Assembly (NCBI GenBank): GCA_001574975.1
Contig: KQ965851.1
Location: 79,489-143,488 of the forward strand
Length of the DNA stretch: 64,000 nt
Reading direction: 5' to 3'
Source of the DNA: Gonapodya prolifera JEL478
Taxonomy: Eukaryota > Monoblepharomycota > Monoblepharidomycetes > Monoblepharidales > Gonapodyaceae
Notes under the pieces: generated by a model
Database searches by the model: none
Told to the model about the DNA's origin: nothing
Seen by the model: the letters and a program-made list of their open reading frames with translations, nothing else
Shown here: one piece after another, positions 1-64,000 of the stretch
Position numbering within the stretch: the stretch's first letter is position 1
Layout of the letters: each line of letters opens with the position of its first letter
Made by a program: the position numbers and the translations under genes

Positions 1-11
1 CCGCTTCTCGA

Positions 12-1209
12 TCATAATTGGAGCAGAGAACTCTGGTTGCGTCTGCAAGATCGTCCGCACGCTTCAGGATTCAGAGCGAGAGCGTGACTGAACTGATCGC
101 GTCTACTCCAGGAGCGACGGCCTTTACTTCGGGATCTGCTTGGCCTTTCAACACGCCCCGTAAATGCCTCCCATGGATCATACTGTCTCCTCACAACATC
201 CTTTTCAGTGACTGGGTTCTCTTCTCCATACAGCTCTCGCCATTTCTTCAGTGCTCGAAGTGCCTTTTGCTCCCTTTGTGGTGTATTTGCTTTGACTTCA
301 AGCACAACATCCCGAATGAGATCTGCTGAATCTGAATGCTTTTTCCACTCCGCGCAGTGACTCGTCCGGGAAATTGCAATACCTCTTTTTGAACGTGTGA
401 TACAAGCCTTGTTAAGAGCTCTTCTGCATATTTGTGAATGTTTTGCGGCACGGGCATTTATTTCTAAAGCAGCAATCAGATCCCACGAAAAGATAGGACG
501 AGCGCACACCGTGCAGCACCATCAAGAACAAATGTCCATGCTGTCGTCAGGGTCCCAGTCGTAAAGTTGAACCCACTTTGGCCATCGCGAGCTTCCACCA
601 TTCTTGGAACGCGCTCTGCAAGTTCCAGCCAAGACTCGCCCACTTTGCAATCAGCTCCGGGTCATGAGTAAGAGCGACTTCTAGAGCGAGCAAGTGCCGA
701 AGAATGTGTCGAGGTCATTTACATGGACCTGATTATCTTCGCGTGGCGATAGCTTTAGGCGGCTAACGTTAGTAAATCCATTCAGCGGCTCGATGAATAC
801 ACCTCTCACCTCATCCCCGTAGCGAATGTACCCTTCGTGCGCCAGAAGCACCATTGCTCTCGTTGAAGCCTTCGCCACTTCTCCCACCGTGTAGTGATCC
901 GAATACTGGGTCGCTTGATGCAAGGCGAGCTCTTGGCAACAGTAACCGGGGAGAAACTGCACCCATATGAAAACAGAGCCCGAAGGAAAGAGGTGTTTTG
1001 TAGGAAGCGATGGTTCTGGCCTCCGTCGCCTCTATGTCTTCCAAACACAAGAGCGTAGATTGCTCCGCATCTGCCGAATCTCCGTAGAAACTATGCCGCT
1101 CTGATGCCTCCTGTTTCAGTAACTCCCACACGGTTTTGCTGGCCATAGCGAAGTCGCCGGGGTCGTCCAGCCGATGGAAGATAATTCGTGGAAGGTCGTG
1201 GAGCGACAT
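12..1209 (-). pseudogene. Broken F-box-like gene (frame changes)
   Basis: An ATG at 1209 opens with SLHDLPRIIFHRLDD followed by FAMASKTVWELL, which looks like an F-box. Coding-looking sequence then continues downstream but in changing frames. About 960-690 carries GEVAKASTRAMVLLAHEGY. About 690-549 carries LALEVALTHDPELIAKW and stops at 547-549. About 500-150 carries a lysine-rich stretch with KANTPQREQKALRALKKW, and an overlapping frame there also looks coding. I could not connect these pieces with GT..AG introns in phase, so either the gene is decayed, the sequence has indels, or there are two genes here. No family beyond the F-box-like start is recognised. Confidence 0.35.
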
Positions 1210-1590
1210 CGGTGGGATGTGTTGAAGGGGGATGGAAATGAAGTGGTGAAGAAATATTATGGTTCCACTTGCCCACAACTGTCTCCGTTGCAAACGCTCG
1301 AAAACGAAAGCGTATAACGTCATGACATTTTGAATATATTTGCAAGCGTTTTGATACAAAATGCACCGTGAATGTCGGAAATTCGGGCGGATTGCAGTCC
1401 CATACTATTCCGCTGCAGGACACCTATGTAGCAAGTTCGTTCCCACTTGCGAGTCGAAGTTCCCATCATCGTACATCATAATGGGGTCGTCAACCTTACG
1501 GACATTGCGGGGCGGTAAAAGCGAGAGGACGCACACATTGCCACACTCGATGACTGACAAGGCTTCTCTCGCGTCGGGTGAAGGTAACAT
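1210..1590. other. Intergenic spacer before CFAP210
   Basis: It lies between the broken minus-strand gene and the CFAP210-like gene, and probably holds both promoters. Open frames here have no recognisable protein character. The first exon of CFAP210 may lie in it, because no in-frame ATG is visible in the exon that follows. Confidence 0.4.
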
Positions 1591-3926
1591 GTGTTGTGCT
1601 CTGGCTGGGATTGTGCGGATAGTGTCTGTACCACAACAGCTTACTCATTTACAAACCACGGACATGGCCATGGCCACCGCCGCGATCGCCAGCATCCCAT
1701 TCAACCCACACCAATCCACATTCGAGCTGTCCCATCCCGGCGCTCATCCTCACCGGGCGGATGGCGTTCACGGAGGCCGACGATCGTGAGTTCGTGGTGT
1801 TGCGATCGCTGGCTCAAACACCGAATTCTCATCGCTCATGGGACTGATCGTGAAAGGGCGAGGTCTCAGCCCACAGTCGTGTCCGCGGACGAGGTGAAGC
1901 GGGTCGTGCAAAGAGCAGTCGGGTCCAAGGGTGGAGAAGAGAAAGCCACGGTGGCTGCGAACGTCAGTGACTGAGTTGGATCACACAGTGTTCTCTTGGC
2001 GAGAATAACACCGATCGATGACTCGTTGTGCTCCTCCTCCACCCTCGATCGTTCCTTCCACTCCGGCCCACCAATGTCCGATCCACAACACCCAGCGCGC
2101 CGCGCTCCACGTCGCCTCGAAAGCCCGCGTATCCGCATGGGGCAACACAGTCTCCGGTCTTCGACGTCAGAAGCTGCAAGCTCGTGCTGAGCGGCTCAAA
2201 GCAGAGGAGGAAGAGCGACAAAAGATGGACAAGGAGTATGCCAAGGAGCGCGAGGAGAAGAGGGCAAGGGACGTCGAGAGGGCAAGGGCCATCATGTATG
2301 ATGCCAAGGATGAGGTCAAGACGTTTCACTCAAAGGTCCTGCTGTACCAGGTGATGAAGGTGGGTCGCCATGAAATCGCTCAGTGCAAAGATACCGGATT
2401 CAAACGACCGTGTTTGCAACAGGAGCGGGACCATCAACTAACTCTAAAGAAAAAGCAGCACGACATTTCAAATCTGTTGAACTTCAAATCCGTTAATGAA
2501 GAAGAACAAACACTCGCACACGCATTGCTGCAAGAGCAGGAAACAGTTGAAACAAAGAAAGCGCAACGTCTGCAGTTGGCGCGAGACCAGGAAAAGCAGA
2601 TATCGGAGAAGGAGGCTAAGAAGGATATGGCGAAGCGGGTGAGTGCGTCGTACCGAGTGGCACGTTCTTTGAACATTTTAGTGAAGGGAACCCCGTGCAG
2701 GCCCACCTCGAAGAAGGAGCCAACATCCGAGCTCTTGACGCGATCTACCAGCAGCAACAGCGCATGGCGACCGCTCAGAGACGAGCGCACGAGCTCGCGA
2801 TCCACAACGATCTAGTCCGGATGCTGCAGGACCACAAACAAAATCAAGAGGAGGAAACAAGAAAAGAGCTCGAAGAAAATTCCAAGGTCGCAGCGTGGTC
2901 CGAACGTAAGGAAGCGTTCGATAAGGCGAAAAAGGAGGCAGAGAAGCACTGGATGCTGTAAGTTAGGGGTTACATGATCGGTACTTGTGGATCAATTTGA
3001 CGTCAACCGCGCCTTGCACAGGGAAAAATTCCGTGTTGCCGAAGCGCTAGGTCAGTCGCGCGCGCAAGAGGATGCCCAAGTAAACGCCCAGTACGAGTTG
3101 GAAGTAGAGAACTCTCTCAAGGCCAAGGACGAGAAGGAGAGAAAGCTGGAAGAGGTAAAGAGGGCGCAGAAAGAGCAGCTTGCAAGAGAGAAGCGGGCCT
3201 ACTATGAGCACCACGTACGTTTCCCGAGACTACTTCAGTGCCCGATTGGATCATTCCCCATCTCATGTGGCCGCCTCTACTAGCTCACAGTACAAAAGGA
3301 ACAGCAAGAAGCCACGAAAGAGCACAACAGACAAGAGTTCGAGTTGAACCAGAAACTCTGGGTTCAAGCTACAGCGCAAGAACTGCGGCGACGGCAGACG
3401 CAGGTGGAGAACGGAAAGAAAATGCTCGAATTCCACCGATCACAGGTGGTGAGTAGTACGCCGCTCCATAATAGCGCAAAAATTTACCATGGTTAACCCG
3501 TTCTACTTTAATCAGACGGTGAAAAGAGCCCACGAAACTGCCACCGCAGAAGCTTCCGCTCACTTCGACAAGCAAACTCTCCAATCGCACATATCGGACG
3601 AGAAACGATTCCTTTCGTACTGCGAGGGCTTGGCGCACGAACCTTGGGCACGAGATAACACCCGTCTCCAGAAATACGTCAGCGATACCGTCGCGAGACG
3701 TACGGCGGAGCTAGCTAGCAAGGAAAAACGCGACTTCCGGTCACCGTTTGACGACGAGCGATCGCATAAAAACACGGGGAGGAGGTTGGGATTTACAACA
3801 TTTGCAAATCATTCCGCTGAGGCTGAATCACATGCACCGGTGAGGGAGGAGAGAATTATCTCGTCAGCGGCATCAACAACGGCCCGCATCATCGGGAGAG
3901 CGAAGCCTTCTGTTTCAAGTATCTAA
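1591..3926 (+). CDS. CFAP210: CFAP210 (CCDC173)-like axonemal microtubule inner protein
   Basis: An almost wholly coiled-coil protein rich in E, K, R and Q. CFAP210 binds inside the doublet microtubules of motile flagella. Recognition rests on AWGNTVSGLRRQKLQAR, then a charged helix, then FHSKVLLYQVMK running across a 63-base intron into ERDHQLTLKKKQ. This matches the order and spacing I know for the animal protein (NTIAGQRQKKL ... FHSALLLTEVLKERE). Exon ends seen: intron 2360-2422, 2639-2700, 2958-3021, 3215-3283 and 3449-3515, all GT..AG. The stop is at 3924-3926. The 5' end is unresolved: exon 1 probably ends at a GTGAGT donor near 1787 and joins to PTVVSADEVKRVV, but I see no ATG in that frame, so the given start is only the limit of the open frame. 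The gene implies a flagellated life stage. Confidence 0.8.
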
Positions 3927-4036
3927 ATACCCAGTATCGATATTCCGTTTCACATATGCGTGTGAAGTTCTATGTATTTGTTTGTTATGATAATTTTTAT
4001 GGTACCATAAACGTCATTGAGAGAAAAGTCGATATT

Positions 4037-7000
4037 TTACAGTGAAGGCACGTTCTGATCCACTTGCTTCGCAACCTCCGCAAACCCGTTCGCCAAATCG
4101 TTGTCGATTCCTCCAATGAAAGGCAACATGTGACGCAGGTGCCCACTCATAGCCAAAATGCGCATCGTGAGGTTGCTGCTGCGTGGATCCTCGAGGAAGG
4201 ACGTCCATATAGCCGAGTCGTGACGACTAAGCAGAGACGCAGTGGCAATACCATCGAATTGATCGGTGGTGCTGGATGCCCATGATCTGATACTCGCGTT
4301 GAAAAGTCCAGCTTCCGATTCGTTGCCGGCGGTAGGATTTTGACGTGTTCCGGTGTAGTCATCTTCATGTTCGCTGGGCGACCTTGTATCATTGTGCTCT
4401 TTCAATATTTGCAAGCGACACCAGGTGGCAACGTGGAAAAGCCAGGACGCACTGACGAACTCCAAGATCCGTCCCAGCTTCAATTCCGCATTGCTCGCAT
4501 CTTGCTCCCGGAACCTCTGCTTCCTCAGTCTGTCTGCCGCCTCCTGAGCCCCAACAATCGCGCGCACTGCCATATCGGACCGTGATTGTGCTTTCGCAAG
4601 CACCGCCATCAACGCAAGATTTATGAACCGTCTCGCAAGGACAGCCTCGCCGTCGGAGTCGCGGTTTCCGGTGAGTTTCTTAGCCAACCTGATGCTCGTC
4701 CACGCCATTTGATCGCCTTCCTGCAAGAGTGCGCTTTGAACCTCGGCAGGTTTGCAGTATACGCGCCTCCATGCAGCGAACGCTCCAAGAGCAGTTCCGT
4801 ACCAAGCGCCTACCAAGTCGCCATTGTCCAAAGCGTTGTCCGCCACATTCTGCGCCAGAGCGATCAGGTCATCTGAGCACTCTACCGTAAGGTCAGACCA
4901 CGTTACACCAGCGTCATCCTTGATTTCGTCGGGTGTCAAGAGGTTGTGCAAATGGTGTTCCAGGGATTGCGAACGGAGTGGCCCAGTTTTCGCTTTCAGT
5001 TCCAAATGATCGGAATTTCCCTCCTGGTCCTCAAATGTTGCGGTAAGAACGCTCGAAGCTGTACACCCACTGTCCTTGATAATGCTTAGGAGTATCCAGC
5101 GTCGGAAGGTCTTCCCCAGCACATCTGCTACGAGAATCGTGGGAGCTCTTTCCCTCTCTTCTGCCGTTCCTTTCAGCATAATTGCGGTCAAATCTCTGAG
5201 GAGTTCAGGAAGCCAATCGACATCTCCTCTCTCCCAGAACTGCTTTGACATCTCTGGGTCGGCACCAAGCCAAGAAGCGACGCCCTGCATGGGCTCTGGG
5301 CGCTTCCCGCTCATCAAGTCTGTCGCGCTCACGGTATTCTCCTGAGCTGCACTTGATGCGTCTACTGCAAGATTCCACGTGCGATCAGCTAGGGCTCGGG
5401 CGCGAGAAGACGACTGCGCTATGGATATAAGTCGAAGGTGGAGAGCAGCAGTAAGATGGACCCGAAGCTCCTCATTTGAAGTTGCAGCAACCTCAAATGT
5501 CGGCAGTCGTGCTCGGAGCGATCGAAGGTATGCCCCTGCAGCTGTAAAGGTGCTTCCAGAAGGCAAAGCTGGAGGGATACCTTAAGAATTAAATCCTAAT
5601 CATTGAACATGGGGACGAACTTACCAATCGCGACTTCAAAAGGTCCTGCAACATCCTTGACCTTGGGCTTGCCACCGCCCAACTTCGCTTTACGGCTTTC
5701 AGCCCGTGTGCTCACGTGGCGAACGACCTGCGTGATGTACCGAATTCGAAAGAGTCGCTCTAGGGTCAGCGAGATCACATCTCCGACGAACGTGCTGTAA
5801 ATCGACCACGCCGACGGCCCTTGAAAATCCTGCATCGACTCCATCGCTTTCAACGCACGCGCTTCGCACGAACTAGAGGCGCGCTCGCGGCGCTTGCGCA
5901 TTCGCTCGGCTCTCGATTCGGGAGGAACGAGAATGACAGAGACGATGATGTGGAGAATGCAGATGATGGCGAGGAGCAGGCGAAGACTGTCCCAAGCAAA
6001 GCTGCCCCAAGACTGAGCGGGAGAGCTAGCTGACGGGGAGCCTGAACTGTTGGTCGCAAACACTTTGGTGTCACCGTGAGGTCCGACAGGAACTTCGTTT
6101 CCAAAGAAGTACGAGAAGTCACCCAGTTGCATAAGAGCAGCAAAACTGAACAAAGTGGCGGTGTACGGTAAGGTCGACGACACCTTTCCTGCTGGTTTGG
6201 TTGACTCCGTCGGAGAATGCTGCGATTCGTGCTTGACTTCGCTATTCGACCCCTCACTGATCCTCTTCCTCTTCCTCGCAGCATCACGATTCACCTTCTC
6301 GTCTTCCGCACTGGTATCTGAGTCCCTCTCCGGGGAAAGCGTCGACCGCCCAGCACCAACAAACCCCCCGTTCCCTCCCATTACAGTGGGCTGCCTGCCA
6401 AGAGCGACACTCAAGAGCGCCTCTTCCAACTCAGCGCACCGGATCCGCAGCCGGTCGTTTTCCCTCTTCAAACCGCCATTCTCCTCCCGCAGACGACCGA
6501 TGTAGTGCACCGCGTTTCGTAACACAGTCGCTTTGTGTGGTCTCTTGGCATCGAATCCGTTCTCCAACAAGGTGGCACTCGGCAGCACGGGCGATTCAGG
6601 GTCGGCGTCCGAGAGCTCCGAGCTTCCCCGCCGGCCACCCGCCATACCGGGTTGGCCGTAAATGTTGGGAATCGTCTCGGCAAGTGCCCGAATCCGCTCG
6701 TTGAGGTTATCGCGGTACCGCTTCTCGATCTGGTTATGCGAGGTTTTGGGAAGCGGCTGTGCATGGTGCCGGTGTGCACCGGACGCGGTCGAGGAGCCGG
6801 CGTCTGGCGTGGAAGCGGACGCGGACGCGGGGGGTGACGGAGACGGGGTGGGTATCAAGCCTGCACCTTCCACCTCATGAAGTGTCACGCCCACGCCCTC
6901 ACCCCCCAATCCCGGCGACGGCGACGGCATCGAGGGCAGCCCTCCATTCGCTTGCCGCAGCAGCATGGTCAGTGTCGGGAGAAGAGACCCGTTGCCTTGC

Positions 7001-8680
7001 GCGGCGGCAAGAGCTTCGGTGAGCCTGTCGGTGGAGCCACGGGTGTAGGTGTTGATTGAGAGGTTTGCGACAGCTGCGGGACCGAAGAGGTGAACATGAT
7101 GCCTCGATACCGCGACAGTACAGATACGCACCTTCGCTGATACTTCCGTTCGCTGGCTTACCCTTCCCCCCTCCCCCCTCCTCCGCTCTTCCCCCTTTCA
7201 CATCCTTGGGGCCCATATCAGCAGCACCACCCACGTCCGGCATCAAAATATCCTTAGCAATGGCATCCTCTCTTTTCCCCCTCCCCTTCGGCGCCCTTGG
7301 CTTGCGATTCGAATCCGCCCCGGCAACCCGGAACACAATGGGCGCACCCGGAGGCGCACCGGAGGCGGGAAGGGTGGGCGTGGGCCCGATCACGAGCGAG
7401 GAGGGGGGAAGTGTGAATGTGGGTTGGGGGGTGACTGCGTTGGAAAGGGTCCGTGTAAGGGGGTTGGCTTTCGGACCGTGTTGCGAGGAAGTGAGAGACC
7501 CACCTGTGCCGCTCTTCGATTGGGCGTGCATCTCAGCACTTTGGTTCCTGGACAGCACCCGATCGTCGTCGTCCGTCACGACAACCACTTCAACGCCAGG
7601 AGTCCTGACACGAGTCGGCGGTACCGCTGCGTTCGACTGCGCAGAACTCGCATGACCCGCAGCAGGGGCGGGTTTGGTCGCTTTCGCCACAGATCTCTGG
7701 GCAGCCCCAGCCGCAGCCTTGTCCCGCTTCTTCTGCTCCTCCATCTGCTTCCGCACGCGAGCGATGTTCTCGGCCCGCTCGCGCGGGTCGGATGACCGGG
7801 GCATCACGATGACGGCGGGTTGGCGGCGGATGTCGGAGGGGAGGGAGAGTTTGGATCCGTTTTGAGGAGCGCTTTGAGGACCTGATGTGAGTTCGGTGGT
7901 TGTGGAAGGGATTGAAGGTGAGAGTGACCTGCGAGAGGTGTCAGTTGGTGAAGGGACGTGAGGAATCGCAGGCGTGCCGTGTGGAGAGTGGAAGGTGGAT
8001 GGATCCAAGAAGTCGTTTCCTTGGCCTCCCACAGTGTAGTTGAGACCAGGGAAATTGCCGTTTTGTGCAAAAGCGTTGGGGAAGTACTGATTGGATTGTG
8101 CTGCTGTACTTTGGGGGATGAAGTTCCCTGCAAATTGCGCTGATAGCAGCTGGTTCAATGCCGCCATGTTCACACCGGCATCAGCACCCGCGCTACCCTG
8201 GTCGAGCGAGATCTGTCCCGACGCAATAAGCTGTGCATACATGTGCGCGACTGGGTCGTCCGGGGCCACCATTCCTCCGAACGCCATTCCCTGGTTCGGC
8301 ATGAGCAGAGCGCTCAGCTCGTCCGAGGCCGTGACGTCCATGCGGGATCCCGTTGATGTCGGCGAGCTGCCATATGCCGAGTCCTGCGACTGAGCGTCGT
8401 CCTCTTGCGTTCCCGTTTTCATTGAACTGGAATTCACCGTGCTCTGTGGATTCCCAAAGGCTCCGGGATGCCTCACAAGCCCCCCGGACACGTGACCCTG
8501 GTTCCCGCCGCCGTCGATCTGCATGAAGTACTCGATCTGGCGCTCCAGGCTGTCGCTGGGCTGCAGGGAGTCCAGGTGCGCGAGGGTGTCGGCGAAGTCC
8601 GCGCCAGACCCATCGTTTGTGAACGCCGTTAGTGCAAGGTTGAACTCTGCATCGTCGTGCGCAGAGAGGTCGGGGTACAT
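4037..8680 (-). CDS. SRE1: Sterol regulatory element-binding protein (SREBP/Sre1)
   Basis: Three exons (8680-7132, 7073-5625, 5580-4037) with introns of 58 and 44 bases join in frame to give 1513 residues. The N-terminus is an acidic, Ser/Pro-rich activation region. The bHLH begins HNQIEKRYRDNLNERI and has the SREBP-specific tyrosine of the EKRYR motif; its second helix contains KATVLRNAVHYIGRLREE and runs into a leucine zipper. Two hydrophobic segments follow (ATLFSFAALMQLGDFSYFF and LLLAIICILHIIVSVILV) around a short luminal loop containing NSS. A roughly 600-residue cytosolic tail corresponds to the C-terminal domain of fungal Sre1 (DUF2014-like). Members of this family are held in the ER membrane and released by proteolysis to activate sterol and hypoxia genes. 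The loop between helix 1 and helix 2 of the bHLH is long and Gly/Ser-rich, which is unusual. Confidence 0.9.
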
Positions 8681-9018
8681 GGCGCCTTCCGGTTCCTGGA
8701 GTCGCGGTGCACGTCAGGACACGACGGCACTCCTTGTTTCGTCGACCGGTCTCAGTAAGTGGACGAACTTCTACTTGCTTGCGCTGGCTGGCCTGCTTCT
8801 ACGCCTCCGCTGCGGGTAATCGAAGGCGAAGAAACGTTTTCCTGGTGAAAGTCTGCGCCACAGACATCAGGTGAGGTCGAAAAGTGGCACCATCGGATCA
8901 ATTTCGACAATTTATCCCTCCTTCCGCAACAAAATGACTCAAGCTGCACTGTTCATATAAAAATCTTCATTCATGTATCTTTTAACAAACATGCAACACA
9001 GCCCACCCAACCACCTCA
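8681..9018. promoter_or_regulatory. SREBP upstream region / XAP5 3' flank
   Basis: 338 bases between two minus-strand genes. It must hold the SREBP promoter and the end of the XAP5 transcript. An E-box-like CAGGTG within ATCAGGTGAG lies near 8868. It could be a self-regulatory site, but it is one short match and unproven. Confidence 0.3.
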
Positions 9019-11033
9019 TCACCTCGCCCTAACCGTACTCGCCTCCGCCTCCTTCTGTAAATCCTTAATCGTATACTTCCCGTAATCCTTTTCTGGATCA
9101 AACACCTCCCACCGACTCGCGGGGAAGATATGCTTGTTGCGTTCATACCAGACCCGCTCGACCACTTTCCCCGCGTGCGCTTCCTCCGTCTCCACGGACG
9201 CGTCCAGGACGAGACGCACGTCGTCGCGCACGTCGAACGAGAACAGGGGACCGGATTTGCCGCGGGATTTGTTCAGGATGAAGTCGTAGAATGTGTAGTG
9301 CTAAAGACGTTTGGTTGAGTGTCACGTCCAGACCGAGACGAGGCGAAATGCACTTCTAGACTCTCACATGCGGAATAATCAAATCTTCCTTGATGAACAT
9401 GAGGTTGTCCACATTGACTCCACGCAGCTGGTGCCACTGCTGCCTCACTTTCTCCAAGAACTGCGCGATCGAGTCGCCCTTCTTGCACTGTTCAGGGTGA
9501 TGTGGGAAGCGCGCGCGTCAGCCCCACCGTCCACATCCCACCTTCCCCTACCTCCCACCCCACCCAGACACGCAACGCACCTCAACGCCCTTCCGATGCC
9601 CGCTCCCGTCCCAATACGAATACGTAACCACGATACTCCCCCCCTTGATGCGCTCCTGATCTCGCACCCACTCCTCGGCGAGCCGCTCGCGTTCGAGTCG
9701 GTCCCGCTCTTCCCGTTCGCGGTCGGGGAGGAAGGATGTGTCGACGTGGGGGTTTTTGCCCAGTTTGAATTTCGGGGCGGCTGGTGGGGGCGTGTGGAGG
9801 GGTGGAGTTAGCGAATGGGGAGGAAGCAAAGGAGCGAGAAGTAGAAAAAATGAGTGTCCAATGTTTAGAGAGAATATAACATTGACAGGGTCGCTTGAAC
9901 ATGGTTGTCCAAATTTATCGCCGAGGAGGATTATCCACCGTTCTCGTGCCCACCTTTGTAAGCAACAAGATTGACTTAATCCTTTGAGTGAAGCGGGTAG
10001 TTTCCGCACGGCGAAGTGGTTGCCCCACAATTACCACTCCGAATAATCCCGCTCCCGTGAGTCCACCCTCCCCTCCGATGACCCACCACCACCACCTCAC
10101 ACCAACTCACCATTCTCCCCATCTCCGTTGTCGTCCTTCTTCGCCTTCTTCGCCGGCTTGGCACCGGTGTCGGAATCGCCAATACCAACTTCGACGTCCC
10201 CATCCGCGCCACCTTCTTCTTCGCCGTCGAGAGAGAAAGAAAGGGCGACTTTGGGTTTGAATGCTTTTTTGCGTTTCTTATCCCTAAACGTGCACGCACA
10301 CCGTCCCAAAATCGATCGACCCAACGTCACAAAGCCAGAGTCAGAACCACATCCACATCTACGTCACCCGCACCACCCCCACCCCCTCACCCCTCACTCA
10401 CCCAGCCATCGGCTCCGGTTTCCCCTTATTCTCGATCCCTGCGCGGATACGCTGAAAATCGGCCAGGTGGACGAGCCCGACAGTCTGTCGCTTCAGCTCG
10501 GCCTCGGCGGAGTCGGACAGGGCGACGAATTTGTCGGAGCCTGTGTGGGGAAGGGAGAAAGGTGGGGTGAGATGCGGATGGAGGAAGGGAGAAGGAAGGG
10601 AGATTGGGAAAACGAAAGGCAAGAAACCGGACATTGTGTGTCGAGTCCAGCAGCAGTCGCGAGAGATGTTCTACGACCATGCTTGGCACTCGCAAAAAGA
10701 ACACTCTTTCTCTGACCCCGCTACCGCTCACCCTCGCCCTCGTCCTCACCACCACGCACCAATCCTAACCGTGGTGTCCTTCTCAATCTTCTGCTTCTGC
10801 GCCGCAAAGTTGTCCATCATGCGCTGGCGCTCCTTCTCGAGATGCGCCTGTCGCGCTGCCTCTCTGTATCATTGGACGCGGGTGAAAGCGGGGCGGGGGA
10901 TGACGGGGGAACGGGAGAACGGGGTGGGATGGTTTGTGAAGTTTGAGCGGGACCTTGTGCGCGGTCAGTTCCCGGTGCAGACAGAGAGCGTGCACGTGTG
11001 GAGGAGTGCCAAGTACCTTGGGTCGTGTGCCAT
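9019..11033 (-). CDS. XAP5 / FAM50 family nuclear protein
   Basis: Homologue of human FAM50A and plant XCT, nuclear proteins tied to pre-mRNA splicing and chromatin. The short first exon is MAHDPR, followed by [16 protein letters not shown], then [18 protein letters not shown], then an acidic-basic linker with RDKKRKKAF and KKAKKDD. The conserved core is [19 protein letters not shown], a [11 protein letters not shown] motif, [13 protein letters not shown]-type sequence, and the C-terminal block [17 protein letters not shown] with [22 protein letters not shown] and [10 protein letters not shown]. These are family signatures in the correct order. At least five introns interrupt it, several over 100 bases and pyrimidine-rich. 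The start ATG (11031-11033) is fixed by the conserved spacing to the donor in AG|GTACTT. Confidence 0.9.
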
Positions 11034-11125
11034 CGCGGGAGTCAGCGTGTGAGGGACTTTCGGGTTGGGTGGGCACAAATTTCGTGGCACTTGTGAACTA
11101 AGCGCACTGGCCACCTGCAGCTGTC
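11034..11125. promoter_or_regulatory. Bidirectional promoter between XAP5 and PSMG3
   Basis: Only 92 bases separate the two divergent start codons, so both transcripts must start within or very near this stretch. I see no clear TATA box. Shared initiation would couple a splicing factor to a proteasome assembly factor. Confidence 0.5.
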
Positions 11126-11695
11126 ATGGCCGTTGAGCAGACTCCGTTTCCGATTCCCGTCAAGCAGCTGCATCGCGTTGTGGCAGACGTGCCCACGGAG
11201 GTGCTGGTTGCGCTCTTTGCAGACAGGTGGCTTGTGCTGGTCTCGCAGGTTGGAAACGTGGGGAGTCTTGTGAGTCTCGTCCTCCTCTGTCCTCTGGCAA
11301 ACCACACCTACCTCGAATCACCTGACGACACATCTCCACCTGTGACACCACTCGCGCAGTTCCTCGCCACGCTCGACAACCCCGACCTGGCATTTCTATC
11401 TCCCCAATCCCCGCCAATCACGGTGCGACCTTTACTCGGGGGCACGCAGGACGAAGTCCTCCTCCGGCTGTGCGCGTCGCAGATTTTGCAACGTGTCACC
11501 GTTGGAATGGCAAAGGCTTCGGAGATAGGCACACCTTCTCCAGACCTCGTCCAGACATCGGGACCAACACCGCCCCCGATGGTCGTTGGGCTCGCGCTGA
11601 AGAGACGAGCGGGAGAGGAGGGCGTGCTGAGTGAGGCGGATAGGACTGCGCTCAACCAGATCTTGGATTTGGTGTGCGAGTGTGGTGGTTGGTGA
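11126..11695 (+). CDS. PSMG3: Proteasome assembly chaperone 3 (PSMG3/PAC3)-like
   Basis: A 189-residue open frame. The start VKQLHRVVADVPTEVLVALF followed by WLVLVSQVGNVGSLVS matches the PAC3 pattern (VPTxV, then a strand, then VTQxGKxGTLVS). Later VRPLLGG, QDEVLLRLCASQI, PMVVGLALKRR and a C-terminal helix ending LVCECGGW match the fold order of the family. PAC3 with PAC4 scaffolds the alpha ring of the 20S proteasome. A possible 90-base intron (11270-11359, GTGAGT..GCAG) would keep the frame whether or not it is removed. I cannot tell which form is made; unspliced, the VSL of the family motif is kept. Confidence 0.75.
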   Translation: MAVEQTPFPIPVKQLHRVVADVPTEVLVALFADRWLVLVSQVGNVGSLVSLVLLCPLANHTYLESPDDTSPPVTPLAQFLATLDNPDLAFLSPQSPPITVRPLLGGTQDEVLLRLCASQILQRVTVGMAKASEIGTPSPDLVQTSGPTPPPMVVGLALKRRAGEEGVLSEADRTALNQILDLVCECGGW

Positions 11696-12166
11696 GACCA
11701 CACCAACAACTGTACCAGGTCGTCAAGCTCGCCAGGGACGCCGTGGATAGGGGAGACAGAAGCTCGCCCGAGATGGCATAAAGAGACGAGGTGGTGCCTC
11801 TTTATCTTGGCCTCACCACTACTCCCTTCCCTCACTGGACAGATGACTTCTGGTCAATCGGTTGGAAATCACAAGACTGCAAGTAACTCTCGAGCATGCT
11901 GGCTCGCTCGACGTTCGATGTACATAGCACCAGTCGAATGAATTAAACCACATGAAACAACTTCTCTGCACGACCCCTGTCGGCGTCACAAACTGCGATA
12001 TTCAGTTTCTCATCCATGTACAACCAAGCGCACCATTCCCTCCCACTTGCTGCATTACATTCAAGGCTAATTAAATCCCTCTCCCGTCCTTACTTTACTT
12101 TACATCGCTTCGCAGCTTTCATTACGCCAAGCACGTCACCACCACCTAACTCCCCCACCAATCACA
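11696..12166. other. Convergent 3' flank between PSMG3 and the ferric reductase
   Basis: About 470 bases between two stop codons on opposite strands. It must hold both 3' UTRs. I see no gene or repeat in it. Confidence 0.5.
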
Positions 12167-14292
12167 TCACAGCTCAAAACTCTCCCAGTGCACGCTGAAC
12201 AACCGCGACCTGTCCGACTTGGCAACAGCCGCGCTGCGCGTGTCGTTTACCATGCCTTGAGGCCCGCACACGCCAACCCTCTGTAGGGGTGCACGGCACG
12301 AATCAGCGACGGGCTCTTCGGGTACCAAACGGAGACAACACAACTCACACATCGACACCCGGATGCGCCGCCTTAACGTCCGCGAATAGCTTGCCCACCT
12401 CTGGCTTGCCCTCCTCTCACAAATCATCCGGGGTCCTCACCGCCCCCACCCCTCCCTTCACCTCACCCTCCTTAGCCACCGACCTGCGCCACTCGGTCTC
12501 GTCCTCCCCCGTCATGAACACGCGCACCGTCACGTCCAGCACGCCGGCGCCCCTCAACCTCCCCGCGGCGTCTTGTACGGCGCTGAGCTCCTTGGCGAAT
12601 CCGAGGAGTGTGGAGGATGTGCGGATGTACGAGATGAAGTAGAGGTGTTGGGTGGATGTGGGGAGACCGCAGTCGGCTCGTTTGATGAGGGATTGGAGAA
12701 CGCTGAGCGTGGGTGTGATACCGACGCCGCTGCTGCATGGGGATTTCGCGCGTACAGGTGAGCACATGCTTCACTTCAACCAACGGAGGCAGTCCCACAA
12801 ACCTGAAAAACACCGCCACGGGAAACGTCGTGAAATCCACCGCAGGCCTTCCATGCCCTCCATCAATCGACATCCTGACCGTCGCCGCCGCCGCTGCGTC
12901 TTTCCCCCCTTCCTGGACGCTCTCGACCAACTTCTGCGACCAATCCCCTATATTCTTAATATGCAGCGTCACATACTCGTTCTCGGGCCGCCCGAGTGGG
13001 TCTGGTGCAGACGTGATGGAGAACGGGTGCCATGCGAGAAGGCTCAGACCCGTCACGTTGATGAACGCGTATTGGCCCGCGTGGTAGCAGAAGCGCGGGG
13101 CCCGGAGGACGACCCGGAGTATGTTTGCAGAGGAGAAGTGCTTGATGGAGATGACGGTGCAGGATTGGCGGGAGCGGATGAAGCGGATGAGGCTGTCGAA
13201 GAAGTTTGTTGTGGGGTGCGGTGTGCCATGGTGTGAGTGGTCCGGTTCGTATATTTGGGGAAATTGTGCGACCTCAGAAGAGCATTCCAGCCACCGAGAA
13301 CAGCGCATACTCGTCCCAGTGCAAGCCTCCAAACGCAGTGTACCCAATGAACGAAGAGTGGCAGTAATAGAACAAGTTGAAGAACCGTCGGCGGAACAAC
13401 GAGTGCGAGAACGCGACAAAGACCACCATGAACAGGAACGACAGGGTTCCGTAGAGGTTAAGGAGCCGCTTGGTGTTGGTGATTTGTTGCCACATTGTGC
13501 CCTGATGGTCCCAGGTTTGGAGCGCGGTCACGGAGTGGAGGGCCATGTGGAGGTATAGCTGGGTGGCGAGTGGTCGCGGGTGAGTTTGTGGTGGAGAGCG
13601 GTGGGTGCAAGGGGAGAATACTTACGACGTATCCGGACCAGCGGTGGTACATGACCATTCTCTGGATCGTGGAAGGGATTTAATCGGGATCAGTTGGAAA
13701 ACACACTCGCATGCCACACTCACGTCAAATGGAATTCCCGTTACAGTCCCAAGGATCGAGATTCCGCGTCGCCGTGGGCAAGATGAAGAACCCAAGTCCC
13801 GTTCCGACACAAGCGGCGCGCCGGCCGATGTTGAGCATTCCGTACCGGCAAATGGAATGCCGAAAGCCGTACGTGGCAAGACTGATTGCGTGGGAACGGG
13901 AACGCGAGCCGTTTCGGAACGACGACGAAGATCAGGTCGATGCCGAAGAAGATGGTCAGCTGAATCATCTCGGACAGGCCCTAGGTTTGAGAAAGTGGTT
14001 GGACCTGTTTGAATGATAAAAGAAAAAAGAAAAAGGAAGTTCACAAACCCACCATTCCAGTCAAGACCGTCAACTACTGCACACCCGTCAAGGTGAATTT
14101 ATGGACCCACACGCGCAAGCTCGAATAGCTGGGAGCGCTCTTGCGGTCGGATCCGGTGCCATCGGTGGGCTTCCAATTGCGACGGCTCCACACGACGTAG
14201 GAGACGTTGAAGTTCTTGAACGCCGATGCCAAGAACACCGGCACGAGGAGTGCGACAGTGATGACGAACGCGGAGACCTGAGTGGTAGGCAT
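12167..14292 (-). CDS. NADPH oxidase / ferric-chelate reductase family membrane flavocytochrome
   Basis: A heme- and FAD-containing electron-transfer protein. The start at 14292 gives a hydrophobic first helix (VSAFVITVALLVPVFLAS). Paired heme histidines are visible: the H of YHRWSGYV with those of LYLHMALHS, and the two in CHSSFIGYTAFGGLHW. The FAD motif is HPFSITSAP, the pyridine-nucleotide loop is SGVGITPTLSVLQ, and the chain ends CGPQGMVND ... HWESFEL, as in the NOX/FRE superfamily. Several introns are clear. In two places the coding frame moves by one base without any in-phase GT..AG intron: near 13910-13925 (after IFFGIDLIFVVV) and near 13275-13300 (after SVAGMLF). The gene is therefore a pseudogene, carries sequence errors, or uses splicing I cannot see. 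NOX and metal reductase cannot be separated on this evidence. Confidence 0.8.
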
Positions 14293-14848
14293 TGTGACGG
14301 CGGTGGGGGAGGGGGAGGTGACGGACGATTAAAAAGAGAAGGAAGATGGAAAAGAAAGGATCAAGTTCAGGGATCGAGTCAACGCCGCCTCGGAAAATCC
14401 TTGATGAGCCAACCAGCGTGCACCCGCGCGCCAAAGTTTCTTTCGGTGGCCGTGACGATCTCGGTCCGCCTCAATGCACAGCGGGAAAAAAGAAGGAGCG
14501 GAACTGCGGAACGTACTGTGACTCAGGAGGATTGCGTGATCTGGCTTCTTGCCGTCGTGTTTTGTGTATCATGTACTAGTTCCGCAGCGTGTGTACAGAG
14601 AGCCTAGGTAGTAAGAAAAACATTGTTGCCTGATTCGATATCGAGGTAGATTCTTTGTCATCGTGTGAGGAGCTGACTCAAAAAAGGACAATTCACGAAT
14701 GTAATCAATCGCATAGACCAAGATGCGTTATCTCAGTGCAACAGTTTGTCAAAAACATCTCCAGATTACTTTGCATTTGCATACAATATTAGTCCTACAT
14801 GAGATTAACAAACTGTCCTTGCGAGTACACGCAACCACCTCTCCCAGT
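14293..14848. other. Intergenic region upstream of the ferric reductase
   Basis: About 550 bases holding the ferric-reductase promoter and the 3' flank of the small membrane protein that follows. I see no supported gene here. Confidence 0.4.
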
Positions 14849-15362
14849 CTACACAGTAGGGAGGGCCACCTCCAGCTTCCTGACGTTATCACCTTTCCCA
14901 GTAATCGCGCTAACAAACTTCTTCTCCTGAGTAGCAGCCATGAGGTCGACTGCGACAGATATCTAGTTGGCGACGGTTGGTTTGTATCAACATGGGCCCC
15001 CTCTTCGAGCTTCCAGTCCACATCTCACCAAGATAACGAGGGAGCAGGCGCCCCAGATCCAGTATACAGCCTCTGCGATACGAAAGAAAGGGGGCAACCT
15101 CGGTTACAGGATCATCACTCAGAGTTATTGTAGGGACAAGAACCTCACCGTTCAGTCTGAGATTTAGCCAGAATCCGGTGAGAGTAGCTCTCCCTGCCGG
15201 AGGACCTGCAGGTGCCGGAGCGGTCGTGTTTGTCGTGGAGTTTGCTCCCATGGCTGGGCCTGTGGAAGGTGCCTGGCCCAACACGCCAGCGGCGAACAGA
15301 GCGATCGCGAGGAGAGCAACGCGGATTTTGGAAGCGAGTATCGACGAAGCAGAGCGAGCCAT
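14849..15362 (-). CDS. Small secreted-type single-pass membrane protein
   Basis: Three exons (15362-15149, 15072-15029, 14962-14849) with introns of 76 and 66 bases, joined by strong GTGAGG and GTGAGA donors, give a protein of about 120 residues. It has a signal peptide (VALLAIALFAAGVLGQ), a short Ala/Pro/Thr lumenal part with NST and NTT glycosylation sequons, one membrane helix (WIWGACSLVILISVAVDL) and a basic tail (TQEKKFVSAITGKGDNVRKL). I do not recognise a family. It is divergent from another tiny protein of the same plan at 15582, so the two may be made together. The coding nature is supported by the way both introns restore one clean frame through the membrane helix. Confidence 0.7.
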
Positions 15363-15581
15363 TGGATTCGAGAAAGATCGCGTTGTTGCTTGGGACTAGG
15401 GTAACGAAAAAGATCGGATTAAGGATGAGGACCATTCGCACGAGCATCCTCTTGACGCCGCTGGGCTGGCCAATCACCGTTGCTCCGAAGGAGTTCAGGA
15501 ATTTATGCTTTGCTCCTCATAATCTCTTTCTGAAAACAGACAGACAGACCCGTCGCCCCGCGAACCGTCGATTGTACCGAG
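15363..15581. promoter_or_regulatory. Shared promoter of two small membrane proteins
   Basis: 219 bases between divergent ATGs at 15362 and 15582. No strong motif stands out. Confidence 0.4.
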
Positions 15582-15952
15582 ATGATCCGCACAATCGCCC
15601 TGCTGCTGCTCATCGCCGTTCTCGGTGTCGGAGCCACTGCGCTCCACGACTCAGACTCTCGGTAAGCCGTGATTGCAATTCATTGGATACCCATCCTGAC
15701 CAACCCACCTCTTCGTATAACAGCATCCATATCCTCGCCCGCCAGAACTCAAACGGACAGGGAACCGCACCTTCGCCGACGCAACCGTACGACACTAGCG
15801 TGCCGAAATGGTTCGCCGACAACCGCATCCTCATCATCAGTGCGTTCTTCACGGTGGCATGGCCTGTCGGACTCACAGTGCTGGAGCGAGTTTGGAATGC
15901 GCGAGACCAGAAACGGAAGGAGGGAAGTCTTTCGGCAAATGTCGCGCACTAG
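15582..15952 (+). CDS. Small secreted-type single-pass membrane protein
   Basis: Exon 1 encodes a signal peptide (MIRTIALLLLIAVLGVGATA). A 60-base intron (GTAAGC..ACAG, ending near 15722) joins it to HILARQNSNGQGTAPSP, then SVPKWFADNR, a membrane helix (ILIISAFFTVAWPVGLTVL) and a short charged tail (ERVWNARDQKRKEGSL). The product is about 100 residues. It has the same order of parts as the divergent neighbour (signal peptide, short Pro/Thr/Gln lumenal part, helix, basic tail), but I see no sequence identity between them. No family is recognised. Confidence 0.7.
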
Positions 15953-16358
15953 TCGAGTGGTCATGGACATTTTAAGGGGAGAGAGAGATGGCGTAAAGCG
16001 ATGTGATGTTGGAGTAATAATGTCAGTGATATGAACTTCTATAATAGATTGGCACTGTGCGAACGGCGCAAGCTATATAGGTGCTTCAATCTATTTTGAA
16101 CGTGATTATCCCTCTGTTTCTCGAGTGGGTGTCAGACCAGTGGATTGACCAGCTTCCATTATATGGACGTAGAACTCAAATTAGAAGAATAGAAATTTCA
16201 AAGAGAAATTCGTTTAGAGGAAAGGAAAATTCATTCTAAGTTTCGTGCAAATCGTACTTATACAGTGAAATATCCCCAACGCACTTTTTATTAATTGGAG
16301 TTACCGTCAAACGTTAAGACGAGGTTGAACGTATCGAATAGCGGCCGGGCAGGTCACA
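15953..16358. other. Convergent 3' flank
   Basis: About 400 A+T-rich bases between two convergent genes. I see no gene here. Confidence 0.4.
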
Positions 16359-17015
16359 TCAAGCCATTGTCGCAGTTGTTTCCGAAGGCTCGGTGCGGGA
16401 GGCAAGGACAGCGGAAGATACGATGAGAGGCAAAAGGTACTAGCAATGCGCCAAAAAGATGGAAATAGGTTGGAACACCAGAATTTAACTCGACAACGAT
16501 TGGGATAAACTCACAAAAACAATTCCTTGGATGAAGTAAGCCGCCAAAAGCGCTTCGAGAACACGACCACCAGTACCTCTGACACCCCACAAGTCGTTGA
16601 TTCTCATTGTCGCGAACCTATCCACAGTCATAAGGATAAAAGCTCTGACAGTGCTCGCGACAGGATCGTAAAAAGAAACTCACACTGCTCCGATAGCACC
16701 GTATGCCGCAACTCCAATCGCGTGATGGGTGGCACCGAGCCTTGTCGTGAGGGAAGAGCCGAACGTGTACAGGTTGATGAAGGCGAAGAAGATTAGGAAC
16801 CACCTTTTAAGGCGAGTCGTTGTTGGTGGGGTGATGGGCCGTCAGTACGGGGAACATACAAGCGGAGTTGTCAAACTCCAAACTCACCAATCGACACGCA
16901 TCGAAGTCTCAGGGCCATCGTTGTTGCGGCGCTCGAGAATAGCAAGAGTGATGAGCTGAATAACCCATCCAACGGTCGCAGCGAGGGCGGTGATCAGCAC
17001 TACCAGCAAGTTCAT
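16359..17015 (-). CDS. Sho1-like four-pass membrane protein without SH3 domain
   Basis: The ATG at 17015 begins MNLLVVLITALAATVGWVIQ. Introns (84 bases at 16804-16887, then two more) connect four hydrophobic segments: the first, then DWWFLIFFAFINLYTFGSSL, then HHAIGVAAYGAIGAV, then LEALLAAYFIQGIVF joined to YLLPLIVSSAVLAS. The chain stops at 16359-16361 after TEPSETTATMA. The topology, the tryptophan pair before helix 2 and the third-fourth helix pattern resemble the membrane part of the fungal osmosensor Sho1, but the protein ends where Sho1 would continue into its linker and SH3 domain. Alternatives are another small fungal four-pass family. Placement in Sho1 is tentative; the gene itself is well supported. 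Confidence 0.6.
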
Positions 17016-17286
17016 TGTCAAGAAAATCGCCTCCAACAGAACACCAGACCTTCGAAGACTCACGGGGAATGCGATGGGTGCGAGCTCGAGGAGCAGTGGT
17101 ATGTTTTCCTGACAACATGTTTCGGTTCGTGTTGGGGAAAGCTTGTGGTGCGGGGAAAAGTCCGGCCTTTTTGAGTGGATTATTGCAGCGTCGTGACGTC
17201 ACACGCCAAGGGAACTGGGCCCGCGGAGTAACCCTCAAAGGCTGCAAAAGCGTGAAGGAGGCGTACCTTGATGACATAATTTGAAG

Positions 17287-17652
17287 CGTAATAATGTCGT
17301 CGAGCGCTCCTTTGTGCGCTTTCTCCAGAGCTTCAAAGTACATCTCACGCATACCACCCGATGTAATTCTGCGACTCCCCTTTATGCGATATCCGTGAAT
17401 AATTTTACAGAGCAATAATGTCGTCGATAGCTCTTATTTTGTACGCGGGGAAACACGCACATCTCTAGTTAATTCGCAAACTGCGCCCCATCCAAACTTC
17501 TGCGCCTCCCCATTAATGTCTGTGGAATACAGAGTAATAATTTCGTCGATGGTATTTTTTTTGTAGGTTTTCCCCAGCGCTGCAAACATCTTCCCAAACC
17601 GCACACCCTCCAATGTCCTGCGCTTCCCCACTAATGTCCGCGAATAAGTTAC
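17287..17652 (-). repeat. Three tandem ~122-base units at the F-box gene 3' end
   Basis: The anchor AGAGYAATAATNTCGTCGAT (plus-strand reading) recurs at 17531, 17409 and about 17287. A second block of the form CTGCGCNTCCCC.. followed by ..GAATA recurs near 17620, 17501 and 17370. On the minus strand the first unit encodes KRRTLEGVRFGKMFAALGK ... TIDEIITL, and the third encodes SRRITSGGMREMYFEALEK ... ALDDIITL. The middle unit is still partly coding for the F-box protein but in a shifted frame. The array looks like an exon fragment duplicated in tandem and then decaying. Confidence 0.75.
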
Positions 17653-18822
17653 TTGATCAAACACAACTCGCTCCAAGGTGAACGTGCAACCCGACGGTGC
17701 ACTTTTAAAAAGTCCGTCCAGCAAATTCTCCACCGCTCGTTCCACCGCGAGACTTTTCGACCACTTGGTCTGCATGTCAACAATCAAATAGAAAACTTCA
17801 ACATTCTTCGCCGTGCACATCAACTCCTGGACAATCTGGGTGATGAAGTTCGGCGACCGTGCAATGGTGTTTGCCAACTCCACACCATGAACGTGAAGAT
17901 GGAAGTGGCGAATATTGGAAAAGTCCACGTTCTGGCCACCCAAAAAATGCCGCTCATCGCCGATTTGTAAAGTTCCGATTTCCTTAATTTCAGGGAAGAC
18001 GCGCATTGTGGTGCTCAATGCCCGAACAAAACTCCCGCCAGAATATTGATTCTGTTCATCCACCCAGAATTTGGTGATACGGTCTCTTCGCTGCAGAGAA
18101 ACGTTTGCAACGATTTCTTCGCCAAAGTCTCCCACGAGAAATCCTCGAAGTGTGGCAACCCGTGGAAACTTCGTAAAGAGCGAATTCAATAACGCTGCAT
18201 CGACCCCACGTCCGACAGAATCCGTAGAGAGGTGAATCACAGACTCAAACCGCATTCCCGGAGGTAGGTCCTCCAGACATCTCATATCCTTGGGTTGGAA
18301 GAAATGAATTCTTCGAAGCGAGGACCCCAAAGAAGAATACCGAAGGAGCCTGCAAAGCATGGCATTCGTGACTTCCGTCGCGTACACCTCGCTCTCGTCA
18401 AGCCTCATAAACCCTGCTTCCGAAACGGACAATGTGATTCTGTCCTGATTCAGCGGCCGATGCCGCAAAGTCGATTGTTCCACCTGTTTTTTGAAGAATG
18501 TCTCCAAAGCGTGGTCATCCTTACACTCCTTTAGATCCCTCACTCCAATGAAGATATCTGCGATGAAGCTAGTCCATACTTTAAGTCCATTCCGCTTGAA
18601 CCAGTCGAACTGCTCCCCAACAGATAGTTTATTGGAACCGTTTGCGAAGTTCTGGACGTGGATCCGACACAGCACCCCGATGGTGGGCGCGTCGCAGCCC
18701 GGTATCGCGTTTCGGGTGGCATCACGGATGTATCGAGAGAGCTTTGGAATGGAGGTGTAGAACGTTTTTGGAGGGAGGAAACGGAAAACCCGGTGAAGAA
18801 CTTCGATAGGAAGCGTCTCCAT
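17434..18822 (-). CDS. F-box protein with leucine-rich-like body
   Basis: A single-exon gene of 462 residues, unusual here because most neighbours are split. It starts METLPIEVLHRVFRFLPP, a typical F-box helix pair that would bind Skp1 of an SCF ubiquitin ligase. The rest has periodic short hydrophobic stretches (for example FPRVATLRGFLVGDFGEE and IRHFHLHVHGVELAN) suggesting a degenerate leucine-rich substrate-binding part. The last 30 residues after IDEIITL come from the second repeat unit, read in a different frame from the first and third, so the present C-terminus looks like a frameshift product. The target is unknown. Confidence 0.8.
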   Translation of the reverse strand: METLPIEVLHRVFRFLPPKTFYTSIPKLSRYIRDATRNAIPGCDAPTIGVLCRIHVQNFANGSNKLSVGEQFDWFKRNGLKVWTSFIADIFIGVRDLKECKDDHALETFFKKQVEQSTLRHRPLNQDRITLSVSEAGFMRLDESEVYATEVTNAMLCRLLRYSSLGSSLRRIHFFQPKDMRCLEDLPPGMRFESVIHLSTDSVGRGVDAALLNSLFTKFPRVATLRGFLVGDFGEEIVANVSLQRRDRITKFWVDEQNQYSGGSFVRALSTTMRVFPEIKEIGTLQIGDERHFLGGQNVDFSNIRHFHLHVHGVELANTIARSPNFITQIVQELMCTAKNVEVFYLIVDMQTKWSKSLAVERAVENLLDGLFKSAPSGCTFTLERVVFDQVTYSRTLVGKRRTLEGVRFGKMFAALGKTYKKNTIDEIITLYSTDINGEAQKFGWGAVCELTRDVRVSPRTK

Positions 18823-19001
18823 CAGAAGAAATGGGATTCCGTGAGTGGGTCCGGTTGATATTCGGGCGAGGGAGCTTCCGAATATGTGGACACGGCCCAG
18901 CGGTCTGACTCAGTCACATGTGACAGCAAGCTCCCATTTTATTCACAAGAATCTAAAAAAATGTTCATTGCTACACTGGTCTCGCAAATTGTTCAGAACA
19001 G

Positions 19002-20936
19002 TCATGGGTGGTCTGCCCGAGTTCTGTCCCCTTGACCATTCCAGGACGAATTCCGATCATTGAGCGCATAAAGAATGGTTTGGGATGCGACAGATCCGTG
19101 CCCTTCCGAAGTCCAGTCGAGCATGGAAAATTGATCTGAGTTCGCCCCGGTCGAGAACGTTTCCGCTGCATCACGTGCCGTCAGTGACGTACCTCCACCG
19201 GTAAGCGGCTCGGCGGGGGGTGATTGAGCAGCTCCCTCATGACCGTCACTTCCGGGAGTCGGAGCTCCAGCAAAAACTTCGGTCAAATAACGCTCCGTTC
19301 CTTCATCATCAAAACCGTCCCGCCCTTCGAGATAATTGCGCTCAAATTCATCCGCATTATCAAAAGAGACGAGAGAGCCTGGAAGCATCGACGGGAGATT
19401 TGGGTTGCGAAGGATTTCTGGTCCTGTGGCGGCCATCATCGACTGATCTTTTTGTGGAGCTGGAGCCGCACTAGGACGTAAGACTTGATGTTCGGAAATT
19501 CCTTCTGGAGTTGTGCCTAATTGCGTGTGGGGATTCAGAGAAGAATGTGTTGGGATGGATGGTACGGGGCGGGTGGAGGGTGTTGGCGGGCTCAACAATG
19601 CATCGCTTGTTCCCGACGAAATTGGTGACGCTAGTTCAAATGTGCTGACACTCGAAGCAGGGCTCCCCGAAAATTTTTGTCGTTTGATTGTTTCAGCTGC
19701 AGATGGCGTATCGCTGTCAGCTCTTTCCCTTTTGGTGCCAGTCGACGCCGCAGCTAATTTTGGCTTTGCGCCAGAGACAGCTGGATTCGGAGAGCCTAGG
19801 ACAAGGCTTGCTGCTCTCGCTCCTTGCAAAATTTGAGCAGGACTTCGTCCGAGGGGTGGATGCCTCTTATCAACCTCTGCGCTCGTCGAAGACGCTGTTG
19901 TTCCAAAACTCGCAGCAATAGCCGCCGCCGCCGCAAGTTGTTTCTCCAAGAGAACGCTCATGTACGGTGGTACCTGACCAGTAAATGGCTGTACCGGTAA
20001 TGTTGATTGATGACTGTATCCGCTTTGCACTGGACGCGGTGGTAGAATGAATGAGAACTGAGCGCTTGATCGACGAATCCCAGGATCCAAAGACATTGAG
20101 TTGAGAACGGGACGAAGCTGAGGGGATCGTTGTGGGTGATGTGTAGGGTGCGAGAGAGCGGGACGTGGTGGAATTGAGGGGTGTTGATATCTCAAACTGG
20201 GCGAGATATAATAGCCCGTGCTCTGGAGAGTACCGTTGCCATGAGGTAGGCTCGGAGTCGTCTGGAATGAATCTCCTCCTGCAAGAAAGGACGGACTTCC
20301 TCCGTATGAACTCCTGCGAGCACCATCATAAGACGGTTGTCGGGGCGGAAGGACTTGTTGGTGGCTGGGATAAAACGATGGGTTGCGCAGCTCCGGAGAA
20401 TGTCCAGCAAGCCTCATATCACTAGACAGTGTGTGTCTATTTAGACCCGGGAAGAGCCCGAATGGTGTCTGCTCTGCGTGAAAGTCCCCTGAGTTCGGAA
20501 CCAACGGGGATGCGCTTTGTCGCAGCGGACGTGCTAAGCCATGATTCTAAAGCGAGAGCGTGTTGAATCAAAAACTTTCATTTGTAGTTCCTTTGGGGTC
20601 CCTACGTCCAATGTATTCGACGCAATAGGAAGATTACGGAACTCCATATTTCCGCTCTGTACGATTCCTCGACTTTGCGACACCATCGTTCATAGAGTAC
20701 CCACCAAATCTGCAAAATGTCGACCTTCATTTCCTAGCAGCTCGTGGCTCACCGGGGCTGCAGCGGCGGGCAGATACACCGGCGACCATGAACCGGACGC
20801 CCCTGTGTGAGCCACGACAGTATCCTGAGGGAGCTGTACCCTGGTTGACGGAGGAGCGAAACGAGCCACGAAAAGGATGGGTGTTGAGTTTGGAGAGAGG
20901 TTGAAAGTGAACTTTCGGTTCAATTACTGGACCCAT
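19002..20936 (-). CDS. Ser/Pro-rich protein of unknown function
   Basis: The main exon (20545 down to a stop at 19002) is low-complexity: rich in S, P, G, with a polyalanine stretch after LEKQLAAAAA, a basic patch TKRERADSDTPSA ... ETIKRQKF that could be a nuclear signal, and an acidic tail (FDNADEFERNYLEGRDGFDDE). A GTGGGT..TTTAG intron (20546-20697) joins it in phase to an upstream exon with GNEGRHFADL. A possible 38-base intron before that leads to an ATG at 20936; this 5' part is less certain. The composition suggests a transcription regulator or scaffold, but no domain is recognised. It starts 95 bases after the stop of the TRP channel gene on the same strand. Confidence 0.55.
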
Positions 20937-21030
20937 CGGATGAAATGACTCATATTTCAATTGCAGAAAACATGAGAAAGAGATTAGATGAGGATATCAA
21001 TGACAACCGAGTTCATCTTCAGATGCTAGT

Positions 21031-23611
21031 TTATGCAGCTCGATCAGCTGTACTCGACCCCTGTTGCAACGCCTTTTCCAGCTTGTCTACTTTATCCGAA
21101 AGTCTTTGCAGCTCGACGAGAATCTTGTCTATCGCAAGAGTTTGCTTTCCCGAGGCCTCGTCCGATTCCTCGGACGTAAGTTTGTCCTCCACTTGGCTCA
21201 GTTTTACAGGTTTCCGGTCCGCGTCTCCAAGGTTCTTTGACGAGGGGCGATGGCGAACCCAGAGGTACAGCCATGTGAAGAGCTCGAATGGGAAATAGAC
21301 GAGTTCAACCTGCTCGGTTCAGGTTGTCATGTCAAACTGAAGCAAGTCAAGAAATTTCAGTTTCAACGCACCAGAATACGATTCAAACCAAATATAAACA
21401 GCTCCCTTTTATCCTTCGGCACTTGAAGAATGAAGAGGATTGTATGAATGGGAACTACCAAAATCAACCGTAGGAGGTTGAATGGAGGAAACAGAGGATG
21501 ACCGGAGCCAATTCGTCGAAACTTGAAGTAGGCTACCGTCTGCTCCCACAATTTGCTAGCTTGTACATTGTAGTGACTGAATCCTGGAACGGAAGACAAC
21601 TCACTCTGACGGCCATTGCGACGGCATACTCTTGATCAGCTCGTTCTCCCAAAATATTGGCTGCAGAAAGGCGGCGCGAAGGTTACTTGCGGACAAGAGA
21701 AGGAACTTCCCATCCCCCTCCGCGGATACCAACATATGGAGAGATTGAAAAGTGCAATCAGCAAGTTCAACATCATCGTCCCGGTGAAGAACAGATAGAC
21801 CACTAGTTGGAGGGCAGGGCGTGGGGTGAAAGCGGCAAAGTAGTGCGACGTTACATGATCGAAGAAAGAACAGATCTGAAAATCAGCGCACCCATGAGAA
21901 AGGGCCCTTTGAATAAATAGAGGGTCAGTTTTGTACAAACTCGTGTCCTATTTGCATATCGTCCTCACCATAAAGGGGGTGGAACTCTGCAGGTTCATCA
22001 AAGTTTGGATCCTGGTGTAAACAAAATGAAGTAGCACCGAAAATTCATGGACGTGTCTTCACTACTCTGACTCGCTTTACCTGCAGTAGTCCCCTTATCG
22101 CGAACATGAGGGCTTGCCCAAAGCCGGCGATGCCCCTGGACGGATCTAATCCCACGAATCCTTGGACGAAACCGATCAATACAAACCCAAGAAGGACGAA
22201 GAAAATGGCAGCGTCGCGAAGAAGCGAGCGAACAACGAGGATGATGTTTGAGAAGATGCGATAACTTGAAGGGACAAGATTTGCAATGGTTGGTACAACA
22301 AAGTCAGTTCAATGCCCCACATAAATACACTTACCCAGAAAAGACATGAACCGCTCTTATCCACACAAACGGTGATGCAACTGCGAAAATATCATAAGAA
22401 TGATCGTTGAAGTACAGCTTGGACTCGAGATCGCTCGCAAACATAGCTCGAATGCGGAAGAAAAAGGACGCTGAAAACACGATGATGGAGGCTATGTCGA
22501 GCCAATTCCAGAAAGACAAGAAATATATCTGAGATCCGTCCGTCAGAAGCTTTCCAGACGAGTCAGCGCCATGAAGTTATTAACGACATATTCTGGACTC
22601 ACCTCTTCCAACTCGTTGATTAGAAATGACACAACGTAAACGTACACAACAATTTCGAAAACATTGACAGAGTCGGTGCGGTCATTGACGGTGATGGTGA
22701 AAAAGCCAAGGAAGACAATGTACTGAATTTCAAAGTGAGTGTGAGGAAACAATTTCGCACAGTATTCTTGGCTTACCATAAACCCAAACAGGAAGTATTG
22801 GAAGCGTGGCGTGGAACGAAGGCTGTTGCCAAAGGACCTGAAGGTCCCAAGCGAGCGTGTTCGCGTCCCTGATTCCCCACTCTCAAGCAGAGGGTCCCTC
22901 TCAGAAGGTGCAATGTTGAAAGGCGCATTCTTAGATCCCTCCAGCAAATACGGCTCCAGCACTCCGTTCCAAAGATCCTTTCACCAAATTGAATCAAAAA
23001 TTTTGGACAGCACAAAAATTAGAAGGAATTTTCCTTACCTCGACACATGCCCGCACATATACGTCGCTTAGAAAAGCATGCGCACTCCCCTCGATAGCGA
23101 CTTCTAAAGCACTCTCACCCTCGACCATCCCTGCTGCAAATGAGTTATTTGACGCTCCGTCTACAGAAAAGCTTGGCAATAAAGTCCCGGTGAAAGCTGT
23201 TCGTTCCACATGAAGTTCATCCGCGTTGGTACCCTTTGCGTCAGCGATCCAGGCATGAAGTGCATCTATCGCAATATTTTCTGCCCTTGACGCTAGCTCG
23301 AGCTCGTCGGTCTGTGTGTAATTCCTCGACAGCAAGAGAGGGAGAAAGATCGCGGGACTAGGCGACCCGAGTGTGGGTTCTTCCGAACCATCAAGGGAAG
23401 AGTTTTGAGAATCATATCCTACGGATGCCTTCTCAAACCGTTTGCGGAGATTCAACGCGATCTCCTTGTCGGTCAGTGAGGTGGGTTCGGTGGGTCCCAG
23501 GGAACTGGGTGACCCGACCGCTGCGAATCTGGACTCAGACGGTCGCAATGATGCTCTGAGGTCGTGATCCAGGTCCTGCAGCAACCGCAGATCGACTTTT
23601 ACGGACGTCAT
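21031..23611 (-). CDS. Yvc1/TRPY-like vacuolar cation channel
   Basis: A TRP-family channel. The N-terminal cytosolic part begins MTSVKVDLRLLQDLDHDL. Then come transmembrane segments (YIVFLGFFTITV, VFEIVVYVYVVSFLI, WNWLDIASIIVFSASFFF), WIRAVHVFSGYRIF, the family-typical FFVLLGFVLIGFVQGFVGLD, the pore region after DPNFDEPAEF, and the last helix LFFTGTMMLNLLIALFN followed by QEYAVAMAV. The C-terminal part (PPFNLLRLILVVPIHTILFI, then FPFELFTWLYLWV) ends with a coiled coil LVELQRLSDKVDKLEKALQQ, stop at 21031. Roughly eight introns split it. Family members release calcium from the vacuole on osmotic shock. Confidence 0.82.
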
Positions 23612-23816
23612 CGGGTGTGTGTGGGCTTCCTATGGTGTTGAAATCCCGAAATGGAAGGTTCAACCGCTCGCGACGATATAACAATGACCCATCGAGAATA
23701 GAATTCGGTAAAGTGGTATATTCAACATTAGATGCATTAAAACAGAATTCACCAAAAAAAAATGCTCTAAAGTTACTAAATGCAAGTGAATCCAATGGAT
23801 CGAACTTTAAAAGCAC

Positions 23817-25478
<1,662 letters not shown>

Positions 25479-25832
25479 TGTCGAGTTTGCGCCTTGTGGT
25501 TGTTTGAGAAAAGTATGTGATAGTCTCCGTCCATTTTCAAGTGCTTATATAGTCGGGCGGGCTGTCTGGATTGGTTGGAATCGCCACTCTCGACGGCGGG
25601 AGGCATGTTACGGATTGGTGGGGGCCTACTGCCTCAACAAGACCCTTACAATGGCTGGTCACAGCACTTTTCTGCGGTAAAATGGGAAATGCATTCATTT
25701 TTATCTTATAAATGTGTGTCCCACGGCGTCTCTATATCTCGAAGAAGAAAGAGAAAACGACCAAAAAAGAAAAATATTAAAGTATGTCTGAAGCGAGATA
25801 TTCATATCATTAAGGTGTGCCAATGCAGTCGA
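25479..25832. promoter_or_regulatory. Actin promoter / lipin 3' flank
   Basis: 354 bases between the actin start and the lipin stop. It has an A-rich stretch near 25743-25780. No gene is seen. Confidence 0.45.
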
Positions 25833-28800
25833 TTATAGGTAGGGGTACGATGCAGGATCCCTTTCGCTGATATCGTCCTCGTAGTCTTCCTCGTCTTGCT
25901 CCTCGTCATCGGCTTCATCGCCCTCGTCTAAAATGTCCTCGTCACCACCCATCTGAACCTCGTATTCCGGAACTATCCCGTCGGTTTCCAACAAATGATC
26001 GCCATCAACAAACGTCTCGTCCAAAGGATCAACGGCGACATCGACCTCGGGAACATCCACAGAAACGTCAATGCGATTCTTTGGCTTAATCCCGTTCAGC
26101 TCTGCAATCAGGTCCTCGAAATCCATCTTCGCCACAGGTTGTCTCCAGTAATCGAGATCTGTGAACTCTGGATCCACTTGCACGGCACCTGGGGGGCTTG
26201 GAGGGAAAATGTGATCGACAATGTCCGATAAGGAGGGATACGAAGAATTGTACTCGGGAAGCAGTTCGAACTTCAGTTTGCCGTTTGGATCGATGGTGAA
26301 TATCCGTGAAGCTGGCACGTTCACGGATCGGTAGGAGAAAGCATCCTGGCATAAACAGTACTCGTATTTAGTAGAACGCAATATGGGAAAGTTATTTGAG
26401 CTCACTGTCATCCTGTTTCCAAAGCCGGCGAAAAATGGATTATGATCTTGCGGAAACAGTTTCCTCATATCTCTCAGAACTGCTATCTTAAACTCTTCCG
26501 GTTTCCGACGAACCACTTCTCTGTGGAGAGCTTGGAACAGCCGATCGGGAGACATAACCACAGGTCCGACAGGTAGAACCGCACTACCCTGTTTCACCCC
26601 GGAAATATAGTCTCGTGTTGTGCTCGCTTGACCTATAGCACGCGCCGTGAGATAGAGGAAATGAAATCCATTGTTCGCAATTCGGCTGTACAATTCCGCG
26701 ATACCCGTATGCGTCCAATCCCTACCAAGAGCATTGAGTAGGTGGCCGAGAGCATCTGATTTCGTGATTGTTCCATCAACATCTGAAATGATTATACGAG
26801 TATCCCAATCCCACAAGAAAATACGAGCGTAAGTGGTGGACGTTCCTAGCAGATCCGACTGGACAGAGAAAGCAACGGAGTTGACACCCTTCTTGAGATT
26901 CAAGGATTTCTGAATGGCGGCGGCAGTATTAGAGAATTTTGCTATAATACAATACAACGGCTAGCTATCGCATGAACTCACCAACTGGTCTGAGGTCAAT
27001 CTCAAAGATTTTGCGTAGTTCGGCTTTTGCGGGGGAGGCGCTACTGGTACTGCAACCGTCGTTTCCGTCTTTTGAGCCTCTTCAGATGGTTGCAATGCGG
27101 GACTGACAGGTGGCGAGATTGGTGCTTTGTCTTCCGATGAAGGTTTGGGCTCAATGGGCTTAGTGTCCACCTTGGGAACTGACGTCATGTTCTTCGTGGT
27201 TCCGCCTCCCCAGGGCCACCAAGTTCCCGACGATGTCGTCGAAATTTGCTCGTTCTTCTTTTTCGGATCCGAGACAGTCGCCGATTCGACTTTTCCTTGA
27301 TCTGGGGCAACCACAATGAGCGGCTTTCCAAAAGCTACGATGGAAAGCACATGAGGTGCAGCGGAAGCCCAGGTCATAAATACACCATCGATCCGAAGTA
27401 CCAGCTCCGGGTTTAAAAGAAGAGATGGGTTCGATGCGAGCATGTCGTACGAAATAAGGTGAGAGGTGAACTGGTTCAATGCCGCCTGGATGAGATGACC
27501 AACGTAATCATTCGCATTCATGATGGGGTCAAGCTCTTCAATGTAACGTACCTCACTCCCCTTTGACAGGAGTGCTTCGAGTGGACCGCACATGCTAATT
27601 TCCACCGTGGAACGGATGGGCGCGGGGTCTGCCAGAGGCACTTCAGGATTTTCCTCCACTTTCGGAGGTGTATTTGGCGAAGTGCCCTCCACCAGAATGC
27701 TCTTGTGCTCATCAGGGCTAGTAACATGCAATTGTTCATCCACCACAGGATCCTTCATTCTCTCCGCCTCGGCCGTTCTGCCAAGGGTGTCGTGTACAAC
27801 ACCCACAACAGTGGCACTCCGACCGGTTAGACCCGGCCGCACAACTTCTCCCACCGGAGGTGTTGGAAGAAGAGAGGACTCCAACGCCGCACTACCATCC
27901 ACGACACCGGCTCCAATGCCAGCCGGTAACGTGCTTGCGCTCGCCGTTGATACTACGGGTCCTGCCAGCTGTAGAGAAGCAGGAGTTGTTCGAGTTGGGA
28001 GCGCCCCCCAACGCCATGAGTACTGATTAGACGGCGATGTGGAGAGCATTGAAGGATTATGATTGGAGAGACTGAGGTTGACGGGAGAGGGTTGAGATTG
28101 AACGAGTGGATCGTGCTGTGAACAGCGTTGGTATTACGGCTCTGGGCTTCATGAGATGTTGCTATGAGATACGTCTCACCTCAGCAAGTTCATCGTCGTC
28201 GGACGATCCACATCCGCCCCTTGAACCGCCGCGTCCGAAACGTCCAAACACAGCATCAACTTCCGTATCACTGAGCGGAAGCGTTTGAGAGAGAGCATCG
28301 GTGTGCGATCGAGGACCAGAAGGACGATAAGCGTCTAAAAAACGATAAATTATTGCGCAATGCAAGTCTTGTAATTAGTCAAAGTAGAGGTAGCGAGAGG
28401 TGGTCCGATTTACATCCAAAGTGTGATTCCTCACCAACTCCCTCCATCTCACCACCCGGTACCAGAGGCATAGGTGTCTCGGGTGATGCCAGTTCAGCTG
28501 CTTCATCAACCAAGGAAGGATCTGACGTGGCCCGTTTCGCGTCCACCCAAACGGGAGGGAAAGAAGATACACTGGTACTCGCAGACATTGAGAAAGGGTA
28601 GTGGGTTCCCGGTGTAGATGAGGAGCGATGGTGATTAGGTGGCATGGTGGGTGTCGGTAACGAGGATGAGGATTCGGATTGTTGCGGAAAAGACTGTTGG
28701 GACGGGATTCGGACAAAGGGGGAGGACCCGTCTTCGTCGATTGACGGCATCTGAGGCGCAGTTGAGTAGCGCACTCTCGAAGATAATATGGCACCCAGAT

Positions 28801-29559
28801 CATGCCCGTGTCCACTATCGAGAGAAGAAGTGAGCGTCTGCCCTTCGATCTCCAATGCTACTGCTGATGGGGACTGGGGCCGGGAAGCCGTTGTCGGCAG
28901 TTCAAGTTGATCCATTTCGTCCAGCTGGGCGAGAGTTGGCTGTGCTGAGGCAAGAGGTGATGTGACGTATTCTGAGGGGACTGGATTCTGCAAAGGCATT
29001 TTCAGTCTAAATGTGAAGAAAGCAGGTACAACTCTACCCTTCACCCACCTCTGTCTCCACAACGAAAAAAGCTTCGCCTGCCTCCCCGACTTTCATTTGC
29101 AAAGGTGTAGGGTTCCCGTTTACAGAAATAGAAACCTAAAAAGCAACACTGGTGAACGACGGTCGCTCAAAAGGAAACGACGAGTCCGTAGTAAGGTAAC
29201 CTAGTGACTTTTTAATTTACACTTCGCACATATTTCTCCACGAGTGGATGTTGCAGTGAATGCCGAGGTTCACCCGGGAAGGTCACGCGACCATGGCGTT
29301 CCAGGTCGATTCTGACAGTTCCAGGCCGACACAACTTCTCCTTCGTCGTATTTTTGGCTTCCGTTGCTCTACTCACCACTTTCTCGGCCGGAAGCAGTAG
29401 TTTGAGCTTCCCGAATCGGACATGAAAAGGCGAGCACCGCATCTCCTGACCGTCCCTCGACTGGACCACAATGACGTCGATTGCGCCAGTGAGCGTGGAT
29501 GGGTTGATGGCGTCCACCCATTTCGAAACCGCCGACAACACGTGCACCACTGCAGCCAT
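25833..29559 (-). CDS. PAH1: Lipin / phosphatidate phosphatase (Pah1 homologue)
   Basis: Dephosphorylates phosphatidate to diacylglycerol and so governs the balance of storage and membrane lipid. The N-LIP domain starts at 29559 with LTGAIDVIVVQSRDGQEMRC and SPFHVRFGKLKLL, and continues across an unusually long intron (about 29139-29382) into VSISVNGNPTPLQMKVGE and GEAFFVVETE. A long Ser/Pro-rich middle follows (exons down to 26961). The catalytic C-LIP part contains SDQLKSLNLKKGVNSVAFSV, ARIFLWDWDTRIIISDVDGT (the HAD motif DVDGT), TARAIGQASTTRDY and PVVMSPDRLFQALHREVV. The acidic tail (DEADDEEQDEEDYEDDISE) before the stop at 25833 fits the tail that recruits the Nem1 phosphatase in yeast. 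Exon phases agree wherever checked. Confidence 0.93.
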
Positions 29560-30351
29560 GCTTAGGGTCCGAGGCTAAGGTGGAGGCAGAGAACGGCCAC
29601 GAGGGGAGAGAGGGCGAAAACGAGCGACTACAGGGCGCAGTGGGCGTTCACGCCGCGTAGAGCTTCGAGGGTTCCAAGTCGGGTGGGCACGTGTTGGTGG
29701 GGGAAGTTGCAATGCCGGGTAAATTGCAGGCAAAAAAGTCATGTGACCCACACTTGTGTGCGTCTTCTTACCTCACCTCTGTGCTCATTGAATTCCTCAA
29801 GTACAAAATCCATCATAATATTGTCGCAAGTCCGATGGACTCACGGACAACTCAATGATCAGGGGGATGTCGCAGGTGGGCCTCGGCGGGTGATATGATG
29901 ATCAAGTCCGCCGAAAGAAAGTACGCAGTCGAATGTAAACTCAGCAGTCGCAATAGACGCAATCAATCCAGCAGAAACGCGCAGCAGCAGCCCCCCAACT
30001 CGTCCCCAAACCAGTCCTCGGCCCGCGTGGCTTCGGTGGTCGGGTTTCGCCTCCGTTCACACAAATCGGTGTATTCCCTTCCCTTTTGTCTCCCGGCACA
30101 CAGCTAAACATACGTCAAGCTAAGCCAAAAAAGCTACTCCTCACTCAAAGAACCAACCCATAGTCCGCACAGAATCACACACTACTAAACCCAGACACAA
30201 AAACTATTTAATCCATATCGCTCCCGCTCCATTCACAAGCGTGGTCCGTACCGCCTTGCATTGGGCCGCAAGTCGTGCAGTCAAACCCAAGCAGGTCGCA
30301 ATTACCTGCGACAATATGAAGATTGCATGGTGATACAGAGATTCGGGTTAA
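29560..30351. other. Intergenic region, lipin promoter and ING 3' flank
   Basis: About 790 bases between two minus-strand genes. It must hold the lipin promoter. Short open frames are present but none resembles a protein, and I see no repeat. Confidence 0.4.
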
Positions 30352-31956
30352 CTACAAATACCATTTAGTCGAAATTATCATGAGGATATCCGTCGTTGAG
30401 AAGTTAGTTCGCTTTTGAGCTTGCTGCTTCTTAGCAGTGCAGAGATGGCAGTACCACGTCCCCTGGGGTGCCACTGTGAGACCCACGCATTTCAGGTGGT
30501 ACCATTCGATTGGGCACCCCTGTCGCAAAATTACGGGGGGCGAGATCGTAAACACAGAAGAATAGGAGGGAGGTGAAGTTGAGCTCACCTTTGCGTCGCA
30601 TCCGACCACATCACCTCAAGACTGCCCTTTGCCGCATGTACAATAAGCAGCCTCTTCTTCCGCGGGAGCTCTATCCTCATCTCTTTGAACGCTGACCCGG
30701 TCCGGGATGTCATCTTCGACTTTGGAGTCCGACCTTGGTGAGAAAAAGAGCAGCAGGTTTAGACCTTCTTCCGTAGGAAGAATGCAGTTCCGCTATACGC
30801 ACGTCCCATGGTAGGATCTTTTCCGCTTCTTTCTCGAAGCCGTCCGGCGAGCGCTTGTGGTCTCATCCCTCTCTGTGATTAAGAAGCACGAGGAGCAGTT
30901 AAACTGATGCCGACAAAAGCAGCAAATAGGAGAACCTTGTCCTCGTGCTCGTCCAACTCACTTCGGTAGTATGCTTCCTCTCTGTAGTCACCACCATAGG
31001 CAGTGTGGTCGCTTTGTGATGGAGAACAGCTGACTGTGCTTGGCTCCATCCATGATTGCTGAGAGCACGGGCAATCGGAACACCGTCGTCTTCTGGTATC
31101 GAAGTAGTTCCATCTCGAGTTGTCTGAGATGGCTTTCGAGCTGCAAATAAATTCGAATGGTCGCGATGAGTGTCGGAATGCAGAAATTCACTCTGCTGAA
31201 AGTCGACAGCAATTACACCATCTTTGAACTCACGAGCGTCAAAGTCTGGTCAGCAATGTCAACTTTGCTGTCTGCGACAACTTTGGCCCTTTTGTAGAAA
31301 TCGTTCATGTGTGCCGGTGGTGCCTGAGTTCCAACTCTTTATGTTTCTCCGGACCACCCGCGGACACAGAGCCTTCAAAAGCGGGGGAAATGTCGTTGAA
31401 GAGGAGGCTACGTTGTTCATACGTGATTTTGTGCCGTAATTCTGAATGGATGGTACAGAAACGCAACAATTGGAAAGATGCCGAAGGAGTCGTCCAAGAA
31501 GCAAGGTCGAACCTGTAAAATCACGTAATAGCAAGGCTACTAGACGTCACACAATTACCTTGAAACGAGGCATCAGTTGCTCGAAGCTCAGCGAAGTGAT
31601 GAGAGATTTCCGAGGGAAGATTCTCGACGACTGGATTAAGCAAAGAAATCGATGAGTCAAAGCATTCGCCACACTCTTTATGCGTTTTTCTGATATCATC
31701 TACGGGTGTCTCAGTCAGACCCAATCGAAAGCAGCAGAAAGTCACTTCCGAGGTTGCAAAATGTCGATAGTAGATTTAAACATGTCTACTGGCTGACCCC
31801 TTCAATTCGTTCAGCCTTGGTTCCAATGGAAAGCGAGGTTTCGCACATTGCGTCGAAAGGACGAAACTAGAGCCTCCAGGTGATGCACACTCATTCACAC
31901 TTGCTAATCACGTAGTCTTTAAGGAAGGTTTGAGTATCAAATGTCGTCATCGCCAT
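30352..31956 (-). CDS. ING-family chromatin protein with PHD finger (in-frame TGA)
   Basis: Pieces joined by introns give MAMTTFDTQTFLKDYVISK, then (across an intron of about 260 bases, donor GTGAATG) FVENLPSEISHHFAELRATD, then LRHKITYEQRSLLFNDI, then NDFYKRAKVVADSKVDIADQ and LESHLRQLEMELLRYQ. This is the ING N-terminal helical domain. The C-terminal PHD finger has all zinc ligands: CTC, GCD, GCP, WYHLKC and WYCHLC, with the GLTVAPQGTWYC core. ING proteins bring histone acetyltransferases or deacetylases to H3K4me3. Oddity: a TGA stop (30616-30618) lies in frame between CTCGKGQS and GDVVGCD inside the PHD finger. This could be a sequence error, a disabled allele or readthrough. Confidence 0.8.
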
Positions 31957-33064
31957 TATTCGCTGTGCAGTTGAAGGTCTCAAACAACTGAGGGTTTCTG
32001 CCGCATCAAACCCCTGGGTAATTGTTCCGTCCACAGTATTCCTTCTGAATGGTAAAATGGAACACACAGCGAGCGGGGAAGGAAATAGTCGTGTTTTTCC
32101 CGAGAGAGGCGATGTAATGGGTGTCAGGATGGGTCGACTGGGATTCGAGTGTGCCGTTCGCCAGCTTCGGGAGCGTGAGGGAAGGTCTTCATCGTGGACT
32201 ACCGTCCTATGGTTTAATTGGATGCTGAAAAGAGAACTTCGGCGACGACTGACCATCGACGCGGATGTTCCATTGCGCTGCTGTTCCCCGACTGCTGAGG
32301 ATAAATGGATGCAAGAACGTCTTGACTTGTGAAGCGAATTCATTCCATCATTTCCGATGATTGACGTCTTTTCCGGGGTACCCAAGAGAGTTGCTCGAAG
32401 ATGAGGCTTCTTTTCTTCCGCGGATGTTAAGAGTCTGGCAATTCAAGCCATGCGATCATGGAATCCAATTTTTCTCTATCTGGAGACATTCTAGTGATAT
32501 CTCGACAGCTTCTAAGCATGGCAAACCGGGCCTGACTCTTGGCCTCTTCTCAAAATCTTCTAATGGGCTTTATCGTCTTCTAGACAAGAGCAGACTTGCG
32601 CTTCTTACGAAACTCAATTGAGAGCTCTCTCCCGGCTGTTGCGTGACGGAGTACAGTACAGTGGTGGGTGGAGCCTATGGTCACCGGAACGTTTGCGGTG
32701 GTCGAAGATATGGTTAAAATGCAGTAAACCGTCTCCTGCATCCCCAACGGAAAGGTAACATCTCAGCTTCACGTTGTGTCATATTCTATCGTGCTATTCT
32801 ACCTAAAGGTATTAGGACGGCGTCAAACAAGGTCGCATATAGAATAGTTCCTCGGAAATATTTTCACATTTATGATACATCACTTCTGAGGAAATCAAGA
32901 ATCATTAAGTGGCACGGCGGACCACAGCACATACCGAAAACGATTCTCGTTCGACTGTCATCCAATCCGCGTCGTCCTCGACCAAGTAAACATCACATTC
33001 TTTCTTTCACCGTCAAAAACTACTCATTCGATCCCTCCGTGAATTCTCTGTCTGACGCACACAA
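31957..33064. other. Divergent intergenic region between ING and PheRS
   Basis: About 1.1 kb between divergent starts at 31956 and 33065, holding both promoters. Open frames within it (for example 32361-32621 on plus) lack conserved features. The 32.7-33.0 kb part is A+T-richer. Confidence 0.4.
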
Positions 33065-35297
33065 ATGTCGGAGGAGTTGCAACTTCTCATTCTCAGGACG
33101 CTGGACGCGGATGGCGAAATTGCCGATACAGGAGCGCTGCTTTTTGATGGCCAAGCAGTGGATCAGCTGCAGGTGTTGGGCGCGTTGAACTCGTTGGGAG
33201 TTCGAGAGGTGAGTGTTTCCCAGAAGTGTCGGACAATCGCGAAGTGGGAGAGGCGAATTCCAACGAAAGTGTATCTAATTTGATGTATGCAACCGAAAAA
33301 TGGGGTTGATTATCGTCCTGGGAGCCCTCCGTCTCGGAAACTAGGAAAGAACCATTCGTCGACACGGAGCTTTGACCGACGTGAAAGCAGTTCGGTTTTA
33401 GTTGAGCCATAATCGTCCTCACTGCCGTGATGGTCATATCGATAATTAACAACCCCATTTTTTGGATTCCTCCAACAGATGGTCTCCCACACCTCTCTGG
33501 ACCGCGAACGCCTTCACCTTACTGCAGAGGGGGAGCAGATTTCCCTCCATGGGTCGCACGAAGCGCGTGTCTTCAATGCCGTCCCTTCTGGTGGCACGTT
33601 GCCTCTCGCTGACTTGGCGGGCATTGTTGGTGCCGAAACGGCGAAAATTGGGCAGGGACAAGCCTTCAAGAACAAGTGGATCAAAAAGAACGGCGCGGTG
33701 CTTAAGCGGGAAGTAGAATCGATCCAGGACAAGGTTCGAGAGGAGCTTCAGAAGGTGGAAAGAGGAGTTTTCATGGAGGGGAAGGAGGTCGCGGACCTCA
33801 TTAAGAGGAAGCTTGTCGTTAAGAAGTGAGTCGAATATGTTTGCAAATGCTTCATGATGCCTTGGATATTAATGGCGCTCGCTCATGGATGCTGTTCGTC
33901 GTCTGAATTTTCTTCGCTTTTGAAGAAAATCAACCACCTACCACGTCACCAAAGGACCGAACTTCTCCACCACGATCCAACGCCTGGCGACGGATCTGAC
34001 CACTGAGATGATCCAATCGTGAGCGACTATTGCTAATCCGGTATGGCGATAGTTTTACTCACCCTCGCTTCGACGATGTTGGTGGACGATAGAGGGTCGT
34101 GGCGCACGGTACCTTTCAAGAAGTACAACTTTGCAGCGGCTGGGCTTGCACCTGAAGGAGGAGCACTTCATCCGCTCATGAAAGTACGGGAAGAGTTCCG
34201 GAGCATTTTCTTCGAGCTCGGGTAAGCATATTTCCTATTGTCGGAAATGGACAGCTTCCAAACGGTTTCAACTCACCTCGGAACCTTAGCTTCCAAGAAA
34301 TGCCATCCAATCACTTCGTTGAATCATCCTTCTGGAACTTCGACGCGCTCTTCCAGCCCCAGCAGCACCCCGCCCGAGATGCCCACGACACGTTTTTCTT
34401 GAAAGACCCAGCCTCGTCCTCCAATCTTCCCGAAGAATACTTGCAGAAAGTGAAGAAGGTGCACAGTGAGGGTGGGTACGGAAGCATTGGGTATCAATAT
34501 GACTGGAAAAGGGATGAGGCGGAGAAGCTTATTCTGAGGACACATACCACCAGCAGGAGTACTTACATGCTTTGGAAGCTGGCGCAGGAGGTACGTTTCT
34601 GGTCTTTGGTAACCTTCCACGAGAAGGAGCTAATGAACTTAACTCTCAATCACTTAACCGAATCTTCTGGGACGCACAGCCCGAGTTCCGCCCCGTGAAA
34701 TACTTCTCCGTCGATCGCGTTTTCCGTAACGAGACAGTTGATGCAACTCATTTGGCCGAATTCCATCAGATCGAGGGACTGATCGCTGACCGAGGACTCA
34801 CCTTGGGCGACTTGATTGGGTTCATGGACCAGTTCTTCAAGAAGATGGGGATCGAAAAGATCAAGTTCAAACCAGCATACAATCCTTATACCGAACCGAG
34901 TATGGAGGTTTTTGCATACCACAATGGTGAGTGTCTGTGGAGAGTAATGGTGGAGATTATTATTTGACCACAGCATTATGTGCGCTCCCTCGCTAGGCCT
35001 CAAGAAGTGGGTCGAGATCGGCAACTCCGGAATGTTCCGCCCCGAAATGCTTCGCCCCATGGGTCTCCCCGAGGACGTTCGTGTGATTGCGTGGGGTCTT
35101 GGACTCGAGCGGCCGACCATGATTCGTTACGGAATATCCAACATTCGAGACCTCCTCGGTCACAAATGCAACTTGGACTTCATTCGAAGAAGTGGCATTG
35201 TGAGGTGGGTCGCAAATGTGATCCATATGAGGCGGATTGTCATGACAGCAGTTGACGTTCTCAATTTTTTGACAGGTTCGACAAAGAGCTTATTTAG
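33065..35297 (+). CDS. FRS2: Cytosolic phenylalanyl-tRNA synthetase alpha subunit
   Basis: Charges tRNA-Phe as part of an alpha2-beta2 enzyme. Starts [19 protein letters not shown]; the N-terminal winged-helix part includes [20 protein letters not shown] and [14 protein letters not shown]. Then come [39 protein letters not shown], class II motif 2 ([20 protein letters not shown]), [20 protein letters not shown] and motif 3 ([20 protein letters not shown]). The final exon after [18 protein letters not shown] adds FDKELI and stops at 35297. Introns are short and in phase, and no damage is seen. The divergent neighbour is ING. Confidence 0.95.
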
Positions 35298-35471
35298 TGG
35301 GACGGTATTTGTCGAATGATGAGATGCCCCGAAAAATATATCTTTCAGAATCTGCCGACTTCCTTGTCCATCGCTTCGAAATCATCAGCTCGAAAGTATC
35401 ACGTGATGTGGCATATGGCATTGGGGAAGGTCCAAAAGGAGAATCAAGATCTTCTTTCACCTTTTTACAAA

Positions 35472-37363
35472 ATGATTCCCAAGTGCTTGCTTCTACTTCC
35501 ATGTGAATCAGGATCGGTGGTTGTTCATGGGCACAGCGAGTGGGAGCGCTACCCTTCTCCAAAGGAATACCCCGAGAATTGGCTCCAATAATTGGAATCG
35601 CACGCATCCCTTGCCCCCCATGGCTCCAATTCGCCCTGTTTCTCCTCTCACTAACAGCGTGCTCGAGTTCTGAGAGCACCCTCTGCGTCGATGTGAAAGA
35701 CGCAGAAAATGGACTGGCATCGATCACACTGTCTATCGCCAAGACGAATCTCGCCTGGGTGGCGTTTGGAATATTACTTACGGGCCAAATGGTGCGTAGA
35801 CATCTCACAAAAACACGATTTCCCGCAGAATAATAACCGGAAAATCACGCACAGCCCGCCGCAAATATCATGGTCGCGTGGCCGTCTGGCTCCAGCGTTG
35901 TCGTATCGGACCGGAAAGCCACCGGGAGGGTCATGCCGGCCCCGAAGGCGATCCAAACCGCAGTCGTCAAGTCGGGGAGCTACACTGCCAGTACGGGCGT
36001 CTTCACTGTTACGTTTACGAGGCCCTTTGTTACCGGAGATACTGCGGACTTTGCGCTGACGCAGGGTGCGCAGAATTACCTTTTGTGAGTTGTGTATATA
36101 AACCTGGGCGATTACCGAGAATCAGGTCATGACGCCGATGGTTTTCTCCTTCGGCCACAGCGCATACACGCAAGGGACTCCACCTGCTGCCGACCCCACC
36201 GCCACCATTACCAAGCACGACTCCGCGGACACTCTCAGCGCGGCGCTCGTAGATTTCACACCTTCCGTCAGCACTGGAGCCGCGACACTGGCTGGAACTG
36301 GTGGGTGTTAATCCAGACCTTGCAGCGAAAATGCATTTTTTGTGACCGTTGTCATCTTTGTCGCCTGTGTAGCTGCTTCAACGCCCACCGGAACAATGAC
36401 CTCACCACCTCTTTCTTCAGACTACAGGTCGGGCCAAGACCCGTACGCTCGCTACATGCCTATCCCATGTCAGCTCGCGTTGAGAGGATTGTTTTCACTT
36501 GATAGTTCTTCTCCCTCCTCGCCTACTTTTTCGCCGCGAACACAAGGGGAAAGTCCTATTTCCGAACGCACGTGCGTTCGCTTTGAATATTCACATACTG
36601 CTTCCTTTCCTCACCATTAACTTATTTGGGATCAAACTTCCTCTTTAGTGGTGGATGATGTACTTTGTGGTTGCCCTCACGCACACCGCCTTCGGTCTCG
36701 CCGTATACGCAGTGCATCAGCAAGATGGCCTCCACTTCAACACCCCGCACAAAATCGTCGGTCTTGTTGTTACAATCGTGGTCGTGGTCCAAATGGTCAT
36801 AGGAATCGTCATCCACGCAAGTGGGTATGAAGGGCCGAGACCGGTTCGCAACTGGATTCATATGTGGCTTGGGGTTAGTTCTGTTGATTGATTGCTCCGT
36901 CGAAAAAGCGCGTTATTCAGCGAATTTCGTTTCGTCCGATGCAGCGTTCCATTATAACTCTTGCTCTTGTTGTGAGTACTTCCCCCGGCCCTTCGCCTCT
37001 GTTTTAATTAACTTAATAATTTTTCTTTCGTGGATTATTCAATAGAACGTCGCTCTGGGCATAGTTGCGTTCCAAAGAATATGCGACCTAAATAACCTAA
37101 TTCTCTACATATACCTCGGAGCTTCCATCGGATTCGCTGTGATCCTTGCAGTCGTGGGGGAGATTTTCTTTGGGCCATCCATACAACAGAGAGTGAGTTC
37201 ATTGTCCACTTTCCTCGCTTTACTCACGCGGTGCGAACTCTCAGATGGCACCGGAAACGGTTTGGCGAGGGTGCACCCCGAGACCTACGACTTGATCAAC
37301 ATTGCCGGTCTTCGAAATAAGGGATGCATGCGACCAGAATATGAAAGACTAGTCGTGACATGA
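35472..37363 (+). CDS. DOMON domain-cytochrome b561 membrane protein
   Basis: A likely extracytosolic heme/sugar-binding DOMON domain fused to a membrane cytochrome b561 electron carrier. The DOMON part reads STLCVDVKDAENGLASITLS, AWVAFGIGQMVNANIMVAWP and SSVVVSDRKATGRVMP. A Ser/Thr linker follows, then b561-type helices: LLAYFFAANTRGKSYFRTH, MMYFVVALTHTAFGLAVYAV, HKIVGLVVTIVVVVQMVIGI and LYIYLGASIGFAVILAVVG. Both ends are uncertain. A possible first exon at 35472 (MIPKCLLLLP) joins in phase to CSSSESTLCVD through a GTGAAT..AACAG intron; a frame running up from LQFALFLLSLTACSS has no ATG. At the 3' end the frame closes at 37363 unspliced, or near 37294 if a 50-base intron is removed. Confidence 0.7.
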
Positions 37364-37542
37364 AGGGAACGAACTTCTTCGAGTCACCCCAGAGAACATA
37401 CGTTCATTATTAATTCTGTCGTACTGTGTATTATTTGAATTATTGAAATTGCGCTCAGAGTAAATCCCTTGTGGATTGTTGAGGTGTGTGGCGCAGGTTT
37501 GGATTTGGACTGAACTCCCACTTGCCAACATTCATTCAATCC

Positions 37543-40186
37543 ATGTCGGCGACACGAAGTACGTGGCCTGTCGCGCACACAACAGTCTCGCATTCAACTC
37601 ATCGCGATCATCAACTCTCTTTCCGTGCTCCGTCCTCTATTCGCCACTACTCGGTTGCTGTTCACCCACAATGCCTCCATGATTGAATCACAGCACACAA
37701 CTTTGCTCCAGCACCTGCAACCGATCGGTGAGATTCACATGTCCTCGCCAAGTATGACTGAAACACGTTGAAACGGTTAGGGGTCAGTATACCCAGTTGA
37801 GCTCGGACCGGAAAGGAGAGAACATCGTCTGTACCAATGGGCGCAGTGTGTTCGTGCGTAATCTGAAGGTACGCTGTCTTGCCCGTTGCGCTTGCTTTCG
37901 TGTTGCGATTCTCAGCACTACCGTGGTTTCTCCACCGCCGACGTGGTTTCAGAACCCGGAACAATCGTGGGAGTATACGGGACATTCGGCGACAGCGACA
38001 GTCGCACGGTTCTCCCCGAGTGGATTCTATGTGGCGTCCGCAGGTTCGTGGACAGACTCATAACTTCTTGTGTTCAAGATGTTCGCTGAGCGAGCAATCT
38101 CGCAGATGTGAACGGAAACGTGCGAATCTGGGACACGATCAACGACGAGCACTTATCCAAGCTGGAGGTCCGTCCCATCTCGGGCAAGATTAACGACTTG
38201 GCGTGGGACTCCGAGAGCAAACGCATCTGTGCTGTCGGAGAAGGACGCGACAAGTGAGTGGAGATTTCTTCACACCTTCCAGCGATCTCACAACAGAATT
38301 TCCCCCATTGAAGATTCGGACACGCATTCCTCTACGACTCGGGATCGTCTGTCGGCGAAATCGGCGGCCACTCCAAGGCCATCAACGGGGTCTCGATCCG
38401 TCCTGCCCGTCCTTTCAAGGCCATCACGGCACCTGAGGATGGGACAGTCAATTTCTTCAACGGGTAAGTCATACAACTGTCGTGGTGTATAACAACCGTG
38501 TTCACGTAATTGTGTTCCCAGTGTACCCTTCAAGCTCGCCTCGACACTCAAAGACCACACTCGTTTCGTCCACGCCGCCAAGTTCTCCCCTGATGGTAGC
38601 CACTTTGTCACCGTTGGCGCTGACGGAAAGGTAGGGTCACCCTGCCAATATTTCTGTCACATCTCCCTCACACTCCCCCCCCCCCATACACCAGATCTTC
38701 CTGTACAAAGGCGACACCGACGAAAAGCTAGGCAATCTTAACGTCGACCCTGACGCGCACAAGGGCTCCATTCTGGCCGTCTCTTGGTCGCCGGACAGTA
38801 AACACGAGGTGACCTCGTCGGCGGACTGCACGGCCAAGATTTGGGATGTAGCGGCGGGCAAGGTCTTTCAGTGAGTGTGCCAGTCATCGGAACGCTCCAT
38901 AACGAACTCTTCACCTGTTCCCTCGTGGCCTTTAGAACGGTCACGTTCAGTGACACGTCCACCTTCTTGGACGAGCAAGTGGGCAACCTGTGGACCGCTG
39001 CTGGGTACGTCGTCTCCCTGTCTCTCTCGAGATCTCAACTATCTCGAGGTCGGAAGTGCCAAACCTACCAGGGTCATCAAGGTACATTCAAACCTGCATC
39101 CGTGTTCAAAAAAAACCAAGCACCCAATCACACCCCATCCAATAACTAGGGCCACCAAAAAGGCATCACCGCGCTCGCAAAAGTATCCCCCACCACTCTC
39201 TATAGCGAGTCCTACGACGGCGTCGTGCTACGATGGGATCTCACGTCGGGGGTTCCCCAACCTGTTCAGGGTGCCGGTCACTCGAACCGGGTGAACGACA
39301 TGGTTTCCGTCGGCGGGAAGGTCGTCACGGCCGGTATGGATGACACGCTGAGGGTGATTGTGGAGGGAAGGTTCGAGTGAGTTCCACCTTTGAAGTGAAG
39401 GCTGCGTAATGCCCCATGTGCGAACCCCCTTGTTCCGTCTCAGCTCGGCCGTGGTGTCGACCAAAACAGTACCCAAAGCCATCTCGTCCGCAGGAGCTCT
39501 CGCCGCCGTGGCAATTGTCGGAGAGGTGACTGTGCTGCGGGATGGTCGGAAGGTGTCCTCCCTTGACATCCCGTACTCGGGGAGCGCCGTCGGTGTTCAC
39601 CCCTCGGGAGCGACGGTCGCTGTCGGCGGAGAGGATGGGAAGATTCGCACGTGCGCTGTTGACGCGAGCGGGTCGCTCAAAGAACACGGGGAGCCGTTGG
39701 ATGCAAACAAGGCACCTCTGACCGCGCTGGCGTATTCGCCGGATGGAAGCCTTCTGGTTGAGGCTGACACGCAGAGGAAGGTTTGGTGTTCGAGGCTGCG
39801 TCAGGGAAGGTGAGTCTTTTTTCCGTTAGGTCTACCAATCTTTATCGGGATTCATTCCCCCTTCTAACTTGAAGCTGAAACTCGACGAGTGGGTCTTCCA
39901 CACCGCACGTGTGAACGCCCTCTCGTGGAGCCCAAGTGGGAAGCGATGTGTCAGTGGGTCGCTCGATACGAACGTTCATGTCTGGAGCGTGGATGAGCCC
40001 ATGAAGTTCGTCGCCATCAAAGGTACGGCGTGCCACTTAGTTCTCATGCATTTCACCTTTTTAACCGCCTGTCACACTACAGGGGCTCATCTGGATGCTG
40101 TCAATGGGGTGACCTTCTTGGACGAAGAGACGGTGGCTTCTGGAGGGCAGGATGGAGCGTTGAGAATATGGAAATTGAAGTATTAA
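37543..40186 (+). CDS. AIP1: Actin-interacting protein 1 (AIP1/WDR1)
   Basis: A WD-repeat protein of two beta-propellers that works with cofilin to take apart actin filaments. Exon 1 is MSATR (ATG 37543, donor GTACGT); exon 2 gives [13 protein letters not shown] and [19 protein letters not shown]. Landmarks: [135 protein letters not shown] and [20 protein letters not shown], ending [10 protein letters not shown]. Around a dozen short introns interrupt it. A run of C bases near 38683-38694 lies in one intron. The actin gene is in the same window. Confidence 0.92.
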
Positions 40187-40433
40187 ATTTAAATATATCA
40201 ACGCTGTAGGTATTCTCGCCATCGAAGAGCCTCCTTGTGGTAGTGCCACTGATTATTGTGGAAGATCGGGTGAATTGCCAACTCATCGGGACACAAGAGA
40301 CCCGCAAAACTCGAGGACTATAAGTCTTCAGTCGACCAACTCCCTCGAGTCGCTCTTCTATACCGACCTACACTTTCTCCAGTCCTCAGAACCCGCTCTT
40401 GTCCTTTCCAAAGCGTTCGCGAGGTCTATTGCA
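40187..40433. promoter_or_regulatory. GRP94 promoter region
   Basis: 247 bases between the AIP1 stop and the GRP94 start. It must hold the GRP94 promoter and the AIP1 polyadenylation region (A+T-rich at 40185-40203). I looked for CCAAT..CCACG or CACGTG stress elements and saw none that is convincing. Confidence 0.4.
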
Positions 40434-43400
40434 ATGCGACGACAGTTCCTCCTCCTAGCCCTCTTCGCGGCCGCGTTTGCGATTACCGCGACTCCTCTGG
40501 TCTCTGCCGAATCAGATGCCGTACCCGAACATCACTTTGAGGGAATTCCGGACGAAAAACTTGCCCATATTCACAAGACGGCAGAAACTTTCCAGTTTCA
40601 GACGGAGGTGACCAAGGTGCTCAATATTCTCATTAACTCGTGAGTTGGTGTATCTGATTCCCCGTGAAAGTTTGCGAACACCTCGTTCAATCGCTCTTTC
40701 GGGGTTGTTCTGATTTGGAACTAAATTGAAATCGATTCACTCGCACAACCGCAATTCAACAGCTTGTACAAGAGCAAAGAGATCTTTTTGCGAGAACTGA
40801 TCAGTAACGGAGCGGATGGTGCGAGGTTTTCCGTGTACAATGTCCGTGGCGGTCGTGACTGTTGTTTTCCAGCCCTCGACAAGATCCGTTTTATCTCCCT
40901 GACCGACAAAGAGGCTCTCTCTTCCAACGACTATTTGAACATTACCATTCGGGCGGACAAGGAAGCGAAGACCCTGACAATCCGTGACTCTGGTATTGGT
41001 GCGTGTCTTACTTCTTCCAGAATCTCTCGCACAACGACGATGAGCCAACACCCATGTGATGTACTGATTAATAGGTATGACTAAGAACGATTTAATTCGG
41101 AATTTGGGTACCATCGCAAAATCGGGAACTTCTGACTTCTTACGCGCTCTCGAGAACAACACTGCCGATATGAATCTGATTGGCCAATTCGGTGTTGGAT
41201 TCTACTCCATCTATCTAGTTGCGGATACTGTTACCGTGAGTTGAAACTCGAGAAGCGCGTCAACGATCCTCGAAGCTAAGCCACCTTTCTCCCAAAGGTT
41301 GTGTCAAAGAACAACGCCGACAAGCAGCATATATGGGAGTCCACCGCTGAAAATTCGTTTAAAGTCGTCGAGGACCCTCGCGGAAACACTCTGGGACGAG
41401 GAACGGAGATCACCCTTTACCTGAAGGATAACGCTATGGAGTTCTTGGAGGAGGAAAAATTGAAGACTCTCGTTCACAAGTACTCACAGTTTATTAACTT
41501 CCCTATTTATCTATGGACAACGAGTGAGTGAACGTTTCGAGGCAAAATTAGCACACATGGCCTTACTCAGTGGTGACTCGTGAATTCAAGAAATCGTGAC
41601 AGAACAAATCCCCGACCCGGATGCGACTCCTGTAGACCCCAAAGAGAAAACGGAAACCTCTGAGGACGATCTCGAAGTTGAAGATGTCATTGAAGAAGAA
41701 GCACCCAAGTTGAAAACGATCGCGAAGGAATTTGGCGATTACGAAGTCATGAACGAGAACAAGCCACGTGAGGGCCTTTTCAAATGCGAAGCTTTTCTTT
41801 GTTCTGATTGACCGCCATTATATCACAGTTTGGGTCCGAAAACGTAAGGACATCACAGAGCAAGAGTACAAGGATTTCTACACCGCGTTCACCAAGGACA
41901 AAGAAGTGAGTAAAATTTTTATTTTTGCTCTTCCGTGTTCTCATCGTCGGCTTTAGGCTCCTGCTGCCTGGATTCACTTCAAAGCCGAGGGAGAGCACGA
42001 GTTCCGGTCTCTCCTGTATGCCCCCGCCAAAGGCGGAAACCTGAACTCTATCGACCACGTTTGGAACATTAAACTCTATGTGCGCCGAGTCTTCATTACG
42101 GACGAACTTCCAGGATTCTTGCCGAGATGGCTCACGTTCCTGAAGGGTTTGGTGGACTCGGACGATTTTCCCCTCAATGTGTCGAGGGAGACGCTACAGA
42201 ACTTAGATATTCTGAAGTTCATCAAAAACAAGATCATTTCGAAGGCGTTGGAGATGGTATGGTTATTTTGCGACTTGGTATTCGTGGTTGCAGTAAGATT
42301 AACCACACCACCATCGTTTTCCCCGGCCCAGTTCAAAACCCTCTCGTATGACGAGGAAAAGTACAAGCCATTCCTGAAAGAGTATGGGACTCACTTGAAG
42401 GTATGTGACATCTGATACGTGGTCACTCATTTGTTGGAATCACGCATATTGCCCACATAGGTCGGTATCATCGAAGACCGATCTTACGCCAAGAAGCTTA
42501 TGAAGCTGGTTCGATTTGCATCGACTACCCACAACTTTACCAGGTATGTTTTCTTGTCGTTCGAGAACGATAAGATGAACTAATTTCCTGACTTCTGGTT
42601 GGAACGACAACATTTAGTCTCGACTCGTACGTAAACCGTATGAAGAGTAAACAAGCTCAAATCTACGTCATGACGGGAGAGAATATTGATGAGATGAAGA
42701 TTAGCCCGTTCGTCGAGAAGGTCGTCGCTCGAGGATACGAAGTTCTCCTCGCAGACGGTGAGGGAGCCACTTACGTTCTCCGCACTTGAAACGTGTTCAT
42801 CACGCATGATCATATTAGACCCCATCGACGAGTATCTCTTCCAAAATATCTTCGAATATGAGGGGAAACCATTCCAGAACGTGGCAAAGGCCGGACTCAA
42901 GTTTGGTGACGAGTCTGAAGACGAAGAAAAGAAACTCAAAGACGCCGAAGAGAAGTACAAACCGTTGACGGAGTTCTTGCAGGCTACATGTAAGTTTTGT
43001 TTTCGACGTGGAGCACTTTTACGATCAAGTTCACTTAATGTTTCACAGTGTCCGAGTTCGTAGAGAAAGTCGTTATTTCCAACCGCCTTACAAAGTCTCC
43101 CGCCGCTATCGTCGCCAACTCTTGGGGTTGGACAGGTTCGTTGATCTCTTTTAGTGGCGGGACTTTCTGAAAGTTCCTCTCACGATTATCCACACAGCCC
43201 ACACCGAGAAGCTGATGACGTCGCAGGCATTCGCAAACAAGGACGATCAAATGGCGAAGATCTATCGCGCTCAGAAGAAAACTCTTGAGATCAATGACCG
43301 CCACCCGGTTATTGAAGGTCTTCTCAAGAAAATTGAGGCTGGGAAGCCAGACCCGGACACCATCGATGTCGCTCGGACAGTCTACGAAACCGCTCTGTTG

Positions 43401-43700
43401 AGGTCCGGATATCCTCTTCCCGACATGGAGAAATTTTCGTCGAGGATTGACCGTATTGTGCGAGCATTCCTTGGAGTTGACGAAGCCGAGGAAGCCAAGG
43501 TTCAAATCACGCCCGCCAAGCCTAAATCCGACGAGGAGAAGAAAGAGGAGAAGGAGAAGGTGCTGGCCACCGATGAAGACTCTGATGTCTCCGATATTCT
43601 TGGGGAAGTGCCTGAAGATATCGTTCCTCCGATTGAAGAGAGTGGCGATGAAGAGGCACCTGTCCGTGAGCAATCCCATCACGATCATGATGAACTGTAA
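40434..43700 (+). CDS. Endoplasmin, ER HSP90 (GRP94)
   Basis: ER-resident HSP90 chaperone. The ATG at 40434 starts a signal peptide ([20 protein letters not shown] ending VSAES). The ATPase domain has [37 protein letters not shown] joined by an intron to [24 protein letters not shown], and [15 protein letters not shown]. An acidic charged linker ([19 protein letters not shown]) precedes the middle domain ([33 protein letters not shown]) and the dimerisation domain (YVLRAQI-type region near 43.1-43.3 kb). The chain ends [11 protein letters not shown], with HDEL as ER retrieval signal. About ten short introns, all in phase where checked. It is complete, with no damage seen. Confidence 0.96.
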
Positions 43701-44316
43701 CCCAATATTTGAAAAACTTAATTCTTGCGTCATATAATTCCTTTGTCTTTCTGAAAAGTTCGAAGTATTGTGACACGAATATTCTTCACACCACACCCAA
43801 GGAGGTCGAACCACCCGTGGTCACGTCAGGCTGTGAACGTTACGTGACGCGTCTTTCAAAGCAATAATCTTTGATGGGAGAGCGTGGGAGAGCGTAAACG
43901 GTAAGCACAGGGTAGAGTCGTGAAGATGCGGGAGAACATCAACTCATCAAGTCGACCACGATAATTGGAAGCATCAAGAGGACAGTACTACCACTCCTGT
44001 CGCACCCCATAAAAGGGCATGCGATGCAACAGAAACTGCTAACTGATCAGACAAATGAGATGGAGAGAGAAAAGGCGAAACTGAACGTTTGGAAGACGTA
44101 GCTCAAGGAATTGCCCGAAAGGGACGCGACCCTGTGAGTTCTGCTAGCTATATAGAACCGAAGCATTACCTGCAACCGAGATGGTGATCCTTTCGGACTT
44201 AGGTTCGGCGTGGAACTCGCGCAATGGGGAAAGGCTCTTTTCAAAAAATGTTGAATTTGCAGCTCACAATATATGATCTATTTGAGTTTGATCACGAGTT
44301 CCTGGCACCCGCGTAC
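43701..44316. other. Convergent intergenic region
   Basis: About 600 bases between the GRP94 stop and the stop of the minus-strand gene. I see no gene here. Confidence 0.4.
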
Positions 44317-45531
44317 CTACAAATGCTCCAGAGGAAAAGAGTCCACCTTCACGTCCTCCAGCAGAATGTACCACTGAGAACAATTCGGATGGATTTTATC
44401 CATCCGCGCTACTCTTCCAACTATGCGCAGTGGCCTTATTCTCGCCCTGGCGCAGAGTTTGTTCAAGGTCGGTCGCATCGCTTTTACGTGAGAGAAAGAT
44501 GGTTGGCCACCGACACGACCCTCCACTATAAGATGCTCCTGAGTATAGAATGGAGCCACTCGCTCAATTTTGACTTCGACGTTGGGCGTAGTTGATTGGT
44601 GATTCCACGTGCCGGTCGTGTTGTGGTTTGCTCCTGTTTTACATTGCTGAAAGTCATCATTGCTAGATGTGGAGAGATTGATCTCACATTCAGCTTCAAT
44701 CTTGGAACCGCATGGTTTGCAGTGCTCCAGAGGAAGACGTGGAACGGAATTACGGTGCACTGAGGAAGTTTGCTCCTCGACCTTGAGTGGTTCGTAGCTG
44801 TAATCCAGGTTTGGCACAGCAAAGTGCAACATTCTGTCGGCGCAGCTGGAGGAATGATCATCGAAAAGATCCCCTAAGACCAAGATCACATAAAAAGTCA
44901 GCCTGGACTTATAGTGCTGAGTATTGCGTATGCTCTCACCAGAAGACTCTTTCACTTTTTTCGCCTGCCTTGTGTGAATATAGGGTTCCTGCGCCTTGCG
45001 TTTCCTGCCATTACCAATCCCGGATACTTCCTCGTCGACTAATTCACGCTTAATCTGGAGGGAGACTCCGTCGCGGGGGGACTTGGAGGAGGGTGTGAAA
45101 TGTTCGCACGATTTTGGGGCGAAAATGATACTACTTTGAGCGACGTCCACTATGGATTCCATTTTAATCGTCATGATATTTCTTCGCTCCTCGTACTGAT
45201 GCAGTTCCAACAAATCTTGTGCGGTATCGCGAGAGTCCACACGACGCTTAGTGGCATCTTCTGACTCATCTTTGTTCGAGCCCATCCCAAGGCTCTGGCT
45301 CATTTTTCCCTTCACCCATGTCAGGATGCACATCGACCTCCGCTTCATCTTGATATCGTCATAATTGCTGCAGAGGTAGACGGGTCCAAGAACAGGGTCT
45401 GAGGACAGCTGCAAAGGTGCTTTCAGTTTGCAGGGATGAATGAGGACCTGAAGAACCTGAACACTCACAATTACGTTGGTTCGCTTTGCTCTTGGTGGGC
45501 TTCGTCGCAAACCTGGTGGTTCCATTCGCAT
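44317..45531 (-). CDS. Unknown lysine-rich protein with four SUMO-type motifs
   Basis: Exon 1 (MRMEPPGLRRSPPRAKRTNV) is joined in phase by a GTGAGT..TGCAG intron to LSSDPVLGPVYLCSNYDDIK and KRRSMCILTWVKGKM. A second intron near 44875-44940 is bounded by ESS and GDLFDDHSSS. The body is polar with a bipartite nuclear signal (GRKRKAQEP ... RQAKKVKESS) and ends GRVARMDKIHPNCSQWYILL ... FPLEHL. Four psi-K-x-E SUMO consensus sites are visible: IKME, IKRE, LKVE and VKIE. The family is not recognised; a nuclear regulator is a guess from the nuclear and SUMO-type motifs. Introns elsewhere are possible. Confidence 0.55.
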   Translation of the reverse strand: MRMEPPGLRRSPPRAKRTNVIVSVQVLQVLIHPCKLKAPLQLSSDPVLGPVYLCSNYDDIKMKRRSMCILTWVKGKMSQSLGMGSNKDESEDATKRRVDSRDTAQDLLELHQYEERRNIMTIKMESIVDVAQSSIIFAPKSCEHFTPSSKSPRDGVSLQIKRELVDEEVSGIGNGRKRKAQEPYIHTRQAKKVKESSGESIRNTQHYKSRLTFYVILVLGDLFDDHSSSCADRMLHFAVPNLDYSYEPLKVEEQTSSVHRNSVPRLPLEHCKPCGSKIEAECEINLSTSSNDDFQQCKTGANHNTTGTWNHQSTTPNVEVKIERVAPFYTQEHLIVEGRVGGQPSFSHVKAMRPTLNKLCARARIRPLRIVGRVARMDKIHPNCSQWYILLEDVKVDSFPLEHL

Positions 45532-45592
45532 GTCCTATCATGCCCTCTATCCGACCTGACCCGCGGGGGGAAATGCCTCCATTTCAATATCT

Positions 45593-45868
45593 TCACGCGA
45601 GCGGCTGACTGTGCTCCCTTCCACGGTTCCTTTGTGTATATAAGTCCTTCAACACGCCTTTCAACTCAACCAGACACCGCTCAGTTTCCCTTATCAACAG
45701 TTCCACCTGGGGATCATGTTCCACGACGAGACATCTTCCACGATTGGGAATACCGCTGTTGACCATCGCCTGCGAAAGCGGTAAATATTGGGAGTTGGAT
45801 CTGGACGCTGGTTTGAAGAAACCTGGTTTTTGAACGACAGAACCAACGTGAAGGCGACCAGTTGTCAT
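45593..45868 (-). CDS. Possible small or partial coding region
   Basis: An open frame that reads like protein in part (QAMVNSGIPNRGRCLVVEHD, then ELLIRETERCLVELKGVLKD, an amphipathic helix). It could be a separate small gene or a 3' exon of the gene at 46048-46587. I could not find a convincing intron connecting them. No family is recognised. Confidence 0.25.
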   Translation of the reverse strand: MTTGRLHVGSVVQKPGFFKPASRSNSQYLPLSQAMVNSGIPNRGRCLVVEHDPQVELLIRETERCLVELKGVLKDLYTQRNRGREHSQPLA

Positions 45869-46047
45869 GTCAGTAAGTGTCGTACTGAGTTCAGTGGTGG
45901 CACTTTGGTTGTCCGAATACTGTCCAACACTCAGATAGGTCGAGAGTCTGCACCAGCCGAATATCAGCAGGTCGATTTGACTTTGGTTTGTTTGAAGCCT
46001 TCAAACCATCTTTTTCAACTTATTCCATGCCGCCACATGAGAGTTCT

Positions 46048-46587
46048 TCACTGCTGGACGTCCCGAGATTTCAAATCGCGAAAAGGTCCTTTGATTCTCC
46101 ACTTCTGCTTGTTCTTCCACTCATACGCCCCCAAAACCGCCTTCAACGTCACAAGAGGTTCTCCCTCTCTCTGGAACGCTTTGAGTTGGGGATCGTCACT
46201 CTGAAATAAGAGCTTTACCCATCCTCGAATGACTCGGACACCATTTAAAGTAGCCCGCTGGAGCGTGACCCGGACAGTGTTCTCTTGTTGATCGCCCAGA
46301 GGTGGGTTTGGCTGTCGGACCTTCGCTACCTCCCCCAATAGACCAGAGACATGAATGACCGAGTTGACGTGAATCCCGACGGCCGCGGCTTCGGCGGTCG
46401 TTGTACCGATTCCAAAAGGCGTGACGATCGTATCGGGAGGATCCACCGAAATAAGGGACGATCCTTCATCTTCCCAACGTGCAGACTCTCCTCCGAAAGT
46501 GGGAACATTCGATTTGGCATTGGCATGGTAGTCAGTTTTCCCTTGGCTCTTCGTTACCTCCTTTTGGGACTCTGCGACTGCATTCAA
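46048..46587 (-). CDS. Unknown protein, intact copy of a tandem duplication
   Basis: About 180 residues, with an upstream exon likely because the frame opens at an acceptor-like TTAAACAG with no ATG. Recognisable stretches: TIVTPFGIGTTTAEAAAVGI, VNSVIHVSGLLGEVAKVRQP, RVTLQRATLNGVRVIRGWVK and LKAVLGAYEWKNKQKWRIKG. The alternation of strands and the GWVKLLF .. AYEWK pattern could fit an OB-like beta barrel, but I do not recognise the family. A second, decayed copy lies directly upstream (46650-47465). Similarity between the copies across the same segments is good evidence that this reading frame was once under selection. Confidence 0.55.
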   Translation of the reverse strand: MNAVAESQKEVTKSQGKTDYHANAKSNVPTFGGESARWEDEGSSLISVDPPDTIVTPFGIGTTTAEAAAVGIHVNSVIHVSGLLGEVAKVRQPNPPLGDQQENTVRVTLQRATLNGVRVIRGWVKLLFQSDDPQLKAFQREGEPLVTLKAVLGAYEWKNKQKWRIKGPFRDLKSRDVQQ

Positions 46588-46610
46588 CTGTTTAATCTTC
46601 GCGGTATTGC

Positions 46611-46633
46611 GAGGGGCGCTGGCAGCGCCCCTC
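46611..46633. repeat. Perfect 23-base palindrome near the duplication junction
   Basis: GAGGGGCGCTG, one G, then CAGCGCCCCTC: an 11-base perfect stem with a single central base. It lies just upstream of the intact copy and beside the decayed copy. Confidence 0.85.
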
Positions 46634-46649
46634 GGAGATGGGATGGGTT

Positions 46650-47465
46650 ACGTGCGGGAGAGACGGGACGGGGTAGCGCACGTGTGGTCGAGTGTTCTGT
46701 GTTGGGTCTCTCCTTGTACAATGTGCCACGTAACGAAGATAAATGCTGCGGCTAAAGTAGTGATACGCAACTCAGCAACTGTCAATGGGCAAGGGGGTCG
46801 CCCGAAGCCCCAGACAGTATGAATCTTCTTCTCCACCGTCCCTTCTGCCAAAATTTCCACATCGCGAAAGGGCCTTTCGGTGTGCCATATCTCCTCACCC
46901 TCCCAGGCATACGCTACCACCCCTTGAAATGTCACTAGTGTCCCTCAATTGACCTTCTCCAACAGTTGGAACTCAGAATCACTACTCCCCAATTGCAACA
47001 TGAACCGTCCTTGACGACTCGTGGACCACTAACGTCATGAATCAAAGCGTTATGAAGCGCAACCCGGAACTTCTCCTCTCGATGATCCACCAGTTGTGGT
47101 TCCGGGCGGACCTTCTTCATGTAACCAAAACGACCCCATCACACGAACGACCGAGTTGACATATATCCCCACGGCAGCTGCTTCCGCGACCGTTCAGCCG
47201 ATTCGACAAGGTTTGCCGATCGGATTGCTGCTCGATGATGCCTGCGAGTGTCCCATTTCCTGAGAATCCGCTCGAAAGAAAGGACGGATTGCCATCTTCC
47301 GCCCGTATCGTCGCCTCGACAGGCATCCTGGTCGCATCTCCCATGATCGCGGTCTTGATATCGGAGCAATCGCCCATCGGCGCCTTTACGCGTGGTTTTG
47401 ACGATGGTTTTTCCCGTGACCCTTGCCGTGCCTGAGGCACCACCTCTCGACAGACGCTTCGTCAT
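46650..47465 (-). pseudogene. Decayed tandem copy of the 46.0-46.6 kb gene
   Basis: It mirrors the intact copy at an offset of about 785-795 bases. EAAAVGIYVNSVVRVMG (near 47190-47140) matches EAAAVGIHVNSVIHVSG. KKVRPEPQLVDHREEKFRVA (near 47120-47060) matches AKVRQPNPPLGDQQENTVRV. FQGVVAYAWEGEEIWHTERP (near 46930-46870) matches LKAVLGAYEWKNKQKWRIKG. These matches fall in three different frames, with a stop just before EAAAVG and others between blocks, so the copy cannot make a full protein. DNA similarity is also plain: GAGTTGACGTGAATCCCGAC at 46361 against GAGTTGACATATATCCCCAC at 47153. Confidence 0.8.
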
Positions 47466-47491
47466 ACATAATTACATATATTCAAAAGAAT

Positions 47492-48178
47492 TCACCTCCT
47501 AACCTCCTCAAAATCCAGATCAACCACACCGCCCCGTCTTGCCCCCCCACTCCTCGCGGGCACATCCCACGCTCTCCCGCCCCACACCAACCTTACATTC
47601 CTCAGCGCCACGTCCTCACCAACCACATCCGCAACTACAGACACAAATCCGCGAGGCCCAAGTCCCGGATGTTCCGTTTTGAGCACGTACGGGACCTCGA
47701 CGTGTGTCGCCGTTGTGGGATCACCTGTGGACGTCTGCACAGACGAGATGGTGACCGCGTGTGGTGGGAGGGTGACGACATCATCCATGGAGCTCGTCAG
47801 AAAACCCTGCTTGATCTCCCTTACCGTGTCAGGCGAGCGGACCCACTCCCATACAGCGATCGACGTTGTTCGCGATCCTCGCCTGGTACTCAGCAGCGCG
47901 GAACATGCCTTGTAAGGGGATGGAGAACGGGAACGGGATCGTGGTGACGAAGGAGCCGGGTGCGCTGCGTCATTGTGGAGCCGGACCCGAATGGGAAACG
48001 TCCAAATGGCGAGGGTGGAGAGGGGAACCACGTGTCCAGGCGGGCGCGGAAAAAGCGATATGACGCGTATCCGAGAAGAGCGCTGATGAGGGTGTAGAGG
48101 ATGGGTTGCTGCGGCGTCAGTCAGAGAGCACTTTGTTAACTCCCAACGATTGAAGTTTACCGCGGAGTAGAACACCAC
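47492..48178 (-). CDS. COA1/TIM21-like mitochondrial inner-membrane protein (tentative)
   Basis: An N-terminal membrane helix (PILYTLISALLGYASYRFF) is followed by SIPLQGMFRAAEYQARIANN. A 55-base GTCGAT..TCAAG intron would join this in phase to QGFLTSSMDDVVTLPPHAVT and then TEHPGLGPRGFVSVVADVVG and LRNVRLVWGGRAWDV, ending VVDLDFEEVRR at 47492. One anchor helix, an AEYQ..N helix, and a small alpha/beta domain with GPRG followed by paired strands fit the COA1/TIM21-like fold used in complex IV assembly. The match is to pattern, not to a specific motif, so the family name is uncertain. Start and first intron are not fixed. Confidence 0.4.
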   Translation of the reverse strand: MVFYSAVNFNRWELTKCSLTDAAATHPLHPHQRSSRIRVISLFPRPPGHVVPLSTLAIWTFPIRVRLHNDAAHPAPSSPRSRSRSPSPYKACSALLSTRRGSRTTSIAVWEWVRSPDTVREIKQGFLTSSMDDVVTLPPHAVTISSVQTSTGDPTTATHVEVPYVLKTEHPGLGPRGFVSVVADVVGEDVALRNVRLVWGGRAWDVPARSGGARRGGVVDLDFEEVRR

Positions 48179-48801
48179 GAAACCGCCTCAAATCGATAGC
48201 ACTGTCTTTACAGGCTGTGGTAAGACGAGGGGTCGTTCATACGAGCAGGCTGGATGATGGTCGCGGACGATTGGATGAGAAGAAGAGGAGGGGAGAAATG
48301 GGCGCCAGTGGCGGTTTTCATCCAGGGGAAAGGATCTTATGAATGGTTGAAGCGCGATATAGTGCCGTTGCGGTGTGGTAATGGAATTGGGTCTGAGTTG
48401 TTGTGATGTGGCAGGCTGGGATGAGAGCAGCCGAACCGCTATGACAGAGGACGGATCGCGTAGGGAAGCGATGATCCGAGGCGGGTGGTACCAGCGGACC
48501 ATTCCGAGGTGTGGTTGGCAGGGAAGGTGAGACATTTAGTGAAGGAATTCTTTGCAACATGTCATGGGGAAGATGAATGCACGGTAGAGGTAGGCAAGCT
48601 GTCCACAACCGACACGCACGCGTCAATTGACTCCTGCGCCCTGTTGCAATTCGGATTCGGTGCTTTCTGGGGTTTGAAATGCTGCACCCCTTCAGTTCTG
48701 CGGGAACGCTTTCGGCCCTCAACAACTCCCGATTTTTCACCTTGCAAACTCTTCTTAAACATGCCCAGCCCCCCCTCTCCTGCCCCAGCACACGCACACC
48801 C
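48179..48801. other. Intergenic region
   Basis: About 620 bases upstream of the COA1/TIM21-like gene. Open frames on both strands lack protein character. Nothing is supported here. Confidence 0.35.
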
Positions 48802-48927
48802 ATGTCCCCCACAATCTTAATCCCCACAATCGACGTCTCCCCCCTCCTCCGCACTGCCCCCTCCACCGCCGACCTGTCCCACATCGCCACCCAACTACCA
48901 CCAACTGCACGACGTGACCAATTGTGA
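48802..48927 (+). pseudogene. Possible N-terminal fragment of a 2OG-Fe(II) oxygenase
   Basis: MSPTILIPTIDVSPLL then TADLSHIATQL resembles the conserved start of isopenicillin-N-synthase-like dioxygenases (IPxIDxSPLL ... IAxQL). The frame stops at 48925-48927. A GT..AG exit toward the AG at 48972 does not lead to the expected GFF..H core, and TACO1 coding sequence lies beyond it on the other strand. It is either a truncated relic or chance. Confidence 0.25.
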
Positions 48928-49044
48928 CTTTGGGTATACTTGATATAATTTCTTGCGAATACATTTTCAGGTCGGCGGCCGCCTGCAAGATGTGCAGCGT
49001 CTCTCCCAGCGCCCGCCCCGCCGTCCCCACAACAACCACCCCAG

Positions 49045-50276
49045 TTACACAGCATTATGCGCCACCCTGACAACCTCATCCACATCCTCCACAGCCCTCA
49101 CAAGCCTCCCCAACTCCTCCCACGCCTGCTCATTTTCGCCCAAGTCTACGGTCTCGAGGGGTACGTACGCGGCGGGGTCGAGTGAGATGATGTCGTAGGA
49201 GAGGGATTCGAGGGCGAGGGAGAGGGACCGGATGGTGGGGGGTGGGGTTGTGAGTTCCAGGATGGGGAGGGAGGGGGAGGAGGAGGGGGACTCGGGGTCG
49301 GGGGGAACTTCGTCGATGTCTTCGACGCCGAGGTCGATGCATGTGTCTGTCATGGTCTAACGATACGCGACGAGTCAAGGGTGAGCACGGGCACGCGAGA
49401 GGAAAGGGGGAGGGATGGAAGGAAAGGAAAATGGGAAGAGGTACTCACGGATATGTCATGCCCCGACGTGCCGGTGGAGACTCGGATGACTCCTGGACAC
49501 GTGAAATGTGGAGGGTATGGGTTAGTACTCGACATGCCATCTCCTCCCGTCAGGCGGCGCTTAGGCATCGGTGCTCGCTGCTCTGTATCATTCTTCCGCT
49601 TCGCTGGGTACTCGCCTCCGGCGGACTCTTCGGTCAGCTCCTAGCGGCGCTTAGGCCTCGGGCTCGCTACGCTTGCGTCTCGCAACTCCGGCATGCTCGC
49701 TGTGCTCGCAGACTTCCGTTGCTCGAACTCCCCCCCCGCCCCCCCCCCCGCACCTTTCTTCTCAAACTGAAACGCCACCGCCGCCAACGACCCCCCCGCA
49801 TTCGTAACCGCATTCCGCACATGTAGCAGCGCCCTCTTCTTATTATCCGTCAGTGCATCCACCATGAGCGCGACTCCACCTGGTCCCAAGACCTCGTAAG
49901 TTACCAACTCCAAATCGAGTTTATCTCCACCCTCTGCCTTCTTGAGCGCTGCCTCGACTGATGATTTGGGAATCGCCTCAGCTTTGGCTTTTTTGAGCAA
50001 CCCGGCGAGTTCCATGTTGGTCGCGGGGTCTTTACCACCGCGCCGGGCGGAAGAGGTGATTTGTGTGGATATCTTGCCGACAAGGCGCCCTCTGAGCAAG
50101 TCGTTTTCGCCCTTCTTGTGCCGGATCTTGGACCATTTGTTGTGGCCCGCGAGGGTGGGAGTGGTGGTGTGGAATGCGCGGTGGGTTGAGTGTGCGTGCC
50201 CGTGGAGGAGGGAGGGAATGGGAGTTGGAGTGGGGAGAGGAGCCCGCGCGACGGCACGGAGGCACGCGGCGAACAT
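49045..50276 (-). CDS. TACO1: TACO1/YebC family mitochondrial translational activator
   Basis: Exon 1 (50276-49754) begins MFAACLRAVARAPLPT with an arginine-rich, serine/threonine-rich presequence, then AGHNKWSKIRHKKGENDLLR, the YebC signature. KISTQITSSARRGGKDPATN, IPKSSVEAALKKAEGG, YEVLGPGGVALMVDALTDNK and AVAFQFEKKG follow. A 261-base intron (49493-49753) leads to VIRVSTGTSGHDIS (49492-49449). A further intron leads to TDTCIDLGVEDIDEVPPD, then SLALESLSYDIISLDPAAYV and a terminal DLGENEQAWEELGRL with VVRVAHNAV. All three YebC domains are present. In mammals TACO1 is needed for translation of COX1. The large intron holds GC-rich palindromic DNA shared with the neighbouring gene. Confidence 0.9.
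49545..49736 (-). repeat. GC-rich palindromic element, copy A, in TACO1 intron
   Basis: Read on the minus strand (sense to TACO1) it contains GAGCCCGAGGCCTAAGCGCC, then GAGTCCGCCGGAGGCGAGTA, then GCGAAGCGGAA, then a second GATGCCTAAGCGCCGCC. The same motifs in the same order occur at 51079-51189 on the plus strand. Short self-complementary cores such as CCGCCGGAGGCG and repeated GCGAGC words are typical of it. It fills most of the 261-base intron, starting close to the splice donor. Confidence 0.7.
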
Positions 50277-50403
50277 GACGCAGTCCGCTTTTTTCTCGGT
50301 GCGATTTCCACGTTCGTCCCACGTCTGAGCCCGCGTGCCGATTTCACGCGTGTTGTTGGAAGAAAGAAGATGCTGTGGTCGGATCGATCGGGGTGTGAGG
50401 CAT

Positions 50404-50421
50404 NNNNNNNNNNNNNNNNNN
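50404..50421. other. Assembly gap (18 N)
   Basis: A run of 18 undetermined bases lies in the short space between the divergent TACO1 and axonemal genes. Further undetermined bases occur at 50528 and 50585-50587, inside the 5' exons or first intron of the plus-strand gene. Confidence 0.99.
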
Positions 50422-50448
50422 AACACCGAATCAGCAGCACACGCAGCG

Positions 50449-53284
50449 ATGCCGCGACGGAGTGCGATGCGCGATGCGGGCGTGGGAGACGTCGACACGC
50501 GGGCGGACGCCGTGATGGCGAGGAGAGNGCTGCTGTACGGGAACGCGAGAGAAGGTGCGTGACTGTCTTACTCTGCGCCGGGGTNNNGTCTCAGAGATGT
50601 TCTGCACACTACGACCGCAGCGCACCCACGCCGTGACGCACCCCTCGCACGCAACAACATCGAATGGGTCGCCGAGCAACTCCCGCCGTGGATCTCGACG
50701 TCGCGGGCAACGTTCGCGGGCCAGCCGGCGTCCGCGCACGAGACGAGACGCAAGGCTGCGGAACGTGAGTGCTCCTCTCTTTGTCCGGTGGGGGGATGGG
50801 GTTGGGGGGTGGAGATGCCTGTGTTGACAACTTTTATTTCGAACGCATGCAACTCGTTCGTACTCTACCACCCGCGCCAAGTTGCGACGTGGTTCAAACA
50901 GTCTCACGCAGCACCACAGGGTACTGGAGAGGGGTTCAAGGGCGAAAGGAGCGTCACAAAGGCAGATTTCACCATAAAGTCGCTCAGTGAGCCCACGTTG
51001 CCCATCAAGAGGGTGGCTGTGAGTAACTCGACGGTGGTAAGGGCGAGGGGGGCGAGACGCGACCAACGGAGGCCTGTGAAGGCCGGAGGAGGGAGCCCGA
51101 GGACTAAGCGCGAGAGCGCTGATCGAGGAGTCCGCCGGAGGCGACTACACCGCGGAGCGGAATACTCCTTTCCTCGCGGAGCGAACCCGAAGCCTTAGCA
51201 CGACGTCACGTCACCTCGTATCTCACCTTCCCACCAACTCCCTCCCCACCCTCCACCCCCAGCTCCACCCCCCCATCCCCACCCACGACTCCCCCTCTCC
51301 AACAACCTCATACACCGCCTCCTTCCCCTCACACGCCGCCCACCTCGTCACCCCGCACGCGGCACGTACGGGCGTGAAAGGGTATGAGGATCCGAGGACG
51401 GTTCATGTGGCGTTTGGTGGGGGTGGGGGTGATGAGGAGCAAGGGGGGCATGGTGCGAATGGGGGGACGGGGGAGGGAACGAGGTGGATGAGTGTGACCA
51501 GGGGTGCGTTTCGTGGCGGTGCAGGAGCAGGCGGAGATGTTGCAGGAGCAGGAAGTACACCGATCGGACCATCTGGTTGCCTGTCATCTCACGACACCAC
51601 CACCTCGAATTCCCACGCCCCACACTCGGACCGCCTCACCCGCACCGACTTCCACTCGTGGCCCGACCTGCCGGCGCCCACGCGTCCCAACGAGCGTTGG
51701 CGGACTGTTACGGGGGATGTTTTTGTGGATCCTTCCGAGGTCGGGTCGAAGGTGCAGGTGCAGATTCACGGGAGGGTGAAGGGAGGCGGAGTGGGAGTGG
51801 AGGGAAAGGAGGACGGGGGCGTGCCATTGCCGTGGAAGCAAGTCCAGGAAGCGGATCCGGGGAAGATCAAGAGGTACGATCGCAGCGTGCATTTTTTGGT
51901 GAGTGAGGTGTGCTCTTTGGATCGTCGGGTCTTCGGGTTGTGCACATACTGCCCTACCGTGTTTGATGAAACCCTCCCTACTGACACCTGCTCAAACGCT
52001 TGCCGGGACACTACACCACACGGACGTCGCACAGATGGGTTCGACCACGACCACCACCCTCCCCACATCCTCATACACATCTTCTTTCCCCTCTCACACC
52101 TCCTCTTCCCCTTCCCTGTCCACCTCCCCGTCCCCATCCCGCCACTCCCACTCCCGCAACCCTCCACACCCCCTCCTCACCGACGACCCTTCCCTCCTCC
52201 ACCCATCCGACCGCACAACGTCCACATTCCGCATGTCCTACCCCGCTCACAATGTCGGAGGGATATCGTCCGAGGCCAGGATGGAGGCGGATAGGTCGAG
52301 GGAGTTTAATAAGAGGACGGCGGTGCCGGGGTTGGGTGGGGAGGTGGATGGGGAGGGGGACGGGGTGGGAGGAAAGGATGGAGGTGGGGGGTGGGGGAGG
52401 AGCGTCACCAAGGAGGATTTTGCGGGACCGGGAGGAGGAACAGGAGCAGGAGCAGGAGCGGGAGCGGGGATGGTAGGTGCAGGCGCCACCCATGCCCGGC
52501 CCATCCCCGGAGCGAGGAAAAGCACGGTCAGTTTCGGGACCGAGCCGCCCTCGTGGCGGTCTGAGACGCACGCGCAGTTCCCCGCACCCGTTATGCGTTC
52601 CCACTCCGGGGCCGACACCGACGCCTACGCCTCCAGCGCGCACGACACGCACCTACTCCTCGCCGACCCACCACTGGACCAAACCGCGTCGCACTTCACG
52701 CTTGGCACGAGCACTGCCACGAGCGCTGCGGGTGATGGTCTTGCTCTCGAAAGCACGACTAGGACGGCAATGGCGCGGGCCCAGGACGCGAGCGAGCGCG
52801 AACGGGTACTGGAGAGACGACCCGCGGGCGTGCCGAGTTCGAACGAGGTCAGACAGGCAGGCGCGGTTGCGTTTGGGGTGTCTTTGGGGAACACTATGCC
52901 CCTTTACGCCGGCGCGGGCGGGTCGACCTCGACATCACAGTCGACATCACAGTCGGGACTTCCGCTTGCAGGACCGGCATGGACTCCCTGGGCGACGCAA
53001 TCTCAGCTCGCGTACACGTCACCGGGCACCTCCACTGCCCACTATCGTCCTACGAGGCCCGACGACATTGAGTTTTCGCGCACCAAGCGGACCGTGCAAC
53101 GCGAGGACGGTGGCGTGCCCGGGTGGACGACGAATAGGGCGGCGTATGTGAGGCCGGAGTGGATGGTTGGTGAGTGTTCCGTGTGTGTGGGGGAGTGACC
53201 TGTTGTGGGTGAATGTTGTTCTAATGGTGTGCATGTGTTGTTGCAGATCGGAGCGTGTACGCTGGGCCGGGCAAAGGGACGTAG
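50449..53284 (+). CDS. Probable axonemal (SAXO/PPP1R32-like) repeat protein
   Basis: The likely start is MPRRSAMRDAGVGDVDTRAD, then a GTGCGT intron. Later exons carry NNIEWVAEQLPPWISTSRAT, a stretch with VATWFKQSHAAPQG, and repeated short motifs: SVTKADF (near 50953), SVTRGAF (near 51491), SVTKEDF (near 52402); SYTASFPSH (near 51307) and SYTSSFPSH (near 52070); also FGTEPPSWRSETHAQF and SHFTLGTSTA. The last exon is DRSVYAGPGKGT, stop at 53282-53284. Multiple short aromatic-charged motifs in a Ser/Gly/Pro-rich chain fit flagellar microtubule inner or surface proteins such as PPP1R32/SAXO types, and the window has another flagellar gene. The assignment is by pattern only. The 5' part is uncertain because of N bases. 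A GA-codon microsatellite near 52439-52470 encodes alternating Gly-Ala. Confidence 0.5.
51079..51189 (+). repeat. GC-rich palindromic element, copy B, in axonemal-gene intron
   Basis: It contains GAGCCCGAGGACTAAGCGCG, then GAGTCCGCCGGAGGCGACTA, then GCGGAGCGGAA, then GAAGCCTTAGCACG, matching copy A motif by motif. It starts shortly after a GTGAGT donor (near 51018) and ends before a CCCCCAG acceptor near 51261. It is therefore intronic and in the sense direction of its host gene, like copy A. Confidence 0.7.
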
Positions 53285-53497
53285 GTGGTTGTTGGGTGAT
53301 GTCCGTGCGCAGAAAATGTAAATATGTAAATAATGTACCGTGACCGCCACCAAGTGCAAGTGCATTTCGACGCCTCGTGTTCGCTTCTTTACACTGGCAT
53401 GACGAGGTACACATACTAACAAACCGCACGAGAATGCTCGTTCAACATCAACCCAGACCCCGACCCTGATCACCCCCTCCTCGAACACGCAGAGCAT

Positions 53498-54561
53498 TTA
53501 GTGGTGTCCGTGTCCACCGTGGCCCTTTCCAACCTAGGTGGTGCAAAGTGTCAGGGAAGTGGGGCAGCGGGAAACGGGGAAGGGGAGGGGAAACGAACCT
53601 GGTTGTATTTGTAAGCACCGCCGCAAGTGGGGCAACGGTACGCGTAACCGTTGTCCTTTAGGGTGAGCCAGATGGGTTCGTGCGCGTCGGCGGGGAAACC
53701 TACGTGGCGTGTCATCGTCTCAGGCCCCTTCATCACCCCAAACCCCACAGGAACCCACCCGTGCACGCCACATATGCCTCCTCGTCAATTCCCGACACGA
53801 CCAGCGGGTTCTTCTTCGTCGGCTTGTGCTCGGTCACGATTAGGGGGAGGAGGGACTCGAAGGGGACTTTGCCGTCCAGCGTCTCCAGGTACTCGTACCG
53901 CTCCAGACCGACGGCCACCTCGAGGTTGGTCGGGACCTTACCGGGTTCGGAGGGGCCGGGGAGGTTGGTGTAGAAGGGAGTCGGCATGCCCGTGGAGGCG
54001 TCGGCCTCGATGAAGCCTTCGTCCAGCCGGGTAGGAGTGCGCGAGCCAGAGGGGGCGCCGGCGACTGGGGGTGGGAGGGAAAACGCATAAGACGGGGGGT
54101 TGGTTGGTTGGGATTTATGCAACTTCGGGGGTTCCCTTTCGTTGGAGAAGTGGTCCTCCACTTGTGCTGTTGCAAGCATACAATCCATTCCTCCTGAGTT
54201 CCCCAAGCTTCCGACGACGGCCGTTCCAATCTTTCGTGTACATCACTTTTGCAATTTCTTTCATTCGAAGGTCGCCGCCGAGACGTGCTCGATTGAACGC
54301 GACGGTCCAATATTTCTCCTGCCAGTCACTCCTCCAATCCCCCATCTTCCCCCCCGGCCCCATCCACCCGCCCCAGCCGTTCCATTCTTTCTTTCGTTCC
54401 TCTTCAAGTCTCCTCCCACCGCCTCGAAAATCGCCCCGCCACTCCACCCCCTCCCTCTCGCCCTCCGGTCGCCATCGACACTCACGGACTCGCGGGGCGG
54501 CGGAGAACGCTCTCCTTTGGGCAACTGCGGCGACGGCGCGGCGGAGTACGAGGGATTGCAT
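53498..54561 (-). CDS. COX4: Cytochrome c oxidase subunit 4 (subunit Vb)
   Basis: A zinc-binding, nuclear-encoded subunit of complex IV. Exon 1 is a mitochondrial presequence (MQSLVLRRAVAAVAQRRAFS, start 54561). The simplest model then removes a long intron of over 400 bases (GTGAGTG near 54498 to CCCCCAG near 54068), although the frame also runs open for 148 codons. Next comes LDEGFIEADASTGMP, then KVPTNLEVAVGLERYEYLET, ESLLPLIVTEHKPTKKNPL, DEEAYVACTG joined to VKGPETMTRHVGFPADAHEP, IWLTLKDNGYAYRCPTCGGA and YKYNQ. The last exon is VGKGHGGHGHH, ending at 53498. The C of VACTG and the CPTC pair match zinc ligands, and the His-rich end resembles that of yeast Cox4. Confidence 0.88.
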
Positions 54562-54929
54562 GGGGAAGGGGAGGATTGAAGGGTCGACGGGGGGACTTGG
54601 ACCAGGCTGAGTCGCGAAAAATGGGTCACGTGACTGGTTGACTCACTATGTATTTTTGACTGGCGGATTTCGGGAAATGGATGATTTCGAGATGAATCGA
54701 AATGCGAGGAGGAGTTTTTCGGTTAGTTTCTTTTATGGCAGCTTCCACATTTGTCTCGGTGAATTGGAGCTAAGAAAGCGACGTACATAAATTACCAACG
54801 TGCAGCCACTTGGAAAATGTAGCTCCTTTTGTTACAGCTTTTGAATCGGTGCATACCGACGGCGACGGATAAAATCGTTTAGGTTCCCCATTTGATCCAC
54901 CTTTCGGTCTCCCATTTCCCGCCGGGAGC
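54562..54929. promoter_or_regulatory. Divergent promoter of COX4 and the glutathione transferase
   Basis: 368 bases between divergent starts. It contains TCACGTGACT near 54626-54635, a CACGTG E-box of the kind bound by fungal bHLH regulators. No other motif is convincing. Confidence 0.45.
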
Positions 54930-55907
54930 ATGTCTGACCCTGAACTCACTGTCTACGGCCTCGATGTCTCGCAGCCATGCCGCACCGTCACCTGGCTTCT
55001 TCGATTACACGATATCCCTTTCAAATACAAGACGGTGATGCCCGGCTCGAAGAAAAAGGGTGGAAGCCGCACTCCGGAGTACGAGGATGAGCTTTGTAAG
55101 TTTACGTCTTCGATCCCCTCGCTGCCTGGCACGGGTAATTGATTCCGCGCTGAAAGACTTTGCAGGAACCGTCCCGACGATTCGAGACGGAGACATCGTC
55201 GTCGCCGAGTCTGGAGCCATCATTACGTACCTTGCCGAGACGCGAGGATGGGACGACGTCTACCCAACGGGTCCTGGGCGAGAAAATGCTGCGAAACGGG
55301 CTGAAGTGCAGAAGTGGCTGCACTGGCACCATCTCAACTCGCGAACACTGACAGTGAGTTTCCGTGACGTGTGAATCAAGAGAGCGATGCTTCAAATATT
55401 AATTCCGGATCACACATCTCCAGTCTGCCTATTTCGCCCCCATCATGCGTCCAGACCTCAAGTTCTCCGCTGACACCCTGAACGACCGCAAAAGACAGTC
55501 CGGCGCTGCTCTCAAGGTCCTCGATAAGCACCTCTCCAAGCACAAGTTCCTCGCCACCTTCTCCGACAAGCCCACTCTCGCTGATTTCGCCGTGGGTCGA
55601 ATTCTCCCGTGACTCAAACCTCTCGATTTGCTCACCTGAAGACTATCCTTCACCCGCAGGTCCACGCCGACGTCGGACAACTCCAGCTCGTCGAGCTCTT
55701 CGACTTCACGCCATACCCCAACGTAAGACGCTGGCTCGAGGACATGAAAGCAGTCAAAGGGTTCGAGGAATCTCACAAGGCACTGGTGAGTTTCGAATGA
55801 ATATTTGAACTCTTTGGCGATGGGCTATCACTGAATTTGTGCACTTCCAGATGGGGGTCAGGCCAATGATTGAGAAGGGCAAAAAGGCACTGGCGGGGAA
55901 GCTCTAA
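54930..55907 (+). CDS. Glutathione S-transferase, theta-like
   Basis: Conjugates glutathione to electrophiles. The thioredoxin-like N-terminal domain reads ELTVYGLDVSQPCRTVTWLL (SQPCR is the theta-type active-site stretch), then GTVPTIRDGDIVVAESGAII with the cis-proline VP and the ESGAI glutathione-binding motif. The helical C-terminal domain includes VQKWLHWHHLNSRTLT, LKVLDKHLSKHKFLATFSDK and PTLADFAVHADVGQLQ (LADF N-capping box), ending KGKKALAGKL with stop at 55905-55907. Four short introns. It is divergent from COX4. Confidence 0.9.
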
Positions 55908-56104
55908 ACCTTGAAGTACTTTACTCGGCTCGAAAACTCTTCCTTGATTACGGCTTAGACACTCCTTTGAATTCAGAAATGTTACGTGCATGCCGGTAAA
56001 AGTGACCAAAGCAGCATCGATTTCTTGAAGATCCATTGAATCGCCCGATACCCACGACATCCAGCCTCTCCTCCTCCCTTCCCATCACGCACTTCACTCA
56101 TTTT

Positions 56105-56808
56105 ATGGCGAGCAGGGCCTACCGCAAGCCTTTGTCCCTCCCATCCTTGTCCTCTCTCACATACCCGCATGTCCTTTACACCGCGCCTCCTGGAAACACC
56201 AAAATCTACTACCTCGCCTACGCCGGTGGGGTTTCCATCTTCACGTGGCTCGCATCGACGGCGTCGCTCACCCTGGTGGCCTTGACGGAAGAAGAGCCCG
56301 TGGTTGTCGTGAAAGCCGAGGGCGGTAAACCCGCCGTGATGGAGAAGCGGACAGCTCTGGCACCCGAGTGGAAGCGGCAGCTGTACGCGGGGATGTTTTT
56401 TGTGTTGGGACTGGGCATGCCCCTTATCGCCCACGGATTTGCTCGGCGGTCTGTGAGGAAGCTCACGCTCCTGGACGGTGGGAAGAGAGCTGAGATTGAG
56501 AACTATTCGCTCCTGCGAGGGAAGACAGCGGTGTCATCCATTGTGGATATGGGGACAAGGGAGAGGGTCACGTCCATTGCTGGGGCAAGTACGTCCTCGC
56601 TGTTGTTGCCCTTCTTGAAACTCATGTTATCACGATTGATGCGATTTCAAACTTCTACTTCCTAGTTGTGCCGCTAACTGGAACTGCATTTCTCCACCTT
56701 GAGGCCAAGGGGAGTCGTATGTTCAAAGCGTACTTGGTAGATCGCAAGGGAGATTTTTACGACGGGCGGACATTTGACTTTTTGTTTAATAAAGACTTTG
56801 CAAAATAG
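56105..56808 (+). CDS. TMEM223: TMEM223-like mitochondrial membrane protein
   Basis: In animals TMEM223 sits in the mitochondrial inner membrane and helps assemble complex IV. Here the ATG at 56105 is followed by VLYTAPPGNTKIYYLAYAGG and a first membrane helix (VSIFTWLASTASLTLVAL), a loop, a second helix (LYAGMFFVLGLGMPLIAHGF), then RRSVRKLTLLDGGKRAEIEN and, after one intron (about 56592-56666), GSRMFKAYLVDRKGDFYDGR and TFDFLFNKDFAK. Two helices, the RSVRKLTL strand and the terminal KAYLVDRKGDFYD block match the order of TMEM223 (RSVRSVVL ... YFLLDKTGHFPN). Stop at 56806-56808. Confidence 0.7.
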
Positions 56809-58423
56809 TCTCTTGGGAATGAAAGGACCCACTGCTGCTGAGAAACTGATAAAGGAGATGAGAAAGAAGAAATGATTGAGGGCCAGGTTTGGAGTAATTT
56901 ATTTCCAAGATGTTTTTTGAAGTCTCTAACTGTGGGCAAAACAACTTTTGACAAAAGTGTCGTTGAAATCTCGGGGCGTCTCTTTAGATTCCCTGAAGTC
57001 AATGAACCTGAACCCGCTTTCTCAATCAGTTCGCTCTCCCCTCTCAACTTCTAAGCTGTCTACATACATGGTTCCCGGCGGGGACTCGTCTGTCGTCCCA
57101 CCGAGTCCCTATTTTTGTGCATTTTACCTCAAAAAAGTAGGGTTAGTTCATAGCGTTGCTCCCTTCCTTTGTGGTAGAACGCGCCGATGTTGACGTCACC
57201 AGCAAACACATGTCACCTTGCCCTGTCAAAATACAGCTTCACAAAAACGTCCCAGTACTGCAACGTTAAGAAGTGAGCCTGAGTCCACGTCGCCCTCCGT
57301 GCTCACCACCAAACGCTCGGGCCCTCGAACTTGTCTCGCAGGAGGTGTTGGAAAGGCAAAGCAGGACGCCCATGGAATTCATGGCGTCAGCAAATATTTA
57401 CGTGACTCATACATGTTTACACTTGATGTTGTCTGCTGCCAGGTATAAGCAAACGATCGAATAAGGTCAGGTTGGTTGCAACCGGAACGTCGAACCTAAA
57501 CTTCAAAGATAGAAGTGGAATTGTCCCACCGCGCAGGTAACTTTCTTCTCTTTGCGCGACAGCAGAGAAGTCTCCCTTTCACGTCTCTGTTGCGAAAATT
57601 GCGAGACTGACACCTAAGGACGGCTGCCCACCAGGAAAGGACCGAAACACAAACATACCAATGGGTCCAGGATGCTTGCGTAACAGAGACACGCGATCGA
57701 CTCGGAAAGTGCTAATCGTTCCCACTCTTGCTTCGCTGCGACCGTACCAAAATATCTCGTGTTCTTGGGATCCGATTTGGGGAAGCGGGTTCTAAGAAGG
57801 CAGTGGGAACACAATAACAACACTTGGTCGGGTCCATGGGCTTGTCCGCGATTCGCTCACCAGACTGGATCGGGACGGCAGACACCCCCTACGCGCACAG
57901 CAGAGCGACGAAGAATGCCGCAAGTAGTTGATTGATTCTCATCGAGCAGCAGACGACCGCGATCGAGCGCAGGGGGGTCGTCATATCCGCTTGGCAAATT
58001 TCAGGGATAGAGAATCACTGGTGAGGGGGAGACCAAAACCCTGTCGCAGGTTTCCTTGTCGCGATTTAACTCACTTGAATCTCAGAAGATTGCTAGCATG
58101 AGATATTCATAGATCGGTCCCCCAGGAAGAGTGTTATCACGCCGACGAGTAAAAAGTAGGTGTCACTCATCTATCACGACGCAACAGCAACTTTTTCATG
58201 TCCCCCCATAGCAGCTAAAGCTTGCATTCATTGATGCTTTCTCCCACTCGTCAGGTTGCTGCGGACCGGCCCTGGAATAATGAAAGTGATCTTCAGTGGG
58301 GGTTTTCTCCCTTCAGGGTCACTTTCATCGCGTCAAAGCCCACGCAAGAATGCAGTTTCGAAGGTATTTCAAGGCCAATTCTCGAAAATCACACCACCTA
58401 CGGGCCCAAAGGCTATCTCTGCG
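56809..58423. other. Long intergenic region
   Basis: About 1.6 kb, the largest apparent gap. Open frames at 57218-57464 (plus) and 57614-57823 (minus) lack conserved features and are not called. No tRNA A/B boxes were noticed. It ends with an inverted repeat at 58280-58328 just before the carboxypeptidase. Confidence 0.4.
58280..58328. repeat. Inverted repeat upstream of carboxypeptidase
   Basis: ATGAAAGTGA (58280-58289) and its exact complement TCACTTTCAT (58319-58328) are separated by 29 bases. The loop contains a TTCAG direct repeat around a TGGGGGTTTTCTCCC core. It lies about 95 bases before the start codon, so it is in the promoter or 5' UTR. Confidence 0.7.
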
Positions 58424-60358
58424 ATGAAGATCGCTCTGCTTGTCGCCCTTCTCGCCGTTTTGGCTTGGCAAACCATCGCCGCCCCGATTCAAGGTAAGCC
58501 GACAACAACACTTCCTTGCAACAAGCATGCAATAACTCCGCTCAAATCATAATCAATCCACCTCTCTACGTTCCAGCTCGCGCCCCCGGAGTCCGCTACG
58601 ACAACCAAGTACTCGCTCGCGTCACAATCCCCTCCACCGTTGCCGACCCCGACGCCGTCCGCTCGTCATTGGTCGTCAAGTTCCGCCACACGTTCGGGCT
58701 CGATGTGTGGGGCGTCGTGAACCTTGCTGACGAAACTCGCGCAATCGACGTCCGCCTGCCCACGCCCGACGACCTGGATGCCGTGAAGGAAGTCGTCGCG
58801 GCTGTCGCACCTGGCGGTACTGTGACGATTGTGAACAGCAACATTCAAGCTGGTATTGATTCAGAGGCGCAAGAGAATGCACAAGCTCTCCAGATCGCAG
58901 GCCTGACGAAGCGCCAAACAGGCGTCTACGATCCTGCGACGTGGTTCACCGCCTACCGTGAGTATCCGAATGAAACTTGTTGCACTCGTCGCCTAAAAAA
59001 AAATGAGACAAAATTTACCAACGCCCACCCACCCCACACAGACCGCTTTGCCGACATCCTCGGCTTCTTCAACTCCATGGCCACTCAGTACCCTTCGCTC
59101 GTCTCGGTCAACGCGTCGATCGGCAAATCCTTCCAAGGCCGGGACTTGTTCCAAGTGCGTATCGGGACCCGCACAAACCCGGCCGTCAAGCAGGTATACA
59201 TCCAGGGCCTCATCCACGCACGCGAGTGGGTCGCAGGGTCGACCCGTGCAGTACATCGCGTACAAGCTGGTCTCGGCGTATTCCAACCCGTCGGATCCGG
59301 ATAATGCGTGCGCGGTCAGGACGCTGAACACAACCGAGTTCTATATCGTGCCCGTGGTGAATCCAGATGGGTATGAGTACAGTCAGACCACGGATAGACT
59401 GTGGAGGAAGAATAGGAGACCGGCCGTGACGTCGTCGAGTGCTGTTGGTGTGGATCTCAACAGGTCAGTGATTTGAAGGTTTTCGGAAATTGTATTGTAG
59501 TACTCAACGTGCTTCTGCTATCGAAGGAACTATCCCAAAGGATGGGGAGCTGTAAGTCCCCACATTCTGTCCGACGTTTTCACAACCGCGTGTATTAACA
59601 ATACTCCCTGCCGAAACGGCCGCCAATACAGGACCCCGACGGCGCCTCCACCACACCCTCCGCCGAAGACTACCAAGGTCCCTCCCCACTCTCCGAACCC
59701 GAATCCCGCGTGATCACGTCCAACTTTGTCAACACGCTCAAATCGGCCATCCTGTCCATCGACTACCACTCGTACTCGCAGCTCCTCCTGCACCCGCCCG
59801 GGTACAACTATGCGATCCCCTCAACCCAGGCTGCGAAACTCAAGGCTGCGGGAGATGCGGGAGCGGCGGCGATTGCGGCAAAGTCGGGGAGGACGTATAC
59901 GAGTCAGAGTGAGTTTGGTGTTCGAGGTGGTTGCTTGTTTGGCATGTATCGATGGCAGTGGTACGACTCGCTGTTTCTCTTCAGCTGCCTTACAACGTGA
60001 GTAAACCGTCGATTCACTACTGTGACAGTCGATCAGGTCTTTCCCCTCCCAGTCTATCCCGCCACAGGAACAGCCGTGGACTACGCGTGGGACGAATCCG
60101 TCAACGCCCAAGTGACAAAAGATCGGACCAACGGGCGCGTGTACTCGTACACTATTGAACTTCGATCGTCCTCTTCAGACACCGCTACGGTATGTTAGGC
60201 GTTCATTGTCGCTCTAATTTCTTGTGTCGAATGGTTGTAACGTTTCCGTTCGTGATCAGGGCTTTGTACTCCCACCGTCCCAGATTGTGGCGACGGGTGA
60301 GGAGAATTGGGCCGGGTTCAAGGCGATTTTGGATTATGTGAAGTCCAACGTACTTTGA
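58424..60358 (+). CDS. Secreted metallocarboxypeptidase A (M14A), one-base frame change
   Basis: Signal peptide MKIALLVALLAVLAWQTIAA, then a propeptide (VWGVVNLADETRAIDVRLPT) and a catalytic domain. Zinc and catalytic residues are present: GLIHAREW (zinc His and Glu), VVNPDGYEYS, RKNRRP, VGVDLNRNYPKGWG, the third zinc His in SIDYHSYSQ, and the catalytic Glu in YSYTIELR. It ends WAGFKAILDYVKSNVL at 60358. Between WVAGST and VQYIAYKLV there is one base too many (a C in GACCCGTG, 59243-59245). No plausible intron fits: a GT..AG span here is only 22 bases and would remove conserved residues. So it is a frameshift, real or from sequencing. Without it the enzyme looks complete. Confidence 0.88.
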
Positions 60359-60770
60359 AGTATTTGATCTTCGCTGCTGTGATGTATATGTGGTGATGTA
60401 GCAGGTAGCTGTACTGCAAAGTTCAGTTGTGAAGAATTGAATTAAGGGACTGGTTTCCTATAAAGTACGCCACGTAGTACTCTGCTTTTTCTCTTCTGTC
60501 GTGATAGAAGTTTAGTTGAACACGTCAGAAAAACGAGTGAATGCTTACATTTGAGTTGGTTTGAAGGCCTGTCGAAATTCTGCCGGACATCCAATCATAT
60601 TTGACCACGTAGAAAGAGCTAGTTTGATAAGCTAGTAGTTTATCCTTTTCTTTTGTCTTCGTTCTTGGACAGAAACATATTGATGGGTGTGGACCGGGTA
60701 CAACAAACAACGCTGACTTTGGTCACACTCCCTCCACACAAACTAGCGCAAGACACCACCCAAACCCACA
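60359..60770. promoter_or_regulatory. RPT5 promoter / carboxypeptidase 3' flank
   Basis: About 410 bases between two plus-strand genes. I see no gene. A proteasome control element of the yeast Rpn4 kind (GGTGGCAAA) was not found. Confidence 0.4.
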
Positions 60771-63034
<2,264 letters not shown>

Positions 63035-63549
63035 GCTTTTGTAATCGTGAACAGAGGTACGCAAGATCAGGCAGACGTCCGCTGGGGACCAAACAATTAC
63101 TGCGTCACGACGATAGAGACACGTTGTTGTGGAGTGGGATGCCCAAAGTGCGTCGTGGTGGGATGGGAGCGAAGGTGCTGGCCGGTGTGGTCCGTCTACA
63201 TCACCCGTGACGGAACACGAGCGAAGGTCCACGATCACGCGCTGGTCATTGCATTTGCATGTATTGTGATTTATTTCCACCACTCCAGCGCTCGAACGAC
63301 GCTCAAATCTCACTTCGAATCTGGGTGTGGCCGCGGAGGCCACGGCGAGGTGACGACCAGACTCCTCGCCGCGCGATCTGTAAAGTTTAGTTCATGTGCC
63401 CTCCCCAGGAGTCCATTTCATTTCAATTTCATAGATCGCGCACTCCTCAAACAAACGCGCGAAATCCAAAAGCCGTGCATTGTCCCTTCCTCCGCACACA
63501 TTCCATCACCTGTTCTCTTCAACTTCGCCCCCTCGCACCACGCGCACCA
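63035..63549. promoter_or_regulatory. Intergenic region before the last gene
   Basis: About 515 bases between RPT5 and the next plus-strand start. Nothing else is recognised here. Confidence 0.4.
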
Positions 63550-64000
63550 ATGCGGTCATCCAAACTCTCACTCCTTCTCGCAACACTCGTCGCCACATTT
63601 ATCCTCCCCGTGTCGCTCGCGTTTACAAACGGATCGCTCATCCCGTCATACATCTGCGACGTGTTCGACCAAGCCAACGGCGCGCCGACGAGTTTGGGGC
63701 AGGTCGTGCCTTATTTGCATGTGAGTTCACCCACTGTCCTGGTGACTCGACTTGGTATTGTTGTGGTTGCGCCTTTTAATTTTCTGAACACATATAATGC
63801 GAACAACTAATCACAATCGCCACCGTAAACGAACAGGAGGACGACGCGATGGTCAAAGTGGCCAAGTACCACTACCACTTCCAACCGCCCTTTGCTGCGC
63901 TTGATCTGTGCACTGCGATGTTGGTCAACGCGACGTCAGGTGAGTCGTGCCGTTGGTTGCGCCGCATCACACGCCCACAACACCCACTCACGCCTCCCCC
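63550..64000 (+). CDS. Secreted protein, 5' part only
   Basis: Exon 1 (63550-63720) encodes a signal peptide (KLSLLLATLVATFILPVSLA) and FTNGSLIPSYICDVFDQANG ... LGQVVPYLH. An intron (GTGAGT..AACAG, to 63836) leads to EDDAMVKVAKYHYHFQPPFA and LDLCTAMLVNATS, with a GTGAGT donor near 63941. Cysteines in YIC and LDLC and sequons NGS and NAT fit an extracellular domain. The spacing recalls a Reeler-type or DOMON-linked domain, but the gene runs off the window and I cannot name it. Confidence 0.55.

Follow-up and report, generated by a model that had tools for sequence, protein, structure and literature searches.

The two related elements noticed in the window, by which we mean the whole 64,000-nt stretch of Gonapodya prolifera JEL478 DNA analyzed here, are members of an extensive short-repeat family whose copies lie almost wholly within spliceosomal introns of protein-coding genes, in the sense orientation. 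We are confident both of the anatomy of this family and of the conclusion that the repeats reside in pre-existing introns, do not generate introns and are not introners. The best reading of the data, which we hold with moderate confidence, is that of a non-autonomous, strand-restricted nuclear repeat that inserts close behind the 5' splice site of introns already present near promoters.

The initial annotation had described two related palindromic elements, each within an intron and in sense to its host gene. Shared arms, shared words and blind gene models confirmed the relationship, the intronic position and the orientation of both copies, here called A and B. The features concerned are the following:

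49493..49753, - strand: host intron of copy A in TACO1, 261 nt, with donor GTGCGG at 49753 and acceptor CAG at 49493 (blind gene model; TACO1 protein continuity)
49557..49752, - strand: copy A of the repeat element with its G-rich 5' edge (nhmmer profile match at 49557-49731, E=1.3e-39)
49612..49626, - strand: core word GTCCGCCGGAGGCGA in copy A (sequence match)
49521..49527, - strand: branch-point sequence TACTAAC, within the unique 3' portion of intron A (perfect match in sequence)
49045..50276, - strand: TACO1 gene, host of copy A, coding part with 3 predicted exons (gene model, Pfam PF01709, PDB homologues)
51019..51262, + strand: intron hosting copy B, 244 nt (blind gene model)
51060..51201, + strand: repeat element copy B (nhmmer E=6.1e-28; genome-wide relatives at 77-89%)
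51130..51144, + strand: core word GTCCGCCGGAGGCGA in copy B (sequence match)
50467..51898, + strand: divergent gene hosting copy B, first four predicted exons (gene model whose 3' extent is unreliable; no Pfam family)

The 261-nt intron proposed for copy A was recovered exactly by the blind gene finder, and the TACO1 protein is continuous across its junction, between FEKK and GVI, as judged by Pfam PF01709 and the PDB TACO1/YebC homologues 4f3q, 9olf and 5ekz. The support for splicing comes from protein continuity. For copy B, the blind model replaced the proposed intron 51079-51189 with 51019-51262. The elements begin ~22 nt (A) and ~41 nt (B) past the donor, in agreement with the described start close to a GT donor. 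Copy A matches the 174-letter consensus at 86.5%. Two arm pairs link A and B in inverse orientation, one of 45 nt with 87% identity and one of 22 nt with 91%. Within the 64 kb, the 15-mer GTCCGCCGGAGGCGA and the 19-mer GAGCCCGAGGNCTAAGCGC have exactly two occurrences each, one per copy; by chance, 0.16 and 0.09 matches, respectively, would be expected within 2-3 mismatches. Elsewhere in the window, 1761-3283 encodes a coiled-coil protein without a Pfam hit that by eye resembles proteins of flagellar type.

We searched the genome (47.6 Mb, 207 contigs) for the words of the family. The exact core 15-mer GTCCGCCGGAGGCGA was present in 277 copies (147 forward, 130 reverse) with none for the reversed control, a 28-letter module gave 257 matches at up to 3 mismatches with none for the controls, and a 17-letter head gave 106 matches at up to 2 mismatches vs 9 for the control. 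The matches listed define at least 245 distinct positions spread over 100 contigs, and identity between copies is roughly 70-95%. Outside the centers of the fetched loci, only 2 of 18 clusters carried the exact 15-mer, those two being the window copies. Degenerate copies far outnumber exact ones, so the true total is probably above a thousand by extrapolation from these sequence matches. The sampled loci are those most similar to A and B, a choice that biases copy quality but should not bias genomic context.

Elements span 86-391 nt (5th to 95th percentile). Read in the sense direction, a full copy leads from the 5' splice site through a short unique or G-rich stretch, the head GTCGAGCAACGGAGGCCTGCGAGCACAGCGAGCAGGCCGGAGTTGCGAGACGCGAGCGCAGCGAG and at least one core module into a unique 3' part of the intron, and the order within the core module is CCCGAGGCCTAAGCGC..GCGCTGACCGAGG..GTCCGCCGGAGGCGA..CCGCGAAGCGG..CCTCGCGGAGCG. 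The modules consist of mini-hairpins in series, each with a GNA loop and a closing C-G pair: the density of C(GNA)G is 14.4 per kb for the sense type and 0.09 per kb for the mirror type, with a background of 0.1-0.2 per kb in element-free introns, exons and intergenic DNA. The repeated units CGCGAAGCG, CGCCGGAGGCG and TCGCGGAGCGA belong to the class of GNA-loop DNA mini-hairpins, which, like d(GCGAAGC), are exceptionally stable as single-stranded DNA (PMC4686876). This is a known physical property of short DNA, but a nuclear repeat family built from the motif was not found in the literature searched. The term palindromic is apt for the small hairpins, with C(GNA)G enriched ~100-fold on the sense strand. 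Minimum-energy folding of whole elements, as RNA or as DNA, showed no excess over dinucleotide shuffles. When the hairpin stems were checked for compensatory changes, they mostly exhibited one-sided decay, and the only stem with two-sided changes was AAGCGC...GCGCT, at up to ~7% for some pairs. The ordinary folding energies and one-sided stem decay indicate that the present copies are without visible selection for hairpins. With regard to a SINE build, in which a tRNA- or 5S-derived head with polymerase III boxes is joined to a 3' tail, the head GGTTCGAGCAACGG bears a faint likeness to a B box, and no common 3' tail was seen among the copies.

Several local variants were observed among the loci. 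A second head type near GCGAGGTCTGGAGTGCGAAGCACGGAAGACCGAGC replaces GTCGAGCAACGGAGGCC in L006, L017, L019, L020, L028, L036 and L038 and possibly marks a subfamily. The homologous introns L005:1859-2132 and L009:1026-1249 differ in one local module (~65 nt), with a ~27-nt G-run nearby in L005. At L040:1481-1700, the flank GAAACATGTCCGCACCTGCATTCC... occurs a second time next to an N, possibly an assembly artefact.

Gene context was assigned with a small gene finder that was self-trained on the fetched loci and run with the elements masked as N, giving models from DNA alone. Of 71 clusters, 59 lay in introns in sense and 2 in antisense, a further 7 lay in predicted exons (sense), and 3 were intergenic; random placement would put 17.5% in sense introns (p ~3e-33). 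Among genic calls, the ratio of sense to antisense was 66:2 (66/68). Together with the 277 core words, these counts bear out the expectation, set down in advance, of tens to hundreds of copies that are mostly intronic and sense-biased; the opposite pattern, copies mainly between genes and in both orientations, was not seen. Nine of the 12 calls outside sense introns have a good sense-strand donor within ~52 nt, and in L026 and L055 this donor is distant or weaker. The apparently intergenic L034:1505-1664 is clearly without a nearby donor and lies between two similar ~60-nt stretches (GTTGTACCC.AACCACAACT...GCGACACAAAA). Among clusters that are either sense-intronic or intergenic, the 3 of 62 that are intergenic are too few for random insertion (p ~1e-19).

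Host introns have a median length of 342 nt vs 104 nt for the rest. Elements typically start 8-45 nt past the donor, but this distance is variable, mostly ~7 to >50 nt. In many copies the 5' end is conserved and G-rich at its edge; the 3' ends vary, and the remaining 3' stretch of the host intron, commonly 50-130 nt, is unrelated from one intron to another. Neighboring pairs of copies less than 3 kb apart, counted free of any gene model, were divergent in 14 cases, tandem in 3 and convergent in 1 (p=0.001), and this divergent excess places copies near gene starts, as would be expected if they lay downstream of shared promoters. Consistently, 40 of 42 measurable copies lie within 1 kb of a predicted start codon, although the extent of this preference for gene starts is uncertain, as the start lies outside the fetched stretch for the other copies. 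The elements carry 1.47 CTRAY branch-point-like words each in the sense direction vs 0.18 in antisense. The median best acceptor score is 3.5 in antisense vs 1.8 in sense, and only 9% of elements in antisense score as high as the lower quartile for real acceptors. The host genes have no evident common function.

The claim that the elements generate introns was examined in second genomic copies of the host genes (homeologous or allelic, 74-99% exon identity), in which intron length was taken as the spacing of the exon matches. The intron was kept in the second copy at all 18 positions and none was intronless, but at 8 of the 18 it was shorter by about the length of the element, which we score as element absent by length. 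Subtracting the element from the host intron predicts these 8 lengths with r=0.99 and errors of at most 23 nt. The introns in which the element is absent by length are:

Copy B of the window: 244 nt vs ~86 nt on C72
L037: 245 vs ~57 nt
L021: 572 vs 276 nt
L017, first intron: 276 vs 197 nt (weak copy, given less weight)
L025: 299 vs ~125 nt
L038: 279 vs ~128 nt
L051: 261 vs ~156 nt
L029, first intron: 264 vs ~225 nt (weak copy, given less weight)

The element is retained in the other 10 of 18 second copies:

Copy A of the window: element common to both copies
L005/L009 (twice) and L019/L020 (twice): common to both, by sequence
L008, L018 and L042: common to both, with core words inside the second copy
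L016: common to both, with element matches inside
L044: common to both, by length only

Host introns thus exist with and without the element, which indicates that the element occupies introns that were already there. The data do not support intron generation, and the splice sites are not at the fixed positions that had been anticipated, since distances to both splice sites vary and the 3' intron parts are unique. The companion claim of mobility fared better: presence or absence between second copies fits it, although insertion and precise loss are indistinguishable. Taken with the dispersal over at least 245 places and the ~70-95% identity, it fits a spreading family, with the direction of each change not settled. 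Module arrays also change locally, as in one homologous pair in which the second element of L009 has one module more than its L005 partner. No target-site duplication was found, the longest word shared by the flanks averaging 4.15 vs 4.23 for mismatched flanks in a comparison limited by eroded 3' ends, and no terminal inverted repeats were noticed by eye in the consensus. Rfam returned no match at gathering score for the window and 8 loci, and a tRNA scan of the window found none.

Introners, or introner-like elements, have been described in Micromonas, Aureococcus and Dothideomycetes (PMC9860276, PMC4457414), and the present family resembles them in its many similar intron copies in unrelated genes, in their sense orientation and in their enrichment in genes. 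Hundreds of similar intronic copies lying in sense close to a donor are what would be expected if each insertion made a new spliceosomal intron and brought its splice sites with it. The family nevertheless fails the defining test of intron gain, as an intron is retained in every one of the 18 second copies, including 8 that are element-free by length; moreover, the 3' intron parts are unique, distances to both splice sites vary, and the similarity at both intron ends used to recognize introners (PMC9860276) breaks down at the 3' end. We regard true introner-like elements as extremely unlikely. A host regulatory element near gene starts, such as an intronic enhancer of expression or splicing, would account for the promoter-proximal sense placement and for retention in 10 of 18 second copies, but it is hard to reconcile with absence by length in the other 8, with whole modules that differ between partners, with one-sided stem decay and with host genes of no evident common function, and we judge it very unlikely.

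Two further explanations concern how copies came to be where they are, and each seems to us improbable, if less so than the preceding two. If elements inserted at random, selection might spare only those intronic copies that are in sense and lie past the 5' splice site but upstream of the branch point: elements in sense carry CTRAY words and have no good acceptors, antisense acceptors are somewhat better (3.5 vs 1.8), and the tolerable space in short introns lies just past the donor. However, many intergenic copies would then be expected, and antisense acceptors are so weak that too few would be eliminated to give 66:2. The intergenic scarcity is unexplained by random insertion and selection, which argues that transcription or intron sequence must guide insertion or copying. 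Alternatively, the RNA of an element-bearing intron may be reverse-transcribed and copied into other introns, with the 5' G-run representing non-templated C at the cDNA end. Strict sense orientation and intron location agree with such RNA-templated spread, as do the conserved 5' end with its G-rich edge in many copies, the variable 3' ends and the lack of a target-site duplication; against it, G-runs also occur at 3' edges (the second intron of L005, and L022) and are missing from other copies, and reverse splicing of whole introns is ruled out by their unique 3' parts.

Under the reading that we prefer, a strand-restricted repeat invading pre-existing promoter-proximal introns, we tentatively propose that spread proceeds by way of an exposed strand. 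The family would spread at the DNA level, entering breaks or gaps within the transcribed zone next to promoters, in which an R-loop or similar structure may expose the non-template strand. Only the sense orientation would put stable GNA hairpins on that strand, and a sense copy would bring CTRAY words and no strong acceptor, such that splicing would tolerate the insertion. Stem-loop synthesis and templated insertion of the polymerase-theta type are known enzymology (PMC11292364) and could be one way of copying such units. Copying into the exposed non-template strand is favored by the presence of the hairpins on that strand only, by copies that follow the direction of transcription and by the G-rich 5' edge. 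Weighing against the proposal are the ordinary folding energies and the mostly one-sided stem decay, and neither a source copy nor an enzyme was found. It is conceivable, though we consider it doubtful, that the family represents a new kind of mobile repeat that targets transcription-exposed non-template DNA and in which GNA hairpins restrict copying to sense, promoter-proximal introns. In the literature searched, which omits most subscription papers, we found no description of a hairpin family that is nuclear, sense-only and restricted to introns.

MITEs and other non-autonomous DNA transposons are short, non-coding and dispersed in many copies, with presence or absence between related loci. 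The present family shares these traits but differs in having no detected target-site duplication, no terminal inverted repeats that we noticed and a far stronger restriction to one compartment and one strand. The short palindromic repeats of Volvox mtDNA and ptDNA are found in either orientation, and those present in the nucleus are regarded as inert (PMC2670323). Like these and the double-hairpin elements of Allomyces mtDNA, the family is made up of short selfish repeats that form hairpins, build up in introns and spacers and nest within each other, and its small hairpins have recurrent stable loops (14.4 per kb). Unlike these organelle residents, it is nuclear, lying in spliceosomal introns of nuclear-type protein-coding genes, and confined to the sense strand (66:2).

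Sense-only intron repeats suggest introners, and the present family gives the same picture without intron gain; a survey relying on intron similarity alone could therefore miscount such families. The strand rule, the position at gene starts and the hairpin build together make testable the idea that transcription-exposed DNA steers the site and direction of a repeat.

One further observation concerns the interval between the two window copies. The tract 49746-51024 matches the second copy at C72:197299-198564 at 95% (90% at the left edge), intergenic DNA and introns included, compared with 70-77% outside. The tract is bounded by the donors of introns A and B, as though gene conversion had stopped at both element sites.
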